The notes beneath the pieces are model-generated. The model was not told the DNA's origin and did no database searches. It saw only the letters and a list, made by a program, of their open reading frames with translations. The position numbers were made by a program, and so were the translations under genes. This document shows, one piece after another, positions 1 through 64,000 of a DNA stretch of 64,000 nucleotides (position 1 is the first letter of the stretch; each line of letters opens with the position of its first letter). The DNA is from Halanaerobium saccharolyticum subsp. saccharolyticum DSM 6643 (GTDB lineage: Bacteria; Bacillota; Halanaerobiia; Halanaerobiales; Halanaerobiaceae): contig NZ_CAUI01000019.1 of assembly GCF_000350165.1 (NCBI RefSeq), forward strand, positions 124,001-188,000. The letters run 5' to 3'.

Positions 1-1358
1 AATATGGTGAGGCTAATAAGATTGTTCCAGGTATTGCTAAAGACTGGACAATCTCAGAAGATGGTTTAGAATATACTTTTGAATTAAGAGAAGGGGTATT
101 ATTTCACAATGGCCAGGAATTAACTGCTGAAGATGTAGAATATACCTACCAGCGTATTTTAAACCCTGATTATGGTTCAGGTCTCAGAGCGAAAATTGAA
201 TCTGTAGAGAGTATTGAAGTTATTGATGATTACAGAATTAAATTCACTTTAAGTGAACCCTATTCTCCATTTATTTTAGCTATGACTTTTGGTATACTTC
301 CAAAAGAATATGCTGAAGAAGTTGGAGATGAAGAACTTGGGAGAAACCCTATCGGTGCAGGTCCATTTAAAATGGAAGAATGGGATGCTGGTAATCAGAT
401 AGTTTTATCTGCATTTGAAGACCACTGGAATAAGGTTCCTAATATTAAAGAGTTAGTTATTAGATCTATTCCGGAATCCGCGACTCAAGCTATGGAACTT
501 CGCAGTGGCGGAATTGACTTTGGTGTAAATCTTGATGTAGGACAGCTGGATTCGTTTACTGATAATCCCGATTATCAGGTTAAATCAGCTGCAGGTGCTG
601 GTATTAATTTCTTAGGTTTCAATTTTGAAATGGAGCCAACTCAGGAGCGTAAATTTAGAGAAGCTGTATTACAGGCAGTGCCTTTTGACCAAATTATACC
701 TCAGATTTTTGGTATCTTAGGTGAAAGAGCATATTCAATGTTACCACCTACTCTCTGGCCGGAAGATAGAGAATTCTTAAAAGAAAATGCTGTTGGATTT
801 GATCCAGAGGCAGCAGCTCAGAAATTTGAAGAATTAAAGGAAGATGGAGTAATTGCAGAAGATTATGTAGCCGAGGTTTATGTGTCTAATAGCCGTCCAA
901 ATCAGGTTAAAACAGCCGAGGCAATGGTAACTGCTTTAAATCAGTCAGGACTCAAGGCTGAAGTTAAAGCGATGGAATTTGGAACAATGTGGGATATGCT
1001 GGGTCGAGGAGAAATTGGTATGTTCTTTTTAAGATTTGTTTCAGATCCTGATCCTGATTACTGGTTATATAGATTCTTTAAATCTCCTGATGAAGGTGGA
1101 GCTTTAAACAGAGCCTTTTATTCGGATGAAGAGGTAGATCAGTGGTTAGAAGAAGCTAGAGCAATTTCTGATCAGGCGGAAAGAGAAGAACTTTATAATA
1201 AGGTTTTAAGAAAAGTTTTAATTGAAGATCTTGTTTTTCATCCGCTTGCACACTCAACTCAGATTTATGTAATGCAGGATAATGTCAAAGAGCTTGAACC
1301 TGGTAATTCACTTTTAATTCCGTTAGTTACTCCAACAGCAAATGTTTATAAAGAATAG
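1..1358 (+). CDS. ABC transporter substrate-binding protein, peptide family 5 (5'-partial)
   Basis: The reading frame is open from base 3 and ends at 1358, giving about 451 residues; the signal peptide and extreme N-terminus lie left of the window. The visible part begins in the conserved lobe with a VPGIAKDWTISEDGLEYTF-like stretch and continues through the FHNGQELTAEDVEYTY segment typical of SBP_bac_5 proteins. Such proteins bind oligopeptides, dipeptides or similar solutes outside the membrane and deliver them to DppBC/OppBC permeases. Two permease genes of that family follow directly. A strong hairpin separates it from the first permease, as expected when the binding protein is made in excess. 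Ligand cannot be told from sequence; peptides, nickel complexes or sugars are all known for the family. Confidence 0.93.
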   Translation, partial: YGEANKIVPGIAKDWTISEDGLEYTFELREGVLFHNGQELTAEDVEYTYQRILNPDYGSGLRAKIESVESIEVIDDYRIKFTLSEPYSPFILAMTFGILPKEYAEEVGDEELGRNPIGAGPFKMEEWDAGNQIVLSAFEDHWNKVPNIKELVIRSIPESATQAMELRSGGIDFGVNLDVGQLDSFTDNPDYQVKSAAGAGINFLGFNFEMEPTQERKFREAVLQAVPFDQIIPQIFGILGERAYSMLPPTLWPEDREFLKENAVGFDPEAAAQKFEELKEDGVIAEDYVAEVYVSNSRPNQVKTAEAMVTALNQSGLKAEVKAMEFGTMWDMLGRGEIGMFFLRFVSDPDPDYWLYRFFKSPDEGGALNRAFYSDEEVDQWLEEARAISDQAEREELYNKVLRKVLIEDLVFHPLAHSTQIYVMQDNVKELEPGNSLLIPLVTPTANVYKE

Positions 1359-1425
1359 CTGTAGAATTAATTTTAAATTAAAAAGTAATTTTACCAGATA
1401 TATTAAAGATAAATTATCTTAAATT

Positions 1426-1462
1426 ACTATGCAGATAGTGACACTATCTGCATAGTCTTTTT
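1426..1462 (+). terminator. Intercistronic hairpin/attenuating terminator after the binding-protein gene
   Basis: Bases 1426-1440 and 1442-1456 form a perfect 15-bp inverted repeat, followed by a run of five T at 1458-1462. It sits between the binding-protein stop and the permease ribosome binding site, so it probably terminates part of the transcripts or protects the upstream mRNA end. Confidence 0.85.
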
Positions 1463-1479
1463 AGAAAGAGGTGAACAAT

Positions 1480-2418
1480 TTGTTTGCTTATATAGTTAAA
1501 AGACTACTCTGGTTAATACCGGTTGTGATTGGTGTTTCTTTAATTTTATTCGGAATTATGCAGTTAGTACCAGGTAATCCAGCAGCTATTATGCTCGGGA
1601 CTAATGCAACTCCAGAGGCGATAGAAGCCTTAAATGAAAAATTTGGTTTTAATGAGCCTTTTCATGTCAGATATTTTTTAATGCTCAAAAATTTCTTAAC
1701 AGGAGAACTTGATTCTATTTATTATGGAGATCAAGTAATAAATATTATTGGGCGTCGCTTGATAGCTACAATTGAATTGGGAGTACTTTCACTAATAATA
1801 GCCGTTCTAATTGCTATTCCAACCGGGGTAATAGCTGCAGTTAAAAAAAATTCTTTGTTTGATCTTTTGAGTATGTTTATTGCAACTATTGGTATTTCTG
1901 TCCCGGCATTTTTTACAGGTATTATTTTCATTTATATATTTTCTGTTTATTTTCCTTTTTTGCCTTCTTCAGGTTATGGAGGCAGGATTTGGACTTTAAG
2001 TGGTTTGAGGCATTTAATTTTACCAGCTTTTGCTTTAAGTACAGTCATGATAGCTTCTACCAGCCGAATAACTAGGTCTTCAATGCTCGATATTATGAAA
2101 GAAGATTATCTGGTGACTGCTCGTTCAAAGGGGGTTGCTGAAAAGGTTATTATTTTAAAACATGCTTTTCGCAATGCTTTGATTCCTATAATAACTAATA
2201 TTGGTAATCAGTTGGCTATGATGTTTGGAGGAGCAATTTTAATTGAATCAGTTTTTGCCTGGCCTGGAGTAGGAAGGTTGGCAGTTAATGCTGTTGAGGC
2301 TAGAGATCAACCATTAGTTTTTGGTTCGATTTTAATTTTATCGATCCTCTTTGTACTGGTTAATCTGATGGTAGATATTATTTATGTTTTTATTAATCCT
2401 CGGATTAGCTATAAATAG
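1480..2418 (+). CDS. ABC transporter permease, DppB/OppB type
   Basis: A polytopic membrane protein of about 312 residues. The N-terminal helix (AYIVKRLLWLIPVVIGVS) and the cytoplasmic EAA loop near residues 200-225 (EDYLVTARSKG...HAFRNALIP) are hallmarks of the first permease of peptide/nickel ABC importers. I place the start at the TTG at 1480: the GAGGTG at 1468-1473 is a ribosome binding site at ideal distance from it, whereas the GTG at 1471 is part of that site. It pairs with the DppC-type permease 22 bases downstream to form the membrane channel for the binding protein upstream. No ATPase gene is adjacent, so the energising subunits must lie left of the window or elsewhere. Confidence 0.93.
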   Translation: MFAYIVKRLLWLIPVVIGVSLILFGIMQLVPGNPAAIMLGTNATPEAIEALNEKFGFNEPFHVRYFLMLKNFLTGELDSIYYGDQVINIIGRRLIATIELGVLSLIIAVLIAIPTGVIAAVKKNSLFDLLSMFIATIGISVPAFFTGIIFIYIFSVYFPFLPSSGYGGRIWTLSGLRHLILPAFALSTVMIASTSRITRSSMLDIMKEDYLVTARSKGVAEKVIILKHAFRNALIPIITNIGNQLAMMFGGAILIESVFAWPGVGRLAVNAVEARDQPLVFGSILILSILFVLVNLMVDIIYVFINPRISYK

Positions 2419-2440
2419 AGGTGGAATGAGGTGTTGAAAT

Positions 2441-3472
2441 TTGAAAAAGAAAATTATTTTATTTATACTATTATTAATTCAGCTAAATATAAATTATAAA
2501 AACTGGATTGTAGAAGGTAAAATTTGGAGCAGTTTAGAGTATAAATTTGCTACAGTTTTTTCTATGATTATAATTTTTTTACTTTTATTACTATTGTTTA
2601 AAAATAGTATTTTCCTTAAATTTAAAGAAAATGCTCTTTATGCTAAAATGTTTAAAGAATTTAATAAGGGTTATGGTGGTAAAATAGCAGTTTTAATTCT
2701 CGCTTTGATATTTTATGTAGCTTTTATGGCACCCTTTATTGCTCCCTATTCGCCGACTGAAATTGATTACAGTAATATGACCTATTCAGCACCTTCTTTA
2801 GAGCACTGGTTTGGGACTGATGATTTTGGTAGAGATATGTTTTCAAGAGTTCTTTATGGAGCCAGAATTGCTCTGGGAGTAGGTTTTGCTGCTGTTTTAG
2901 TTAATGCCAGTCTGGGAGTCACTCTTGGTTTAATAGCCGGGTATTATGGCGGCAAAGCTGATATGATAATAATGCGTCTGGTAGAAATCTGGAACTCTAT
3001 TCCTTTTATTCTCCTGGCTCTGGCTATAATCTCTGCTCTGGGAACAGGGATTTTTAATATTATTATTGCTGTTGGGGTGACAGGTTTAATTAATTTTTCC
3101 CGACTGACCCGCTCAATAGTTTTTCAAATTAAAGAAAAAGAATATGTTGCAGCTGCTAAGGCTTTAGGAGCAAGTGATTTAAGGATTTTATATAATCATG
3201 TTTTACCAAATTCTATTTCTTCTTTAATAGTACTTTCGACTTTGAGAATTGGTATTTCGATTCTTGTTGTAGCTGGCTTAAGTTTTTTAGGTCTTGGTAT
3301 TCAGCCACCAACTGCTGCCTGGGGAACAATGTTAAATAGAGGTCAGGAATATTTAATTCAGGCACCCTGGATGTCTATTTTCCCAGGGTTGGCGATTATA
3401 ATTACAGTTTTAAGTTTTAATCTATTGGGAGATGCCTTGAGAGATGCATTAGACCCAAGACAGTTAGATTAA
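2441..3472 (+). CDS. ABC transporter permease, DppC/OppC type
   Basis: Second permease subunit of the peptide-type importer, 343 residues. The conserved core begins near residue 80 with the FVAPFIAPYSPTE-like segment, includes the EAA loop (EYVAAAKALGASD...HVLPNS) and ends with the typical PGLAIIITVLSFNLLGDALR signature. It is about 40 residues longer than usual: residues 1-55 add an extra hydrophobic segment pair before the normal N-terminus. The TTG start at 2441 follows GAGGTG with seven-base spacing. DppD/DppF ATPases usually follow in such operons, but here the next gene is the unrelated azlC after a 110-base gap. Confidence 0.93.
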   Translation: MKKKIILFILLLIQLNINYKNWIVEGKIWSSLEYKFATVFSMIIIFLLLLLLFKNSIFLKFKENALYAKMFKEFNKGYGGKIAVLILALIFYVAFMAPFIAPYSPTEIDYSNMTYSAPSLEHWFGTDDFGRDMFSRVLYGARIALGVGFAAVLVNASLGVTLGLIAGYYGGKADMIIMRLVEIWNSIPFILLALAIISALGTGIFNIIIAVGVTGLINFSRLTRSIVFQIKEKEYVAAAKALGASDLRILYNHVLPNSISSLIVLSTLRIGISILVVAGLSFLGLGIQPPTAAWGTMLNRGQEYLIQAPWMSIFPGLAIIITVLSFNLLGDALRDALDPRQLD

Positions 3473-3582
3473 ACAAAAGTTGAGGAAATTGAAATTATAT
3501 CTGAAAATAAGTAATAGAGAATTAGAAAAGCAATTCAGTTATTCTAGTTAAGATGATTTATTTAAAGGAGTAGATTTAATTT

Positions 3583-4311
3583 ATGTCACTGAGTAAAGAG
3601 CAGCTGGTAAATAAAAAAAATATCATTAAAAAAATTAATGATTCAAATTTTAAAAAGGGAATAAAAGATGCAGTACCCATAGTTGTAGGATATTTACCGA
3701 TAGGGATGGCTTACGGGATGCTTGCTGTTAATAAAGGTTTAAGTCCGCTGCAGACCACGGCTATGTCTATTTTTGTTTTTGCTGGTTCAGCTCAGTTAGT
3801 TTCAATTGAGATGATATCTGCTGGTGCTGCAGTAGCAGCTATAGTAGCAATGACATTTTTGGTTAATTTGCGACATCTTCTTTTGTCGGCATCGCTTAGC
3901 CTTCATTTAAGAGGTTTACCATTTTATTATTATCCTTTTTTAGGTTTTTTAGTAACTGATGAATCTTTTGCAGTTGGAATGAGTAAAATAAATGACCAGG
4001 AGAAAAAACATAGATATTTTTTCGGTCTGGGGCTAACAGCCTATTTCGGCTGGGTATCTAGTTCTGCTATTGGGGCTTTTTTAACTGAATTTATTAATTT
4101 TGGTAGTGGAGGAGCTTTAGATTTTGTTTTGCCTGCAATGTTTATAGTTTTACTGGTAATGCAGATCAGCTCAAAAAGCGAAATAATGGTAGCAGTTTTT
4201 TCTGCTTTACTTTCAATTTTATTTGCTTTAACTATTAATGGTAGTTGGAATATAATTTTAGCAACAGTAATGGCAGCATTTTTAGGGGTGTATATCAGTG
4301 GGGATAATTAG
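3583..4311 (+). CDS. azlC: AzlC-family branched-chain amino acid exporter, large subunit
   Basis: A 242-residue integral membrane protein with the AzlC signature near its start (GIKDAVPIVVGYLPIGMAYG) and several later hydrophobic helices, including a conserved NLRHLLLSASL segment. AzlC works with the small AzlD protein to export branched-chain amino acids or analogues. A good ribosome binding site (AAAGGAG) precedes the ATG. The last 14 bases overlap the azlD start, so the two are translationally coupled. Its substrate here is inferred from the family only. Confidence 0.9.
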   Translation: MSLSKEQLVNKKNIIKKINDSNFKKGIKDAVPIVVGYLPIGMAYGMLAVNKGLSPLQTTAMSIFVFAGSAQLVSIEMISAGAAVAAIVAMTFLVNLRHLLLSASLSLHLRGLPFYYYPFLGFLVTDESFAVGMSKINDQEKKHRYFFGLGLTAYFGWVSSSAIGAFLTEFINFGSGGALDFVLPAMFIVLLVMQISSKSEIMVAVFSALLSILFALTINGSWNIILATVMAAFLGVYISGDN

Positions 4312-4621
4312 TTTTATATTAATGGTTGCAGGTATGTTTTTAGTTACATTTATTCCGAGGGTTCTACCATTAGCTTTACTTGGGAATAAAGAACTTCCTG
4401 AAAAAGTGGTTCTCTGGTTAAGTTTTATTCCTGCAGCTGTACTTTCAGCATTATTAGCACCTGCAATACTGCTTCAAAATGGCAGTTTATATTTAAGTTT
4501 GGAAAACACTTCTTTAGTTGCTTTTTTTCCAACATTATTAGTTGCCTATAAAACAAAAAATATTTTTTATACAGTAAGTGGTGGATTAGTTTTTTATTTA
4601 TTAACTTCTGTATTATTTTAA
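4298..4621 (+). CDS. azlD: AzlD-family transporter small subunit
   Basis: A 107-residue membrane protein with about three to four hydrophobic segments and the AzlD pattern (TFIPRVLPLALLG near residues 18-30, then LSFIPAAVLSALLAP). It starts at the GTG at 4298 inside the end of azlC, which fits the usual azlC-azlD coupling. It is presumed to be the partner of AzlC in amino acid export. Confidence 0.88.
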   Translation: MGIISFILMVAGMFLVTFIPRVLPLALLGNKELPEKVVLWLSFIPAAVLSALLAPAILLQNGSLYLSLENTSLVAFFPTLLVAYKTKNIFYTVSGGLVFYLLTSVLF

Positions 4622-4680
4622 AGATATCTATACTTTTAATAATTTACTTTTAATTCAAAAAATAAAATGGGGGTTTTAAA

Positions 4681-5718
4681 ATGGAAATTAAAGTTGATTT
4701 AATTAGTGACACAGGAACTAGACCTTCTCAAGATATGAGAAGATTTATGGCTGAGGCTGAGGTTGGAGATGAACAGTTAGGAGAAGATCCAAGTGTTAAT
4801 CGTCTTTGTAGAATGGCGGCTGAAATGCTTGGTAAAGATGAAGCAATTTATTTACCTTCTGGTTTAATGGCAAATCAAATTTCTTTTGCTGTACATACAA
4901 AACAGGGTGATGAAATAATAATGGATCAGACAGCACATCCTATTCATTATGAAAGTGCTGCACTTGCTGTTATTTCTGGAGCTTCAATTAGGCCTTTAAA
5001 AGGTGAAGGTGGAATCTTTACTGTTGAACAGGCCAAAGAAGCAATTCGAGATGATGATTATCATAGTCCACAAACTAAGGTTATTTCTATCGAGCAGACT
5101 ACTAATTTAGGTGGGGGAAGAATCTGGCCTTTAGAGAGGATTAAAGAAATAGCAGAGTTAGCAGTTGATAATAATTTAAAGATGCACATGGATGGAGCAA
5201 GAATGTTAAATGCTGCAGTGGCCGCAGATGTTAATCCAGCAGAATATGGCCAGTATTTTGATTCAATCTGGCTTGATTTAAGTAAAGGTTTAGGTGCACC
5301 AGTAGGTTCTGTGCTAGCGGGGTCAGCCGAGTTTATTGAGCAGGCTAGATTTTGGAAGCAGAGATTGGGAGGAGCTATGAGACAGGCTGGAATTATAGCA
5401 GCTGGAGGCATTTTTGCTTTAGAACATAATGTTGCTCGTTTAAAAGAAGATCATAAACATGCAAAAATGCTTGCAGAAACAATTGCTGACCAGAAGGGTT
5501 TAGAAATTGATCCTGATACTGTAGAAACCAATATTGTTCTTTTTTCCGTAGCTGATGGTAAAGCAGATTTATTTGCTGATGAGCTTTTAGAGAAGGGAAT
5601 TAGAGTTAGTAGAATGGAAGGTAAATTAAGAGCCGTTACCCATTTAGATTTGAGTTTAGAAGATATACGTTATGCAGTTAAGCATATTGAAAAAACAGCT
5701 AAGGATATTTTTGTATAA
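4681..5718 (+). CDS. ltaE: Low-specificity L-threonine aldolase
   Basis: A 345-residue fold-type I PLP enzyme that cleaves L-threonine and L-allo-threonine to glycine and acetaldehyde. Visible family features are the N-terminal DLISDTGTRPSQDMRRFM segment, the histidine-containing TAHPIHYES segment near 85-92 that stacks on the cofactor, the MDGAR aspartate at 171, and the PLP-binding Lys202 in DLSKGLGAPVG. Length matches the family. It stands alone, 60 bases after azlD, and could contribute glycine synthesis or threonine catabolism in a fermentative anaerobe. Confidence 0.94.
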   Translation: MEIKVDLISDTGTRPSQDMRRFMAEAEVGDEQLGEDPSVNRLCRMAAEMLGKDEAIYLPSGLMANQISFAVHTKQGDEIIMDQTAHPIHYESAALAVISGASIRPLKGEGGIFTVEQAKEAIRDDDYHSPQTKVISIEQTTNLGGGRIWPLERIKEIAELAVDNNLKMHMDGARMLNAAVAADVNPAEYGQYFDSIWLDLSKGLGAPVGSVLAGSAEFIEQARFWKQRLGGAMRQAGIIAAGGIFALEHNVARLKEDHKHAKMLAETIADQKGLEIDPDTVETNIVLFSVADGKADLFADELLEKGIRVSRMEGKLRAVTHLDLSLEDIRYAVKHIEKTAKDIFV

Positions 5719-5836
5719 ATTTAATTTAAAAAAAGGCAGGATTTTAGTCTTCTGTCAAGAATATTTTAATATGACCTAAAAAATAAGTAATAGATAAACT
5801 TAACTTTATTAAATTTAAAAGAGGAGAGTGAGTCCG

Positions 5837-6490
5837 ATGGAACAGGTGTATGAAAAAAAGCGTGAACAGCTTCTAAGTGATCTCAGTGATATGAGTGAAG
5901 TTGCAGAAGAAATGCTGCAAAATGTAATGAAGGCGCTCGAAAATGTAGATGTTGATGCAGCTCATGAAGTTATCAGTAGAGATGATGTTGTAGATAATTA
6001 TTTAATTACTATTGAGGAAGAGGTTTCACGCTTGTTAACCCTGGATCAACCACTGGCATCTGATACCTGGTTTAGTATTGCAATGATCAAAATTGCCAAT
6101 GACTTAGAAAGAATTGGAGACCAAGCAACAAATATAGCAGAAATTTTATTAGAATTAAAGCACGATGGGATTTTAAAACCTTTAGTTATGATTCCAGAGC
6201 TTGCTGATATCGTAAGTGATATGTTAGATGTAGTTTTAGAAGCGTTTTCTACCAGAAATGCTGATCTGGCAGAAGCAGCCTGCCGAATGGATGAAAAGGC
6301 AGATAACCTTTATGAAGACATTTATCATAAAGCTATTAAAATGATAAGCAAAAAAGAGGATAGAGAAGAGATTAAACATATAGTACAGCACATTAATTTA
6401 GCTAAGTCTTTAGAGCGCGTTGGAGATCATGCTACTAATATTGGTGAAGAAACTATCTTTTTTGTTACCGGTAAAAGAGTTAAGTATTAA
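5837..6490 (+). CDS. phoU: PhoU-family phosphate signalling protein
   Basis: A 217-residue, nearly all-helical protein with the two PhoU repeats, each containing the metal-binding E/D-rich pattern (KIANDLERIGDQATNIAE near 90 and LAKSLERVGDHATNIGEE near 195). PhoU proteins modulate Pst phosphate uptake and PhoR signalling. I choose the ATG at 5837 because GAGGAG at 5821-5826 is correctly spaced for it; the GTG at 5828 touches that site. No pst or pho genes are adjacent, so it appears to act at a distance. A strong terminator follows. Confidence 0.93.
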   Translation: MEQVYEKKREQLLSDLSDMSEVAEEMLQNVMKALENVDVDAAHEVISRDDVVDNYLITIEEEVSRLLTLDQPLASDTWFSIAMIKIANDLERIGDQATNIAEILLELKHDGILKPLVMIPELADIVSDMLDVVLEAFSTRNADLAEAACRMDEKADNLYEDIYHKAIKMISKKEDREEIKHIVQHINLAKSLERVGDHATNIGEETIFFVTGKRVKY

Positions 6491-6514
6491 AAATATTAGC
6501 AAAAATAAATATGT

Positions 6515-6544
6515 AAAAAAAGGCCTTTTAAAAGGCCTTTTTTT
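6515..6544. terminator. Bidirectional terminator between phoU and the AbgT gene
   Basis: An 18-bp perfect palindrome at 6521-6538 (AGGCCTTTTAAAAGGCCT) is flanked by an A-run on the left and a T-run on the right, so it can stop transcription arriving from either convergent gene. Confidence 0.92.
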
Positions 6545-6561
6545 ATGTGTTCTTTATTATT

Positions 6562-8085
6562 TTAATAGAACAATACTCCTCCTGGGCCAATTGGTAAATT
6601 AAAGATAAACCAAATAACCAGTAAAATAGTCCAACCAATCATAAAAGCTATTGAATAAGGGACCATAGTTGAGATCAGAGTACCAATTCCAACATCTTCA
6701 TCATATTTTTTAGCAAAAGCTATAATAATTGCAAAATATGGCATTAATGGTGTGATTATATTTGTTGTTGAATCACCAATTCTATAAGCCATCTGGGCAA
6801 ATTCTGGAGAATAACCAAGCTGCATTAACATTGGTACAAATACAGGCGCCATAATCGCCCACTTAGCAGATGCACTACCAATAAATAGATTAATTAAACC
6901 AGCTACTAAAATAAATAAAATTATTAAAGGCAGACCGGTGAAATTAATAGACTGCAGAAAATCTGCTCCACCAATTGCCAAGATAGTTCCCAATTTTGAC
7001 CAATTAAAATAAGCAACAAATTGGCCAGCTGCAAAAGCAAGAGTAATATAGCCTCCCATACCAGACATAGTTTCATCCAAATATCGAGCTATATCATCAC
7101 TATTTGCAATTGAACCAGTTTTTCTACCATATGCCAGACCGGGAACAAAAAAGAAAATTGCGATTAATGGAACCATACCGCCCACAAATGGAGTCGATCC
7201 CATGATTAAATTTCCTGCATCACTTCTTAAAATTCCGTTTTCTGGAACAGTCATTAATAAGATGATTGCTAAAGTTACTCCCAGCCAGATTAATGCAGAC
7301 TTTAAACCAGCATTTTCTTCTGCAGTAATCTTTTCCAATTCTTCTTCATGATCACCAGTATATTCTCCAAACCGAGGAGCAACAATATTTTCAGTGACCC
7401 AGGTACCTATAGTAGTAACTATAAAAGTTGAAGCAACCATAAAGTAATAATTGACTGTTGGAGGAATAGTATAAGTAGGATCAATTAATTGAGCTGCTTC
7501 CTGCGAAAGTCCGGCAAGTAATGGATCCAAGGTAGAAATTAGTAAATTAGCACTAAATCCTCCAGAGACACCAGCAAAAGCAGCAGCCAGACCAACAATT
7601 GGATGTCTTCCTTTGGCGGCGAAAATAACAGCTCCTAAAGGTACTAAGACCACATAACCCGCATCTGAAGCAATATTAGACATAATACCTGCAAAAATTA
7701 CAACTGCTGTAATATATTTATCCGGAGCACTTAAAACTGTTTTTTTCAGTGCTGCTGAAATCAAACCTGATTTTTCTGCAATTCCAACACCTAACATAGC
7801 TACAAGGACTACTCCCAGCGGTGCAAAACCAGTAAAGTTCCCTACTGCTTCAGTAAATATTCTGCGAATACCTGATTTAGATAATAAATTAACTGCCCTG
7901 ATAGTTTCGCCGGTACCTGGATGTGTTACTGCAACTTCGAATAAACTAACAACCCAGGATAAAACTAATACGGCAAATGATAAGATAAAAAATAAAATAA
8001 CTGGATGCGGAAGTTTATTTCCTGTTCTTTCTATTCGATTTAAAAATCGATCTATTAAACTTAAATCTTTTTTATTACTTAGCAT
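6562..8085 (-). CDS. AbgT-family transporter (p-aminobenzoyl-glutamate type)
   Basis: A 507-residue protein with many membrane helices. Early features are RIERTGNKLPHPVILFFILS and an aspartate/serine-rich helix (GIMSNIASDAGYVVLVPLG); later ones are GSASAKWAIMAPVFVPML and RIGDSTTNIITPLMPYFA, all diagnostic of AbgT. Members import p-aminobenzoyl-glutamate or export antimetabolites using an ion gradient. The ATG at 8085 follows a perfect GGGAGG site. A separate promoter and a long inverted repeat lie in the 160-base gap to the peptidase gene upstream, so it may be expressed both with the peptidase and on its own. Confidence 0.93.
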   Translation of the reverse strand: MLSNKKDLSLIDRFLNRIERTGNKLPHPVILFFILSFAVLVLSWVVSLFEVAVTHPGTGETIRAVNLLSKSGIRRIFTEAVGNFTGFAPLGVVLVAMLGVGIAEKSGLISAALKKTVLSAPDKYITAVVIFAGIMSNIASDAGYVVLVPLGAVIFAAKGRHPIVGLAAAFAGVSGGFSANLLISTLDPLLAGLSQEAAQLIDPTYTIPPTVNYYFMVASTFIVTTIGTWVTENIVAPRFGEYTGDHEEELEKITAEENAGLKSALIWLGVTLAIILLMTVPENGILRSDAGNLIMGSTPFVGGMVPLIAIFFFVPGLAYGRKTGSIANSDDIARYLDETMSGMGGYITLAFAAGQFVAYFNWSKLGTILAIGGADFLQSINFTGLPLIILFILVAGLINLFIGSASAKWAIMAPVFVPMLMQLGYSPEFAQMAYRIGDSTTNIITPLMPYFAIIIAFAKKYDEDVGIGTLISTMVPYSIAFMIGWTILLVIWFIFNLPIGPGGVLFY

Positions 8086-8163
8086 ATTTTCCTCCCTTAA
8101 AATTTTGATAAAATTTAATACTTTAAGCAAATAAAGTGCACAGATTTTTAAGCCGTATTTTAT

Positions 8164-8192
8164 AGTATATTAAATTTATTAAGCTTTTTCAA
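8164..8192 (-). promoter_or_regulatory. Promoter of the AbgT gene
   Basis: On the minus strand TTGAAA (8187-8192) and TATACT (8164-8169) are separated by exactly 17 bases, a good sigma-A promoter about 75 bases before the AbgT start. The -35 lies inside one arm of an inverted repeat (8103-8116 / 8191-8204). Confidence 0.65.
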
Positions 8193-8245
8193 ATTTTATC
8201 AAAAACTATTTAGAGGGAGTTTAATTAGGCTAAGAGACAAATATT

Positions 8246-9154
8246 TTAAGGAGCTGAATTTAAAATTGCTTCTTTTACTACTTCAGCCGCGGTGATTCCA
8301 ATTTGGTTAATATCAGCTTTAATTTGATTTGAAGCTAAACAAAAAATACTGTCACCATCTAAAAGAGTGTGTACTGGATAAATTGTGCGGCTTAAACCGC
8401 TGTGAGCCATCATCGAAACCCGGTTGGCTTCGGCTTTATCTAAACTGGCATTAGTTGCTACCACAATTAAAGTTGTGTTTTCTCTCAAAAAACCAAGATT
8501 AATTTCTGGCTGATTAATTATAGTTTTTTCTGTATTAATAAAGCTTCCGGATTGATCCCTGGCCCCTGCAATGATTTCTCCTGTTTCAGGATTTTTAAGA
8601 TCACCAAAGGCATTAACAACTGCCAGCGCAGCAACTATTAAATCTCCACTTTTACAAGCTGCATGGCCCAGCCTTGTCTTACTGGCATTTTCCATGCCCA
8701 TTATTTTTCCACAGCTGGCACCAGCTGCTGCACCAATACTTTTATTTGGCTGGGCATTACTATCAGCATTAAGACAGGCCTGATAGGCCATTTCTTGATC
8801 AGGATATTTATTGCTTTTATATTCTAAGTCATAAATAACAGCAGCTGGGACAATAGGAACAACTCCACCACCAGTTTGAAAACCAATATTTTTTTCTCGT
8901 AAGTATTTCATCACCCCACCGGCTGCATCTAGACCATAAGCACTGCCACCACTAAGGAAAATTGCATTTGGGGTATTGACTGCCGCTCTGCTGTCTGTCA
9001 GAGCTATTTCTCTGGTCCCGGGAGCGCCACCTCGAATTTCTGCCCCAATTGTAAAGTCACCTTTACTAAAGATTACTGTACAGCCGGTACCTAATTTTTC
9101 ATCATCAGCATGTCCTACTGTAATTCCGGTTACAGCAGTTATATCATTATTCAT
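8246..9154 (-). CDS. P1-family (S58) self-processing peptidase/hydrolase
   Basis: A 302-residue N-terminal-nucleophile hydrolase of the DmpA/NylC group. Visible features are the N-terminal ITAVTGITVGHADDEKLGTG segment, the RGGAPGTRE motif near 41-49, the LSGGSAYGLDAA segment near 68-78 and an ENTTLIVVATNASLDK segment. By analogy with NylC, self-cleavage should occur between Asn226 and Thr227, releasing the catalytic Thr. These enzymes remove N-terminal residues from peptides or hydrolyse cyclic and linear amides. It precedes the AbgT gene on the same strand, so it may process the imported or exported amide. The start ATG at 9154 follows AGGAGAGG. Confidence 0.9.
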   Translation of the reverse strand: MNNDITAVTGITVGHADDEKLGTGCTVIFSKGDFTIGAEIRGGAPGTREIALTDSRAAVNTPNAIFLSGGSAYGLDAAGGVMKYLREKNIGFQTGGGVVPIVPAAVIYDLEYKSNKYPDQEMAYQACLNADSNAQPNKSIGAAAGASCGKIMGMENASKTRLGHAACKSGDLIVAALAVVNAFGDLKNPETGEIIAGARDQSGSFINTEKTIINQPEINLGFLRENTTLIVVATNASLDKAEANRVSMMAHSGLSRTIYPVHTLLDGDSIFCLASNQIKADINQIGITAAEVVKEAILNSAP

Positions 9155-9437
9155 TTATTTTCCTCTCCTTTTTTCTCGTATTGTTAAATATAAATTAATC
9201 TTTTACTAATAAAAGTATAACATCTTTCGGCTAAAAATTTTAGCTTAGATAGAATTTGAGTCAGAATCTTAACTGTCAAATTGATTAACAGCTTTAATTA
9301 ATTAAGATATTTAATAAAGGCTACTATTTATCAAATTAGAAAATATTTCTTTTGTTAAGCAGGAAACTGTTAGTTTATCTCAAATTATATAATATAAGAT
9401 TAGAAACAATTTTCAAAAAAATTCGGAGGTGGAATTT
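9155..9437. other. Divergent intergenic region
   Basis: This 283-base AT-rich gap separates the minus-strand peptidase from the plus-strand 5'-nucleotidase and must hold both promoters. A TATAAT lies near 9390 upstream of the nucleotidase, but no convincing -35 partner is visible. I see no gene or structured RNA in it. Confidence 0.5.
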
Positions 9438-10952
9438 GTGAAATTCAAAAAATTATCTATTACTTTACTAACTTTAATTTTAGTGATGACTCTATCTTTT
9501 ACTATTCTGGCAGAAGAGGTTGATTTAAGGATTTATCATGTAAATGATGTTCATTCCAGAGTCGAAGAAGATGATTATGCTGGCAGCATGGGTTATGCTA
9601 AAATGGCAACGCTGATCAAGGAAGCTAGAAGAGAAAGAGAAAATGTAATGTTCTTGGATGCTGGAGATACTTTCCATGGTCAGACTATTGCTAATATAAA
9701 TGAAGGAGAATCTATCAGCCATATTTTAGACCTTATGGATTTAGATGCTCTAACTTTAGGAAATCATGATTTTAACTTTGGTCAAGAAAGATTAGGAGAA
9801 TTAGCTGAAATGAGTAATTTCCCTTTTCTAGCTGCTAACTTAAGCAGAGAAGATGGAGAAGAAATTCCGTATACTGAAGATTATTTAATTAAAGAATATG
9901 ATGGCGTTAAAGTAGGTGTATTTGGTTTAGCTACTCCTGAAACTACTTATAAAACACATCCTAAAAATGTTGAGGGATTGGTATTTGAAAACCCTGTTAC
10001 CACAGCGAATTCTGTTGTAAATGAATTAGAAAGCAAAGTAGATGTAGTTGTTGCCTTAACTCATCTCGGAATTAGTGAAGGCAGCAAATATACAAGTACA
10101 ATGATAGCAGAAGAAGTGCCAGGTATTGACTTGATAATTGATGGACATAGTCATAATGTTATCGAAGAAGGTATGATGGTTAATGATACAATGATTGTTA
10201 TGGCAGGTGAATATTCTAAATATCTTGGTTATGTTGATTTAACAGTAGAAAATGGTAATGTTTCTAATATTAAAGCTAACTTAATTCCTAGAGAAGAAAC
10301 TGCTGATGTTAAAGAAGATTATATAATTTCATTAGTTGTGGAAAGAATAAATAGAGCTAATGAAGTAATTACATCTCAGGTAGTTGGAAGAACAGCGGTT
10401 GAATTAAACGGTGAAAGAGGAAATATTCGTACTGGAGAAACTAATCTTGGTAATTTAATTGCAGATGCTATGAGAGCAAAATTTAATGCAGATGCTGCTA
10501 TTACTAATGGTGGTGGAATTAGAGCTTCAATAGATCAAGGTGAAATTACTCAGGGTGAAGTTATTACAGTACTTCCATTTGGCAATACAACAATTTTGAT
10601 GGAGCTTAGTGGTGCTGATATTAAAGCTGCTTTAGAACACGGTGTTTCGGAATATCCAGCTACTGAAGGTTTATTCCCACAGGTTTCAGGAATTAAATTT
10701 ACCTTTGATGGTGATGCTGAACCTGGTAATAGAGTTCAGAAAGTTTGGGTTAATGGTGAAATGTTAGATCCAAACAAAATGTATACTGTTGCTACAAATG
10801 ATTTCATGAAGGCTGGTGGAGACGGATACTCAATGTTTGCAGATGCTCCAATAGTTAGTGAAGCTGGAGGTCTGGAAGAAGTATTAATGGAATATATCGA
10901 AGCTAATGCTCCGGTAGCTCCAGAAGTTGAAGGAAGAATAACAGCCGAGTAA
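9438..10952 (+). CDS. Secreted 5'-nucleotidase / metallophosphatase (UshA-like)
   Basis: A 504-residue exported enzyme that dephosphorylates nucleotides or nucleotide sugars outside the cytoplasm. Residues 1-25 form a signal peptide with cleavage near ILA/EE and no lipobox cysteine. The dinuclear metal site is visible as YHVNDVHSR, LDAGDTFHG, TLGNHDFNFG and IDGHSHN in the N-terminal domain. The C-terminal 5_nucleotid_C domain starts near residue 310 and holds NLIADAMRAKFNADAAITNGG and the substrate-stacking region GGDGYSMF. The GTG at 9438 is chosen because GGAGGTGG ends five bases before it; the earlier GTG at 9429 is inside that site. It is monocistronic with its own terminator. Confidence 0.94.
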   Translation: MKFKKLSITLLTLILVMTLSFTILAEEVDLRIYHVNDVHSRVEEDDYAGSMGYAKMATLIKEARRERENVMFLDAGDTFHGQTIANINEGESISHILDLMDLDALTLGNHDFNFGQERLGELAEMSNFPFLAANLSREDGEEIPYTEDYLIKEYDGVKVGVFGLATPETTYKTHPKNVEGLVFENPVTTANSVVNELESKVDVVVALTHLGISEGSKYTSTMIAEEVPGIDLIIDGHSHNVIEEGMMVNDTMIVMAGEYSKYLGYVDLTVENGNVSNIKANLIPREETADVKEDYIISLVVERINRANEVITSQVVGRTAVELNGERGNIRTGETNLGNLIADAMRAKFNADAAITNGGGIRASIDQGEITQGEVITVLPFGNTTILMELSGADIKAALEHGVSEYPATEGLFPQVSGIKFTFDGDAEPGNRVQKVWVNGEMLDPNKMYTVATNDFMKAGGDGYSMFADAPIVSEAGGLEEVLMEYIEANAPVAPEVEGRITAE

Positions 10953-11002
10953 AAATTAGCATAATAGTTTATCTTAGCTCTTAACAAATATATATAAACT
11001 AA

Positions 11003-11036
11003 AAGAAGCCCTCTGCTTTTAAGTAGAGGGTTTCTT
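11003..11036 (+). terminator. Terminator of the 5'-nucleotidase gene
   Basis: Arms 11003-11018 and 11021-11036 pair over 16 positions with two G-U pairs (core CCCTCTGC/GTAGAGGG), followed by a weak TTTCTT tail. Confidence 0.75.
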
Positions 11037-11148
11037 AATAGCTATTAAGAAAAAATTGTACTTTACAATAGTAATTATCTTCGATAAAATTAAGCTATAA
11101 TTTAATAGTTTAAAGAAATAAATTGAATAAAAAGAGGAGGTTATTATT

Positions 11149-12864
11149 ATTAGTGGAGAAACAATTGGTTTTTTATCAATTATCCCGCCTATCTTAGCTA
11201 TTATTTTAGCTATGTATACGAGGGAGGTACTTATTTCTTTATTTGCTGGTGTTTGGTCTGCGGCTTTAATTATCAGCAGTTGGAATCCGATTTCTGCAAC
11301 TTCATTATCTTTACGCTGGATTGTAAATACAGTAAATAATCCTTGGAATGCTAAATTTTTAATTCTTATTATGTTAATGGGTGCAGGAGCAGCTTTGATT
11401 TATAAATCGGGTAGTGTTTTAGCCCTGGAAAATTGGATGGGTAATGCAGTTCGAACTTCAAGAGATTCTCAAATTTTGACCTGGATGATAGGGATGTTCA
11501 TTTTCATTGATTCTTATACCAGTACAATTGTAACTGGTAATGCAACTCGTGATGTGAGTATGAAAAATAAAACATCCAGAGAGGCCCATTCTTATATTTT
11601 AGACTCTACAACAGCGCCTGTAACTACTTTTGGACCTGTTTCAAACTGGATTGGTTATCAGGTTTCTATGATTGCAGCAGGCTTTGCAGCCGCTGGGATT
11701 ACTGCTGAACAGATTGGGGTAACTCCATATGCAGTATTTTTGCGTTCAATTCCCTGGAATTTTTATTGTCTTTTAGCTTTTTTTACAGTTGGATTTGTTG
11801 CTATTACTCAAAGATATTATGGCCCGATGCTCGATGCAGAATGGCGATCTCGTAAAGAAGGAAAATTGATGAAAGATGGAGCAGAAGCTTTATCAGATAT
11901 TAGTACTGATGTAGGTGAGCAGAGTAGTAAAAATCCGAAATTACTTAATTTCTTTTTACCTATAATTTCTTTATTAGTTGTCAGTGTGTTTTCAATGTGG
12001 TGGCTTGGTGATGGTTACCAGGCAGGAGTAAGTATTGCCCAGGCTTTTCAGGAGACTGATATTGCTTTAGCCTTACTTTATGGATCCTTTGCCTTTGTCT
12101 TTTTTGCGTTAATTGGTGCTTTAGCTTATCAAACAATGTCTTTAAGTGAGGCCAGTGATGCAATAATTGATGGTTTTAAGACAATGGTCATTGCTGCTGC
12201 TATAATTATTTTAGCCTGGACAATTGGGCACGCAACTGATCAGGTAGGTACAGCAGAATATGTAGTAAATATTTTAATGAATATTGGTTTACCCGGTCGA
12301 GCACTACCAATCATTATCTTTTTAGCAGCAATGTTTATTTCATTTACCACAGGAACTTCCTGGGGTACAATGGCAATTTTAACACCTATTGCTGTGTCAA
12401 CAGGTTATGAATTAGTAGGTTTTAGTATTGTACCAGTCTTGATGGGGATTTTATTTGGTGGAGCTATTTTTGGAGATCACGTATCGCCAATTTCTGATAC
12501 CACAGTAATGTCGTCAATATTTGCTGGTTCAGATCACATTGATCATGTTAGTTCTCAGATTCCTTATGCCTTAACAGCGGCAGGAGTTACAATTTTCACC
12601 TTAGTTCTCTATGCTTTAGGAATTGATTCTGTATTAATTCTATTAACTACAGCTTTCGTTTTAATGATAATTTTAATAGTTGCTTTAAATAAATATGATG
12701 CTAAAAGAAAGGGACTGCCTGAGATAATGCCGACTGCAGAAGAAATTAAAGCAGGTATTACTTCCAGTAAAATTAAAGTATTCAATAAAATTGCTACTGC
12801 AGCTGCAGCCTTTTATCTGATTTATATGATTAGTATTTTCCTTTTTGCCAATTTGGCATCTTAG
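11149..12864 (+). CDS. NhaC-family Na+/H+ antiporter, apparent AUU start
   Basis: A multi-helix antiporter with NhaC-type motifs: FIFIDSYTSTIVTGNATRDV, TTAPVTTFGPVSNWIG, then SFTTGTSWGTMAILTPIA and the FGDHVSPISDTTVMSS segment that forms the ion path. The first in-frame ATG is at 11212, inside the first conserved helix and with no ribosome binding site. A perfect GAGGAGG at 11134-11140 instead points to ATT at 11146 or 11149, which adds a normal N-terminus (SGETIGFLSIIPPILAIILA). An in-frame TAA at 11128 rules out anything earlier, and no ATG/GTG/TTG is in frame between. The start shown (ATT, 11149) gives about 571 residues. Role: sodium extrusion, important in a salt-living cell. Confidence 0.9.
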   Translation: MSGETIGFLSIIPPILAIILAMYTREVLISLFAGVWSAALIISSWNPISATSLSLRWIVNTVNNPWNAKFLILIMLMGAGAALIYKSGSVLALENWMGNAVRTSRDSQILTWMIGMFIFIDSYTSTIVTGNATRDVSMKNKTSREAHSYILDSTTAPVTTFGPVSNWIGYQVSMIAAGFAAAGITAEQIGVTPYAVFLRSIPWNFYCLLAFFTVGFVAITQRYYGPMLDAEWRSRKEGKLMKDGAEALSDISTDVGEQSSKNPKLLNFFLPIISLLVVSVFSMWWLGDGYQAGVSIAQAFQETDIALALLYGSFAFVFFALIGALAYQTMSLSEASDAIIDGFKTMVIAAAIIILAWTIGHATDQVGTAEYVVNILMNIGLPGRALPIIIFLAAMFISFTTGTSWGTMAILTPIAVSTGYELVGFSIVPVLMGILFGGAIFGDHVSPISDTTVMSSIFAGSDHIDHVSSQIPYALTAAGVTIFTLVLYALGIDSVLILLTTAFVLMIILIVALNKYDAKRKGLPEIMPTAEEIKAGITSSKIKVFNKIATAAAAFYLIYMISIFLFANLAS

Positions 12865-12909
12865 GTTAAAAGTATTTAAAAACTAAGTGAATATTTTTAG
12901 TAGCTAGAG

Positions 12910-12966
12910 AATCCCCTAGAAGCTTCAGAGATTTTATTATTAACTGAAGTTATAGGGGATTTTGTT
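12910..12966 (+). terminator. Terminator of the antiporter gene
   Basis: Arms 12910-12927 and 12944-12961 pair (AATCCCCT...CTTCAG with CTGAAG...AGGGGATT, small internal bulge), followed by TTTTGTTT. The rest of the gap to 13155 is AT-rich with a TATAAT-like element near 13035 and nothing else recognisable. Confidence 0.85.
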
Positions 12967-13155
12967 TATTGATAAATGAAAATAAAGAATACTTATTCCT
13001 TTCTAAATTCGATTTAGCGTCTGTTTTCTGCTATAATAATGATTAGATTGCTCATATTAAATTTTTTTGAAAAATAATTTTAAATAAATAATAATAAAAG
13101 TTATTTAAAATATTTTAAATAACTAGGAATAATAAAGGAGTTATTGATAAATTAA

Positions 13156-15012
13156 ATGGTAAAGCAAAAGCAAGATTTAAAGAATAAAAAAGACAGTGAA
13201 AAACTAGAAAACCCGAGAGATCAGTTTATGGTTATTTCAAAAGATGACATGAGAAAAAGGGGCTGGGAAAAGCTAGATTTCATTATTATCAGTGGTGATG
13301 CTTATCTGGATCATCCTTCATTTGGCACTGCTATTATTGCCCGTGTATTAGAAGATGCTGGTTTTAAAGTTGGAATTATTGCTCAGCCGGACTGGAAATC
13401 TACAGCTGACTTCAAAAAATTAGGAGAACCCAGATATGGATTTTTAGTTACAGCAGGCAATATGGATTCCATGGTTAATCATTTTTCTGTTTCTAAAAAT
13501 AGACGCAGCTATGATAACTATTCTCCAGGCGGAGAAAGTGGACACCGACCAGATCGAGCCACTATAGTTTACAGCAATCGTCTTCGAGAGGCATATGCTG
13601 ATATTCCAATTATTATTGGAGGAATTGAGGCCAGTCTGCGCCGTTTTGCTTATTATGATTATTGGGATGATAGTGTAAGAAGATCTATACTTTTTGACAG
13701 CAGAGCAGATCTTTTGGTTTATGGTATGGGAGAAAAACAAATTTTAAAGATTGCTGAAAATTTAGAAGCTGGACTGGATATTAAATATATTAATTATTTA
13801 CCAGGAACAGCCTTTATTGCAGAAGAATTGGAATCTTTATATGATTATCAGCTTTTACCTTCTTACCAGGAAGTAAAAAGTAATAAGAAACAGTATGCCT
13901 ATGCTTATAAAATAGAGTATCTAGAACAGGATCCAATTAGAGGTCAACAGCTGGTACAGCAGCATGGAAATCGCTATTTAGTTCAGAACCCACCAGTAGA
14001 ACCTTTAAGTCAGGAGGAATTGGATCATATCTATTCTTTACCATATCAAAGAGATTATCATCCAATGTATGAAAGAGATGGTGGAGTGCCAGCAATTAAA
14101 GAGGTTAAATTTAGTCTGGTAAGCAATAGAGGCTGTTTTGGTGCCTGTTCATTTTGTGCTATTTCTTTTCATCAGGGAAAAATGATGACGGCCCGAAGTA
14201 AAGAATCTTTAATTGAGGAAGCAAAAAAAATAATTGAAATGGATGATTTTAAAGGATATATCCACGATGTAGGTGGCCCAACTGCCAATTTTCGCCAAGC
14301 TTCTTGCTCAGATCAGCTTTCACGTGGGATGTGTAAGGGCAAAGAATGTATGTTTCCTTCTCCCTGTAGTAAATTAGAAGTAAATCACGAAGAATATTTT
14401 GATATTTTAAGAGCTCTGAGAAAACTGCCAGGAGTCAAAAAAGTATTTATTCGTTCTGGCATTCGTTTTGATTACCTTTTAGAAGATAAAGCAAGCCGCA
14501 AATATTTAAAAGAACTAGCAGCTCATCATGTTAGTGGCCAGCTTAAAGTGGCCCCAGAACATGTTTCAGACAATGTCCTAAGCTATATGGGTAAACCAGG
14601 GATAGAAGTTTTTGATAAATTCAGAAAAGCTTTTTATCAAGTTAATGAAGAGATTGGATTAGAGCAGTATTTAATTCCTTATTTTATTTCTAGTCATCCA
14701 GGTAGTCGCTTGGAAGATGCTGTTGAGCTTGCAGAATATTTAAGAGATATTAATCATCATCCTGATCAGGTGCAGGATTTTTATCCAACCCCGGGAACAA
14801 TGGCTACAGCAATGTATTATAGTGGTTTTGATCCGAGAACAATGGAAGAAGTTTATGTAGCAAAATCTGCAGAAGCTAAGAAAATGCAGCGAGCACTGCT
14901 GCAGTATCATAAAAAAGAAAATCATCAATTAGTTCGTAAAGCTCTAAAAATGGCTGGTCGTAAAGATTTGATCGGTTATGATAAAAAATCACTTGTACAG
15001 CCTACTCATTAA
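13156..15012 (+). CDS. YgiQ-family radical SAM protein
   Basis: A 618-residue protein of the UPF0313/YgiQ family. The N-terminal half is a B12-binding-like domain ([20 protein letters not shown], then [20 protein letters not shown]). The radical SAM [4Fe-4S] cysteines are Cys327, Cys331 and Cys334 in [10 protein letters not shown], and the DVGGPTANF segment follows. The chemical reaction of the family is not established. The gene ends only 14 bases before the larE start and has no terminator, so it is transcribed with the larEBC genes. Whether it takes part in cofactor synthesis is unknown. Confidence 0.93.
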
Positions 15013-15026
15013 TAGGAGGGTTGTTA

Positions 15027-15845
15027 ATGTCAATTAGTACAACAAAAGATAAGTATAAATTATTATTAGATAATTTAAAAGAACTTGAACCTTTTGTTAT
15101 TGCTTTTTCAGGAGGGGTTGACAGCACATTTTTAACAGCAGCAGCTAAAGAAGCAGGAGTAGAATTTGAAGCTGTTACAGTTAATACTCCTTTTGTACCA
15201 GAAAGAGAAATAAGAGAAGTAAAAAAACTTGTGCAGGAATTAGAAATTGAGCATCAACAGCTTGAAATTGAGCTTAATCAGCTGGAAAAAGCTTTAGAAA
15301 ACGATGCTGAACGCTGTTACCACTGTAAAAAAGTTATTTTTAACCAGATTATGGATTATGCTGCTGGTAAAAAAGTGGTCGAAGGGTCCAACCTTGATGA
15401 TACTGGAGACTATAGGCCAGGACGCAGGGCTTTAAAAGAATTGGGAATTAAAAGCCCTCTGCTTACAGCTCAATTAACAAAAAAAGAAATTAGAATGCTT
15501 TCTAAAGATTTAGGATTAATAACCTGGAATAAGCCAAGTCTTTCCTGCCTGGCTACCAGAGTTTCTTATGGCAATAAAATAACAGCAGATCGATTGGAGA
15601 AAATTGAGATTGCTGAAGAACTTCTGCGCCGCAATGGTTTCCACCAGTTTAGGGTTAGAGATCATAATAATCTTGCCCGGATAGAATTATCAGAAGCTGA
15701 TCGAGATAAGATTTTAGATTTAAATTTAATGGATAAATTGTCTGACAAATTACAGAAATTAGGTTTTCAATATGTTACTTTAGATTTGTCAGCTTATGAA
15801 AGTGGAAGTATGAATAAAGAAATTTTGGAGGGGAAAGATGAATAA
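15027..15845 (+). CDS. larE: LarE, ATP-dependent sulfur transferase for nickel-pincer nucleotide
   Basis: A 272-residue PP-loop protein. It adenylates the carboxylates of pyridinium-3,5-biscarboxylic acid mononucleotide and converts them to thiocarboxylates. The ATP loop AFSGGVDST lies near residues 26-34. Cysteines 97 and 100 (RCYHCKK) and 174 (SLSCLATR) are all present. This pattern suggests the variety that holds a [4Fe-4S] cluster on three cysteines and can recycle sulfur, rather than the single sacrificial-cysteine variety; that assignment is inference. The ATG at 15027 is six bases after AGGAGGG; the in-frame TTG at 15021 adjoins it. Its end overlaps larB by eight bases. Confidence 0.95.
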   Translation: MSISTTKDKYKLLLDNLKELEPFVIAFSGGVDSTFLTAAAKEAGVEFEAVTVNTPFVPEREIREVKKLVQELEIEHQQLEIELNQLEKALENDAERCYHCKKVIFNQIMDYAAGKKVVEGSNLDDTGDYRPGRRALKELGIKSPLLTAQLTKKEIRMLSKDLGLITWNKPSLSCLATRVSYGNKITADRLEKIEIAEELLRRNGFHQFRVRDHNNLARIELSEADRDKILDLNLMDKLSDKLQKLGFQYVTLDLSAYESGSMNKEILEGKDE

Positions 15846-16608
15846 AGAAGATATTACAGCAATTTTAGAAAAAGTCAAAAATGGCGAACTTGAAGTAGAT
15901 GCTGCTGCATCTTCTTTAAAAGATCTTCCTTTTAAAGATCTTGGTTTTGCAAAGGTAGATAATCACCGCAGTTTACGTAATGGTTTTCCAGAGGTTATTT
16001 ACTGTGAAGGGAAATCTTTGGCTGAAATTGAAGCTATAGTTAAAGAAATGTTAAAGCATGAAAATAATATTTTAGCAAGTAGGGCTGAAAAGGAAGTTTA
16101 TCAGCAGATTAAAAAAATTGCTCCAGAGGCGGTTTATTATGAGCGGCCTAAAATGATTTTTATAGAAAAAAGGAAGCTCAAAAAGACTAAGAGTAAAATT
16201 TTAGTTGTCAGTGGTGGCACCTCTGATATGCCGGTAGCTGAAGAGGCTGTTATTACTGCTGAAGCTTTAGGTAATTCAGTTGAGCGGCTTTATGATGTTG
16301 GTGTAGCTGGTATTCATCGTCTGCTGGGGAATTTAGACAAATTAGATGATGCTGAAGTTATTATTACAGTAGCAGGGATGGAGGGTGCTCTGGCTAGTGT
16401 AATTGGTGGGTTGGTAGATAAGCCTGTAATTGCAGTCCCTACCAGTGTTGGTTATGGAGCTAATTTTGGTGGTTTGTCAGCTTTGTTGACAATGCTCAAT
16501 AGTTGTGCCAGTGGAATTGGTGTAGTCAACATTGATAACGGTTTTGGAGCGGCATATTTAGCCAGCACAATTAACTTACAGATAGAAAAGGCAAGAGAGG
16601 AAGGCTAA
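15838..16608 (+). CDS. larB: LarB, pyridinium-3,5-biscarboxylic acid mononucleotide synthase
   Basis: A 256-residue protein of the AIR-carboxylase (PurE-like) family. LarB carboxylates and hydrolyses nicotinic acid adenine dinucleotide to give the biscarboxylated mononucleotide, the first step of the nickel-pincer cofactor. The C-terminal PurE-like half shows VVSGGTSDMPVAEEA near 122-136, AGMEGALASVIGGL and PTSVGYGANFGGLSALLTML. The N-terminal part includes FAKVDNHRSLRNGFPEVIYC. It overlaps larE and is followed after one base by larC, so all three are translated as a unit. Confidence 0.95.
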   Translation: MNKEDITAILEKVKNGELEVDAAASSLKDLPFKDLGFAKVDNHRSLRNGFPEVIYCEGKSLAEIEAIVKEMLKHENNILASRAEKEVYQQIKKIAPEAVYYERPKMIFIEKRKLKKTKSKILVVSGGTSDMPVAEEAVITAEALGNSVERLYDVGVAGIHRLLGNLDKLDDAEVIITVAGMEGALASVIGGLVDKPVIAVPTSVGYGANFGGLSALLTMLNSCASGIGVVNIDNGFGAAYLASTINLQIEKAREEG

Positions 16609-16609
16609 A

Positions 16610-17809
16610 ATGGAAAATATATTATATTTTGATATAAATTCTGGGATTAGTGGCGATATGACAATTGCGTCTTTACTTGATCTCGGAGTAGACCAGGACA
16701 AATTTTTAGAAGAATTAAAAAAGTTAAAGCTTAACGGTTACCAACTTGAAATTTCAAAAGTAAAGAAAAATGGAATAACAGCGACAGATTTTAAAGTTAT
16801 TTTGGAAGATGACAGTCACCCGGACTATAAACACAGCCACAGCAGTGACCATCTTCACCGTAATTTTAATGATATTAAAGATTTAATTAATCAAAGTGGT
16901 CTGGGTCAAAAAGTAAAAGATTTGAGCATTAAAATTTTTGAGAAAGTGGCTGAGGCTGAGGCTAAGGTCCACAATAAAGATATTAATCAAGTCCATTTTC
17001 ATGAGGTGGGGGCAGTTGATTCTATAATTGATATTGTGGGAGCTGCTATCTTAATTGAGATGCTAAGTCCTGATCATATTTATGCCTCAGCAGTATCTTT
17101 AGGAACAGGTTTTGTAGAAGCTGCTCATGGCAGAATTCCAGTTCCAGCTCCAGCAACAATTGAAATTTTAAAAAATATACCAGTGTATTCAACTGGAGTC
17201 AGAGGAGAATTAGTTACTCCAACTGGAGCAGCAATAATTACAACTTTGGCAGAAAAATTTATTGAGCTGCCTGAGCTTGAAATAGAAAAGATTGCTTATG
17301 GCGCTGGTAAAAAAGATTTTGAGATTACAAACCTGCTGAGAGTTTATCAGGCTAAAAAAAAAAATAAAAAAAGTTTGGTAATTTTAGAAACAAATATTGA
17401 TGATATGAGTGGAGAAATTTATTCTTATCTTTTTCCAAAATTGCTGAAATCAGGTGCAAAAGATGTTTATTTAACTAATATTATGATGAAAAAAAATAGA
17501 CCTGGGCAAAAACTAAGTGTACTGACAGCTGAGAAGAAGAGAAAAGAGCTCGAGGAAATTATTTATAGGGAAACTACAACTTTGGGCATTCGACGTCGAG
17601 AAGTTGAGAGAAGTTGTCTGCAGCGAAAGCACATAGATCTGGATTCAAAATTTGGGAAAGTAACAATTAAAGCTGCTTATTATGAAGGGGAACTAATTAA
17701 ATATTCTCCAGAATATGAGGAATGCAGAGTGATTGCAGAAAAAGAAGGACTTAGCTTGAAATATGTTTTTGATCTCTTAAAAAAAGAGGCTGCAGAAAAA
17801 ATATTTTAA
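16610..17809 (+). CDS. larC: LarC, nickel insertase for pincer cofactor
   Basis: A 399-residue protein that inserts Ni into the dithiolated pyridinium mononucleotide using CTP. It begins with FDINSGISGDMTIASLLDLG, has a His-rich stretch near 70-84 (His70, 75, 77, 81, 83) likely to bind nickel, and the VHFHEVGAVDSIIDIVG and PTGAAIITTLA motifs. In Lactiplantibacillus plantarum larC is read through a programmed frameshift (larC1/larC2); here it is one uninterrupted frame. It closes the larEBC set. No larA (racemase/epimerase apoenzyme) is in the window. Confidence 0.95.
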   Translation: MENILYFDINSGISGDMTIASLLDLGVDQDKFLEELKKLKLNGYQLEISKVKKNGITATDFKVILEDDSHPDYKHSHSSDHLHRNFNDIKDLINQSGLGQKVKDLSIKIFEKVAEAEAKVHNKDINQVHFHEVGAVDSIIDIVGAAILIEMLSPDHIYASAVSLGTGFVEAAHGRIPVPAPATIEILKNIPVYSTGVRGELVTPTGAAIITTLAEKFIELPELEIEKIAYGAGKKDFEITNLLRVYQAKKKNKKSLVILETNIDDMSGEIYSYLFPKLLKSGAKDVYLTNIMMKKNRPGQKLSVLTAEKKRKELEEIIYRETTTLGIRRREVERSCLQRKHIDLDSKFGKVTIKAAYYEGELIKYSPEYEECRVIAEKEGLSLKYVFDLLKKEAAEKIF

Positions 17810-17840
17810 TATTTTATTGGAGTGGAACGGTTCACTTAAA

Positions 17841-17881
17841 GTGTCAGCTATCTGGATTAAGTTCAGTGCTGGCATTTTTTT
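17841..17881 (+). terminator. Terminator of the larEBC operon
   Basis: GTGTCAGC (17841-17848) pairs with GCTGGCAT (17868-17875) over eight positions including G-U pairs, followed by a run of T. It separates larC from nikR. Confidence 0.7.
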
Positions 17882-17925
17882 ATTATTTAAGGCAGGAGTT
17901 AACTATATAATCTTGAAATTAAATA

Positions 17926-17952
17926 GTAACACGATTTTTTTATAAATGTTAC
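17926..17952 (+). promoter_or_regulatory. Candidate NikR operator upstream of nikR
   Basis: GTAACA (17926-17931) and TGTTAC (17947-17952) form a perfect 6-bp inverted repeat with a 15-base spacer, about 15 bases before the nikR ATG. Widely spaced dyads are typical of NikR sites and this would give autoregulation of nikR and the transporter. A TATAAT at 17906-17911 may be the -10. The exact consensus for this lineage is not known to me. Confidence 0.5.
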
Positions 17953-17966
17953 GAGAGGGGATTATA

Positions 17967-18377
17967 ATGGCAGAGTTAAAGCGTTTTGGAGTATCTATAG
18001 AAGAAAATTTATTAAAAAAGTTTGATAAGTCAAATGAAAATATTTATGATAATCGTTCAGAAGCAATCAGAGATTTGATTAGAAATAAGATAATTGAGGA
18101 AGAAAAACTAAAGGAAAAAGAAAATGTTGTAGGTACAATCACCTTGATTTATGATCATCATAAACTTGGTTTAAGTGACAAAATGAATCAAATCCAGCAT
18201 GATTATCACTGTTTATTCAAAAGCAATCTGCATCTTCATTTAAATAGAGATTTTTGTTTAGAAGTTATAGTAGTCGAAGGTCTGCAGAGTAAATTAAAAA
18301 AAGTGAGTTCTAAGTTAATTGCTTTAAAAGGGGTTAAACATGGTAAATTAACGGTTACTAAAATAGGAGGCCTATAA
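17967..18377 (+). CDS. nikR: NikR nickel-responsive ribbon-helix-helix regulator
   Basis: A 136-residue repressor with an N-terminal ribbon-helix-helix DNA-binding domain (KRFGVSIEENLLKKFDK, then NRSEAIRDLIR) and a C-terminal ACT-like nickel domain. The four square-planar Ni ligands are conserved: His78, His89, His91 and Cys97 correspond to E. coli His76, His87, His89 and Cys95. The ATG at 17967 follows GAGAGGGG; the upstream ATG at 17946 lies inside the putative operator. It sits directly before an ABC transporter, which it probably represses when nickel is plentiful. Confidence 0.96.
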   Translation: MAELKRFGVSIEENLLKKFDKSNENIYDNRSEAIRDLIRNKIIEEEKLKEKENVVGTITLIYDHHKLGLSDKMNQIQHDYHCLFKSNLHLHLNRDFCLEVIVVEGLQSKLKKVSSKLIALKGVKHGKLTVTKIGGL

Positions 18378-18382
18378 ATTCA

Positions 18383-19435
18383 ATGAAAAACTCAAGACAA
18401 AATTACTTTAAAATTGTAATATTATTGTTGATGATTTTATTTTTTTCCAGTACCATAAATGCAGTAGAAATCAATGATTTAGCCGGTAGGAAAATAGAAA
18501 TTCCAGAAAAAATAGATAAAATTGCTGCAGTCGGTCCAGGAGCTTTGAGATTGATAGTATATTTGGAAGCAGAAGAAAAAGTGGTTGGAATTGAGGAATT
18601 TGAAAAAAGAAATCAGAAAAGGCCATATATTTTAGCCCAAAAAGAACTCTTGAAACTGCCGGTCATCGGACCTCAATTTGGTGGGGATGCTGAATTAATA
18701 GCTGCCCAAGCTCCTGATTTAATAATTGCTTCTTATTTAAGCAAAGCTCAAATGAATACACTACAGAAAAAAACTGCTACTCCTGTAGTTTCAATAAATA
18801 ATGGTTCTCCGGGTTCAATGACTGAAAAAGAATTTAAAAAAGCTCTGACTTGTATAGCAGAAATATTGAAGAAAGAAGAGCGAGCAGAAGAATTAATAAA
18901 TTTTTTTAATCAGAATAAATTAGAATTAAAATCTAGAACTGCAGCTGCAGAAGTTTCAATGACTGTTTATATAGGAGGTATAGGTAACAAAGGAGCCCAG
19001 GGAATTACTTCAACTGAATCTAATTATCCACCATTTACATATCTAGATTTAAAAAATATAATTGAGGAAGAAAATAAAAGTAATTTTACTATTAGTAAAG
19101 AGCAATTTCTTTTAGAAAACCCAGATCTTATTTTTATTGATCAAGGTGGAATTGAACTGGTAAAAAATGATTTAAAAAGAGAAGAATTTAAATATCTTAA
19201 ATCATATCAAAATAATAATATTTATCAACTTTTACCATACAACCATTACACAACTAATTTTGCTACCATGTTAGCGGATGCTTATTATATTGCAAAAATA
19301 ATGTATCCAGATGAATTTATGAATTTAAAGGTAGAAGAGAAAGCTGATCAAATTTATAAAAAATTTGTTGGTGAAGCTGTTTATACTGAAATGGCAGAAA
19401 TCTTTGGTGGTTTTAAAAAGATGAATTTAAAGTGA
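18383..19435 (+). CDS. ABC substrate-binding protein, Fe/B12-complex type, probably nickel
   Basis: A 350-residue periplasmic binding protein of the TroA/FecB-like class. It has an N-terminal signal peptide (about residues 1-28, cleavage near INA/VE) with no lipobox. The first lobe shows VEINDLAGRKIEIPEKIDKI and GIEEFEKR, as in cobalamin and siderophore receptors. The gene begins five bases after the nikR stop, and a permease and an ATPase follow. Linkage to nikR and larBCE makes a nickel complex the likely ligand; similar FecB-type systems carry nickel in Helicobacter. A cobalamin or iron-chelate ligand cannot be excluded. Confidence 0.9.
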   Translation: MKNSRQNYFKIVILLLMILFFSSTINAVEINDLAGRKIEIPEKIDKIAAVGPGALRLIVYLEAEEKVVGIEEFEKRNQKRPYILAQKELLKLPVIGPQFGGDAELIAAQAPDLIIASYLSKAQMNTLQKKTATPVVSINNGSPGSMTEKEFKKALTCIAEILKKEERAEELINFFNQNKLELKSRTAAAEVSMTVYIGGIGNKGAQGITSTESNYPPFTYLDLKNIIEEENKSNFTISKEQFLLENPDLIFIDQGGIELVKNDLKREEFKYLKSYQNNNIYQLLPYNHYTTNFATMLADAYYIAKIMYPDEFMNLKVEEKADQIYKKFVGEAVYTEMAEIFGGFKKMNLK

Positions 19436-19466
19436 TTTTAAATAATGAGATAATAGAGGTAAGTTT

Positions 19467-20537
19467 ATGAATACTAATAATTTAAGTACAGAAAAAGAAA
19501 TATTAACAGAAGAAAAAAAGAAATCCAGCAGAATAATATTTCTCAGTTTAGGATTGTTATCATTAATTATTCTGGCGGCAGTATATTCTTTATTTGTAGG
19601 TGCAGCTGAGTTAGATATTAATGATTTAATTAAAGTTATTTTCCAGTCTGAAAGAGGTATGGTTTATAATATTATCTGGAATATTCGGCTGCCTGCTATT
19701 TTAACTGCACTGATATCGGGAATGGGATTGGCTCTAGCAGGTGCTGTTATGCAGAGTATTTTAAAAAATCCACTCGCCTCTCCTTTCACCCTTGGTATTT
19801 CTCATGCTGCAGCTTTTGGAGCCGCCTTTGCCATTGTAATTTTTGATATCAGTAGGATACCAGTACTATCATTTTTAGATGGATTATATTTGCCAGCAAT
19901 TTCAGCCTTTATTTTTTCGCAGCTGGCAGTTTTTACTGTTTTAATGATCAGTGTTAAAAAAAAGGCAAGTAGAGAAAGCATTGTCTTAGCGGGTATTGCT
20001 CTTTCTTCTTTGTTTACAGCTGGAACAACTGCTTTAGAATTTTTTGCTGATGATTTAGAATTGGCTTCAGTGATTTATTGGACTTTCGGTGATCCGGGTC
20101 GAACAAATTGGAATCAATTTCTTATAATTTTATTTACACTTTTAATAACTTTAATTTATTTTATATATCATGGATGGAGCTATGGCATTTTGAATACAGG
20201 TGATGAGCTGGCAGCAAGTTTGGGAGTTGATTCTAAAAAATTAAGATTATTTGCGATGACAGCTGCTTCTATTTTAACATCAGTTATTATTTCTTTTGTT
20301 GGGGTGATTGGTTTCATTGGCTTGGTTACTCCACATATTATTAAGAAAATTGCAGCTGGTAACCAGCGTTATCTTTTTCTTAATTCCGCTTTAGCAGGAG
20401 GCTTAATTTTAATCATTGCTGATAATTTAGCTCGGACAGCCTTTAGACCAGTAGTTTTACCAGTTGGTGTTTTAACGGCTTTTATTGGAGCACCATTATT
20501 TATTTATTTGATTGTTAAAGGGAGGCAGATCTGGTGA
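19467..20537 (+). CDS. FecCD-family ABC permease (putative nickel importer)
   Basis: A 356-residue permease expected to span the membrane about ten times. It contains the FecCD signatures NIRLPAILTALISGMGLALAGAVMQ, with its Gly-rich AGAVMQSILKNPLASPFTLG continuation, and VGVIGFIGLVTPHIIKKIAG near the C-terminus. It forms the channel for the binding protein encoded upstream and overlaps the ATPase gene by four bases. Confidence 0.93.
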   Translation: MNTNNLSTEKEILTEEKKKSSRIIFLSLGLLSLIILAAVYSLFVGAAELDINDLIKVIFQSERGMVYNIIWNIRLPAILTALISGMGLALAGAVMQSILKNPLASPFTLGISHAAAFGAAFAIVIFDISRIPVLSFLDGLYLPAISAFIFSQLAVFTVLMISVKKKASRESIVLAGIALSSLFTAGTTALEFFADDLELASVIYWTFGDPGRTNWNQFLIILFTLLITLIYFIYHGWSYGILNTGDELAASLGVDSKKLRLFAMTAASILTSVIISFVGVIGFIGLVTPHIIKKIAAGNQRYLFLNSALAGGLILIIADNLARTAFRPVVLPVGVLTAFIGAPLFIYLIVKGRQIW

Positions 20538-21298
20538 TTTTAAAAATAAATTCTCTAAATTTTGCTTATAAAAAGGAAAAAGTGTTAAAAAATATTAGTT
20601 TAGAGGCTCAAAGAGGGGAATTAATTACTCTGATTGGTCCTAATGGTTCTGGTAAAAGTACACTTTTAAAATGTATTAATAATTATTTAAAGGCTGATCA
20701 GGGGAGTATAGAGCTGATTGGAAAAGATCTAGAAGCTTTTAGTATGAAAGAATTAGCTAAAATAATAGCTTATGTTCCACAAGCTGCAGAAAATATTTTT
20801 AATTGTAATGTTTTTGAAACAGTGCTTATGGGCAGAAAAGCCCACAGCAGTTGGAAGGCAAATCATCAAGATAAAGAAATAGCAGCCAAAGTGATTTCTA
20901 AGATGGGACTAGAAAAAATTGCATTTAAACAAATAAATAATTTAAGTGGAGGACAGAGGCAGAAAATTTTTATTGCAAGAGCGGCTGCTCAAGCAGCAGA
21001 ACTTCTACTTTTAGATGAGCCAACAAACAATCTAGATTTGAGACATCAATTAGAAATTTTTAATTTAATTAAAAAAGAAGTTGCAAATGGTAAAACTGCA
21101 ATAGTTACGATGCATGATCTTTCATTGGCCAGTCGTTTCAGTGATCGAATTATTATGCTTAAAGAAGGTTATATTTTTTCTGATGGCAGCGCAGCTTCTT
21201 TATCAGCTGCTAAAATTAATTCGGTTTATGGAGTCGAGGTCAGCTTAAAGGATCATAAAGGAAAGAAAATCATAATTCCAGAAAAAATTTGTGTATAA
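20534..21298 (+). CDS. FecE/BtuD-type ABC transporter ATPase (putative nickel importer)
   Basis: A 254-residue ABC ATPase. The Walker A loop is GPNGSGKST (residues 35-43), the signature is LSGGQRQK near 139, and Walker B is LLLLDEP near 156, followed by an ATP-switch His in VTMHDLS. It starts with GTG in the ATGA-like overlap with the permease and completes the four-gene nikR-transporter operon. Confidence 0.94.
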   Translation: MILKINSLNFAYKKEKVLKNISLEAQRGELITLIGPNGSGKSTLLKCINNYLKADQGSIELIGKDLEAFSMKELAKIIAYVPQAAENIFNCNVFETVLMGRKAHSSWKANHQDKEIAAKVISKMGLEKIAFKQINNLSGGQRQKIFIARAAAQAAELLLLDEPTNNLDLRHQLEIFNLIKKEVANGKTAIVTMHDLSLASRFSDRIIMLKEGYIFSDGSAASLSAAKINSVYGVEVSLKDHKGKKIIIPEKICV

Positions 21299-21331
21299 AT
21301 TTAATTTATTTCATACAGGAGGAATAAATAA

Positions 21332-22744
21332 ATGAAGTGGCTTGATTTAAATAATCCAACAAGCTTAATCTTAGACCAAATAATTCAAAAAATAAATGAA
21401 GGTGTAAATGTAGTTGATAAGGACGGAAATATAATTTATGTTAATAAAAATTCTGCAGATTATGCAGAAGAGACAATAGAAAATATGTTGGGAGAACATA
21501 TTGCAGAATTTTATCCAAACGCAGCTGTACTAAAAGTTTTGAACTCTAAAAAAGAATATACTAATATTCACGTGCAAAATCCGGATGGAAGACATTTTAT
21601 AGTTAGTGCCTATCCTTTAATGATTGATGGCCAAGTTAAGGGAGGTTTGTCAATATTTAGAGATATCACAGAACTAAAGATGATGAATAGTAAAATTTCA
21701 AATCTGCAGGAAAAATTAATTAATACATCTTCTTCCAATATATTCAATGATTTTATAGGCAGCCAGGGTAGTTTAAAAGAAATTGTAAATAAAGCCTGTA
21801 AGGCAATGGGTTCACCCGGAGGGCCAAGACATTCTATTATTTCTGGTGAAACAGGTACTGGTAAAACTTTATTGGCTAAGTTAATGTATCGCTTCGCTAA
21901 AAATATTGGAGTTTTAAAAGAGGATGCTCCTTTTATTCATATCAACTGTGCCCAGTTTACTAACCCCGATATTGCAGCATCTGAAATATTTGGTTCAAAA
22001 AAAGGTAGTTTTACTGGAGCATCTAATAAAAATGGGTTAATAGAACAGGCCAATAAAGGTATATTGTTTCTTGATGAAGCTCATGCTTTAAAAAGCTATC
22101 AGAATTTACTTTTAAAAGTTATTGAAGAACAAACTGTTCGTAGGATTGGTGGAGTCAAAGAAATACCAGTTGATGTTATAATCATAGCTGCTTCTACAAA
22201 AAATCTAGAAAAAAATCTTTTACCAGAACTTTATCAGCGATTAGCTCAATATGAGCTTGTTCTACCGCCTTTTGATCAGCGTTCATATAGTGAAAAAGAA
22301 AAGATGTTCCTGCATTTTAAAGAAGAATACAAAAGATCTGCACTTGAGAAATATGATTTTGATTTAGAAATTATGTTTGAGCCAGAGGCAAGAGAAAGGC
22401 TGCTCAATGCATCTTATAAAAGGAATGTTAGACATTTTAAAAGCGTTATTAATTACTCTATTGATAGTGCTACACCTTTAATTAATAGTCTTAATAATAA
22501 AAAATTAATGATTGTAGTTAAAAATGAGCATATTCCTGATAAAATACTTGATGATGATCAAAAAAATGGTTTTCAGGAAGAAATTAAAGGTGATATTTCT
22601 AATTCGGAAAATGTTGAAGAATTAATAAGATTTTTTAGAAAAAAAGGTTTTGGAGCTAGAAGAATAGCAAATCGGCTTCAGGAAAAAGGTATTGATCTGA
22701 AATATTATCAAGTGACATATAGGCTGCAAAAAATGGATTTATAA
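21332..22744 (+). CDS. PAS-domain sigma-54-type AAA+ transcriptional activator
   Basis: A 470-residue regulator. Residues 10-115 form a PAS sensor domain (NVVDKDGNIIYVNKNSADYA). The AAA+ domain has Walker A SGETGTGKTL (171-180), Walker B ILFLDEAH (244-251), and GSFTGA (225-230) in place of the canonical GAFTGA loop that touches sigma-54. The C-terminus (about 425-470) is a helix-turn-helix-like segment, unlike the Fis type usual in this family. It begins 33 bases after the transporter ATPase. I found no obvious -24/-12 promoter nearby, so its target is unknown. Alanine-to-serine in GAFTGA is a known natural variant position, but activity should not be assumed. Confidence 0.88.
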   Translation: MKWLDLNNPTSLILDQIIQKINEGVNVVDKDGNIIYVNKNSADYAEETIENMLGEHIAEFYPNAAVLKVLNSKKEYTNIHVQNPDGRHFIVSAYPLMIDGQVKGGLSIFRDITELKMMNSKISNLQEKLINTSSSNIFNDFIGSQGSLKEIVNKACKAMGSPGGPRHSIISGETGTGKTLLAKLMYRFAKNIGVLKEDAPFIHINCAQFTNPDIAASEIFGSKKGSFTGASNKNGLIEQANKGILFLDEAHALKSYQNLLLKVIEEQTVRRIGGVKEIPVDVIIIAASTKNLEKNLLPELYQRLAQYELVLPPFDQRSYSEKEKMFLHFKEEYKRSALEKYDFDLEIMFEPEARERLLNASYKRNVRHFKSVINYSIDSATPLINSLNNKKLMIVVKNEHIPDKILDDDQKNGFQEEIKGDISNSENVEELIRFFRKKGFGARRIANRLQEKGIDLKYYQVTYRLQKMDL

Positions 22745-22809
22745 TACCGTTGTTTTTGATATATTATGTTTTTTTAAATTAGCTCTTTAAATCAGTGGGT
22801 AAGATAAAT

Positions 22810-23568
22810 TTAAAATATAACGGTTAAAGCTTTGATTATTTTTAAAACAATAATTAAAATTGAAATTCCAGCAGTAATTATAATAGCCATAACTGGACTT
22901 TGATAACTTAGCTGGGCTCCAATTATTCCAATATAGGCCCAGATTACTACTAGAGCAAAGGAAACACTGAGATAGTTATCTAAGATTTTGACTGTGATTG
23001 TTAAAGCTAACAAAACACCTATAATTGCTGCTATATTAAGAAAATTAGCCGGCCAATTTTGGTTGAAGTAGACTAATAGTGCCATAAAATTAGCAATAGA
23101 AGCTACTGTAACCCAGGCAGTATAAATGCTAAATGGAAGTTTTAGTGCTAAATATTCACTTATAGAATAATTTTTATATTGCTGTAGTCTTTTAAATATT
23201 TGAAATAATGAAAGTGGTAAAATTAGAATAACAAGCATTGATAAAGGAATCAGCTGATTATGCCAGAGAAATAACCAGGACATATTTGCAATTGAAGCAA
23301 TGATAAAATAAGGGCCAGTACTAAAATGCTTATTTATTTTTCCGCTGCCAAAAAAGCGATAAATAATAAAAATAATTAGCAAAAGGTAGATTACTCCCCA
23401 GATTGAAAATGTAAAGCCAGCTGGTGTAAATGGGTTATTGTAAAGAGCAGATACTTCACCACTTGAAAGACCATTGATAGGAAGATAATTCGCTAAAAAG
23501 TTAACAAAAATCGTAAGGATTAGTAATATTAGATTAAAAATTTTAAAATCAAATTTATTCCTTTGCAT
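22810..23568 (-). CDS. TspO/MBR-related tryptophan-rich membrane protein
   Basis: A 252-residue membrane protein with about seven hydrophobic helices. The segment NNPFTPAGFTFSIWGVIYLL near 45-64 is characteristic of the larger 'tryptophan-rich sensory protein' relatives of TspO, which bind tetrapyrroles or other hydrophobic ligands. Function here is unknown. The ATG at 23568 follows AAGGGGTG. It lies 20 bases downstream of another minus-strand membrane protein and is probably co-transcribed with it. Confidence 0.72.
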   Translation of the reverse strand: MQRNKFDFKIFNLILLILTIFVNFLANYLPINGLSSGEVSALYNNPFTPAGFTFSIWGVIYLLLIIFIIYRFFGSGKINKHFSTGPYFIIASIANMSWLFLWHNQLIPLSMLVILILPLSLFQIFKRLQQYKNYSISEYLALKLPFSIYTAWVTVASIANFMALLVYFNQNWPANFLNIAAIIGVLLALTITVKILDNYLSVSFALVVIWAYIGIIGAQLSYQSPVMAIIITAGISILIIVLKIIKALTVIF

Positions 23569-23588
23569 TATTTCACCCCTTAAAATTT

Positions 23589-24002
23589 TTACTTAGAATC
23601 AAATTTATTATACAAAACAGCAGCAGAAAAAGCTGTTAATGGAATAGTAATTATCAAACCAATAGTACCTGCATAGGCTAGAATTAATGTGTTAAACATT
23701 GCAACATTTAGAATAATTCTATCTCCTACATCTAGTAGATGTTCTCCATAAATACTGTTGCGCATGATATTGTTTTCTATTTCCATTATTTCTCCAAAAT
23801 GTTGATCAGAAATGATTTCAACTGTTAACTGTTGTCTGTATTTAATTCTTCTTTCCTCAAATTTTTCAGTGTTTTCTTTCAATATTTTTGCTTTTGAAGT
23901 TCTCTCTTCAAAATTTATATCTTCTGTTTGAGCAAAAACACTTGTAGAAAAAACTATAAATAAAAAGCTAAACAAAAGTAAATGTGTTAATATTTTTTTC
24001 AT
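23589..24002 (-). CDS. Small exported membrane-anchored protein of unknown function
   Basis: A 137-residue protein I do not recognise. Residues 1-24 form a signal peptide (FSFLFIVFSTSVFA, cleavage before Gln25). Residues 26-95 are charged and probably helical, with many Glu, Lys and Arg. Residues 100-125 form one hydrophobic membrane segment, followed by a short C-terminal tail. The likely topology is an extracytoplasmic charged domain tethered by a C-terminal helix. The start follows a GAGG site. It precedes the TspO-like gene on the same strand. Confidence 0.7.
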   Translation of the reverse strand: MKKILTHLLLFSFLFIVFSTSVFAQTEDINFEERTSKAKILKENTEKFEERRIKYRQQLTVEIISDQHFGEIMEIENNIMRNSIYGEHLLDVGDRIILNVAMFNTLILAYAGTIGLIITIPLTAFSAAVLYNKFDSK

Positions 24003-24155
24003 CTTGAAACCTCACTTTTATAAGATTTAAAAATTATAGTTAATAGTTTTATAATTCTTTTTAAATTTTATAAATCCTGCAAAGAACTTGCTATGTTAGC
24101 ACATTATTGTGTTAAAGAGCAAAAGAAATAATATTTAAAATATTCAAAATTTCCC

Positions 24156-24184
24156 TTGTCAAAGCACTCTATAAGTAGTATAAT
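24156..24184 (+). promoter_or_regulatory. Promoter of the small-protein unit
   Basis: TTGTCA (24156-24161) and TATAAT (24179-24184) are separated by 17 bases. Transcription should begin near 24191, at the first base of the structured leader. Confidence 0.8.
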
Positions 24185-24190
24185 TTAATT

Positions 24191-24304
24191 GAGCCGACAG
24201 AAAGTGAGTAGCGGAGTTTACTATTAGGTCGGTGGACTTATTTTGGAACAAAGTAGATGTGCAGCGAGTATGTTCCCCAAAATTATTAAAAGGGGGCATT
24301 ACTA
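24191..24304 (+). ncRNA. Structured leader RNA upstream of the 46-aa gene
   Basis: Two stems are visible. CCGAC (24194-24198) pairs with GTCGG (24228-24232) and encloses a smaller hairpin (AGTA/TACT). ATTTTGG-AACA (24240-24250) pairs with TGTT-CC-CCAAAAT (24271-24283) with a two-base bulge and a 20-base loop that is purine-rich (24251-24270). A Shine-Dalgarno run of G follows at 24292-24296. I could not match it to a known riboswitch class. Confidence 0.45.
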
Positions 24305-24445
24305 ATGAAGAACATTTTTAAGCACAAGCGCGCTCACAAGGACCATGAGGATCAGATTAAGTATAATTCTAAATCTGATGTCGAAGGACATGTAAAATTG
24401 AAAGATAGCGCCTTGATGGATTATTACATGATGGGTGGCTATTAA
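24305..24445 (+). CDS. 46-residue His/Lys-rich small protein, unknown function
   Basis: A 46-codon gene too short for routine ORF calling. It starts with ATG after AAAAGGGGGCATTACTA and ends in TAA. The product begins MKNIFKHKRAHKDHEDQ, contains four histidines (7, 11, 14, 29) and eight lysines, and ends in the distinctive DYYMMGGY. There is no signal peptide or membrane helix, so it is probably cytosolic or nucleic-acid/metal binding. Codon use differs from its neighbours: five of the first five lysines are AAG and CAC, CGC and GAC codons occur, where nearby genes prefer AAA and AT-rich codons. It has its own promoter, leader and terminator. It could be a leader peptide, a highly expressed small protein or a toxin-like peptide; none is proven. 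Confidence 0.7.
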   Translation: MKNIFKHKRAHKDHEDQIKYNSKSDVEGHVKLKDSALMDYYMMGGY

Positions 24446-24467
24446 ATCAAAGAGAAAGAATTAAGAC

Positions 24468-24493
24468 CCCGAAGCTTCATGCTTCGGGTTTTT
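24468..24493 (+). terminator. Terminator of the 46-aa gene
   Basis: CCCGAAGC (24468-24475) and GCTTCGGG (24481-24488) form a perfect 8-bp stem with a five-base loop, followed by five T. Confidence 0.93.
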
Positions 24494-24526
24494 GTTTTAT
24501 AAAATATGGATAATTGAGATAATTGT

Positions 24527-24555
24527 TTGACAATTAAAAAAATGATTGCTATAAT
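24527..24555 (+). promoter_or_regulatory. Consensus promoter of the sugar locus
   Basis: TTGACA (24527-24532), a 17-base spacer and TATAAT (24550-24555) match the sigma-A consensus exactly. The first LacI-type operator starts six bases after the -10. Confidence 0.92.
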
Positions 24556-24560
24556 TATTA

Positions 24561-24606
24561 TGGAAGCGATTCCATTTTATTTTTATATTCTATGGAAGCG
24601 ATTCCA
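24561..24606 (+). promoter_or_regulatory. Two LacI-family operators
   Basis: TGGAAGCGATTCCA occurs at 24561-24574 and again at 24593-24606, 32 bases apart, which is about three helical turns. The near-palindrome with a central CG is typical of LacI/GalR-family sites. The first covers the transcription start and the second lies just before the ribosome binding site. The LacI-type regulator at 26060 is the obvious ligand-responsive repressor. Confidence 0.85.
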
Positions 24607-24632
24607 AAAAAAATTAGAGGGGGATTATTTTT

Positions 24633-25922
24633 ATGAAGAGTTTACGGTTGAGTTTATCTATTTTGTTAGTCTTTTTATTGCTTGTTGGGTTTAGTGGATC
24701 TGTTTTTGCTCAAGCAGATAGCGAAAAAACAGAAATAACAATTGCAGGAGGAAGTGTGGGAATTGAACTTGAACTTACAAAAAAAGCAGCGAGAATGTTT
24801 GAAGAAGAAAATCCTAATGTGAAAGTTGATGTTTACACAACACCAGATTTATCCGATGACAGAAAAGGTTTATATCTTCAATACTTAGAAACTAAAGACC
24901 CTTCCATTGATGTTTTTCAGGTTGATGTAATTTGGCCTGGTGAATTAGGAGAACATTTTTTAGATTTAAATGACTATGGTGCTCAGGAAGTAGTAGACAA
25001 GCATTTTGATTCTATAGTGAAAAATAATACTGTTAATGGTAGGCTAGTAGCAATGCCCTGGTTTACTGATGCAGGATTATTATATTATAGAACTGATTTA
25101 TTAGATAAATATGGATATTCTGAGCCGCCAGCTACCTGGACAGAACTAGAAGAAATGGCTAAAACTATTCAAGCAGGTGAACGAGAAGAAAATCCTGACT
25201 TTTGGGGTTATGTCTGGCAGGGTAATGCATATGAAGGTTTAACCTGTAATGCTTTAGAGTGGATTCACTCAAATGGTGGTGGAAGTATTATTAATAAGGA
25301 GAGAGAAGTAACTATTAATAATGATAATGCTCTTGAGATGATTGAAATGGCAGGTGATTGGGTAAATGAAATTTCTCCTCCAGGAGTTACAGGCCTAGTT
25401 GAAGAAAGTTCTAGAAAAATGTTTGAAGCTGGTAATGCAGCTTTTATGAGGAATTGGCCCTATGTTTATGCTCTGGCATCTGAAGAAGATAAAGCAACAG
25501 CAGGTAAATTTGATGTTGCTCCTTTACCCGCTGGCGAAAATGGAAGTAGTTCTGCAGTGCTAGGTGGCTGGAATTTAGCAGTTAATAAGTATAGTGAGCA
25601 TCCTGAATTGGCAGCAAAATTAGCAATATTTATGACAAGTGAAAAAGTCCAAAAAATGAGAGCAGTAGAAGGATCATTTAACCCAACTATTGCTGATTTA
25701 TATGAAGATCAAGACGTTTTAGAAGCCAATCCATTTTTTGGGGATCTTTATCAAGTTTTTATCAACACAGTTCCCAGACCATCAGCAGCAGCTGGAAAAG
25801 AATATAGTGCAGTCTCAGAAAGGTTTTTCCAGGCAGTTCATTCTGTTTTAACTGGAGAATCGAGGGCCGAAGACGCGATAGCATATTTAGAATTAGAAAT
25901 TGAAGATATTTTGGAAAAATAA
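24633..25922 (+). CDS. Sugar ABC transporter substrate-binding protein (family 1)
   Basis: A 429-residue binding protein of the maltose/trehalose-type SBP family. Residues 1-26 form a signal peptide ending SVFA/Q with no lipobox. Typical features are KAARMFEEENPNVKVDVY near the start, FTDAGLLYYRTDLL and AAFMRNWPYVYAL, with VLGGWNLAVNKYSEH in the C-terminal lobe. No MalF/MalG-type permeases or ATPase follow. The downstream genes encode a LacI regulator, an MFS transporter and a GH13 glucosidase, so the ligand is probably an alpha-glucoside such as maltose, isomaltose or trehalose. Its membrane partner must be encoded elsewhere. Confidence 0.93.
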   Translation: MKSLRLSLSILLVFLLLVGFSGSVFAQADSEKTEITIAGGSVGIELELTKKAARMFEEENPNVKVDVYTTPDLSDDRKGLYLQYLETKDPSIDVFQVDVIWPGELGEHFLDLNDYGAQEVVDKHFDSIVKNNTVNGRLVAMPWFTDAGLLYYRTDLLDKYGYSEPPATWTELEEMAKTIQAGEREENPDFWGYVWQGNAYEGLTCNALEWIHSNGGGSIINKEREVTINNDNALEMIEMAGDWVNEISPPGVTGLVEESSRKMFEAGNAAFMRNWPYVYALASEEDKATAGKFDVAPLPAGENGSSSAVLGGWNLAVNKYSEHPELAAKLAIFMTSEKVQKMRAVEGSFNPTIADLYEDQDVLEANPFFGDLYQVFINTVPRPSAAAGKEYSAVSERFFQAVHSVLTGESRAEDAIAYLELEIEDILEK

Positions 25923-25945
25923 GTTTTGAATATAAGCTATTAGTA

Positions 25946-25971
25946 GACAGGATGTAGTACAACATCCTGTC
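25946..25971 (+). terminator. Hairpin after the sugar-binding-protein gene
   Basis: GACAGGATGT (25946-25955) and ACATCCTGTC (25962-25971) form a perfect 10-bp stem with a six-base loop. The following sequence is only moderately T-rich, so partial termination or mRNA-end protection is likely. Confidence 0.7.
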
Positions 25972-26059
25972 CTATTCTATTAAACTGTCTTTGTATTTTT
26001 TAATTATACACGATATAATATGGATAAATGTTAAAATAATGAAAGGACAGTAGATCTAA

Positions 26060-27055
26060 ATGTCTAAAAACAAAGTTAATATTTATGATGTTGCAGAAAA
26101 AGCTGGGGTTGGAATCGGAACTGTATCAAGAGTTTTAAATAATAGCGATAAGGTAAAAGATGATACTAGAAAAAAAGTTTTGGAAGTAATGAAGGAGCTT
26201 AATTACCGGCCTAATAAACTTGCGCAAAATTTGGCTCGACAGAAAGCAAATGCAGTTGCTGTTATAGTTCCGAGTTTTATTGATCATTTTTTTGTTGAAG
26301 TTTTAAAAGGCATACAGGACGCTTTAGAAGAGGAAAATATTGATTTAATTTTGCATAAAATTGATTTAAATGAAAATAGAATGAAAAAAATTATGGATAT
26401 AGTACACAGCAGAAAGGTTGATGGGATTGCTGCTTTAACAATGGATATTTCAGATACAGAAGATCAAGAATTAAAAGACTCTGGAATACCGGTAGTGCTT
26501 GCTGATGAATTTTCTGCTGATTTTCATTCAATATATTTTGATGACTTAAAAGGTGCAGAGATGGCAGTTGACTATTTAGCTGCATTAGATCACAGTCGGA
26601 TTGCATTTGTTAACGGAGATATTAATAGTTTACATGGGCAAAAGCGTTTAGAAGGTGTAAAGAAATCTTTTAAGAAAAATAATATTATAATTGATCAAAA
26701 ATTAATTAAAGATGGGGATTTTTATGTTGAAGATGGCTACCAATCAATGCAGGAAATTTTTGAACTGCCGCAAGCAAAATGGCCTACAGCAGTCTTTGCT
26801 GCCTCCGATAATCAGGCAATAGGAGTTCTGCAGGCGGTGGAAGAAAAAGGATTGAAAGTACCGGCTGATATAGCAGTAATTGGTTATGATAATATTGAAC
26901 TTGCTAAATATCTAAAATTAACTACCATCTGGCAGCCAATGTATCAGCTTGGTTATTTAACAATTGAAGTTTTATTAAAAGCTATTAATGGTGAGTTAAA
27001 AGATATTTATCATAAAGAACTAGAGTTAAAACTGGTAAAAAGAGAAACAGCCTAG
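26060..27055 (+). CDS. LacI-family transcriptional regulator
   Basis: A 331-residue repressor. Residues 5-50 form the LacI helix-turn-helix and hinge (NIYDVAEKAGVGIGTVSRVLN, then YRPNKLAQNLA). The rest is a periplasmic-binding-protein-like sensor domain (VIVPSFIDHFFVEVLKGIQ, AASDNQAIGVLQAVEE, AVIGYDNIELAKYL). It lies between the sugar binding protein and the MFS transporter and very likely binds the two operators at 24561-24606, responding to the imported sugar. Confidence 0.94.
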   Translation: MSKNKVNIYDVAEKAGVGIGTVSRVLNNSDKVKDDTRKKVLEVMKELNYRPNKLAQNLARQKANAVAVIVPSFIDHFFVEVLKGIQDALEEENIDLILHKIDLNENRMKKIMDIVHSRKVDGIAALTMDISDTEDQELKDSGIPVVLADEFSADFHSIYFDDLKGAEMAVDYLAALDHSRIAFVNGDINSLHGQKRLEGVKKSFKKNNIIIDQKLIKDGDFYVEDGYQSMQEIFELPQAKWPTAVFAASDNQAIGVLQAVEEKGLKVPADIAVIGYDNIELAKYLKLTTIWQPMYQLGYLTIEVLLKAINGELKDIYHKELELKLVKRETA

Positions 27056-27110
27056 TTTTAGTTTTTTTATATAGATTTACAAAATATTCGGCTGAGAAAA
27101 AGGTGTTATT

Positions 27111-28310
27111 ATGAATAAAGGAAATAAAAAATACTTATTAATTATCTTAATCTATATAGCTTTTATTTCTTTGGGGCTGCCTGATGGTTTATTGGGAGTT
27201 GCCTGGCCAGAAATGAGAAGTAGTTTTAAACTGCCACTTGATGCACTTGGGATTATTTTGATTGGCTCAACTACAGGTTATTTAATTTCCAGTTTTTTGA
27301 ATGGTTTTTTTATGAAAAAAGTTGGAGTTGCAGTATTGTTGTCTCTTAGCTGTTTAGCAACTGGATTGGCTTTAATCGGTTATACATTGACTCCTTTCTG
27401 GTGGCTTTTACCCATTTTGGCTGTGTTTGCTGGTTTAGGAGCAGGAGCAATTGATGCAGCTTTAAATACATATGTAGAAAAGAACTTTAACGAAGGTTTA
27501 ATGCAGTGGTTACATGCCAGTTTTGGGGTAGGGATTACGATTGGGCCAATTATTATGGCAAATGCAATTAAGTATTCTGATAGCTGGAGAATGGGTTATA
27601 TAATTGTTGGAATAGCCCAAATTATTTTAGCGTCAATTTTTGCAATGACTCTTTTTCTTTGGCAGGATCCTAAAGATAAAAAAACTACTGTTGAAAATAA
27701 AAAGCAACAAAAAGATATTAAATTATTTCAGACAATAAAGTATTTACCAGCATTATTGAGTATTTTATTATTTTTTATCTATACAGGAATAGAGATGTCA
27801 ATTGGACACTGGACTTACACGTTATTGACAGAATCTAGAGGTGTTAGCACAGCTCTGGCCGGTTTTTGGGTCAGTGCTTACTGGGGCTCATTTACAGTTG
27901 GTAGAATTTTGGCTGGTTTTTTAGCTTACAAATTTTTGAGCCGAAAAATTGCTAAATATGCAGCAGCTTTAGGACTTTTTGGAAGCGTTTTAATTACAGT
28001 CAACTTATCCCAGCCCTTATCACTGTTGGGGATTGCAATAACAGGGCTTGCAATTGCACCAATTTTTCCGGCCTTAATTTCAAGTACTTCCTATCGAGTC
28101 GGGGAAAAACATACAACAAACACTATTGGAATGCAGATTTCTGCTGCGGGTCTGGGTGGGGCTTTAATACCTGGTTTGGCAGGGATTTTGGCAAAAAATA
28201 TTTCTCTAGAAATAATACCAATTTTTATAGCGATTTTATTTATTTTATTTTTGACTATTAATAATTTGATTAAAAAAGTAACAGACCAGGCTGCAGAAAA
28301 AGCAGCTTAA
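27111..28310 (+). CDS. Major facilitator superfamily transporter, probable sugar permease
   Basis: A 399-residue protein with twelve predicted membrane helices and a charged central loop near 185-205. The N-terminal half shows FISLGLPDGLLGVAWPEMRS and GLGAGAIDAALNTYVEKNFN, as in sugar/proton MFS carriers. It lies between the LacI regulator and the GH13 glucosidase, so it probably imports the disaccharide or a released sugar. Coupling ion and substrate cannot be read from sequence. Confidence 0.9.
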   Translation: MNKGNKKYLLIILIYIAFISLGLPDGLLGVAWPEMRSSFKLPLDALGIILIGSTTGYLISSFLNGFFMKKVGVAVLLSLSCLATGLALIGYTLTPFWWLLPILAVFAGLGAGAIDAALNTYVEKNFNEGLMQWLHASFGVGITIGPIIMANAIKYSDSWRMGYIIVGIAQIILASIFAMTLFLWQDPKDKKTTVENKKQQKDIKLFQTIKYLPALLSILLFFIYTGIEMSIGHWTYTLLTESRGVSTALAGFWVSAYWGSFTVGRILAGFLAYKFLSRKIAKYAAALGLFGSVLITVNLSQPLSLLGIAITGLAIAPIFPALISSTSYRVGEKHTTNTIGMQISAAGLGGALIPGLAGILAKNISLEIIPIFIAILFILFLTINNLIKKVTDQAAEKAA

Positions 28311-28339
28311 ATCTAATTAATTATACTGGAGGCTTTAAT

Positions 28340-30004
28340 ATGAATAAAAAATGGTGGAAAGAAGCTGTGGTTTATCAGATTTATCCCCGCAGTTTTAAAG
28401 ACAGTAATAATGATGGAATTGGTGATTTAAGAGGAGTTATTGAAAAAATTGACTATCTTGATAAACTAGGTGTTGATGCAGTCTGGTTAAATCCTGTTTA
28501 TAAGTCACCAAATGATGATAATGGTTATGATATTAGTGATTACAGAGATATTATGGATGAATTTGGAACAATGGAAGATTTAGAAGAGCTAATGGAGCTT
28601 CTGCACCAAAAAGACATGAAATTGATTATGGATTTGGTTTTGAATCATAGTTCAGATGAGCATCAATGGTTTAAAGAGTCTAAAAAAAGCAAAGATAATC
28701 CTTACCGCGATTATTATATCTGGAAAGATGGTAAAAATGGTGGCCCACCAAATAATTGGAAGTCATTTTTCGGTGGCTCTGCCTGGAAGTATGATGAGCA
28801 GACGGAACAATACTATCTTCACTTATTTTCACCAAAACAGCCGGACTTAAACTGGGAAAATCCTGAGCTGCGCCAGGAAATTTATGATATTATCAATTGG
28901 TGGTTAAAAAAGGGTATAGATGGCTTTAGATTGGATGTAATCAATTTAATTTCAAAAGATCAGGATTTTCCGGATGGCTCTGAAGATGGGCTAGCAGGAC
29001 ATGAATATTTTGCTAATGGTCCTCGGGTTCATGAATTTATTCAGGAAATGGCTGAAAATACTTATAATAATTATGATTCTATGACTGTTGGAGAAACTCC
29101 TTTTGTTGATAAAGATGAGGCTTTGAAATTTGTGAAAGAGGATAGAAGAGAATTTTCAATGGTTATTCCTTTTGAGCATCTTGAATTTGATCGTAAAGAA
29201 GGATGGAGTAAGATTACAAATTGGGAGCTAAAAGAACTTAAAGATTTAATGAGCCAGTGGCAGTATAAATTACAGCAGAATAATGGCTGGACCAGTCTCT
29301 ATTTTTGTAACCATGATCAACCAAGAATTGTCTCTCGCTATGGAGATGATGGCAAGTATCGTAAAGAATCAGCAAAAATGCTGGGAACAATGCTCCATAC
29401 TTTAAGAGGTACTCCCTTTATTTATCAGGGTGAGGAAATTGGAATGACCAATATTAGTTTTGATTCTTTGACTGCTTTTGATGATATTGAAACTAGAGGT
29501 TATATTAAAGCAGTTCAGGAAAAAGGAGAAATGAGTGAAGAAGAGATCTTAGAGATTGCAAATTATAGAACTCGGGATAATGCTCGCACACCTATGCACT
29601 GGAATGAAAGTAAATATGCTGGATTTTCTGAGGTTGAGCCCTGGTTAAGAATGAATAATAATTATCCAGAAATCAATGTTGAAAAAGATCTAACTGCAAA
29701 TGATTCAGTTTTCAAATATTATCAAAAGCTGATTTCTTTGCGCAAAAAATATCCAGTATTTGCTTATGGTAAATATAATATTCTAATGGAAGAAGATAAA
29801 AATATATATGCTTACCAGCGTTTGGGAGAAGAAAATAATTTGCTGGTATTATTAAATTTTTCTAAAGAAAAAGTTAACTATAAATTAGATTCTGAAATAA
29901 AATTTGAGCAGGCTAAATTAATATTAAATAACTACCAGGAAGGCATTAAATCTGAACTTCAAGGATCTCTGAGACCTTATGAGGCTAGAGTTTATATTTA
30001 CTAA
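28340..30004 (+). CDS. GH13 alpha-glucosidase (oligo-1,6-glucosidase/trehalose-6-P hydrolase type)
   Basis: A 554-residue cytoplasmic glycosidase, the usual length for this family. The four GH13 regions are visible: DLVLNHSSDEH, GFRLDVIN with nucleophile Asp199, VGETPF with acid/base Glu252, and CNHDQPR with Asp326. It hydrolyses terminal alpha-glucosidic bonds of short oligosaccharides. The family includes oligo-1,6-glucosidase, sucrase-isomaltase-like enzymes and trehalose-6-phosphate hydrolase. No PTS component is nearby, which favours unphosphorylated substrates. The start follows CTGGAGG. Confidence 0.95.
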   Translation: MNKKWWKEAVVYQIYPRSFKDSNNDGIGDLRGVIEKIDYLDKLGVDAVWLNPVYKSPNDDNGYDISDYRDIMDEFGTMEDLEELMELLHQKDMKLIMDLVLNHSSDEHQWFKESKKSKDNPYRDYYIWKDGKNGGPPNNWKSFFGGSAWKYDEQTEQYYLHLFSPKQPDLNWENPELRQEIYDIINWWLKKGIDGFRLDVINLISKDQDFPDGSEDGLAGHEYFANGPRVHEFIQEMAENTYNNYDSMTVGETPFVDKDEALKFVKEDRREFSMVIPFEHLEFDRKEGWSKITNWELKELKDLMSQWQYKLQQNNGWTSLYFCNHDQPRIVSRYGDDGKYRKESAKMLGTMLHTLRGTPFIYQGEEIGMTNISFDSLTAFDDIETRGYIKAVQEKGEMSEEEILEIANYRTRDNARTPMHWNESKYAGFSEVEPWLRMNNNYPEINVEKDLTANDSVFKYYQKLISLRKKYPVFAYGKYNILMEEDKNIYAYQRLGEENNLLVLLNFSKEKVNYKLDSEIKFEQAKLILNNYQEGIKSELQGSLRPYEARVYIY

Positions 30005-30038
30005 ACTAAAATTGATTAAAAACAAAATTTTTAACTGC

Positions 30039-30067
30039 TTGACAAAACTAATTAATATGGATATTAT
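30039..30067 (+). promoter_or_regulatory. Promoter of the riboswitch-tupABC unit
   Basis: TTGACA (30039-30044), a 17-base spacer and TATTAT (30062-30067) place the transcription start just before the structured leader. Confidence 0.87.
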
Positions 30068-30079
30068 TAATGTAAGAAT

Positions 30080-30205
30080 AGTCGCACAACTCCGAGCGCT
30101 TTTAAGCTAAGACTTGCATGTTAAGCTTACTGCGCCGATAGGGTTTAAAAGGAAACTTTTGAGCCTCCCGGATGGAAAGGAGTGATCGATATGGATTGCA
30201 TTATG
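30080..30205 (+). ncRNA. Moco-family (molybdenum/tungsten cofactor) riboswitch
   Basis: The leader carries the hallmark 3' core of Moco RNAs: a GCCTCCCG run followed by ATGGAAAGG (30163-30180) and a purine-rich tail running into ATATGG. Just before it is a short hairpin with a GAAA tetraloop (AAAAG-GAAA-CTTTT, about 30147-30160), also part of the class. A strong intrinsic terminator follows, and the next gene is a tungstate-binding protein. The aptamer probably senses reduced molybdenum or tungsten cofactor and switches transporter synthesis. I judged this by eye against remembered examples, not by covariance model. Confidence 0.82.
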
Positions 30206-30218
30206 TTTAATCCGCCTT

Positions 30219-30254
30219 AAACTTCCGGTAATTATACCGGGAGTTTATTTTTTT
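30219..30254 (+). terminator. Riboswitch expression-platform terminator
   Basis: AAACTTCCGGT (30219-30229) pairs with ACCGGGAGTTT (30236-30246) over 11 positions with one G-U, followed by seven T. It lies between the aptamer and tupA. Confidence 0.9.
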
Positions 30255-30329
30255 GTGTTTTAAAAATATAGGGTTTGATTTTTCTAAAATTAAATCAAAA
30301 GTCAATACATTAAAACAAGGGGGATTATT

Positions 30330-31157
30330 ATGTCAATAAAGAAGATTATTTTTTCATTACTTATTTTTATGTTGATCTTTAGTTCAGCTGCGGCTGCTCA
30401 AGAGATATTAACAATGGCAACTACAACCAGTACTGAGAATTCTGGGCTTTTAGCTGAATTGATTCCACCTTTTGAAGAAAAGTTTAATGTGCGGGTAGAT
30501 GTTGTAGCCGTAGGAACTGGAGCTGCAATTGAACTGGGACGGAATGGTGATGCTGATATAATTTTTGTTCATGCCCGGGAAGCTGAAGATGAATTTGTGG
30601 CAAATAGCTATGGGGTAAATAGAAGAGATGTAATGTATAATGACTTTGTTATTTTAGGACCAACTTCTGATCCAGCCGGGCTTAGGGATACTGAAAATGC
30701 TGCAGAGGCACTAGAAAAAATAGCTGCATCGAAAACAGAATTTGTATCGCGTGGTGATAATTCTGGTACCCATAAGAAAGAATTATCTCTTTGGGATAGT
30801 GCTGGAATTAAGCCCGATGGCAGCTGGTATTTAGAAAGTGGTCAGGGTATGGGGCCAAGTATAAATATGGCAGATGAGCGCCAGGCATACATTTTAGCTG
30901 ATCGAGGAACTTTCTTAGCTTATAGTGGTGATATAGAATTGGAGATATTAAATAGTGGAGATCCTGCTTTATTTAACCCTTATGGGATTATTCCAATTAA
31001 TCCAGCCTATCATACTCATGTTAATTATCAGATGGCAATGGCTTTTACAGGCTATGTAACTTCTCAACAGGGTCAAAATTTAATAAATAATTATATGAGA
31101 TACGGAAAACAACTATTTTATCCGTCTGCAATTGAAGAAGATAATCTGGTAGATTAA
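30330..31157 (+). CDS. tupA: TupA tungstate ABC transporter binding protein
   Basis: A 275-residue secreted binding protein. Residues 1-23 form a signal peptide (ending AAAA/QE) without lipobox. The mature start LTMATTTSTENSGLLAELIP, the FVHAREAEDEFVANS segment and the SRGDNSGTHKKEL loop match TupA/WtpA-like tungstate receptors; the TTTST loop binds the oxyanion. Tungstate rather than molybdate is typical for TupA. It heads tupABC behind a Moco-type riboswitch, indicating supply of tungsten for cofactor-containing oxidoreductases. Confidence 0.93.
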   Translation: MSIKKIIFSLLIFMLIFSSAAAAQEILTMATTTSTENSGLLAELIPPFEEKFNVRVDVVAVGTGAAIELGRNGDADIIFVHAREAEDEFVANSYGVNRRDVMYNDFVILGPTSDPAGLRDTENAAEALEKIAASKTEFVSRGDNSGTHKKELSLWDSAGIKPDGSWYLESGQGMGPSINMADERQAYILADRGTFLAYSGDIELEILNSGDPALFNPYGIIPINPAYHTHVNYQMAMAFTGYVTSQQGQNLINNYMRYGKQLFYPSAIEEDNLVD

Positions 31158-31180
31158 GCTTATATTTAATAGATAAGAAT

Positions 31181-31217
31181 GGCTGGCTGTAGGATTAATT
31201 AGTCTCTACAGCTGGCT
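31181..31217 (+). terminator. Intercistronic hairpin between tupA and tupB
   Basis: GGCTGGCTGTAG (31181-31192) and CTACAGCTGGCT (31206-31217) pair over 12 positions with three G-U pairs. There is no long T-run, so it likely stabilises tupA mRNA or causes partial termination. Confidence 0.65.
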
Positions 31218-31247
31218 CTTTAAAATTTGTTTGACAGGAGGCAAAAA

Positions 31248-31952
31248 GTGGGCTATTATGCTGATGCAATATATAGAGCTTTAAAACTAATTATAACTAT
31301 AGATTCTGAAGTACTCAATGTAGTAACAACTTCTCTTAAAATTTCTATTTCTTCAACCTTAATTGCTTCAATTATTTCTGTTCCACTGGCCATCTTAATT
31401 GCTAGAAAGAAATTCAAAAGCAAAAAATTTGTAAATATTATTTTGAACACTCTCTTAAGTTTACCTACAGTTGTAGTTGGTATTTTTGTTTATTCTTTAA
31501 TTTCTCGTCGTGGTGTTCTGGGAGAATTAGAACTTTTATTTACTCCGATTGGTATAATCGTAGGACAGGTAATTTTAATTACCCCCCTTATAACTGCTTT
31601 AATTAGGAATGTTATTTTTTCTCTAGATGAAAAATTATATAAAACAGCATTATCAATGGGAGCAAGCCGCAGTCAAAAATTTAAACTTTTGATTTTAGAA
31701 GCTCGATATGGAATCATAGGAGCCATAATTGCTGGTTTTGGTAGAGTATTGGGCGAAATTGGAGTCTCTATGATGCTCGGGGGAAATATTAAGGGAGTAA
31801 CCAGAACAATAACTACTGCCATGTCGTTGGAGACAAATAAAGGTCGTTTTGCTTTTGCCTTGGCATTAGGAATAATACTTTTAACATTATCTTTTTTAAT
31901 AAATTTTCTAACATATTTTCTGCAGGAGGGAAAAGATTATGCAAGAAGATAA
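31248..31952 (+). CDS. tupB: TupB tungstate ABC transporter permease
   Basis: A 234-residue permease with five to six membrane helices and the ModB-like cytoplasmic loop (YKTALSMGASRSQKFKLLILEAR near 135-160), followed by GFGRVLGEIGVSMMLGGNI. I choose the GTG at 31248 because AGGAGG at 31235-31240 is seven bases before it; the TTG at 31227 lies upstream of that site. It ends inside tupC (14-base overlap). Confidence 0.93.
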   Translation: MGYYADAIYRALKLIITIDSEVLNVVTTSLKISISSTLIASIISVPLAILIARKKFKSKKFVNIILNTLLSLPTVVVGIFVYSLISRRGVLGELELLFTPIGIIVGQVILITPLITALIRNVIFSLDEKLYKTALSMGASRSQKFKLLILEARYGIIGAIIAGFGRVLGEIGVSMMLGGNIKGVTRTITTAMSLETNKGRFAFALALGIILLTLSFLINFLTYFLQEGKDYARR

Positions 31953-32667
31953 AATTATTGAGGTTAAAAATATTAAGAAAATCTGCAGAGAAAAGAAAAT
32001 CCTGGATATTGATAATTTTGTAGTTTTAAAAAATAAATTTAATTTTATTGTAGGGGGTAATGGCAGCGGGAAAACAAGTCTATTAAATATTTTAAGTTTA
32101 GTTGATCAGGATTATAAGGGTCAACTATATTATAAAGGTAAAAAAATTGATAAAACTGCTGAAAATTTAGAGTTAAGAAGGAAGTTTTCCGTTATTTGGC
32201 AAGATCCATACTTGTATCGGGGTGATGTTTTTTATAATATTGCTCTGCCATTAAAGCTGCGTAATTATAAGTCGAAGATAATAGAAAACAAAGTGAAAGA
32301 AATATCTGAAAAAATTGAAATCAAAAAACTGTTAAATCAATCAGCATTTACTCTTTCAGGTGGGGAAAAGCAGAAAGTCTCTATTGCGAGAGCTTTAATT
32401 ACTGAACCTGAAATTTTATTTGTAGATGAAGCTACAACAAATTTGGATGAAGAAAGTATCCAATTTTTTAATTCTCATTTTGCTGATCTAGTAACAGATG
32501 AAATGACAGTTGTGATGGTCAGCCATGATAGAAGACAGATTAAACTTCTAGCTGACTATATAACTTTACTTCATAAAGGAAAAGTAAAAATTAGCAGAGA
32601 AATTAATGAGTTCAAATTTCAGCTTTTTGGCGAAGGGATTGAAACCCCTATTGCTGAATTAGTATAG
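31939..32667 (+). CDS. tupC: TupC tungstate ABC transporter ATPase
   Basis: A 242-residue ABC ATPase with Walker A GGNGSGKTS near 36-44, the signature LSGGEKQKVSIARAL near 140, Walker B EILFVDEATTNLDEES and the switch histidine in VMVSHDRRQ. It energises TupAB. The sequence lacks the C-terminal TOBE/molbindin extension found in ModC proteins. It is the last gene of the tup operon. Confidence 0.94.
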   Translation: MQEDKIIEVKNIKKICREKKILDIDNFVVLKNKFNFIVGGNGSGKTSLLNILSLVDQDYKGQLYYKGKKIDKTAENLELRRKFSVIWQDPYLYRGDVFYNIALPLKLRNYKSKIIENKVKEISEKIEIKKLLNQSAFTLSGGEKQKVSIARALITEPEILFVDEATTNLDEESIQFFNSHFADLVTDEMTVVMVSHDRRQIKLLADYITLLHKGKVKISREINEFKFQLFGEGIETPIAELV

Positions 32668-32744
32668 ATTTGAGTTATAATTTTTGATATAAATTTAAGA
32701 ACTAAGTAAAGATCTAAAAATTTATTTTGCTTAAAACTGAGATG

Positions 32745-33401
32745 TTATTCAATTTCTGAGTCATTAATTCTAATTTGATTCATTTTTACTGATAATTTAC
32801 AAAGGCCTTCATTAATTAATTGTTCTTCTAATAGAATATCATCTGGTACTTTTAAAGGAACTTCAGTAAAGTCCCAGATTGCTTTAATGCCAGCAGTTAC
32901 CAGGCGGTCAGTTATTTTTTGAGCAGCTGCACCGGGAACTGTAAGAGCTGCCACATCAACCTCATTGTTTTTAATAAACTCTTCTAAAAAATTAATGTTT
33001 TTTATTTCAATATCATTGATTACAAGTCCGATTAAGTTAGGGTTTTTATCAAATATTGCAGTAAGTTCATATCCGCGTTCAAAATAGCCTTTATTATAAG
33101 CTAGAGCCTGACCTAAATGTCCAGCCCCAATTAAAATAATTTTTTTCTGATAGTTAAATCCCATAATAATATTGATCTGTTGAAAAAGGCAAAAGATATC
33201 ATAACCATAACTTTTTTTACCGAAAGTGCCAAAATAACTTAAATCTTTACGAATTAAAGAACTGCTAAATCCTGTTAGTTGAGCGAGTTCCTCAGATGAA
33301 ACATATTTTTTATTTGATTTTTGCAAATTCTTTAAATATTTGTAATAAACCGGCAGTCTACCAATGATTATGTCTGGAATATTGTATGAATCTTTTCCCA
33401 T
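32745..33401 (-). CDS. rex: Rex redox-sensing transcriptional repressor
   Basis: A 218-residue repressor that senses the NADH/NAD+ ratio and controls fermentation and hydrogen metabolism. Residues 8-80 form the winged helix (IIGRLPVYYKYLKNL, SSSLIRKDLSYFG). The Rossmann domain holds GAGHLGQALAYN near 92-103 and the C-terminal domain-swapped helix is present. Length fits the family. A Rex-like dyad lies just upstream of the start, suggesting autoregulation. Confidence 0.95.
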   Translation of the reverse strand: MGKDSYNIPDIIIGRLPVYYKYLKNLQKSNKKYVSSEELAQLTGFSSSLIRKDLSYFGTFGKKSYGYDIFCLFQQINIIMGFNYQKKIILIGAGHLGQALAYNKGYFERGYELTAIFDKNPNLIGLVINDIEIKNINFLEEFIKNNEVDVAALTVPGAAAQKITDRLVTAGIKAIWDFTEVPLKVPDDILLEEQLINEGLCKLSVKMNQIRINDSEIE

Positions 33402-33422
33402 ATTTATCTCTCCTTTAAAATA

Positions 33423-33440
33423 TTGTTAAAAATATAACAT
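33423..33440 (-). promoter_or_regulatory. Candidate Rex operator
   Basis: TTGTTAA, four bases and ATAACAT form an 18-bp imperfect dyad matching TTGTTAA-N4-TTAACAA at 12 of 14 positions. It is 22 bases before the rex start, inside the rex leader. Confidence 0.6.
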
Positions 33441-33451
33441 ATCTTATGTTC

Positions 33452-33480
33452 ATTTTATCTTAGCTGAAATTTTTTTTCAA
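33452..33480 (-). promoter_or_regulatory. Promoter of rex
   Basis: On the minus strand TTGAAA (33475-33480) and TAAAAT (33452-33457) are 17 bases apart. The Rex-like dyad follows just downstream of the predicted start point. Confidence 0.6.
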
Positions 33481-33630
33481 CTTTTATGGCATAATTTAGC
33501 TAAATTAAAAGTAGTAGCTTTTTTAAGCAGGATATAGTTTGTTTTTGCCGAATTTATTAAATAAGAGCTTTAGTCAGAATTTTCATAATTATTTTTTGGA
33601 AATAATAATTAAATGTAAGGAGTGCATAAA

Positions 33631-36042
33631 ATGGATAAATATAAAATTAAAATTTCAAATTTAGATTATAATTTTAATTCAGACGAATTAGATTTTGAAA
33701 CTACTAAGGAACTTTCTGCAATCGATGAAGAGATAATTGGTCAAAATAGAGCAGCATCTTCTTTGGACTTTGGAATGAGGGTTAATAAAAAAGGATATAA
33801 TATTTTTATGGCTGGTGAATCTGGAACTGGGAAATCAACTTATGCTGAGAATATGGCAGAAGAAAAGGCTGCAGAAATGGATCAGCCTAAAGATATCTTA
33901 TATGTATTCAACTTTTCAGAGCCAGAAATACCAAGAGTTATGCGGGTGCCAGCTGGGATGGGTAATGAGTTAAAAAATGATATGGATAAAATTGTTGAAG
34001 AATTACAGGAAGAAATTCCACGTGCTTTCGAAGGCGAAGAATACGAAAAAGAAAGAAAAGAAATATTGAATGAATATCAGCCCAAATCGAATAAACTGAT
34101 GCAGGAATTTGAATCTTCAGCTAAAGAGAGAGGTTTTTTGCTTCAAAACACATCTCAAGGTTTAGTTCCAGTTCCGATTGATGAAGATGGAGAACCGATT
34201 TCTAGAGAAGATTTTCAAGAAATGGATGAAGATAAAAAAGAAGAAATCCGTAATGAAAGCCAAAAAATACAAAATGAAATTTCGCAGGTTATGCGGGAAA
34301 TTCGCTCAATTAAAGAAAAGGCACAAGATGAGCTTTCAGCTTTAGAAAAAAAGATTGGCATTTCTATTGTACAGCCGATAATTTGTCACTTGAAAAATCA
34401 ATATGAAGACTGTGAAGAAATAGTAGATTATTTAGAAGAAGTACAGGAAGATATTGTAGATAATATTGATCGCTTTCGCAATGAAAATGATAAAAAACAG
34501 CAAAATCCATTTATGGCAATGCAGCAGGATGATGACGGCAGTTTCTTTGTCCGCTATCAAATTAATATATTTGTTAATAACAATAAGACTGAGGGAGCTC
34601 CAGTCATTTATGAAAAAAACCCAACATACTACAATTTGTTTGGAAAAATAGAAGGTAAGAGCCAATTTGGAACGATTACTACTAATTTTACAATGATTAA
34701 AAGTGGATCACTGCATCAAGCAAATGGAGGTTTTTTAGTTGTTCATGCGAAAGATCTATTGACAAGCCCCTTTTGCTGGGATACTCTGAAAAGAGCTTTA
34801 ATAAATCAAGAAATAACCGTAGAAAATATAGGTGAGCAGTATCGAAGTGTCCCAATTATTACTTTAAAACCAGAAGCTGTAGAACTGGATTTAAAGATTA
34901 TTATGATTGGCTCTCCTTATATTTATTATCTGCTTTATAACTATGATGAAGAATTTTCTGAGCTCTTTAAAATTAAAGCTGATTTCGATACAGAGATGAA
35001 AAGAAATAAAGAAAACATTTCTAAATTTGCTGATTTTATATCTTCTGTAATTAATAGAGCGGAACTTAAAGAATTTAGTGCCGAAGCAGTAGCAGAAATG
35101 ATTAATTTTAGTTCTCGTTTAACTGGAGATCGCGAAAAATTGTCAACAAAATTTAATGAAATTATAGAAATTTTATTTGAGTCAGATGTATGGGCAGATA
35201 GTTATGACGAAGAAGTAGTTAGTGCCAGTTCTGTTAAAAAAGCAATTGATGAAAAAGAAATGCGGTCTAATCTGCTGGAAGAAAAAATACAGGAACAGAT
35301 AGATAGAGATCATTTACTGCTGGATGTTAGTGGACAAGAAGTCGGACAAATTAATGGGCTTTCTGTTTATCAAGCAGGCAATTACAGTTTTGGTCGCCCT
35401 GCTAGAATTACTGCTCGTAGTTATCTGGGCAAAGAAGGTGTAATAAATATTGAGCGCGAAGCTAAGATGAGTGGTCGGATTCACAGTAAAGGTGTAATGA
35501 TACTTACCGGTTATTTAGGTGGTAAATATGCTCAGGATGCACCTTTAAGTTTGACAGCTTCGATCGCCTTTGAGCAAAGTTATGGTGGAGTTGATGGTGA
35601 TAGTGCAACCTGTGCTGAAGTAGTGGCTCTTTTGTCGTCACTTTCAGCCACCCCTATCAGACAGGATATAGCAATAACTGGTTCTATGAATCAGAAAGGG
35701 GTTGTCCAACCTATTGGTGGGGTCAATGAAAAAATAGAAGGATTTTTTAAGGTCTGTAAGTCAAAAGGACTTACAGGTGAACAGGGAGTAATTATTCCTA
35801 AAAGAAACCTTGATAATTTAATGTTAGATCAAGAAGTTATTGAAGCAGTAGATCAGGGTAAATTTAATCTCTATAGTATTGAAAAAATTGATCAGGCTTT
35901 AGAAATTATGCTCGACACAGAAGCTGAAAAAATACACACTGCAGTTAAAGAAAAATTGGCAGAGTATGCAGAATTTGATACCGAAGACTATGATGAAGAA
36001 AATAAAACGAACTCTGATAACTCTGAGAATGAAGATAATTAA
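33631..36042 (+). CDS. LonB-like ATP-dependent protease (COG1067 type)
   Basis: An 803-residue AAA+ protease. Walker A is MAGESGTGKST near 60-70. A long helical, probably coiled-coil insertion occupies about 115-240, and the second half of the ATPase domain follows (SGSLHQANGGFLVVHAKDLL). The C-terminal Lon protease domain has catalytic Ser658 in GDSATCAE and Lys701 in NEKIEGFF, 43 residues apart as in Lon. The C-terminal tail is acidic. The ATG at 33631 is eight bases after AAGGAG; the GTG at 33622 lies within that site. It is monocistronic and probably degrades damaged or regulatory proteins in the cytosol. Confidence 0.94.
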   Translation: MDKYKIKISNLDYNFNSDELDFETTKELSAIDEEIIGQNRAASSLDFGMRVNKKGYNIFMAGESGTGKSTYAENMAEEKAAEMDQPKDILYVFNFSEPEIPRVMRVPAGMGNELKNDMDKIVEELQEEIPRAFEGEEYEKERKEILNEYQPKSNKLMQEFESSAKERGFLLQNTSQGLVPVPIDEDGEPISREDFQEMDEDKKEEIRNESQKIQNEISQVMREIRSIKEKAQDELSALEKKIGISIVQPIICHLKNQYEDCEEIVDYLEEVQEDIVDNIDRFRNENDKKQQNPFMAMQQDDDGSFFVRYQINIFVNNNKTEGAPVIYEKNPTYYNLFGKIEGKSQFGTITTNFTMIKSGSLHQANGGFLVVHAKDLLTSPFCWDTLKRALINQEITVENIGEQYRSVPIITLKPEAVELDLKIIMIGSPYIYYLLYNYDEEFSELFKIKADFDTEMKRNKENISKFADFISSVINRAELKEFSAEAVAEMINFSSRLTGDREKLSTKFNEIIEILFESDVWADSYDEEVVSASSVKKAIDEKEMRSNLLEEKIQEQIDRDHLLLDVSGQEVGQINGLSVYQAGNYSFGRPARITARSYLGKEGVINIEREAKMSGRIHSKGVMILTGYLGGKYAQDAPLSLTASIAFEQSYGGVDGDSATCAEVVALLSSLSATPIRQDIAITGSMNQKGVVQPIGGVNEKIEGFFKVCKSKGLTGEQGVIIPKRNLDNLMLDQEVIEAVDQGKFNLYSIEKIDQALEIMLDTEAEKIHTAVKEKLAEYAEFDTEDYDEENKTNSDNSENEDN

Positions 36043-36156
36043 AAAGAAACTAATAAAAATAATAAATAAATGAAGCTATAATTTATCTAAAAATGTTGCA
36101 TATTTTCTTTTAATTTAAGCCTGAATCCGATAAATTATAGTTAGAGGTGAAAATCA

Positions 36157-37302
36157 ATGGAAAAACTAATTATAAATGCAAATATAATTTTAGAAGATAA
36201 AATAATTAATAGTGGGTCTGTGCTTTTTTCTGAAGCGGATGCTGAAATAGAAAAAGTCGCTTCTTATAATTTGGAAGTGGATAATGAGACGGAAGTTATT
36301 GATGCTCAAGGAGGTTATTTGGCGCCAGGAATGATTGATACTCATATCCATGGTGGTGGTGGATATGATACTATGGATGCTTCTCCCGAAGCTCTTGCTA
36401 AAATTAGTGAGGTCTTGGCTTCACATGGCATAACTTCTTTTCTGCCAACAACGATGACGATGGCCAAAAATGAAATTCATACTGCTTTAAAAAATATTCG
36501 CCAGGCTAAAAAAAATGGACTAGCTGGAGCCCAGGTTTTAGGAACCCATGTAGAAGGACCTTTTATTAGTCCAGACTATATTGGGGCTCAAAATAGTGAT
36601 AATTTAATTAAGCCCGATCTAGAATTGCTTCGAGATTATTACGATGTTGTTGAGATTGTTACCATGGCCCCTGAAATTAGTGGTTCTTTAGAATTGATAA
36701 AAGAACTCAAAGAAAATAATATTACTGCTTCAGCCGGGCACTCTGCAGCTACTTATGAAGAATTTCAGCAGGCATATAAAGCGGGTATGAACCATTTTAC
36801 CCATTTATATAATGCAATGACCGGGTTGCATCATCGAAAGCCCGGACTGGTAGGTGCAGCTTTAGATTCTGATTCCACAGTTGAATTAATTGTTGATTTA
36901 ATTCATCATCATCAGGCAGTAGACCGTTTTACAATTCAAGCTAAGGGTGTAGATAAAGTAATTCTAGTGTCTGATGGTATGGAAGCAACTGGCCTTGAGG
37001 CTGGAGAATATGAGCTTGGTGGTCAAAAAGTAATAGTTAAAGATGGTGCTGCCAGATTAGAGTCTGGAGTTCTTGCAGGAAGTGTCTTAACTTTAGACCA
37101 AGCTGTACGAAATTTGATGGAAGTCACTGATCTATCTTTGGCAGATATATTTAAGATGGTAAGCTTAAACCCAGCTCGAAAATTAAATTTAGATCATAAA
37201 TTAGGTAGAATCAAGCCTGGTTATCAGGCAGATTTAGTGCTCTTTGATCAGGATTTTAAAGTTCAAAAAACATTTATCAAAGGGAAGAGATTTATACAGT
37301 AA
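36157..37302 (+). CDS. nagA: N-acetylglucosamine-6-phosphate deacetylase
   Basis: A 381-residue amidohydrolase that deacetylates GlcNAc-6-P in amino-sugar recycling. Metal and substrate motifs are present in order: IDTHIHGGGGYDTMD near 60-74, GTHVEGPFISP with the metal-binding Glu, SAGHSAATYEEF, MNHFTHLYNAMTGLHHRKPG, and the catalytic Asp region LVSDGMEATG. Length fits. It is not next to nagB or a PTS gene, so it acts with partners elsewhere. Confidence 0.95.
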   Translation: MEKLIINANIILEDKIINSGSVLFSEADAEIEKVASYNLEVDNETEVIDAQGGYLAPGMIDTHIHGGGGYDTMDASPEALAKISEVLASHGITSFLPTTMTMAKNEIHTALKNIRQAKKNGLAGAQVLGTHVEGPFISPDYIGAQNSDNLIKPDLELLRDYYDVVEIVTMAPEISGSLELIKELKENNITASAGHSAATYEEFQQAYKAGMNHFTHLYNAMTGLHHRKPGLVGAALDSDSTVELIVDLIHHHQAVDRFTIQAKGVDKVILVSDGMEATGLEAGEYELGGQKVIVKDGAARLESGVLAGSVLTLDQAVRNLMEVTDLSLADIFKMVSLNPARKLNLDHKLGRIKPGYQADLVLFDQDFKVQKTFIKGKRFIQ

Positions 37303-37378
37303 AATTGAGAATAAGCTAGAATCAATGATTTAATCTAGAATAATAAAAAAATTAACCTAAATCAACCATTTTAGTTTT

Positions 37379-37407
37379 TTGACCTTCTCTGACTTTAGTC
37401 TTATAAT
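37379..37407 (+). promoter_or_regulatory. Promoter of the hsp20 gene
   Basis: TTGACC (37379-37384), 17 bases, then TATAAT (37402-37407) lie about 55 bases before the hsp20 start. No CIRCE dyad is visible. Confidence 0.8.
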
Positions 37408-37462
37408 ATTAGTAGAAAATAAAAGTCAAAAAATAATATTAATCAAATTCGGAGGTGGTTTT

Positions 37463-37903
37463 ATGTTTGATTTAGTACCATTTAGAAACCGCAATCGGAG
37501 AGATGTAGCTGAGAGAGACGAAGATCCTTTCAACAGTCTGGTTTCCGATTTCTTTGGTGATGTAATGGATTATGCAGGACGCAGTTTTAGAGCTGATATT
37601 AAAGAAAGTGATGAGGAATATACCATTGAAGCTGAAATGCCAGGTATGAAAAAGGAAGATATTCAGCTTGAAATTGATGATGATTATCTAACAATTTCTG
37701 CTGAACACAAAGAAGAAAAAGAAGAAAAAAATGATAATTATATTCGTAGAGAGAGAAGACAAGGTAGATATACCCGTCGTTTTTACCTTGAAAATGTAGA
37801 TCAAGATGATATTAATGCAGAATATGATGATGGAATATTAAAAGTTCATCTACCAAAAGAAGAAAAAACTCCAGTTAAAAAGCGTACTATCGAAATAGAA
37901 TAA
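37463..37903 (+). CDS. Hsp20-family small heat-shock chaperone
   Basis: A 146-residue small heat-shock protein. The alpha-crystallin domain spans about 40-135 (FRADIKESDEEYTIEAEMPG, then RRERRQGRYTRRFYLENV and the GILKVHLPKEE beta-9/10 region), with a short polar N-terminal arm. It holds unfolding proteins in oligomers until other chaperones act. The ATG at 37463 follows GGAGGTGG; the frame stays open upstream to 37379 but that region is the promoter. A typical stem-loop terminator follows. Confidence 0.95.
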   Translation: MFDLVPFRNRNRRDVAERDEDPFNSLVSDFFGDVMDYAGRSFRADIKESDEEYTIEAEMPGMKKEDIQLEIDDDYLTISAEHKEEKEEKNDNYIRRERRQGRYTRRFYLENVDQDDINAEYDDGILKVHLPKEEKTPVKKRTIEIE

Positions 37904-37922
37904 GTTTTGTTAAAGTCTATAT

Positions 37923-37944
37923 ACCGGCCTTTTGGCCGGTTTTT
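37923..37944 (+). terminator. Terminator of hsp20
   Basis: ACCGGCC (37923-37929) and GGCCGGT (37934-37940) form a 7-bp G+C-rich stem with a TTTT loop, followed by a T-run. Confidence 0.93.
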
Positions 37945-38018
37945 CAATATCAAATCCATACTTCAATTATTTAATTATTATCTTAATATTTTAAAAAAAA
38001 TAAAAATATTTTAAATTT

Positions 38019-38050
38019 AATATTGAATTCAAAATTAAATGTGTTATAAT
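38019..38050 (+). promoter_or_regulatory. GntR operator 1 with overlapping promoter
   Basis: The 18-base near-palindrome AATATTGAATTCAAAATT (38019-38036) covers the -35 TTGAAT (38023-38028). A TATAAT (38045-38050) follows with a 16-base spacer. It is the first of two near-identical promoter-operator modules before the GntR gene. Confidence 0.7.
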
Positions 38051-38147
38051 ATACTTAAAGTTAATAAGAAAGTCGGAATATTTATAATCTAGATTTTCTA
38101 AAAATTTAATCATTTAAATTTATATTAGGTAAAAAAATTTAATATAA

Positions 38148-38179
38148 AATTTTGAATTCAATATTAAATATGCTATAAT
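38148..38179 (+). promoter_or_regulatory. GntR operator 2 with overlapping promoter
   Basis: AATTTTGAATTCAATATT (38148-38165), the exact reverse complement of operator 1, covers -35 TTGAAT (38152-38157). TATAAT (38174-38179) follows after 16 bases. About 40 of 46 bases match the first module, so one arose by duplication. Confidence 0.72.
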
Positions 38180-38237
38180 ATATTAAAAGTTAATTTGTTA
38201 AGATAAATAAAATCTTAAAAGTGGGGATAATGATCTT

Positions 38238-38915
38238 ATGAGTATTTCAACAAATAAAAGTGATTATGAAAATTTAAATAGTTATTTATATCGAACAATA
38301 AAAGAAATGATCTGGAATAAAGAACTGGAACCAGGAGATAAAATAAAGCAGGAGCATGTTGCAAATGAACTAGGAGTAAGCAGAACTCCACTAATAAAAG
38401 TTTTAGAAAGATTAACTACTGAAAAGATGGTAGAATATATACCACGTAGAGGTTATTATGTCAAAGATGTAGATTTCGAAGAAATGTTAGAAATTTTTGA
38501 TGTGAGAATAATCTTAGAAGTAGTTGCAATTAAAAAATTTATTCTTCAGGCAACTGATGAAGAAATTGAAGATTTAAGTAAATGTTTCAGTTGTTTTGAC
38601 AATGATAATTGGGATAAAGAGAAAATAGAGAAATACAGAGTCTGTGATCAGGAATTCCATAAAAGTATTATTGAACAGACAAATAATAATCTAATAAAAG
38701 AAATAAATGAGATGTTTAATATTTATCGTTTTAGTTATCAAAAAGGTTTAATGAGAGAACCAAAAGAAACTATTTCAGAACATAAAAACATAGTAAACGA
38801 AATGAAAAAAAGAAATATCAGAGAGGCCCAGATGTTAATGATGGATCATTTAGAAAAAAGTAGAGAAAATATTTGTGTAGTATATGAAAACAGCAAAAAT
38901 AATTCTTTAAATTGA
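38238..38915 (+). CDS. GntR-family (FadR/FCD) transcriptional regulator
   Basis: A 225-residue regulator. Residues 12-80 form the GntR winged helix (YRTIKEMIWNKELEPGDKIK, VSRTPLIKVLERLTTEKMV). Residues 85-215 form the all-helical FCD ligand-binding domain, with ICDQEFHKSIIE-like and MMDHLEKSRENI segments. It is divergent from nothing and heads the catabolic island. Three copies of an 18-base TTGAATTCAA-centred palindrome surround the gene and are its likely operators. The effector is presumably an acid metabolite of the pathway. Confidence 0.92.
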   Translation: MSISTNKSDYENLNSYLYRTIKEMIWNKELEPGDKIKQEHVANELGVSRTPLIKVLERLTTEKMVEYIPRRGYYVKDVDFEEMLEIFDVRIILEVVAIKKFILQATDEEIEDLSKCFSCFDNDNWDKEKIEKYRVCDQEFHKSIIEQTNNNLIKEINEMFNIYRFSYQKGLMREPKETISEHKNIVNEMKKRNIREAQMLMMDHLEKSRENICVVYENSKNNSLN

Positions 38916-38934
38916 TTATTTTTGTTTTTTATTT

Positions 38935-38952
38935 AATTTTGAATTCAATATT
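38935..38952 (+). promoter_or_regulatory. GntR operator 3
   Basis: An exact copy of operator 2 (AATTTTGAATTCAATATT) lies 20 bases after the gntR stop and 111 bases before the split transketolase gene. Repressor bound here could block transcription into the catabolic genes. A ribosome-binding-like AAGGAGGGG at 38968 has no frame behind it. Confidence 0.72.
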
Positions 38953-39062
38953 CAATATTTAATTTAAAAAGGAGGGGATTACTAATCAATTGTAGAAATA
39001 ATAATATAGTTTTCAAAAAATAGCATTAAAATTCACAATATTATATTAAAGGAGGGGTTAGT

Positions 39063-39929
39063 TTGTTTCATACTGTAGGTAATAGTAATCAAATATATTC
39101 AAGAAATGAATTAGTTAAAGAATTAGAGAAGAAATCAAATCAGATTAGAACTGATATTTTAGATATGATTTATAAAGCTGGCAAAGGCCATCCTGGAGGT
39201 TCTTTTTCAGCAACTGAAATAGTAACAACACTTTATTTTTCGGTTTTAAATATTGATCCAGAAAATCCTGATTGGGAAGGTAGAGATAGGTTTATTTTAT
39301 CTAAAGGTCATGCCTGTCCTGTCTGGTATGCAAATTTAGCTAGAAGAGGCTATTTTGATGTCAGCCATCTTGGCACATTAAGAAAAATGCATTCAATTTT
39401 GCAGGGGCACCCTGTAATGACAAAAACTCCAGGGGTAGATATTAATACAGGTTCTTTAGGTAACGGACTTTCTTTAGGTCTGGGAATGGCTTTAGCTACA
39501 AAAAATAATGGCAATAATTATGATGTTTATGTTGTATTAGGAGATGGTGAAATCCAGGAAGGTATGATCTGGGAGGCCGCTATGGCAGCAGGACATTATC
39601 GCCCTAATAATTTAACTGCAGTTGTAGATTATAATGGACTTCAAAATGATGGTAAATCTAAAGATATTATGAGTATTGAGCCAATTACAGATAAATGGGA
39701 AGCCTTTGGCTGGAATGTAAAAGAGATAGATGGTCATGATATTAATGATATTTTAAATGGCTTTGAATGGGCTCAAAAATTATGTGGACCTTCAGTTTTA
39801 ATCGCTCATACTCAAAAAGGTAAAGGGGTTTCTTTTATGGAAAGTGTAGTTGAGTGGCATGGAAAGGTTCCAAATGAAGAAGAGTTTGAGCAAGCAATGA
39901 AGGAATTAGAAGCAGAGGTGAGTAAATAA
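39063..39929 (+). CDS. Transketolase, N-terminal (TPP-binding) subunit
   Basis: A 288-residue protein equal to the first half of transketolase. It carries KAGKGHPGGSFSATEIVTTL near 36-55, the SKGHACPVWYANLA segment, and the TPP/Mg2+ motif GDGEIQEGMIWEAA...N. The TTG at 39063 follows GGAGGGG. It overlaps the second-half gene by one base, so both are made together and should form one enzyme. Split transketolases occur in many bacteria and archaea and often sit in specialised catabolic clusters. The donor and acceptor here are unknown. Confidence 0.93.
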   Translation: MFHTVGNSNQIYSRNELVKELEKKSNQIRTDILDMIYKAGKGHPGGSFSATEIVTTLYFSVLNIDPENPDWEGRDRFILSKGHACPVWYANLARRGYFDVSHLGTLRKMHSILQGHPVMTKTPGVDINTGSLGNGLSLGLGMALATKNNGNNYDVYVVLGDGEIQEGMIWEAAMAAGHYRPNNLTAVVDYNGLQNDGKSKDIMSIEPITDKWEAFGWNVKEIDGHDINDILNGFEWAQKLCGPSVLIAHTQKGKGVSFMESVVEWHGKVPNEEEFEQAMKELEAEVSK

Positions 39930-40870
39930 TGACAGATATGGCAACCAGAAAAGCTTTTGGTGAGGCTCTAATTGAGCTGGGAAAAGTGAATGAAGATATA
40001 GTAGTCTTAGATGCAGATATTTCTAAGTCCACTAATTCTGTTCATTTCCATAATAAGTTTCCTGAAAGAGCTTATAATATGGGAATTGCAGAGCAAAATA
40101 TGGTTGGAGTGGCAGCTGGGATGGCCTCAACAGGTTTGCCTGTTTTTGCTACAACCTATGCAGTATTTGCCAGTATGCGGGCTTTGGAGCAGGTAAGAAC
40201 ATTTATCTGTTATCCAGAATTAAATGTAAAAATTGTGGCAAGCCATGGTGGACTACAGGTTTCGTCAGATGGTGCTTCTCATCAGGGATTAGAAGATATT
40301 GCAATTATGAGAGCAGTTGCAAATATGACAATTGTTCAACCAGCTGATGCAGCATCAACCAAAAAGGCTGTTTTTGCAGCAGCAGAATTTGATGGACCGA
40401 TGTATATTAGATTAATGAGAAATCCAGTTCCTGCAGTTTATGAGGAAGAAATGGACTTTGAAATTGGAAAAGGAAATGTTTTAAAAAGCGATGATAATGC
40501 TGATTGTACAATTGTTGCAACAGGCCTAATGGTCCATAAAGCTTTAGCAGCAGCAGAAACACTTAATAAAGAAGGTTTAAATTTAAGGGTGATTGATATT
40601 CATACAATTAAACCAATTGATGAAGAGCTTTTGGTTAAGGCTGCAGAAGAAACTGGTGCAGTAGTAACAGCTGAAGACCATAATATCATTGGTGGACTTG
40701 GTGGAGCAGTATCAGAAGTTCTGTCAACTAAGATGCCAGTTCCAGTTGAAATAATTGGTGTTCAGGATTGCTTTGGAGAATCAGGAGATCCTGAAGAACT
40801 ATTTACTGAATATTGTATGAATACTGAACATATAGTTGAAGCAGTCAAAAGAGTTGTGAAAAGAAAATAG
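39929..40870 (+). CDS. Transketolase, C-terminal (pyrimidine-binding) subunit
   Basis: A 313-residue partner of the preceding gene. It contains the pyrimidine-domain motifs NMGIAEQNMVGVAAGMASTG, with the catalytic Glu that activates TPP, and ASHGGLQVSSDGASHQGLED, then the C-terminal regulatory domain (TAEDHNIIGGLGGAVSEVL). Together the pair makes a complete transketolase of about 600 residues. Confidence 0.93.
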   Translation: MTDMATRKAFGEALIELGKVNEDIVVLDADISKSTNSVHFHNKFPERAYNMGIAEQNMVGVAAGMASTGLPVFATTYAVFASMRALEQVRTFICYPELNVKIVASHGGLQVSSDGASHQGLEDIAIMRAVANMTIVQPADAASTKKAVFAAAEFDGPMYIRLMRNPVPAVYEEEMDFEIGKGNVLKSDDNADCTIVATGLMVHKALAAAETLNKEGLNLRVIDIHTIKPIDEELLVKAAEETGAVVTAEDHNIIGGLGGAVSEVLSTKMPVPVEIIGVQDCFGESGDPEELFTEYCMNTEHIVEAVKRVVKRK

Positions 40871-40988
40871 GCTTAATAATTTTTTGAGGGAGGGGATAAA
40901 AATAAGTTAAATTTTTAGAATCTTATCATCTTTATAATTCTTCGAAATATTAACTTTAATTTTCAATCAAAAAACAGGAGGGTAAAAA

Positions 40989-42002
40989 ATGAAAAAAAGC
41001 TTATTAATCACTTTAGTTTTAGTATTAGCACTGAGTAGTCTGGCAATGGCGGCAAGGGAATATCCAGCTAGACCAATTACAGATGTTGTTGTTTGGGGAG
41101 CTGGTGGTGGAACTGACACATGTAATCGTATTGTAGCTGGTGAGATGAGTAAGATCCTTGGTGTTAATGTTAATGTAACTAATAAACCAGGTGGAGTAGC
41201 AGGATCAATTGGTTTAAACTATGGTTATAATCAGCCGCATGATGGTTATACAATTACAGGACTTTCGGAATCTAATGTTACATCTGCTGTAATGGGCGGT
41301 TTTGATAAGAGATTTAACGTTTGGTATCCATTTATTGTTGGTGGTTCTCCTGATATTGTTTCTGTAACACCTGATAGTCCTTATCAGACTTTAGAAGATT
41401 TAATTGCAGCAGCCAAAGAAAATCCTGGTGAAATTAGAGCTACAGCAGCTGGTGCTGGTTCAATTCACCACTTAAACTTTTTGGCTCTGGAAGATGGTGC
41501 TGAAATCGAATTTAACTTAATTCCTTATCCAGGTTCATCTCCTGCTCAAAATGCAGCAATGACTGGAGAAGTTTCAGTAGTTATTACTTCACTTGCAGAA
41601 CAGCAGCAGTTAATTCGCGGTGGCAAGTTAAGACCATTAGCTACTTTAACTAAAGATTCTATGGAATTAGAAGGAGTAGGAACAATTCCTTCTGGTTTAG
41701 AAATAGAACCTTCATTAACAGATTACTTACCTATTTCTCAGGCAATTGGTATGGCTGTACCTAATGATGTTCCAGATGATGTAAAAGCTAAGCTTACAGA
41801 TGCATTTACTAAAGCATTGGAAACAGATACAGTAAAAGATTGGGCAGAAAAGAACTATTATATTCTTTCCGGTAAAACAGGAGAAGAAGCTCAAGAAGTA
41901 TTTGCAAAACTAGAATCTAACTTTAGTTGGACATTATGGGAGCTTGGAACAGCAGAAGTTAATCCTGCTGAACTTGGAATTCCAAAACCTGGCGCAATGT
42001 AA
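40989..42002 (+). CDS. tctC: Tripartite tricarboxylate transporter binding protein (TctC/Bug)
   Basis: A 337-residue secreted receptor. Residues 1-21 form a signal peptide (cleavage near AMA/A), without lipobox. The mature protein starts with YPARPITDVVVWGAGGGTDT, the usual Bug/TctC beginning, and has GGVAGSIGLNY and PYPGSSPAQNAAMTGEVSVV. It captures a carboxylate and delivers it to TctAB. Bug proteins bind citrate, dicarboxylates, amino acids or aromatic acids; the ligand here is not evident. Confidence 0.93.
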   Translation: MKKSLLITLVLVLALSSLAMAAREYPARPITDVVVWGAGGGTDTCNRIVAGEMSKILGVNVNVTNKPGGVAGSIGLNYGYNQPHDGYTITGLSESNVTSAVMGGFDKRFNVWYPFIVGGSPDIVSVTPDSPYQTLEDLIAAAKENPGEIRATAAGAGSIHHLNFLALEDGAEIEFNLIPYPGSSPAQNAAMTGEVSVVITSLAEQQQLIRGGKLRPLATLTKDSMELEGVGTIPSGLEIEPSLTDYLPISQAIGMAVPNDVPDDVKAKLTDAFTKALETDTVKDWAEKNYYILSGKTGEEAQEVFAKLESNFSWTLWELGTAEVNPAELGIPKPGAM

Positions 42003-42015
42003 TAAATTGATTGAA

Positions 42016-42061
42016 AGTGCACAGTTTGTTTAAAATAAGATATTTATTCAGACTGTGCACT
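42016..42061 (+). terminator. Intercistronic hairpin between tctC and tctB
   Basis: AGTGCACAGT (42016-42025) and ACTGTGCACT (42052-42061) form a perfect 10-bp stem with a 26-base AT-rich loop. A TTTTTT follows at some distance (about 42069). Likely partial termination or mRNA protection. Confidence 0.65.
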
Positions 42062-42097
42062 AATTATGTTTTTTCTATTTGAAAGGGGCAGTTTCTA

Positions 42098-42868
42098 ATG
42101 GAGAATAATCAAAACAAAGAATTAAGAATACAGGATTTTGTGACAAGTATTATATTATTTATCTTCGGATTATTTATAATAATTGGAGCATCTCAAATGC
42201 CGGTATCCAGCAGTTATGGGGGAGTTAAAAATGTTTGGTATGTTTCTCCAGCATTATTTCCTTTTATAATCGGTGGTTCAATGTTAGTCTTGTCTATACT
42301 ACTGGGATTTGTTGCTGTTAAAGAAGTTGGAATGGAAAGCATTAAAAAAAGAGTAGTTCATTTTGGTGATGATGGTCTGATGGGGACAATTCTTAAGGAA
42401 AGGAATCTTCGCTATATAGCTATTTTATCTTTCTTTGTCTTTTATGTATATTTATTTATACCCCGAATAGATTATTTTCTTGCTACAGTTAACTTTCTTT
42501 TAGTATTTATGTCTATTTTCTATTTTGATGATTACAGTCTCTTAAAAAAGTTATATAAGTTTTATCTTATGGGTTCACTTATATTTTTAGCTTATTTTAT
42601 TTTAAATATTGATCATCTTTTTGTGTTAATTCCGAATTTTACTGATTATCTATTTATGTTATTTATTGCAGCCTATTATTTTTATACAAAATCAGTTATT
42701 AGGAGTTCAGATTTAAAACATAAATTTAGAGTTAGTTTAATTTTATCATTTTTAGTGCCTTTGTTCATAGTACCATTATTTAAATATTTCTTGTTGGTTA
42801 TACTACCTTATGAAGGTGTAATAATCAAAGTAATGAACTTAATAGCATATGATATATTAGGATTGTAA
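42098..42868 (+). CDS. tctB: Tripartite tricarboxylate transporter small membrane subunit (TctB), enlarged
   Basis: A 256-residue membrane protein in the tctB position between tctC and tctA. The N-terminal helix and FGLFIIIGASQMPVSSSYGG with VSPALFPFIIGGSMLVLSI match TctB. It is larger than the usual 150-180 residues: an extra C-terminal part (about 160-256) adds several helices. The start ATG follows GAAAGGGGC. Confidence 0.85.
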   Translation: MENNQNKELRIQDFVTSIILFIFGLFIIIGASQMPVSSSYGGVKNVWYVSPALFPFIIGGSMLVLSILLGFVAVKEVGMESIKKRVVHFGDDGLMGTILKERNLRYIAILSFFVFYVYLFIPRIDYFLATVNFLLVFMSIFYFDDYSLLKKLYKFYLMGSLIFLAYFILNIDHLFVLIPNFTDYLFMLFIAAYYFYTKSVIRSSDLKHKFRVSLILSFLVPLFIVPLFKYFLLVILPYEGVIIKVMNLIAYDILGL

Positions 42869-42896
42869 AAGCTCATAATAGAAAGGAGGTAAATAA

Positions 42897-44417
42897 ATGT
42901 TCATAATAGAAAGATTGGCAGAATTTTTTATGATGATGGGACACCTGGTATCTACTCCTTTAAATGTGATGATACTTTTTGGCTCAGTTTTTATGGGAAT
43001 AATTTTTGGTTGTACTCCCGGATTGACAGCGACTTTGGGGGTAGCTCTTTTAACAACATTAACATATGGAATGGAAACTAATACTGCTTTAATTGCTCTA
43101 ATGGCAATTTATGTTGGTGGTGTTTATGGAGGTTCATATTCTGCAATTTTGATAAATATTCCAGGTACAGCAGCAGCAGCTGCAACTGCTGTAGATGGTT
43201 ATCCATTAGCAAAACGTGGTGAAGGTGGTAAAGCAATAGGAATTACCACAACTGCTTCTGCAATTGGGACTGCAATTGGAATGTTATTTGTAGTAAGCAT
43301 ATCCCCAATAATTTCAAGTTTTGCAATGGAATTTACTTCATGGGAATTTTTCTTATTAGCGTTTTTCGGTATTATGATGAGTGGAACACTAACAACTCCT
43401 GACTTAGCTTTCAAAGGTTGGATTGCGGGCTTAATTGGTTTATTTATGGCAATTGTCGGTAGAGATGTTTTGCAGTTCTATCCTCGATTTACTTTTGGTA
43501 TTTCACAGCTTGATAGTGGTATCGAAGTAGTTCCAGTTTTAATTGGAGCATTTGGAATTCCACAAATCATTAAAGTATTAAGAGAAGGTAACAAACTTGC
43601 TAAATGCGAAGATCTTCAGAGAATATTACCTGAGTTTAAAACAATATTTAAACATACTCCGGATATTCTTAGATCTTCCTTAATTGGTGTAGGAATAGGA
43701 TCGATTCCTGGAGTTGGTGAAGATATTGCAGGTTGGGTTTCTTATGGTGCAGCTAAAAAATCTTCTAAAAACCCAGAGAAATTTGGGACTGGAGTTTATA
43801 AAGCGATAGTGTCTACTGAAACTGCAAATAATTCCTGTATAGGAGGGGCCATGATTCCTCTGCTTAATTTAGGAGTGCCTGGAAGTCCACCTGCAGCAAT
43901 GCTCTTAGGAGCTTTACTCTTACATGGTATAAATCCTGGTCCATTAATTAATTTTGACCATCCAGGATTTATCTTAAGAATTGCAGCAATTCTACTGCTT
44001 GCATCAGTAGCAATGTGGATTATAGGTATGCTTTTAGCAAAACAGGTTGTAAAAATACTGAGGGTGCCATCACCTTTATTTATGCCGATAATTGGTGCTT
44101 TATGTATAATTGGTTCTTATGCGATAGGAATGAATGTTTTTAACCTTTATTTGATGATTCCAATAGGTGTTATTTCTTATTACTTAACTGAAATGAAATA
44201 TCCAATTGCACCACTTGTTATGGGAGTTATACTTGGGCCCATGGCAGATGAAAACTTAAGAAGGGGTTTAATGATTTCTAAAGGTAGTTTTATGACAATT
44301 TTCCAAAGACCAGTAGCTTTAATTTTATTTTCAATAATAATGATCATGATTTTAAGTCAAACACCTATATTTAGTAAAATAAAAACAATCATAAAAGGAG
44401 TGGGGAATAATGAATAG
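42897..44417 (+). CDS. tctA: Tripartite tricarboxylate transporter large permease (TctA)
   Basis: A 506-residue permease with about twelve helices. Diagnostic TctA motifs are FGCTPGLTATLGVALL, ILINIPGTAAAAATAVDGYP near 85-105, GIGSIPGVGEDIAGWVSYG, and LNLGVPGSPPAAMLLGALLL. It uses an ion gradient to import the acid captured by TctC. It overlaps the isomerase gene downstream by eight bases, tying uptake to catabolism. Confidence 0.95.
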   Translation: MFIIERLAEFFMMMGHLVSTPLNVMILFGSVFMGIIFGCTPGLTATLGVALLTTLTYGMETNTALIALMAIYVGGVYGGSYSAILINIPGTAAAAATAVDGYPLAKRGEGGKAIGITTTASAIGTAIGMLFVVSISPIISSFAMEFTSWEFFLLAFFGIMMSGTLTTPDLAFKGWIAGLIGLFMAIVGRDVLQFYPRFTFGISQLDSGIEVVPVLIGAFGIPQIIKVLREGNKLAKCEDLQRILPEFKTIFKHTPDILRSSLIGVGIGSIPGVGEDIAGWVSYGAAKKSSKNPEKFGTGVYKAIVSTETANNSCIGGAMIPLLNLGVPGSPPAAMLLGALLLHGINPGPLINFDHPGFILRIAAILLLASVAMWIIGMLLAKQVVKILRVPSPLFMPIIGALCIIGSYAIGMNVFNLYLMIPIGVISYYLTEMKYPIAPLVMGVILGPMADENLRRGLMISKGSFMTIFQRPVALILFSIIMIMILSQTPIFSKIKTIIKGVGNNE

Positions 44418-45375
44418 AAGTGATTACAAATACTCGGTTATAACAGGTTTCTTAGGTGGTCTACAGGATAGATTCATCAAATACGCTAAAGATAAAGATA
44501 TGGAGGCAATTTTAGAAACAGCTGCTAATATAAAAGGCTGTTCAGGAGTAGAGGTTATCTATCCTCAAAATTTTACAGATGCAGTTAAATTCAAAAAAAT
44601 GTTAGATAATCAGGGTTTAGAATGTTCTTCAGTTAATTTAAATCTTAAATCAGAAGAGAAATTTAAGTACGGTTCAATTACTAATCCTGATCCTGCTGTT
44701 AGAAAAGAATCAGTTAAATATTTAAAAGCAGCAATGGATGCTTCAGTTGAGCTTGGGAGTAATTTGATAACTGTCTGTCCACTTGGTGATGGTTCTGATT
44801 ATCCATTTGAATTTGATTATGTAAGAGGTTTCAATGATGCACTTGAATGTGTAAGTGAGGCAGCAGAATATCGTGATGATGTAAAAATTAGTTTAGAGTA
44901 TAAACTAAATGAAACTAGAATGCACTGTATCTTACCTGATGCTGGTAAAACTGCATATTTCTGTAATCTAGTTGATAAAGATAATGTTGGAGTAACAGTT
45001 GATATTGGACATTCATTACTTGCTGGAGAGGTTCCTGCTGATTCAATTGGATTTTTAGGAGCTACAGATAGATTGTTTTATGTTCATATAAATGATAATT
45101 ATAGAAACTGGGACTGGGATATGGTTCCGGGTACAGTAAATTTCTGGGATTACATTGAAGTTCTGCTTTACTTAGAGAAGGTAGGTTATAAGGGTTGGAT
45201 TACAGCAGATGTATTTCCACAGAGAAATGATCAGGTAAAAGTTATGGAAAAAACATTTGAATGGATGGACTATTTCTTTGAAATAGCTGCTAGAATTGAC
45301 CATGATAAAATCTTTGAAATGATGAATGAGAATCAACCATTTGAAATTTTAGATTACGTTCGTTCTCAGATATAA
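44410..45375 (+). CDS. TIM-barrel sugar phosphate isomerase/epimerase family protein
   Basis: A 321-residue xylose-isomerase-like barrel (AP_endonuc_2 fold). Likely metal ligands are Glu in ISLEYKLNE, Asp in GVTVDIGHSLL, His in FYVHINDNY, and an acidic residue in WITADVFPQ, where the family usually has Glu but this protein has Asp. Family members include hydroxypyruvate isomerase, ketose epimerases and several sugar-acid oxidoisomerases. The operon also has a hydroxypyruvate-reductase-type dehydrogenase and glycerate kinase, so a three- or four-carbon hydroxy-oxo acid is plausible. The reaction is not proven. Confidence 0.82.
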   Translation: MNRSDYKYSVITGFLGGLQDRFIKYAKDKDMEAILETAANIKGCSGVEVIYPQNFTDAVKFKKMLDNQGLECSSVNLNLKSEEKFKYGSITNPDPAVRKESVKYLKAAMDASVELGSNLITVCPLGDGSDYPFEFDYVRGFNDALECVSEAAEYRDDVKISLEYKLNETRMHCILPDAGKTAYFCNLVDKDNVGVTVDIGHSLLAGEVPADSIGFLGATDRLFYVHINDNYRNWDWDMVPGTVNFWDYIEVLLYLEKVGYKGWITADVFPQRNDQVKVMEKTFEWMDYFFEIAARIDHDKIFEMMNENQPFEILDYVRSQI

Positions 45376-45438
45376 GTTAATTTAATAAAACATAAATTTA
45401 TATTTGAATAGATATTTCAAATATTATTAGAATACAAC

Positions 45439-45475
45439 ACGGCAGCTGAAATTATATATTTCAGCTGCTGTCTAT
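45439..45475 (+). terminator. Terminator after the tct-isomerase genes
   Basis: Arms 45439-45451 and 45459-45471 pair over 13 positions (CGGCAGCTGAAA with TTTCAGCTGCTG, one G-U), followed by a T/A-rich tail with TTTTT at 45480. It may separate the transporter genes from the dehydrogenase-kinase genes or lower their expression. Confidence 0.8.
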
Positions 45476-45522
45476 TATAATTTTTATAAAACGTTTTTAA
45501 GATTGTAAAGGGGGTTTTAAGA

Positions 45523-46503
45523 TTGTCTAAAGATAAAAGAGTATATGTTACAAGAAAATTACCAAAAAAAGCACTGGAAATGCTTGAAAGAGAGTTTAAA
45601 GTTGAAGTTAATCCACATGATAGAGTAATGACTAGAGAAGAGTTAGAAACAGCAGTAAAAGATATTGATGGCTTGCTGTGTTTATTAACTGATTCAATTG
45701 ACTCGGAGCTTCTAGAACTAAATCCTGATTTAAAGGTTATTGCAAACTATGCTGTAGGATATAATAATATTGATGTAGAGGCTTGTACTAAAAAAGAAAT
45801 TAAAGTCTCTAATACGCCTGGGGTTTTAACTGATACTACAGCTGATTTTGCCTGGACACTACTAATGGCTGCAGCACGAAGAATTATTGAGGCAGATAAA
45901 TTTACTAGAGCCGGTAAATATAAGGGCTGGGGACCAATGATGTTTTTAGGTGGAGATATTTATGGGAAAAAACTGGGGATAATTGGGATAGGTAGAATTG
46001 GCAGGGCTTTTGCCCGTAGAGCAAAGGGTTTTGATATGGATTTTTATTATTATGATGTAAATAGACTGGAAAAAGCAGAAGAAAAGAGACTTGGTTTAGA
46101 ATATAAAAATTTTGAGGATTTATTAAAAGAATCAGATTTTATTAGTCTTCATGTTCCGCTTATTCCTCAAACTAGACATTTGATTGGAGAAGAAGAACTA
46201 AAATTAATGAAAGAAACTGCCTATTTAATAAACACAGCTAGAGGTCCAATTATAGATGAAAAAGCTCTAGTCTGGGCTTTGAAAAATGGTGAAATTGCTG
46301 GGGCTGGACTTGATGTTTATGAAGAAGAACCGAATTTATATTCTGATCTAGATAAATTAGATAATACTGTACTAACTCCGCATATAGCCAGTGCCAGTAT
46401 TGAAACAAGAACTAAAATGGCAACTATGGCAGCAGAAAACTTAATTGCTGGTTTAAAAGGAAAAGAAATGCCCAATTTAATAAATAAAGAGGCTGTTAGC
46501 TAA
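45523..46503 (+). CDS. D-2-hydroxyacid dehydrogenase, glyoxylate/hydroxypyruvate reductase type
   Basis: A 326-residue NAD(P)H-dependent dehydrogenase. The Rossmann motif GIIGIGRIGRAFARRAKGF is at 152-170, and the catalytic triad is Arg240 (NTARGP), Glu269 (EEEP) and His287 (LTPHIAS). ANYAVGYNNIDV near 74-85 is typical of GyaR. It likely reduces hydroxypyruvate or glyoxylate, giving D-glycerate for the glycerate kinase encoded next. It starts with TTG behind AAAGGGGG. Confidence 0.92.
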   Translation: MSKDKRVYVTRKLPKKALEMLEREFKVEVNPHDRVMTREELETAVKDIDGLLCLLTDSIDSELLELNPDLKVIANYAVGYNNIDVEACTKKEIKVSNTPGVLTDTTADFAWTLLMAAARRIIEADKFTRAGKYKGWGPMMFLGGDIYGKKLGIIGIGRIGRAFARRAKGFDMDFYYYDVNRLEKAEEKRLGLEYKNFEDLLKESDFISLHVPLIPQTRHLIGEEELKLMKETAYLINTARGPIIDEKALVWALKNGEIAGAGLDVYEEEPNLYSDLDKLDNTVLTPHIASASIETRTKMATMAAENLIAGLKGKEMPNLINKEAVS

Positions 46504-46521
46504 GATTTAGGAGGAATAGAT

Positions 46522-47655
46522 ATGAATATAGTTGTAGCTCCTGATTCATTTAAAGGAAGTATGTCAGCTATGGAAGCAGCAGAAAATATAGAAATTGGTA
46601 TCAAAAAGATATTAGCTAATCCAAAAATAGAAAAAATACCTATGGCTGATGGTGGGGAAGGTACTATCCAGGCTTTAATTGATTCAAGAAATGGGATTAT
46701 CATAAAGTCTCTAGTTACTGGTCCTCTGGGTAAAAAAATAGAATCACATTTTGGTCTGATAGAACAAGAAAAAATAGCAGTAGTTGAAATGGCTGCTGCT
46801 TCTGGTTTACCTCTAGTTTCCAAGGAAAAGCTTGATCCAACTATTACAACTACATATGGTACAGGTGAGTTAATCTCTAAAGCTTTAGATTATGATATTA
46901 ATAAGTTAATTATTGGGATTGGAGGTAGTGCCACAAATGATGCTGGAGTTGGTATGGCCCAGGCTTTAGGAGTTAGCTTTTTAGATAAAAATGGTAATGA
47001 AATAGGATATGGTGGAAAAGAACTGGATAAAATTGAAAATATTGATATGAGCGGTCTTGATCCTAGATTGAATAATCTGGAAATTGAAGTTGCCTGTGAT
47101 GTTAATAATCCATTGTTTGGCCCTAATGGAGCTGCTTATGTTTATGCTCCTCAAAAAGGAGCAGCTAAAAAAGAGGTTGAATTATTAGATAATAAACTAA
47201 GATATTTTAATGAAAAGATTAAAGAAATATTTAAGCTTGATCTACAGTCAATTGCTGGTAGTGGAGCAGCTGGTGGATTAGGTGCTGGGTTAAAAGTTTT
47301 TTTAGATGCCAGATTAAAATCTGGTATAGAAATTGTTTTAGAAGTAAATAAAGTAGAAGCAAAAATAGCAAATGCTGATTTAGTTATAACTGGTGAAGGT
47401 AAGCTGGATGGACAAACGCTCCAAGGCAAAACTCCAATTGGTGTTGCAAAATGTGCAAAAAAATATAATATTCCTGTTGTAGCAATTGTAGGAGAAATTG
47501 GTGTGGATGTTGAAAAAGTACTGAAAGAAGAAATTGATTGTGTTTTTTCTATTATACAGAAAGCATGTTCTTTAGAAGAGGCAATGGAATCTTCTAAAAA
47601 ATGGATTCAATTTTCTGCAGAGCAAATTATTCGTTTAACTAATATGTGGATGTGA
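46522..47655 (+). CDS. glxK: Glycerate kinase (type I)
   Basis: A 377-residue kinase of the GckA/GlxK family that phosphorylates D-glycerate, usually to 2-phosphoglycerate. It begins VVAPDSFKGSMSAMEAAENI, contains KIPMADGGEGTIQALI, GIGGSATNDAGVGMAQALG and the C-terminal TGEGKLDGQTLQGKTPIGVA. It follows the dehydrogenase by 18 bases. The dehydrogenase-kinase pair channels hydroxypyruvate carbon into lower glycolysis. Confidence 0.95.
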   Translation: MNIVVAPDSFKGSMSAMEAAENIEIGIKKILANPKIEKIPMADGGEGTIQALIDSRNGIIIKSLVTGPLGKKIESHFGLIEQEKIAVVEMAAASGLPLVSKEKLDPTITTTYGTGELISKALDYDINKLIIGIGGSATNDAGVGMAQALGVSFLDKNGNEIGYGGKELDKIENIDMSGLDPRLNNLEIEVACDVNNPLFGPNGAAYVYAPQKGAAKKEVELLDNKLRYFNEKIKEIFKLDLQSIAGSGAAGGLGAGLKVFLDARLKSGIEIVLEVNKVEAKIANADLVITGEGKLDGQTLQGKTPIGVAKCAKKYNIPVVAIVGEIGVDVEKVLKEEIDCVFSIIQKACSLEEAMESSKKWIQFSAEQIIRLTNMWM

Positions 47656-47662
47656 TATTAAA

Positions 47663-48631
47663 ATGAAAAAAATTGGAATATTAACAAGTGGAGGCGATGC
47701 TCCTGGCATGAATGCTGCAATTTATGCTGTATTCAATAGAGCAAAGTCAAATGGAATAAGTGTAATAGGGATCAAAAAAGGTTATAAAGGCCTGATTAAC
47801 GATGAATTTTTTGAGATGCAGGCAGCAGATGTTGAAGGGATTTGTAAAAGAGGTGGCACTATATTAAAATCTGCCCGCTCAAAAAGATTTAAAACTAATG
47901 AAGGCCAAAAATTAGCCATTAAAATTTTAGAATCTCGAGGTATTGAAGGATTAGTGGTTATCGGGGGTAATGGTTCACTTCAGGGAGCAAAAGCCTTAGC
48001 TGAAAAAACAGATATGAAAATCATAGGGGTTCCCAGTTCTATAGATAATGATATTAATGGATGTGATTTAAGTATTGGCTTTAGCAGTGCCTGTGATATA
48101 GTTACAAAAAGTATTGATAATATTAAAGATACAGCAGTTTCTTTTCATACAGATAAGCCCAGAATCTTTGCGGTTGAAGCAATGGGTAGAAGAAGTGGTT
48201 GGATTTCAGTAATGGCTGGAATGGCAGCAGAAGCAGATTTGATAATCATTCCTGAAGAAAATCCATCAATTAAGTGTATAGCAAATAATATCAGAAATGT
48301 TTTAAGTAAAAAAAATGATTGTGTTATTTTATATGCAGAAGGTATAAGTAGATCTGATAACTTTATTGAAAAATTAAAAAGTGAATTAGGTTATAGAATC
48401 AGACATTCATTATTGGGATTTCAGCAAAGAGGAGGATCTCCAACAACGAGTGATAGAATTTTAGCTTTAAGAATGGGGAATGCTGCTGTAGATAAAATAT
48501 TAGAAGGTGATAGTGGTAAATTTATAACTATTCAGTCAGATAAAATTCAAGTTAAAGAGTTAGATAATAGAGAGGATTTATTTTATTATAATAAGTATTT
48601 AGAATTATTTTCTGATAAAATAGTTAAATGA
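47663..48631 (+). CDS. pfkA: 6-phosphofructokinase-family kinase with variant active site
   Basis: A 322-residue PFK of the normal bacterial size. LTSGGDAPGMNAAI binds ATP at the start, and SSIDNDINGCDLSIGF carries the catalytic aspartate (Asp128). Gly104 marks the ATP-dependent rather than pyrophosphate-dependent type. Two positions differ from E. coli PfkA: the nucleotide/Mg2+ motif reads GGNGS with Asn103 in place of Asp, and LGFQQRGGSP has Phe253 where a His contacts the sugar phosphate. It could act on sedoheptulose-7-P or another sugar phosphate. It starts seven bases after the glycerate kinase. Confidence 0.88.
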   Translation: MKKIGILTSGGDAPGMNAAIYAVFNRAKSNGISVIGIKKGYKGLINDEFFEMQAADVEGICKRGGTILKSARSKRFKTNEGQKLAIKILESRGIEGLVVIGGNGSLQGAKALAEKTDMKIIGVPSSIDNDINGCDLSIGFSSACDIVTKSIDNIKDTAVSFHTDKPRIFAVEAMGRRSGWISVMAGMAAEADLIIIPEENPSIKCIANNIRNVLSKKNDCVILYAEGISRSDNFIEKLKSELGYRIRHSLLGFQQRGGSPTTSDRILALRMGNAAVDKILEGDSGKFITIQSDKIQVKELDNREDLFYYNKYLELFSDKIVK

Positions 48632-48714
48632 TAAAATCTTTATATTTATGTGGCCAAAAATTTTAATAGAATTGATTTATATTTCCAAAATATTTTTTGA
48701 GGAGTGAAAAGTAA

Positions 48715-49167
48715 ATGATAAAGATTTTAGTTGCGATTAAAGGTGCTGACAGCTGTTCGAAAGTTGCTCAAAAAGCTCAAGAACTAGCTCTGCTCTGTAA
48801 AGGAGAAGTAACTTTTATAACAATAGTTAGTAATGAAATGGGCTTAATTACTTCCAAAGAAAAATTAGAAACGACTGAAGAAAATTTAAATATAAAAAAA
48901 TCTGAAAAAAATAAAGCTTTAAAAACCTGTAGTATGGTCTATGGTCAGTGTGAACGCAAATTGGGAGAAAAGGGTTTAGAGACTAAAAGAGTAGTTAAAG
49001 AGGGTAATTATCCAGCTGAAGATATTTGTAAATACGCTGATGAAAATAATTTTGATTTATTAGTGATAGCAGATAAAGGTGATACAAAATTAAAAGATAA
49101 ATTATTAGGCAGTACTACAGAAAAGATTGTAAGGGAGTCCAAAACTTCAGTTTTAGTTGTTAAATAA
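48715..49167 (+). CDS. Universal stress protein UspA family
   Basis: A 150-residue protein with the alpha/beta Usp fold. It begins IKILVAIKGADSCSKVAQKA and ends with GSTTEKIVRESKTSVLVVK, which includes the G-x(2)-G-x(9)-G-S/T-type nucleotide loop in reduced form. Such proteins bind ATP or AMP and modulate metabolism. It lies within the island between the PFK and the transketolase, so it may be coexpressed and respond to the same carbon source. Confidence 0.9.
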   Translation: MIKILVAIKGADSCSKVAQKAQELALLCKGEVTFITIVSNEMGLITSKEKLETTEENLNIKKSEKNKALKTCSMVYGQCERKLGEKGLETKRVVKEGNYPAEDICKYADENNFDLLVIADKGDTKLKDKLLGSTTEKIVRESKTSVLVVK

Positions 49168-49240
49168 TGAAAATTGATAATATATTATTTTGATTTAAAA
49201 AAATAAAAGTTAATAATAAATTTTTTCAGGAGTGATAGCT

Positions 49241-51208
49241 TTGTTAAAAGAAGTTGCTAAGATAGTAAGAGGTTTATCTGCAGATATTGTAGAAAAGGCA
49301 AATTCAGGACATCCAGGGATGCCGATTGGCTGTGCTGATATTGGTGCATTATTATTTGGAGAGGTAATGAATATTGATGCTTCAAAATCAGACTGGCCTG
49401 ATAGAGATCGTTTTGTACTCTCAGCCGGACATGGTTCAGCATTTTTATATTCATTTTTGCACCTTAACGGTTATGATGTTTCAATGGATGATTTAAAAGA
49501 ATTTAGACAGCTTCATTCTAAGACACCAGGCCATCCAGAGTACGCAGAAACTGATGGAGTAGAAACTACAACTGGACCATTAGGTCAGGGTTTTGCAAAT
49601 GCAGTTGGTATGTCCTTAGCAGAAAAAATGTTAGCTGCTAAATATAATACTGAAAAGCATAATATTGTTGATCATTATACCTATACAATTATGGGTGATG
49701 GCTGTATGATGGAGGGTATTACTTCTGAGGCCGCATCACTTGCAGGTCATTTAGGACTAGATAAGTTAATTGCTATTTATGATGATAATGATATTTCAAT
49801 TGCTGGAAACACAACCTTAGCTTTTACAGAATCTGTAGCTGATCGTTTTAAAGCTTATGGCTGGCAGGTAATAGAAAATATTGATGGTCATGATATTGAA
49901 CAGCTAAGAGATGCAATTAATCAGGCCAAATCAGATAAAGATAGACCGACAGTAATTATGGCTAAAACCCATATTGCTTTAGGAGCACCTACAAAGCAGG
50001 ATACAAGCGATGCTCATGGGGCACCATTAGGCGAAGAAGAAATTAAAGGTTTAAAAGAAAAATTTGATTTACCGGTAGATAAGAAATTTTATATTTCAGA
50101 TGAAGTAAAGGAATTTTTCCGTGCTCATGCTGCAAAGATGCAGGATCAAAGATTGGCCTGGGAAAAAGAATTTGCTGAGTGGGCTAAAGAAAATCCTAAG
50201 CTCAAAAAAGAATGGGATCAGGCAATGGAACTTAAACTGCCTGTAGATTTAAAAGAAGAAATAATGGATTTAGAAATAGAGGCTCCAATAGCAACTAGAA
50301 AATCAGCAGGAGCAGCTTTATCTAAAGCATTTGAAATTATTCCTTATTTAGTAGGTGGCTCAGCTGATCTGGCACCTTCTACTAAAACTTATAATGCTGA
50401 ATATGGAGAAGTACAAAAAGGTAGCTACAGCGGCAGAAACTTCCGTTTTGGAGTTAGAGAACATGCAATGGGAGCGATTACCAATGGTTTAGCCTTACAT
50501 GCTGGTTTGCGTCCGTTTGCAGCGACTTTCCTTGTTTTCTCTGATTATATGAAACCTGCAGTTAGGCTTGCTGCTTTAATGAAACAGCCTGTGATTTATG
50601 TCTTTACCCATGATTCTGTTTTTGTTGGAGAAGATGGACCTACTCATCAGCCAATAGAACATGTGGAAGCATTAAGAATTATTCCAGGACTTAAGGTTTT
50701 AAGACCAGGAGATGAAGAAGAAGCAAAAGCTGCCTGGGTTGAAGCATTAGAAACAAAAGATCAGCCAACAGCTTTAATTTTAACCAGACAGAATCTAAAT
50801 CATATTGAAAAATATCAGGGTCTTGATAACTATAATAATGGTGGCTATTTTGTTAGTGACCCTCAAGATGCAGATACAATTATCTTTGCCAGCGGTAGTG
50901 AGGTTAACTTAGCTGAAGCAAGTGCTAAACTTTTAGCAGATAAGGGGATCAAAGCAGCTGTTATGTCAGTACCAGAAAGACAAAAATTAGAAAAATATGC
51001 TGCCGAACATCCATTACCTGAAGCAAAATTAAAAGTAGCTATCGAAGCCGGAGTAACAGGTGGCTGGTATAAGTTAGTCGGTAGTGATGGTTTAGTAATT
51101 GGTCTGGACCGCTTTGGTTTAAGTGGAAAAGGTCAGGAAGTTGGAGAAGAACTAGGCTTTAAAGCTGAAAAAGTAGCTGCAGAGATTGAAAAAGCTTTAA
51201 ATAACTAA
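49241..51208 (+). CDS. tkt: Transketolase, full-length
   Basis: A 655-residue transketolase. TPP and substrate motifs are ANSGHPGMPIGCADIG at the start, SAGHGSAFLYSFLHL, MGDGCMMEGITSEAASLAGH, the pyrimidine-domain FGVREHAMGAITNGLALHAG with the catalytic Glu, and TQQPVI-like HDSVFVGEDGPTHQPIEH. The TTG at 49241 is chosen because CAGGAGTG lies six bases upstream; the GTG at 49232 is part of that site. It is a second transketolase in the same island, distinct from the split pair at 39063-40870. Confidence 0.95.
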   Translation: MLKEVAKIVRGLSADIVEKANSGHPGMPIGCADIGALLFGEVMNIDASKSDWPDRDRFVLSAGHGSAFLYSFLHLNGYDVSMDDLKEFRQLHSKTPGHPEYAETDGVETTTGPLGQGFANAVGMSLAEKMLAAKYNTEKHNIVDHYTYTIMGDGCMMEGITSEAASLAGHLGLDKLIAIYDDNDISIAGNTTLAFTESVADRFKAYGWQVIENIDGHDIEQLRDAINQAKSDKDRPTVIMAKTHIALGAPTKQDTSDAHGAPLGEEEIKGLKEKFDLPVDKKFYISDEVKEFFRAHAAKMQDQRLAWEKEFAEWAKENPKLKKEWDQAMELKLPVDLKEEIMDLEIEAPIATRKSAGAALSKAFEIIPYLVGGSADLAPSTKTYNAEYGEVQKGSYSGRNFRFGVREHAMGAITNGLALHAGLRPFAATFLVFSDYMKPAVRLAALMKQPVIYVFTHDSVFVGEDGPTHQPIEHVEALRIIPGLKVLRPGDEEEAKAAWVEALETKDQPTALILTRQNLNHIEKYQGLDNYNNGGYFVSDPQDADTIIFASGSEVNLAEASAKLLADKGIKAAVMSVPERQKLEKYAAEHPLPEAKLKVAIEAGVTGGWYKLVGSDGLVIGLDRFGLSGKGQEVGEELGFKAEKVAAEIEKALNN

Positions 51209-51272
51209 AAAAATTATTAGAAAGAATTTAGTATTTATATGTATTTACAAATAAATATATCTTATAGATTAA

Positions 51273-51308
51273 GGCTGCCATTAATTTTATTATTGGTAGT
51301 CTTTTTAT
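51273..51308 (+). terminator. Terminator of the catabolic island
   Basis: GGCTGCCA (51273-51280) pairs with TGGTAGTC (51294-51301) over eight positions with two G-U pairs, followed by a T-run. It closes the transketolase unit. Confidence 0.72.
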
Positions 51309-51366
51309 TTTTAGATATATTTTAAGTAAAAAATTTATAATCATTATGTCTTCTAAGTTCTAATAA

Positions 51367-51395
51367 TTGAAGAATCAGCTTTTGTAGAGTATAAT
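51367..51395 (+). promoter_or_regulatory. Promoter of the racemase-exporter operon
   Basis: TTGAAG (51367-51372), 17 bases and TATAAT (51390-51395) lie about 60 bases before the racemase start. Confidence 0.72.
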
Positions 51396-51453
51396 GTAAT
51401 TATAGTTTATAAATATATCATTCAGAAATACTATTTCACAAGGAGGATTTTAA

Positions 51454-52524
51454 TTGAATTATCCACAGCTTGATGTTTATGTAAATAAAATAGAAGAAAA
51501 TGCAAAAAAATTAAAAAAAGAATTAGATTCAAAGAACATAAAATTAACAGCAGTAGTCAAAGGATTTGCAGGTGATACAAATGTTTTTAGTGCGTATCAG
51601 AGAGCAGGTATCAAAAGTATAGCTGATTCCCGTATCGAAAACATTCAAAAATTTAGAAAAAGCGGTTATCAAGGAGAAGCGTTAATGCTTAGAATTCCAA
51701 TGCCATCTGAAATAGAAGAAATTGTTAATAATGTAGATGTTTCTTTAGTAACTGAATTAAAAACTGCAGCTTTGATTTCTGATAAAGCTGAAGTTTTAAA
51801 TAAAGAAATTGATTTGATAATTATGGTCGACATTGGTGACAGAAGAGAAGGCGTTTTAGCCGCTGATTTAGAAGATTTGGCTTTGAAAATTGAAGCTATG
51901 AATAACGTAACACTTAAAGGCATAGGAACAAACTTGGGCTGTTTTGCAGGAATTATTCCAGATGAAAAAAACACCAATAAATTAATTAAGATAAAAAAAG
52001 AGCTAGAAAATAAAATTGGAAGAAAACTGGATATTTTATCTGCTGGCAATACTGCAACTTTAAGGCTGTTAAAAGATCAATATCTAGCCCAAGAAATAAC
52101 TAATTTAAGAGTAGGAGAAGCAATATTGCTTGGAACAGATATTATAAATGAGAGTTTGCTTGATGGCTTTAATCATTATAATTTTCGTCTACAGGCAGAA
52201 ATAGTTGAGTTAAAAGAAAAACCTTCAGATCCCGAAGGAGAAATGGCTTTTGGTGGTCAGGGAAGGGGTCAGATAATAGAAGACAAAGGGCTACGCCGGC
52301 GTGCTATTTTAGCAGTTGGTAAACAAGATATAGATTATAATGGTCTTTATCCAGGATTAGAAGGAGTTAAAGTCTTAGGCTGTAGTAGTGATCATTTGAT
52401 TACTGATGTTACAGAAGTAGATCAAAAATTAGAGGTTGGAGATGTTTTGACTTTTAAAATAAACTATAGTGCCATGTTAAGAGCAATGACTTCTCAATAT
52501 GTCACTAAAAACTATATAGAATAA
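51454..52524 (+). CDS. Alanine/ornithine racemase-family PLP enzyme
   Basis: A 356-residue fold-type III PLP enzyme. The cofactor lysine is Lys36 in LTAVVKGFAGD, and SIADSRIENIQKFRKSGY and GIGTNLGCFAGIIPD follow. It resembles the ornithine racemase (Orr) branch more than classical alanine racemase, which has a different AVVKANAYGHG motif. The downstream gene encodes a lysine/ornithine-type exporter, supporting a basic amino acid substrate. It starts with TTG after AAGGAGG. Possible roles are D-ornithine or D-lysine formation for catabolism or cell wall. Confidence 0.88.
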   Translation: MNYPQLDVYVNKIEENAKKLKKELDSKNIKLTAVVKGFAGDTNVFSAYQRAGIKSIADSRIENIQKFRKSGYQGEALMLRIPMPSEIEEIVNNVDVSLVTELKTAALISDKAEVLNKEIDLIIMVDIGDRREGVLAADLEDLALKIEAMNNVTLKGIGTNLGCFAGIIPDEKNTNKLIKIKKELENKIGRKLDILSAGNTATLRLLKDQYLAQEITNLRVGEAILLGTDIINESLLDGFNHYNFRLQAEIVELKEKPSDPEGEMAFGGQGRGQIIEDKGLRRRAILAVGKQDIDYNGLYPGLEGVKVLGCSSDHLITDVTEVDQKLEVGDVLTFKINYSAMLRAMTSQYVTKNYIE

Positions 52525-52540
52525 TATTGGAGGGTTAAAT

Positions 52541-53476
52541 TTGGATTTTTATTTAATTATTTTCTTTTTGTTTACCGGAATATTCTTAGGGTTTTTTCTT
52601 GATGAAAAAAATTACTTTGTTAAATTTGCAGATTTAATCACTAAAATTGGTCTTGTAGTTTTACTGCTGGCAATGGGAGCAAATTTAGGTAGTAATGAAC
52701 AGATTTTTAGACAGCTTGGAGAGATTGGTTTTCAAGCTTTTATTTTTGCAGCAGTTAGTATTATCTTTAGTGTTTTAGCAGTAGTTATATTTGTGAAAAT
52801 TATGGATTTAAATAATCTGCTATTGGGAGCTGACCCAGATACAGAAGCTGAAATTGAAGAGCAAAGTGCTGACAATACAATGACAATTCTTATTTTTTCT
52901 TCGGTTGTATTAGGTATTTTAGCAGGATATTTTCTTTTAAATGGTGGAGAAGCTAACTTTTTAGATTCAATAACTAATTATTCTTTAGCAGTACTACTTT
53001 TTGGAGTTGGTATTGATATTGGAGCAAGCCGTGAGATTATTGAAGATTTAAGACTTATGGGCTGGAAACTAATTGTGATTCCAATTTTAATAGCTGTTGG
53101 ATCTATACTGGGAGCAGTTATAATTGGCTTAATATTTAACTTTTCAGCTGGAGAATCAGCGGCAGTTGGTGCTGGTTTTGGTTGGTATAGTTTATCTGGA
53201 GTTTTAATTTCTAAATTACATAGTGCAGAATTAGGATCACTGGCATTTTTAACTAATGTTTTTAGAGAGTTGATGACAGTAATGGTACTGCCTGTAGTTG
53301 CTAAATATTTTGGAAGTTTAGCAGCAATTGCACCGGGTGGGGCAACAACAATGGATGTAACCCTGCCGCTAGTTAAGGAATCAGGTGGAGAAGCAGTTGT
53401 TATTCCAGCGTTCATCAGTGGAGCAGTACTTTCAACACTAGTTCCTATCTTAGTACCATTATTTTTGAATTTCTAA
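52541..53476 (+). CDS. lysO: LysO-type (DUF340) amino acid exporter
   Basis: A 311-residue membrane protein with about eight to ten helices and two internally similar halves: VLLLAMGANLGSNEQIF in the first and AVLLFGVGIDIGASREII in the second. Later, GAGFGWYSLSGVLISK and FLTNVFRELMTVMVLPVVAKYF are the conserved DUF340 signatures. E. coli LysO (YbjE) exports lysine and its toxic analogue. It follows the racemase-family gene by 16 bases and starts with TTG, so both form one operon for basic amino acids. Confidence 0.9.
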   Translation: MDFYLIIFFLFTGIFLGFFLDEKNYFVKFADLITKIGLVVLLLAMGANLGSNEQIFRQLGEIGFQAFIFAAVSIIFSVLAVVIFVKIMDLNNLLLGADPDTEAEIEEQSADNTMTILIFSSVVLGILAGYFLLNGGEANFLDSITNYSLAVLLFGVGIDIGASREIIEDLRLMGWKLIVIPILIAVGSILGAVIIGLIFNFSAGESAAVGAGFGWYSLSGVLISKLHSAELGSLAFLTNVFRELMTVMVLPVVAKYFGSLAAIAPGGATTMDVTLPLVKESGGEAVVIPAFISGAVLSTLVPILVPLFLNF

Positions 53477-53495
53477 AAAACTATATGTAGTAATA

Positions 53496-53545
53496 GAGCG
53501 AAAGTCTGCCGCAAACCTCGTGGGCTTGCCCCGGGGAGGGGCAAA
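53496..53545 (+). ncRNA. G+C-rich hairpin element with two alternative folds
   Basis: In this AT-rich genome a 45-base block is strikingly G+C-rich. TTGCCCC (53526-53532) pairs perfectly with GGGGCAA (53538-53544). An earlier arm GCAA-CC (53511-53517) can instead pair with GG-TTGC (53523-53529), and the two folds share 53526-53529. No T-run follows. I cannot assign it to a known class. Confidence 0.35.
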
Positions 53546-53583
53546 ATAATGTTTCTAAATTTAATTAGAAAGGAATGATTATA

Positions 53584-54069
53584 ATGATTAAAAAAGAAGA
53601 AAAACTTCAAAATATGAATCAGGCTTTAAAAGCTTTAATTGAACCTGAAGGGGATTGGCTGGCTAATTTAGCAAATAGTTCTGCTTTGTTGTTTGAGTTT
53701 ATGAGTGATATAAACTGGGCTGGGTATTATATTTGGAAACAGGATCAACTTGTTTTGGGTCCGTTTCAGGGCAAAACAGCATGTGTCAGAATTGATGAAG
53801 ACAAAGGTGTCTGTGGCACAGCTTATTCCCAGCGTAAAATAATGTTGGTGGATGATGTGCATGAGTTCCCAGGCCACATTGCCTGTGATCCTAATTCTAA
53901 ATCAGAAATAGTGCTGCCAATAATAGTCGGGGGAGAAGTAATTGCTGTCTTAGATATTGACAGTCCTAAAAAATCACGTTTTGATGAATTAGATCATGAA
54001 TATTTAAAAGAATTTGTTGATATTTTAATTGATGAGACAGATTTTTTGCCATTGATGGAAAAATTTTAA
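53584..54069 (+). CDS. Free methionine-(R)-sulfoxide reductase (GAF domain)
   Basis: A 161-residue single GAF-domain enzyme that reduces free methionine-R-sulfoxide. The three redox cysteines are conserved: Cys67 (KTACVRI), Cys77 (GVCGTAYSQ) and Cys101 (GHIACDPNSKSEIV). WAGYYIWK and AVLDIDSPKKSRFDE are family signatures. The ATG at 53584 is nine bases from AAAGGA, better than the ATG at 53575 that adjoins it. A hairpin-rich block lies upstream. In an anaerobe it serves oxidative-damage repair. Confidence 0.94.
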   Translation: MIKKEEKLQNMNQALKALIEPEGDWLANLANSSALLFEFMSDINWAGYYIWKQDQLVLGPFQGKTACVRIDEDKGVCGTAYSQRKIMLVDDVHEFPGHIACDPNSKSEIVLPIIVGGEVIAVLDIDSPKKSRFDELDHEYLKEFVDILIDETDFLPLMEKF

Positions 54070-54118
54070 ATTAATAACTTAAAAATAAATATAAACACAA
54101 ATTTAGGGAGGCCAAATT

Positions 54119-54850
54119 TTGTTTAAAAATAAAGAAGCTTTTCTTTTTGATTTAGATGGTACATTATTAACAATAGAGACAGATCAATTTTTAAAATATT
54201 ATTTTGGAGCTCTATCGTCCAAATTTGAAGATTTATGTAAAAAGCAGGATGATTTTATTAAACTTTTAATGGACTCAACTGAGAAAATGATAAAGAATGA
54301 CGGCAGCCGCAGTAATCAGCAGGCTTTTATGGAAGCTTTTATGGAGAAAATAGAAGTTAAAAGTAAAGAAGAAGCTGCAAAAATAAAAGAAAGATTTGAT
54401 CAATTTTATCAAAATGAGTTTGTAGCTTTAGAAAAACATTTTGAAATTGATAGAGAGAATCCTTTGGAAATCATTGAGTATTTGAAAAATAAAGATAAAA
54501 AACTTGTTTTAGCAACCAACCCGCTTTTTCCTAAAGAAGCAGTTGAAAAAAGATTAAGTTGGACAGGTATTAATCCAGCTGATTTTGAACTTTTAACTCA
54601 TTATGAAAATATGAGCTATGCTAAACCTAATCCAAATTATTATAAAGAAATTTTAGGAAAGATCAATGTAAATCCGGAAAATTGCCTGATGATTGGCAAT
54701 GATTTAAAAGAAGATGCGGTTGCTGCTGATTTAGGAATAGCAACTCTAATTATTGAAGATAAATTAATTGAAAGAGGCGCTTGCGATTATCCTATAGAGT
54801 GGCGGGGAAGTTTAAGAGAATTTAAAGAGCTGCTTAAAAAAGAAATATAA
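54119..54850 (+). CDS. HAD-family hydrolase
   Basis: A 243-residue haloacid-dehalogenase-superfamily phosphatase. Motif I is FLFDLDGTLL with Asp11 and Asp13, motif II is LATNPLFP, the motif III Lys is in YAKPNPNYY, and motif IV is MIGNDLKEDAVAA. The helical cap between 20 and 110 is C1-type. The substrate cannot be told. It starts with TTG after AGGGAGGCC and shares a terminator with the convergent GH65 gene. Confidence 0.9.
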   Translation: MFKNKEAFLFDLDGTLLTIETDQFLKYYFGALSSKFEDLCKKQDDFIKLLMDSTEKMIKNDGSRSNQQAFMEAFMEKIEVKSKEEAAKIKERFDQFYQNEFVALEKHFEIDRENPLEIIEYLKNKDKKLVLATNPLFPKEAVEKRLSWTGINPADFELLTHYENMSYAKPNPNYYKEILGKINVNPENCLMIGNDLKEDAVAADLGIATLIIEDKLIERGACDYPIEWRGSLREFKELLKKEI

Positions 54851-54852
54851 AA

Positions 54853-54897
54853 AAAGCTCCAGCGTAATTTATTAAATTCTGCTGGAGCTTTCGTTTG
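54853..54897. terminator. Bidirectional terminator between HAD and GH65 genes
   Basis: AAAGCTCCAGC (54853-54863) and GCTGGAGCTTT (54881-54891) form a perfect 11-bp stem with an AT-rich loop, with A-rich and T-rich flanks. Confidence 0.9.
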
Positions 54898-54921
54898 TTT
54901 AATTATATTTATTTAATATAA

Positions 54922-57216
54922 TTATTTTTCAACTGTAATTTTTTCTTTTTTAGTTAATTCATATTCTTTTTCATAAACCTTGACCTTTAGGTTTTTTCCT
55001 GTTTCTAAAGAAAAAGTGCTGTTTTCTTGATTAACATTTACTTTAATTCTGCGGCCTCTGAACTTAATCATGAAGTTAAATCCATTCCAGGCTTTAGGTA
55101 AAAATGGTCTAAATTCTACCTGGTCATTTTTAACTTCAAAACCTGCAAAACCTTTTACAATTGACATCCAGGTTCCAGCCATACTTGTAATATGCAGGCC
55201 ATCATCAGTGTCAGTATTATAATTGTCCAGATCTAAGCGGGCTGTTCTTAAATATAACTGATATGCTTTTTCCTCACGCTTTAAATCAGCAGCTAAGATT
55301 GAATAAATACATGGTGAAAGAGATGACTCATGGACTGTTCTTGGTTCATAAAAATCATAATGGCGAGCAATACTTTCCTGGTCAAAATCTTCTTTAAAAT
55401 AATAGATTCCCTGCAGCACATCAGCCTGTTTAATAAACGTAGATCGTAAAATTCTGTCCCAGGACCAATTTTTGTGCAGTGGAATGTCTTTTTCATCTAA
55501 ATCTGAAACCAGTTTTTGTTCTTTATCTAAATAGCCATCCTGTTGAGCAAAAATATCATATTCTTCAAGATACGGATAGTACATTTTTTCTGTCATATCC
55601 TGCCATAATTCGAGTTCTGATTCTTTAATTTCAAGTTCAGCAATCCATTCCTCGTATCTCCCAGGATCATTTTGCTTAAGTTTATTTAAATTCTCAAGAG
55701 TATAATTTAGAGTCCAAACTGCAAGCCGGTTGGTATACCAATTATTATTTACATTGTTTTCATATTCATTAGGGCCAGTTACGCCCAGAATCATATACTT
55801 ATTTTTGCGAGGATTAAAGTGAGCTCTATCTGCCCAAAAACGAGAAATTTCAGCTAAAACTGGGATTCCGTATTCTTTTATATATGAATCATCTCCAGTA
55901 TAATCAACATAATCTTTAATTGCATGAGCAATGGCCCCATTGCGATGGATTTCTTCAAAAGTGATTTCCCATTCATTATGGCATTCCTCACCATTAATAG
56001 TCACCATTGGATAAAGGGCACCATCTAAATCTAATTTATCTGCATTTTCTACAGCTTTTTGTAAGTGTCTATATCTGTATAGTAATAAATTGCGCCCAAC
56101 ATCTTCACTGTGGGTAGAAAGATAGAAAGGTAGACAGTAAGCTTCGGTATCCCAGTAAGTTAAACCACCATATTTTTCTCCAGTAAAACCTTTAGGCCCA
56201 ATATTTAAACGAGGATCATGGCCGGTATAAGTCTGATTTAAGTGGAAAATATTAAAGCGAATTCCCTGCTGCGCTTCTGGATCTCCTTCTATTTTGATAT
56301 CACTATCCTGCCAGATTTTATTCCAGGCTTTTTTATGTTCAGTAAATAATTCAGCATAACCGCGAAATGATGCTTCAGAAACCTTAGTTTCTGCTTTTTT
56401 ACTTACCTGGTCATCTTTATAATCACGGCTGGTGCAGACTGCAATATATTTATTTAACTCAACATCTTCTCCAACTTCAGCTTCAAAAGTAATTCTATTA
56501 CCAACGTAATTTTCTGCTCCTGGTCCAGTTAATAGTTCAACTTTGCGGTCGTTTTTGTTCAATTCCCAAGTCATTGCTGAAGCAACAACAAAATCTGATT
56601 TTTTAGTTTTCATTGAAAGCATAGCTTTACCCTTATTATTTTTCTTTTCTAGACCTTTCCAGAAAAAATCATCATAATTAGCATCTTCATTTTTAACATC
56701 ACCATTAAGATAAGGTGTTAATACTATTTCAGTATCTTTATCAAGTGGGCGCAGTTTGTACTTTAAGGCAGCCAATTCTTTATTTTTTTGATTTAAAAAA
56801 CGAGTTTCTACAACCTCGACTCTATTATCTTCCAACTGAACTGTAAAAGATCTTTCTAAATATGCTTCTTTCATATTCAATACTCTTTTAAAATTAGTGA
56901 AATCAACTTTATTTAAATCAATTTCCTGACCATCTATTTTTAAATTAACACCAATGAAATTAGCTGCGTTGGCAATTTTAGCAAAATACTCTGGATAACC
57001 ATTTTTCCACCAACCAACTATTGTCTTATCTGGATAGTAAACTCCTGCAATATATGTTCCCTGAAGGCTGTCTCCACTGTAGTTCTCGGCAAAATTACCA
57101 CGTAGACCCATATGACCGTTACCAAGACTCATTACACTTTCAGTAACTCTGTTATAATTTTGATCAAAACCATTTTCAATGATTTTCCATTCATCAACTT
57201 CAAAATATTTTTTCAA
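54922..57216 (-). CDS. GH65 glycoside phosphorylase, probably maltose phosphorylase
   Basis: A 764-residue family-65 enzyme that splits an alpha-glucosidic disaccharide with phosphate, giving beta-glucose-1-phosphate. The N-terminal super-sandwich domain starts YFEVDEWKIIENGFD and has SLGNGHMGLRGNF. The (alpha/alpha)6 barrel has GGLTYWDTEAYCLPFYLST and GPNEYENNVNNNWYTN with general acid Glu484, matching the position in maltose phosphorylase. Trehalose, kojibiose and nigerose phosphorylases share this fold, so the exact disaccharide is uncertain. The TTG at 57216 fits the AGGTG site better than the GTG at 57225. It could extend the sugar locus at 24.6-30 kb. Confidence 0.9.
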   Translation of the reverse strand: MKKYFEVDEWKIIENGFDQNYNRVTESVMSLGNGHMGLRGNFAENYSGDSLQGTYIAGVYYPDKTIVGWWKNGYPEYFAKIANAANFIGVNLKIDGQEIDLNKVDFTNFKRVLNMKEAYLERSFTVQLEDNRVEVVETRFLNQKNKELAALKYKLRPLDKDTEIVLTPYLNGDVKNEDANYDDFFWKGLEKKNNKGKAMLSMKTKKSDFVVASAMTWELNKNDRKVELLTGPGAENYVGNRITFEAEVGEDVELNKYIAVCTSRDYKDDQVSKKAETKVSEASFRGYAELFTEHKKAWNKIWQDSDIKIEGDPEAQQGIRFNIFHLNQTYTGHDPRLNIGPKGFTGEKYGGLTYWDTEAYCLPFYLSTHSEDVGRNLLLYRYRHLQKAVENADKLDLDGALYPMVTINGEECHNEWEITFEEIHRNGAIAHAIKDYVDYTGDDSYIKEYGIPVLAEISRFWADRAHFNPRKNKYMILGVTGPNEYENNVNNNWYTNRLAVWTLNYTLENLNKLKQNDPGRYEEWIAELEIKESELELWQDMTEKMYYPYLEEYDIFAQQDGYLDKEQKLVSDLDEKDIPLHKNWSWDRILRSTFIKQADVLQGIYYFKEDFDQESIARHYDFYEPRTVHESSLSPCIYSILAADLKREEKAYQLYLRTARLDLDNYNTDTDDGLHITSMAGTWMSIVKGFAGFEVKNDQVEFRPFLPKAWNGFNFMIKFRGRRIKVNVNQENSTFSLETGKNLKVKVYEKEYELTKKEKITVEK

Positions 57217-57314
57217 AATTAACACCTGCCTTTCAGCTAAATTATATCAGAAAAATTTAATTAGTGAAAGTGCTTCCAGTTTATAATTGTGAATTTTACT
57301 TTTAATTTTTTTCG

Positions 57315-57328
57315 ATCTATTGTATGAT
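57315..57328 (+). promoter_or_regulatory. 14-bp element upstream of ZIP gene 1
   Basis: ATCTATTGTATGAT lies 55 bases before the first ZIP gene and is repeated exactly at 59399-59412 before the second one, in both cases followed by TATAAT and ATTAATAA. It may be part of a shared promoter or a metal-regulator site. Confidence 0.4.
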
Positions 57329-57382
57329 ATATATAATAATTAATAATAATTACTGAATACAGAAAATTGGGGGTTTAAATTT

Positions 57383-58126
57383 ATGGAAACTCTTTTATAT
57401 AGTTTTTTTGCAGGGACATCAACAATAATTGGCGTTTTTGTTTTAATGGTTTTTGGAGAACCTGGCAATAAAACGCTTGCTTCACTGCTGGGTTTTGCAG
57501 CTGGAATTATGCTTGCTATTTCTGTTTTTGAGTTGATGCCAGAGGCTTTAATTTTAGGTTCAATGACTATTACAATAATTGGATTTTTACTTGGTGCTTT
57601 AATGATGTGGAGTTTAGATAAGGTGGTACCACATTCACATTTATCATCTGCTGATCATTTGGATGTTGAAAATCCAGAAAAAATTCATGTTGACAATCCA
57701 ATTTTAAGGACTGGTTATTTAATTTTATTTGGGATTGCGCTGCATAATTTACCAGAAGGACTGGCAATTGGCGCTGGTTTTGAGTCAAGCCCAGAAGTAG
57801 GGGTTTTGATTGCAGTTGCAATCGCATTTCATAATATACCGGAGGGCCTTGCTATTGCTGGACCGCTTAAGGCTGGAGGAATTGATAATTTGAGACTGCT
57901 GATATTCACTTTAATTGCAGGATTGATGACTCCACTTGGTACTTTAATTGGACTAGCAATCTTTAATATTTCTGCAAGTTTAGTTGGAGGGTCACTTGCT
58001 TTTGCAGCCGGTGCAATGGTTTACATTGTTAATGATGAATTAGTTCCTCAGTCCAATAATATGCACAGTCACTTTGCTAATGCTGGTATAATGGCCGGTC
58101 TATTAATTGGTTTTGGAATATTATAG
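57383..58126 (+). CDS. ZIP-family divalent metal transporter (1 of 3)
   Basis: A 247-residue protein with eight predicted helices and the ZIP metal-binding helices HNLPEGLAIGAGFESS (helix IV) and HNIPEGLAIAGPL (helix V). The loop between helices III and IV (about 75-110) is His- and Asp-containing (PHSHLSSADHLD). ZIP proteins import Zn2+, Fe2+, Mn2+ or similar into the cytosol. It is one of three ZIP paralogues within 4 kb. Confidence 0.93.
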   Translation: METLLYSFFAGTSTIIGVFVLMVFGEPGNKTLASLLGFAAGIMLAISVFELMPEALILGSMTITIIGFLLGALMMWSLDKVVPHSHLSSADHLDVENPEKIHVDNPILRTGYLILFGIALHNLPEGLAIGAGFESSPEVGVLIAVAIAFHNIPEGLAIAGPLKAGGIDNLRLLIFTLIAGLMTPLGTLIGLAIFNISASLVGGSLAFAAGAMVYIVNDELVPQSNNMHSHFANAGIMAGLLIGFGIL

Positions 58127-58165
58127 AGAAAATATTTTTGTTATTTAAACTTAAGAAATTTTAAA

Positions 58166-58191
58166 AAAGCCCAACTTTAAAGTTGGGCTTT
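58166..58191. terminator. Bidirectional terminator after ZIP gene 1
   Basis: A perfect 26-bp palindrome (58166-58191, core AAGCCCAACTT/AAGTTGGGCTT) with A-rich and T-rich flanks lies between convergent genes. Confidence 0.92.
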
Positions 58192-58199
58192 AATTAAAT

Positions 58200-58469
58200 T
58201 CAATTACTTAATTCGTTTTTTAATTCTTGATATTCTTCTTTTGATATTTCACCTTTTGCATATCTTAAATTAATAATTTCAAAAACATCTTTATTCTTAT
58301 TTTCTAATAAATCATTTTGGTTGAAATTAGAATTCGCTTTTTGCTCATTAAATGTATTAATAATAGTATCGAAAAATCCTTTTTTATAAAGAAAAGTGAT
58401 CATCAAAAAGGCCATTATCGGCATAATAAACATTGGCAGCATCCAGATTCCACTATAGAAAAATGGCAT
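58200..58469 (-). CDS. Small membrane protein with SHOCT domain
   Basis: An 89-residue protein. Residues 1-30 are hydrophobic (YSGIWMLPMFIMPIMAFLMI), one or two membrane passes. The C-terminal 30 residues (IINLRYAKGEISKEEYQEL) match the SHOCT motif common in short membrane proteins. The ATG at 58469 follows GGAGGG; the TTG at 58475 is too near it. It ends the ArsR-led minus-strand operon, so it may be linked to metal or envelope stress. Confidence 0.72.
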   Translation of the reverse strand: MPFFYSGIWMLPMFIMPIMAFLMITFLYKKGFFDTIINTFNEQKANSNFNQNDLLENKNKDVFEIINLRYAKGEISKEEYQELKNELSN

Positions 58470-58484
58470 AATCAAATCCCTCCT

Positions 58485-58877
58485 TTACTTTAATTTTAAA
58501 GATGTTACTTCAATTTTTTTATTTTTAATTAATCTGCTCAAGAAAAAGAGCACAGTATCTTCGCTAACCTTTAAAGATTCAGCAGCTTCTCCTGCATCAA
58601 AATCATTTTTATCTTCTTGGATATTCTTTAATAAATCGAGTAATTCTTTTTCAACCTGCTCAGCCCATTCTTCAAAAAGCATCTGTACCTCATCGTTTGC
58701 CTGCCCAGCTAATTTTGCTGTTTTTTCAACTGAAGCAGTCATTTTTTCACACATTTCCTGTGGACTAAAACCTTTATTCTGCATATTAGACATCATTTTT
58801 TTTGCCATATCAGGCATCATATTATTACCCCCATTATTTTCTTTGTTTTCATTACCGCCACAACAACCTGCTGTCAT
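58485..58877 (-). CDS. Cys-motif protein of unknown function, possible regulator
   Basis: A 130-residue protein I do not recognise. It begins MTAGCCGGNENKENNGGNN, with a vicinal Cys pair near the start that could bind a metal or heavy-metal ion. It continues with a Met-rich stretch (MMPDMAKKMMSNM), a helical middle, and a C-terminal segment (GEAAESLKVSEDTVLFFLSR) resembling a winged helix. The ATG at 58877 follows GGAGG. It lies between ArsR and the SHOCT gene and is probably transcribed with them. Confidence 0.65.
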   Translation of the reverse strand: MTAGCCGGNENKENNGGNNMMPDMAKKMMSNMQNKGFSPQEMCEKMTASVEKTAKLAGQANDEVQMLFEEWAEQVEKELLDLLKNIQEDKNDFDAGEAAESLKVSEDTVLFFLSRLIKNKKIEVTSLKLK

Positions 58878-58926
58878 AAATTTTACCTCCATTTTGATAT
58901 AATTTAATTAATTCACTAAAAAAATA

Positions 58927-59286
58927 CTATTTCCAGGGTGGACAAAATGGTGGAAAAGGAAAAGTAGAATCACTTTTATTTTCTTTCTTTTCAAATTCTC
59001 CGTCACTAAAATTAATAAAACTTTTAATTAAAAACAATAAATTTTTATCTGACAGTTTATTAAAAACAAAAGATGATTTTCTGAATTTTTCTATCAAGCC
59101 GGCCTCGTTTAAGGCCTTTAAATGAAAAGAAACTAATGGCTGTGATAATTCAGTCACTTTGGTTATTTCTGTAACCGAAAGTGGTTCAGCTTCTAAAGCA
59201 AAAAGTATTTTTAATCTATTTTTTTCCGCTAATAATTGGAACAGCTCAGATAATTTATTTATATCCTTATTATTAATTATGATCAC
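58927..59286 (-). CDS. ArsR/SmtB-family metal-responsive repressor
   Basis: A 119-residue winged-helix repressor. The recognition helix is in VTEITKVTELSQPLVSFHLKAL, preceded by RLKILFALEAEPLS. A Pro/Phe-rich tail ending PPFCPPWK holds its only cysteine, so metal sensing through a classical ELCVC site is not evident. The GTG at 59286 is part of GAGGTG, so the real start might be GTG or an ATT a few codons later (59277). A large palindrome overlaps its promoter and is the probable operator. Confidence 0.88.
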   Translation of the reverse strand: MIIINNKDINKLSELFQLLAEKNRLKILFALEAEPLSVTEITKVTELSQPLVSFHLKALNEAGLIEKFRKSSFVFNKLSDKNLLFLIKSFINFSDGEFEKKENKSDSTFPFPPFCPPWK

Positions 59287-59289
59287 CTC

Positions 59290-59327
59290 AATATAAATTA
59301 TCGTTTATATAAACTATGATTTATATT
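59290..59327. promoter_or_regulatory. 38-bp palindromic operator of the ArsR operon
   Basis: Bases 59290-59327 are symmetric about 59308/59309 with only two mismatched pairs out of 19, including a perfect GTTTATATAAAC core. It covers the region just after and touching the -10 box of the arsR promoter, ideal for autorepression. Confidence 0.75.
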
Positions 59328-59353
59328 ATACTTGATAAAATTTGTGATGTCAA
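59325..59353 (-). promoter_or_regulatory. Consensus promoter of the arsR operon
   Basis: On the minus strand TTGACA (59348-59353), a 17-base spacer and TATAAT (59325-59330) match the sigma-A consensus. Confidence 0.9.
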
Positions 59354-59398
59354 TAGTCTATATTTAGAATATGATGATTTTTCTTTTAATTATCTTTT

Positions 59399-59412
59399 AT
59401 CTATTGTATGAT
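59399..59412 (+). promoter_or_regulatory. 14-bp element upstream of ZIP gene 2
   Basis: Exact copy of the ATCTATTGTATGAT found before ZIP gene 1, here directly followed by TATAATTAATAA. Confidence 0.4.
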
Positions 59413-59498
59413 TATAATTAATAACTACTTAAAATAAAAAACGGGAAGATTATATAATTTCGGATAAATAAAAGATTTATATAGAAGGGAGAGATTTG

Positions 59499-60308
59499 AT
59501 GGATCCGGTAGTCTTTGCATTTTTGTTGACTCTTTTTGCAGGTTTAGCAACAGGTATTGGTAGTATTTTAGCTTTTTTTAGTAAAACAAGAAACTCTTCT
59601 TTTTTATCTATTTCTCTAGGCTTTTCTGCAGGTGTTATGATCTATGTTTCATTTGTAGAAATATTTTTTAAAGCTGAAGAAGCTTTAATTTCATATTATG
59701 GTCAGGGAAAAGGCCAGTGGATAACAGTACTTTCGTTTTTTGTAGGAATTTTAATTATTGCTCTAATTGATAGATTAGTACCTGAATATGAAAATCCACA
59801 TGAACCTCGTTCTGACCGAGATTTGTCTCATTTAAAAGCTGATGATTTTGAAGATAATGAGGAGTTGGAAAGAATGGGAGTTTTTTCAGCTTTGGCAATT
59901 GCTATTCATAATTTTCCTGAAGGACTGGCTACTTTTGCAGCAGCTTTAAGTGATCCAGCTTTAGGAATTTCTATTGCAATTGCGATTGCTCTTCATAATA
60001 TTCCGGAAGGTATTTCTGTATCTGTTCCTATTTATTATTCTACAGGGAGTAAAAAGAAAGCCTTATTTTATTCATTTATTTCTGGTTTAGCAGAGCCTTT
60101 TGGTGCTTTGATAGGTTATTTTGTTCTGCGATCACTCTTTAATGATATGGTTTTTGGATTTTTATTTGGTACAGTAGCAGGGATTATGGTTTACATTTCT
60201 ATTGACGAATTATTACCGACATCGAGAAAATATGGTAAAGAACATCAGGAAATCTATGGTTTTATAGCTGGAATGGGAGTAATGGCAGTTAGTTTGCTTT
60301 TATTCTAG
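59499..60308 (+). CDS. ZIP-family divalent metal transporter (2 of 3)
   Basis: A 269-residue ZupT-like transporter. The metal helices read [16 protein letters not shown] (helix IV) and [18 protein letters not shown] (helix V), and [14 protein letters not shown] follows. The N-terminal [20 protein letters not shown] is typical of ZupT. The variable loop (about 85-120) is acidic with scattered His. The ATG at 59499 follows AAGGGAGAG. Of the three paralogues it is closest in appearance to E. coli ZupT. Confidence 0.94.
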
Positions 60309-60387
60309 AACTTTTGCATTTTAATTGCACAAAATGATTAAGATATAATAATTTATTAAAGATAAATAAAAAATGGAGATGTTAATA

Positions 60388-61203
60388 ATGGTTATTGATT
60401 TTTTAAGTAATTTATCACCTATTATGCAGGCACTGCTGGCTACATTATTCACCTGGCTTGTAACTGCTCTGGGAGCTGGAATTGTTTTCTTTTTTAATGA
60501 TGTTGATCGAAGACTTCTTGATAGTATGCTTGGCTTTGCTGCTGGAGTAATGATAGCAGCCAGTTTTTGGTCTTTGCTGGCCCCGGCAATAGAAATTTCC
60601 GAAAACCTGGGAGTACCAGGCTGGATTCCAGCTGTAATTGGATTTTTAATGGGGGGTATATTTTTACGGTTTGTTGATATGGTTTTGCCGCACTTACACC
60701 CTGCTTTAGCCAATAGTGAACCTGAAGGGATTAAAACTAAATGGCAGCGGAGTGTTCTACTGGTATTAGCAGTTACTCTGCATAATTTTCCAGAAGGTTT
60801 AGCAGTTGGAGTGGCTTTTGGTGCAGCAGCAGTTAATATTTCTTCTGCTTCTATTGCTGGAGCTGTCGCCCTGGCATTAGGTATTGGATTACAGAACTTT
60901 CCTGAAGGTGCAGCAGTTTCTATTCCGCTAAAAAGAGAAGGTCTCTCTTCCAGGAAGAGTTTTGCTTATGGACAAATGTCAGGTGTCGTTGAACCAATTG
61001 CTGGAGTTATGGGAGCTGCAGGAGTTTATTATATGAGACCAATTTTACCATATGCTTTGGCTTTTGCTGCAGGTGCAATGATTTTTGTTGTGGGAGAAGA
61101 GTTAATCCCCGAAGCCAACTCAGAAGGGAACAGTCATCTTGCTACAACAGGCTTGATGCTCGGGTTTGCAGTGATGATGTTTTTAGATGTTTCTTTAGGT
61201 TGA
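60388..61203 (+). CDS. ZIP-family divalent metal transporter (3 of 3)
   Basis: A 271-residue ZIP protein of the GufA-like branch. Helix IV has [18 protein letters not shown]; the helix V site reads [18 protein letters not shown], with Gln-Asn in place of the usual His-Asn. Early features are [20 protein letters not shown]. The ATG at 60388 is nine bases from GGAG; the ATG at 60373 lies before that site. It is preceded by a TATAAT-like element near 60343. Confidence 0.92.
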
Positions 61204-61218
61204 TTGAAAATTAATTTC

Positions 61219-61247
61219 TTGACTTATTGAAATGATTAAGTTATAAT
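61219..61247 (+). promoter_or_regulatory. trp operon promoter
   Basis: TTGACT (61219-61224), 17 bases and TATAAT (61242-61247) put the transcript start near 61254, about 290 bases before trpE. Confidence 0.88.
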
Positions 61248-61263
61248 TAAAAAAATTAGAAAC

Positions 61264-61312
61264 AAGAAGAGCCTAGATTAGTAGAGCAGAGTTAGAGATG
61301 AGATTAGCAGAG
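61264..61312 (+). promoter_or_regulatory. TRAP-like (G/U)AG repeat region in the trp leader
   Basis: Triplets GAG or TAG begin at 61269, 61274, 61279, 61284, 61289, 61295, 61300, 61305 and 61310, with a weaker AAG at 61264. The spacing is five bases except one six-base step. Nine strong repeats at this periodicity are the signature of the eleven-fold trp RNA-binding attenuation protein. It lies at the 5' end of the leader and just before a terminator. Confidence 0.78.
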
Positions 61313-61331
61313 CCAATATTGTAACTAATGG

Positions 61332-61371
61332 GCCAGGTTTATATCTATTTATATATAAATGTGGCTTTTTT
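61332..61371 (+). terminator. trp leader terminator 1
   Basis: GCCA and TTTATAT (61332-61344) pair with ATATAAA and TGGC (61353-61365) around a small internal mismatch, followed by six T. It directly follows the repeat region, so TRAP binding could favour it. Confidence 0.8.
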
Positions 61372-61464
61372 GTTTTAGCAAAACAGTGATTGTATTGATT
61401 TTTTCAATTCACGACTAAAACAGAATTTTGGTATTTAAAATTATATTTTAAAATCTCTAATAAC

Positions 61465-61501
61465 AACGGTCAGGCTTTTAACCAAGCCCTGGCCGTTTTT
61501 T
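61465..61501 (+). terminator. trp leader terminator 2
   Basis: AACGGTCAGG-CTT (61465-61477) pairs with AAG-CCCTGGCCGTT (61484-61497) with one bulged C, then six T. It is a second barrier 45 bases before trpE. No T-box motif is visible near it. Confidence 0.9.
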
Positions 61502-61546
61502 GATTTCAGAGTAGAAATAATATTATATTTTACGAGGAGGAGAGAG

Positions 61547-63055
61547 ATGCAAAATAAAGCTAAATTTTTAGAATTAACAGCAGAATACAATCTGATTCCA
61601 ATTTATGATGAATTTATTGCAGACATTGAGACACCAATTTCCTTATATAAAAAACTAGCTTTAACTAAAGATTATACTTATCTTTTAGAGAGCTCGGAAA
61701 ATGACCGCTATTCTTTTATCGGCCTTGAACCGGCAGCAGTTCTTAAAAATCATGATGATCATCTAGAAGTAATTAGAGATGGAAAAACCGAGAAACTGCT
61801 TGGACAGGAGATAGCAGAGTATCTTCAGCAGCAGTTGGCTGAACTTAAAGTTTATGAAAATGAAAAACTGCCTCCATTTTCAGGCGGTTTTGTTGGTTAT
61901 TTTAATTATGAGATGATTGAAAAATGGGAAGATATTTATCACCTTGAAGTTGGAAAGGGGTTAAAGAAAGATAATACTCCTTTAAGTTTGCTGGTAATGA
62001 GTAAGGTTATTATTGCTTATGATCATCTTCATAATACTGTTAAAATCATCAATAATATTGAAATAGATGAAAACTTAAGACCTGAGGAAAAAGCAGAAAT
62101 GTATCTTGATGCTAAAGCTGAAATTGCTAAAATTAAAGCTGAGATTGAAAACAATAATTCAAAATTAAGGCCAGAAAAAGTTAAGTCGGATACAAAAGCG
62201 AATAGAAAATTGAAGTCCAATACTACAAAAAGAGAATATAAAAAGATGGTGGAAAAGGCTAAAAATCATATTAAAGCAGGAGATATTTTTCAGATTGTAT
62301 TATCCCAAAAATTTTCAATAGAAAATGATCTGCCACCTTTTAAAATTTATCGGGCTTTAAGATCAGTAAATCCTTCACCCTATTCTTTTTATCTTAATTT
62401 TCCTGAGATTAAAATCATTGGCTCTTCACCGGAGGTATTGGTTAGAGTTAGAGATCAGAGAGTAATGACTCGACCGCTGGCAGGGACCAGACCCAGAGGC
62501 AAAGACATTAAAGAGGATCAAAAATTAAAAAAAGATCTTTTAAATGATGAAAAAGAAAAGGCAGAACATACAATGCTTTTAGATTTAGGCCGTAATGATT
62601 TAAGTCGAATTGCAGCTCCTGGAAGTGTTGAAGTAACAGAGTTAATGGAAGTTGAATTTTATTCAAAGGTAATGCATATTGTTTCTCAGGTGGAAGCTGA
62701 TCTTAAGCAAGGTTTGGACAGTCTTGATGTTTTAAAGGCAGTTTTTCCAGCCGGCACGGTTTCTGGTGCTCCAAAAATTAAGGCAATTGAGCTGATTGAT
62801 GGATTTGAAAAAGAAGCGCGGGGTGTTTATGCAGGAACGGTAGCCTATTTAAGCTTCAATGGTAATTTAGACAGCTGTATTACAATTAGAACATTTTCTT
62901 TAGTTGAAGGGAGGCTTAACCTGCAGGTTGGTGCTGGAATTGTTGCTGATTCTGATCCAGTCAAAGAATATGAGGAGACACTTAATAAAGGGCAGGCTTT
63001 GTTTGATGCTCTAGAAGTGGTTAGAAAGGATGGTATTCGTGATTTTAGTAATTGA
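61547..63055 (+). CDS. trpE: Anthranilate synthase component I
   Basis: A 502-residue enzyme that makes anthranilate from chorismate with ammonia from TrpG. The N-terminal domain has the tryptophan feedback motif LLES near residue 45. The chorismate-binding domain has KAGDIFQIVLSQKF, SSPEVLVRVRD, TRPLAGTRPRGKD, and TVSGAPKIKAIELID followed by QVGAGIVADSDPVKEYEET. It starts with ATG after GAGGAGGAGAGAG and overlaps trpG. Confidence 0.96.
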   Translation: MQNKAKFLELTAEYNLIPIYDEFIADIETPISLYKKLALTKDYTYLLESSENDRYSFIGLEPAAVLKNHDDHLEVIRDGKTEKLLGQEIAEYLQQQLAELKVYENEKLPPFSGGFVGYFNYEMIEKWEDIYHLEVGKGLKKDNTPLSLLVMSKVIIAYDHLHNTVKIINNIEIDENLRPEEKAEMYLDAKAEIAKIKAEIENNNSKLRPEKVKSDTKANRKLKSNTTKREYKKMVEKAKNHIKAGDIFQIVLSQKFSIENDLPPFKIYRALRSVNPSPYSFYLNFPEIKIIGSSPEVLVRVRDQRVMTRPLAGTRPRGKDIKEDQKLKKDLLNDEKEKAEHTMLLDLGRNDLSRIAAPGSVEVTELMEVEFYSKVMHIVSQVEADLKQGLDSLDVLKAVFPAGTVSGAPKIKAIELIDGFEKEARGVYAGTVAYLSFNGNLDSCITIRTFSLVEGRLNLQVGAGIVADSDPVKEYEETLNKGQALFDALEVVRKDGIRDFSN

Positions 63056-63602
63056 TAATTATGATTCTTTTACCTACAACTTAGTCCATCTGCTGGAGGA
63101 ATTTGATCAAGTTAAGGTTATGCGTAATGATAAGTTGAGTCTTGGAGATGCTGCAATTATGGCTCCGGATAAAATTATTATTTCGCCTGGACCTGGTCGG
63201 CCCGATGATGCAGGAATTTCTAAAGGGCTAATTAGGTATTTTAAGGGTGAAATTGATATTTTAGGCGTTTGTCTCGGCCATCAGTGTATTGGAGAAGTTT
63301 TTAGTTCAGAGGTGATTGAGGCAGATAGAATTATACATGGCAAGACTTCAGCTATTAAAAAAACTAAAGCTGACAAACTATTTGCAGGGATTAAAGATGG
63401 TTTTCGGGCAACCCGCTATCATTCATTGATAGTTGATCGCGAGAGCTTGAGTGATGAACTTGAGGTGCTGGCAGAAAGTGACCAAGGTGAAATCATGGCT
63501 TTAAAACACAAGGAATATCCCGTTTATGGAGTTCAATTTCATCCGGAATCAATACTGACTGAAGCAGGAAGAAAACTGATTAAGAATTTTTTAGAACTTT
63601 AA
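63039..63602 (+). CDS. trpG: Anthranilate synthase component II (glutamine amidotransferase)
   Basis: A 187-residue class I amidotransferase that supplies ammonia to TrpE. The triad is visible: nucleophile Cys in GVCLGHQCIGE, and His and Glu in QFHPESIL. The N-terminus IDNYDSFTYNLVHLL is diagnostic. I choose the GTG at 63039, eight bases after AAAGGA; the ATG at 63030 is within that site. It overlaps the end of trpE, ensuring balanced synthesis. Confidence 0.95.
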   Translation: MILVIDNYDSFTYNLVHLLEEFDQVKVMRNDKLSLGDAAIMAPDKIIISPGPGRPDDAGISKGLIRYFKGEIDILGVCLGHQCIGEVFSSEVIEADRIIHGKTSAIKKTKADKLFAGIKDGFRATRYHSLIVDRESLSDELEVLAESDQGEIMALKHKEYPVYGVQFHPESILTEAGRKLIKNFLEL

Positions 63603-63682
63603 TTTAGAGAATAAAATTTTGAACTGTAATTTTAAGAGAATTTTAAAGATTTAATTCAAAACTTTTAAAATATAAAAAAGAT

Positions 63683-63717
63683 TAGCTAAGATGAGTAGCA
63701 GCAATAGAGGAGGAGAG
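63683..63717 (+). promoter_or_regulatory. Possible second TRAP-type site over the trpD ribosome binding site
   Basis: Triplets TAG 63683, AAG 63688, GAG 63693, TAG 63696, TAG 63705, GAG 63710 and GAG 63715 are arranged at roughly five-base steps and overlap the GAGGAGGAGAG site of trpD. The spacing is less regular than in the leader. Confidence 0.4.
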
Positions 63718-63720
63718 AAT

Positions 63721-64000
63721 ATGTTTAACAAACATTTAGATAAAGTAGTGAGTAGAGAGGATTTAACTTTAGCAGAGATGGAAGAAGCAATGTCAATGGT
63801 GATGGAAGGTAAAACAACAGATAGTCAGCTGGCAGCATTTCTGGTTGGGCTAAGAATGAAGGGAGAAACAATAGATGAGATAACCGGAGCGGCCAGTGTG
63901 ATGAGGAATAAGGCGGCAAGAGTCAAAACTAACGCTAAAGATTTAATCGACAGTTGTGGAACTGGTGGAGATGAGAAGGGTACTTTTAATATTTCTACAA
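63721..64000 (+). CDS. trpD: Anthranilate phosphoribosyltransferase (3'-partial)
   Basis: The frame starts with ATG after GAGGAGGAGAGAAT and stays open to the end of the window (about 93 residues). It begins MFNKHLDKVVSREDLTLAEM and reaches the phosphoribosyl-pyrophosphate loop segment DSCGTGGDEKGTFNIST, which is diagnostic for TrpD. It transfers phosphoribose to anthranilate, the second step of tryptophan synthesis. The C-terminal catalytic domain is to the right of the window. Confidence 0.95.
   Translation, partial: MFNKHLDKVVSREDLTLAEMEEAMSMVMEGKTTDSQLAAFLVGLRMKGETIDEITGAASVMRNKAARVKTNAKDLIDSCGTGGDEKGTFNIST

Follow-up and report, generated by a model that had tools for sequence, protein, structure and literature searches.

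The trpE leader of a salt-loving Halanaerobium carries 11 NAG repeats of the kind bound by TRAP, followed by two terminators (T1 and T2). The arrangement is probably best explained as a tryptophan switch worked by TRAP, in which tandem attenuators would share one TRAP site. Judged from the sequence, control of the leader by TRAP is very likely and a long-range antiterminator acting on T2 is likely, while the balance tips towards T1 being under the same TRAP control as T2.

In the window species, we infer, TRAP would be unbound at low tryptophan, leaving the repeats available for pairing. They would form antiterminator 1 with the 5' arm of T1, and strand exchange would then carry them into antiterminator 2, a longer, stronger helix with the 5' arm of T2. 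With both antiterminators formed, RNA polymerase would pass T1 and T2 and transcribe trpEGD. In the presence of tryptophan the Trp-loaded TRAP ring would wrap the 11 repeats, which lie almost at the 5' end of the transcript, both antiterminators would be blocked and transcription would stop at T1, or at T2 if TRAP arrived late or T1 were leaky. We give an even chance to the relay as such, ie that a single RNA strand passes from a local to a stronger long-range antiterminator as the polymerase advances. If true, it would provide two TRAP decision points and multiply repression. To our knowledge a relay attenuator of this type has not been described for TRAP.

Features of the trpE leader

The window, ie the whole 64-kb stretch of Halanaerobium DNA that was analysed, contains a trpE leader made up of promoter, array, T1 and T2, followed by trpE, trpG and trpD. 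Among named records, the nearest TrpE is that of H. saccharolyticum, at 88% identity. The features are as follows.

61219-61247, forward strand: sigma-A type promoter, TTGACT-17-TATAAT, with 11 of 12 consensus matches; similar promoters are visible in relatives
61257-61312, forward strand: predicted TRAP-binding array of 11 NAG repeats, from a chain search; conserved in relatives
61267-61299, forward strand: shared 5' strand of the antiterminators (predicted pairing), within repeats 3-8 and including a conserved GAGCC
61324-61333, forward strand: 3' strand of antiterminator 1 (predicted)
61331-61366, forward strand: terminator/attenuator T1, -13.6 kcal/mol in the fold-based scan, then TTTTTGTTTT; conserved in most of the genus
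61453-61479, forward strand: 3' strand of antiterminator 2 (predicted)
61465-61497, forward strand: terminator/attenuator T2, AACGGTCAGGC..AAGCCCTGGCCGTT, -17.1 kcal/mol in the fold-based scan, then a T run (TTTT)
61534-61542, forward strand: trpE Shine-Dalgarno region, GAGGAGGAG
61547-63055, forward strand: trpE, anthranilate synthase component I (PF00425, 1.4e-94; PF04715, 1.5e-26)
63030-63602, forward strand: trpG, anthranilate synthase amidotransferase component (PF00117, 7.5e-55)
63691-63999, forward strand: start of trpD, which runs past the window end (PF02885, 1.3e-23)

The repeats start at 61257, 61264, 61269, 61274, 61279, 61284, 61289, 61295, 61300, 61305 and 61310, and read in order TAG, AAG, GAG, TAG, TAG, GAG, GAG, GAG, GAG, TAG and GAG. 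The spacers are 2-3 nt, the sole longer one being the first, at 4 nt. An earlier note on this DNA had counted nine triplets at 61269-61312. These are present at steps of 5-6 nt, but the full count is 11, with AAG at 61264 and TAG at 61257 added upstream. The TRAP ring of B. subtilis has the same number of subunits. The leader was rightly called promoter-proximal: a strong promoter lies directly before the array, which therefore begins no more than a few bases from the predicted 5' end.

The earlier note had staked its reading on conservation of the repeats and on the presence of an mtrB gene. Relatives retain the repeats at the same places, mostly as GAG or TAG with the fourth place often CAG, and they are conserved across the genus and the order. 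That the repeats are a chance purine-rich tract or the site of some other factor, with trp regulation proceeding by means other than TRAP, is extremely improbable. The chain is unique in its length in both window and genome: no other (G/T)AG chain on either strand of the 64 kb is longer than four repeats, and a five-repeat pattern occurs once genome-wide, at the trp leader (reversed control, 0). The presence of mtrB in the genome and of the same motif at other Trp genes, both described below, also tells against such an origin.

The two terminators reported after the repeats were both found by a fold-based scan, which was used in place of a simple terminator scan that missed them. Conservation of T2 extends through the genus and to two genera of another family. 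Other types of leader were considered and rejected, in agreement with the earlier note. Neither a T-box nor any other Rfam match was found in the trpE leader, and none of the 13 T-boxes of the genome lies there. A Trp leader peptide was dismissed because a putative ORF of 19 codons that begins within T1, at 61360, contains just one Trp codon, and its start is not conserved in all relatives.

TRAP and anti-TRAP

The second point is borne out by a single mtrB in the genome of the window (E = 1.5e-37), in a 79-aa frame at 1471-1710 of L001. The closest solved structures to its product are TRAP/MtrB chains. The residues predicted to contact RNA and tryptophan are conserved. In the numbering of the B. 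subtilis TRAP reference sequence, the equivalents of G23, T25, T30, K37, D39, Q47, T49 and K56 are invariant in 30 members of the order, and that of R58 is kept in 29 of the 30. These contact residues, the conserved repeats and the recurrence of the motif at other Trp genes all uphold the TRAP-type attenuation that had been proposed. On one side of mtrB in this genome is a dnaE-like gene, and on the other are a 58-aa ORF, pfkA and pyk(-like); the mtrB of Bacillus adjoins folE. A search of this genome for a stand-alone anti-TRAP gene returned none. One match to anti-TRAP (RtpA) was rejected, as it was a 379-aa DnaJ-type frame in which the matching parts are DnaJ zinc fingers.

Within the order mtrB was detected in 32 of 38 genomes, and the five genomes of one family, which are without it, also gave no trpE match. 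It lies directly upstream of the trp leader in G028 and G029. The gene after it in G024 and G025 is trpB, whose start carries TRAP-type repeats. Across the phylum mtrB is common, also beyond the Bacilli, being present in 111 of 199 genomes sampled. The surprise which the earlier note implied at finding TRAP outside Bacillus is therefore misplaced. Its suspicion that the mechanism may differ from the textbook one is right to the extent that a second terminator seems to take part. A TRAP leader outside Bacillus is itself ordinary; what is special is the tandem terminators.

Predicted antiterminator pairing

The antiterminator that the first reading of the sequence had missed can be drawn, since the 5' arms of both T1 and T2 are able to pair with repeats 3-8. 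In predicted antiterminator 1, ACTAAT (61324-61329) pairs with ATTAGT (61277-61282) and GGGC (61330-61333) with GCCT (61271-61274). In predicted antiterminator 2, ATCTCTAAT (61453-61461) pairs with GTTAGAGAT (61291-61299), AGGCTTTT (61472-61479) with AAGAGCCT (61267-61274), GGTC (61468-61471) with GATT (61276-61279), and AC with GT (the last three pairings span 61466-61479 and 61267-61282). The complementarity is conserved, and 21 of 23 leaders have GAGCC or TAGCC in the array.

The specificity of the pairing was assessed by swapping partners between species rather than by a formal base-pair count, because the register of the helix shifts from one species to another. Each array matches its own T2 arm. 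The array/T2-arm duplexes have a mean of -24.5 kcal/mol, compared to -19.4 after swapping, and none of 5000 permutations reached -24.5. A set of 13 leaders with fewer near-duplicates gave the same result, and 11 close leaders gave p = 0.001, all such p values being optimistic because the species are related. The mean z of the T2 duplexes was -2.1 against 42 other terminator arms, a background enlarged from a first set of 8 that was too small. In G017 the pairing persists, at -23.4, across about 330 nt between array and T2. The gap between T1 and T2 in that leader (L112) is about 275 nt, compared to about 100 nt in the window, and it contains extra GC-rich palindromic stretches.

The pairing energy of the T1 arm is near background (mean z -0.13 against unrelated terminators), and its swap test was marginal (p about 0.04). 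These values, set beside the strength and specificity of the T2 pairing, would suit a leader in which TRAP controls only T2 through the long-range antiterminator, and T1 is unregulated or leaky and merely lowers transcription of the operon. T2 is moreover found in all members of the genus with a trpE leader (in G010 by eye), and G018 has kept T2 and is without T1. We nevertheless regard control of T2 alone as unlikely. In most leaders the T1 arm retains a GGGC or AGGCT that can pair with the array's GAGCC, blocking the array turns on a predicted T1 in three species (see below), and a strong unregulated terminator before trpE would be costly.

Two terminators are present in 10 of the 11 Halanaerobium genomes that have a trpE leader (T2 of G010 being identified by eye), and again in G002-G004, G030 (T1 by eye) and G007. 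Beyond Halanaerobium they occur in three or more lineages of the order. In G002, G003 and G004, which belong to another family, T1 AACCAGGCT and T2 CCAGGGTTC can both pair with GAGCCCAGGTTAG, which argues against the tandem design being an accident of one genus. Against control of both terminators from one array, the preferred reading, stand G018, which has T2 alone, and the f4 g12 and g13 leaders, which have T2 without a clear T1.

Predicted folding

With the whole terminator made, the equilibrium fold of the window leader favours the terminator with or without TRAP (T1 0.98/0.98, T2 0.86/0.88), and a switch would therefore have to be kinetic. In a global fold of the leader up to T1, T1 likewise forms even when TRAP is left out. 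For this reason equilibrium folding alone speaks neither for nor against a switch, and folds of leader prefixes and Bacillus controls were added. The switch in Bacillus trp leaders is established by experiment, and in two of the three used as controls the terminator was similarly favoured regardless of TRAP. Before the 3' arm is made, the mean pairing to the array in the window is 0.45 for the T1 arm and 0.84 for the T2 arm, compared to 0.30-0.32 in the Bacillus controls; the prediction is thus at least as good as for a proven system. Blocking the array raised predicted T1 from 0.00-0.06 to 0.97-0.98 in G015, G016 and G017.

Folding also bears on whether attenuation might be of the textbook Bacillus type, at T1 alone, with the T2 region put to some other use such as blocking the ribosome site of trpE. 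T1 does lie just after the array, as in Bacillus. In some species the trpE Shine-Dalgarno has a possible pairing partner in ATCTCTTAC, an element before T2. Blocking the array is predicted to lower Shine-Dalgarno accessibility in G012, G015 and G016. In the window, however, predicted accessibility shows no change (0.32 to 0.34), a result from a method which misses the known effect in the Bacillus controls. As the T2 arm is in addition the best match to its own array, and T2 is the sole terminator in several f4 leaders, attenuation at T1 alone is considered very unlikely.

Comparison with known systems

TRAP attenuation is a textbook case, studied almost solely in Bacillus. Among 29 trpE loci from the phylum sample, 18 have arrays of at least 7 repeats. 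These share with Halanaerobium an array and terminator upstream of trpE, but by scan 15 of the 18 have a single terminator, one has two and two have none, whereas two are the rule in Halanaerobium. Where there is one terminator, it mostly lies no more than about 25 nt from the array. The tandem T-box leaders of other Gram-positive bacteria likewise place attenuators in series before trp genes. There, every terminator is coupled to a sensor of its own that reads tRNA; in the window leader both terminators would depend on one protein site. A search confined to papers available without subscription turned up none dealing with TRAP in Halanaerobiales, with tandem TRAP terminators or with tandem T-box trp leaders; for the first two, this absence is weak evidence.

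The trpEDCFBA leader of B. subtilis (PMC3913778) resembles that of Halanaerobium in having 11 NAG repeats, mostly 2-3 nt spacers, a promoter-proximal position, a mutually exclusive antiterminator and terminator (predicted here), a conserved TRAP protein and trpP as a further target. It differs in having one weak attenuator near the array rather than two canonical terminators, of which the second, in the genus Halanaerobium, is predicted to pair with the array across 150-340 nt. B. subtilis also has translational control through a Shine-Dalgarno hairpin, and a 5' stem-loop before the array; the window leader has no such stem-loop, and no anti-TRAP was found in its genome. In Bacillus the attenuator is weak, and it has been argued that TRAP itself drives termination (PMC3913778). 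The Halanaerobium leader offers a natural version with canonical terminators, an array at the 5' end of the transcript and, apparently, two decision points, in which the setting of termination at two places by one site and the reach of the antiterminator strand could be tested.

Other candidate TRAP targets

A four-repeat search of the genome returned the trp leader and four further loci, listed here; the remaining matches look like chance.

L140: TRAP-type repeats across the start of a trpB-like gene
L147 and L148: TRAP-type repeats across the starts of two adjacent trpP genes (PF17099)
L138: TRAP-type repeats upstream of an SNF-family transporter (PF00209), close behind a promoter-like sequence

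A five-repeat search of the order gave 26 distinct loci that were read, with gene names assigned by sequence resemblance, and 20 of them precede trpE, trpD, trpB or trpP. The last is a known TRAP target in B. subtilis, according to work cited in PMC4347634. Three genomes with no trpE match (G001, G022 and G031) still have mtrB, and trpP or trpB in them carries TRAP-type repeats. In G008, G009 and G006 TRAP-like repeats span the trpE start itself, which suggests direct translational repression in those genomes; at L125, L126 and L132, also in the order, they overlap the trpE Shine-Dalgarno and start codon.

Repeats were also seen at further loci. In G021, which has no trpE match, about eight TRAP-like repeats precede genes for a 4Fe-4S protein and an aldehyde ferredoxin oxidoreductase-like protein (L183), possibly a new type of TRAP target. 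TRAP-like repeats lie between nadC-like and nadA-like genes in G011 (L176). They also precede an SNF-type transporter in G036 (L192), a genome that is 62% complete and belongs to a family where mtrB was not found.

Elsewhere in the window, a tungstate/molybdate-type ABC transporter (30330-32667) is immediately preceded by a Moco/tungsten riboswitch (RF01055, 68.1 bits) at 30078-30198. Upstream of the trp operon lie three paralogous ZIP-like metal transporters (57383-58126, 59496-60308 and 60373-61203).
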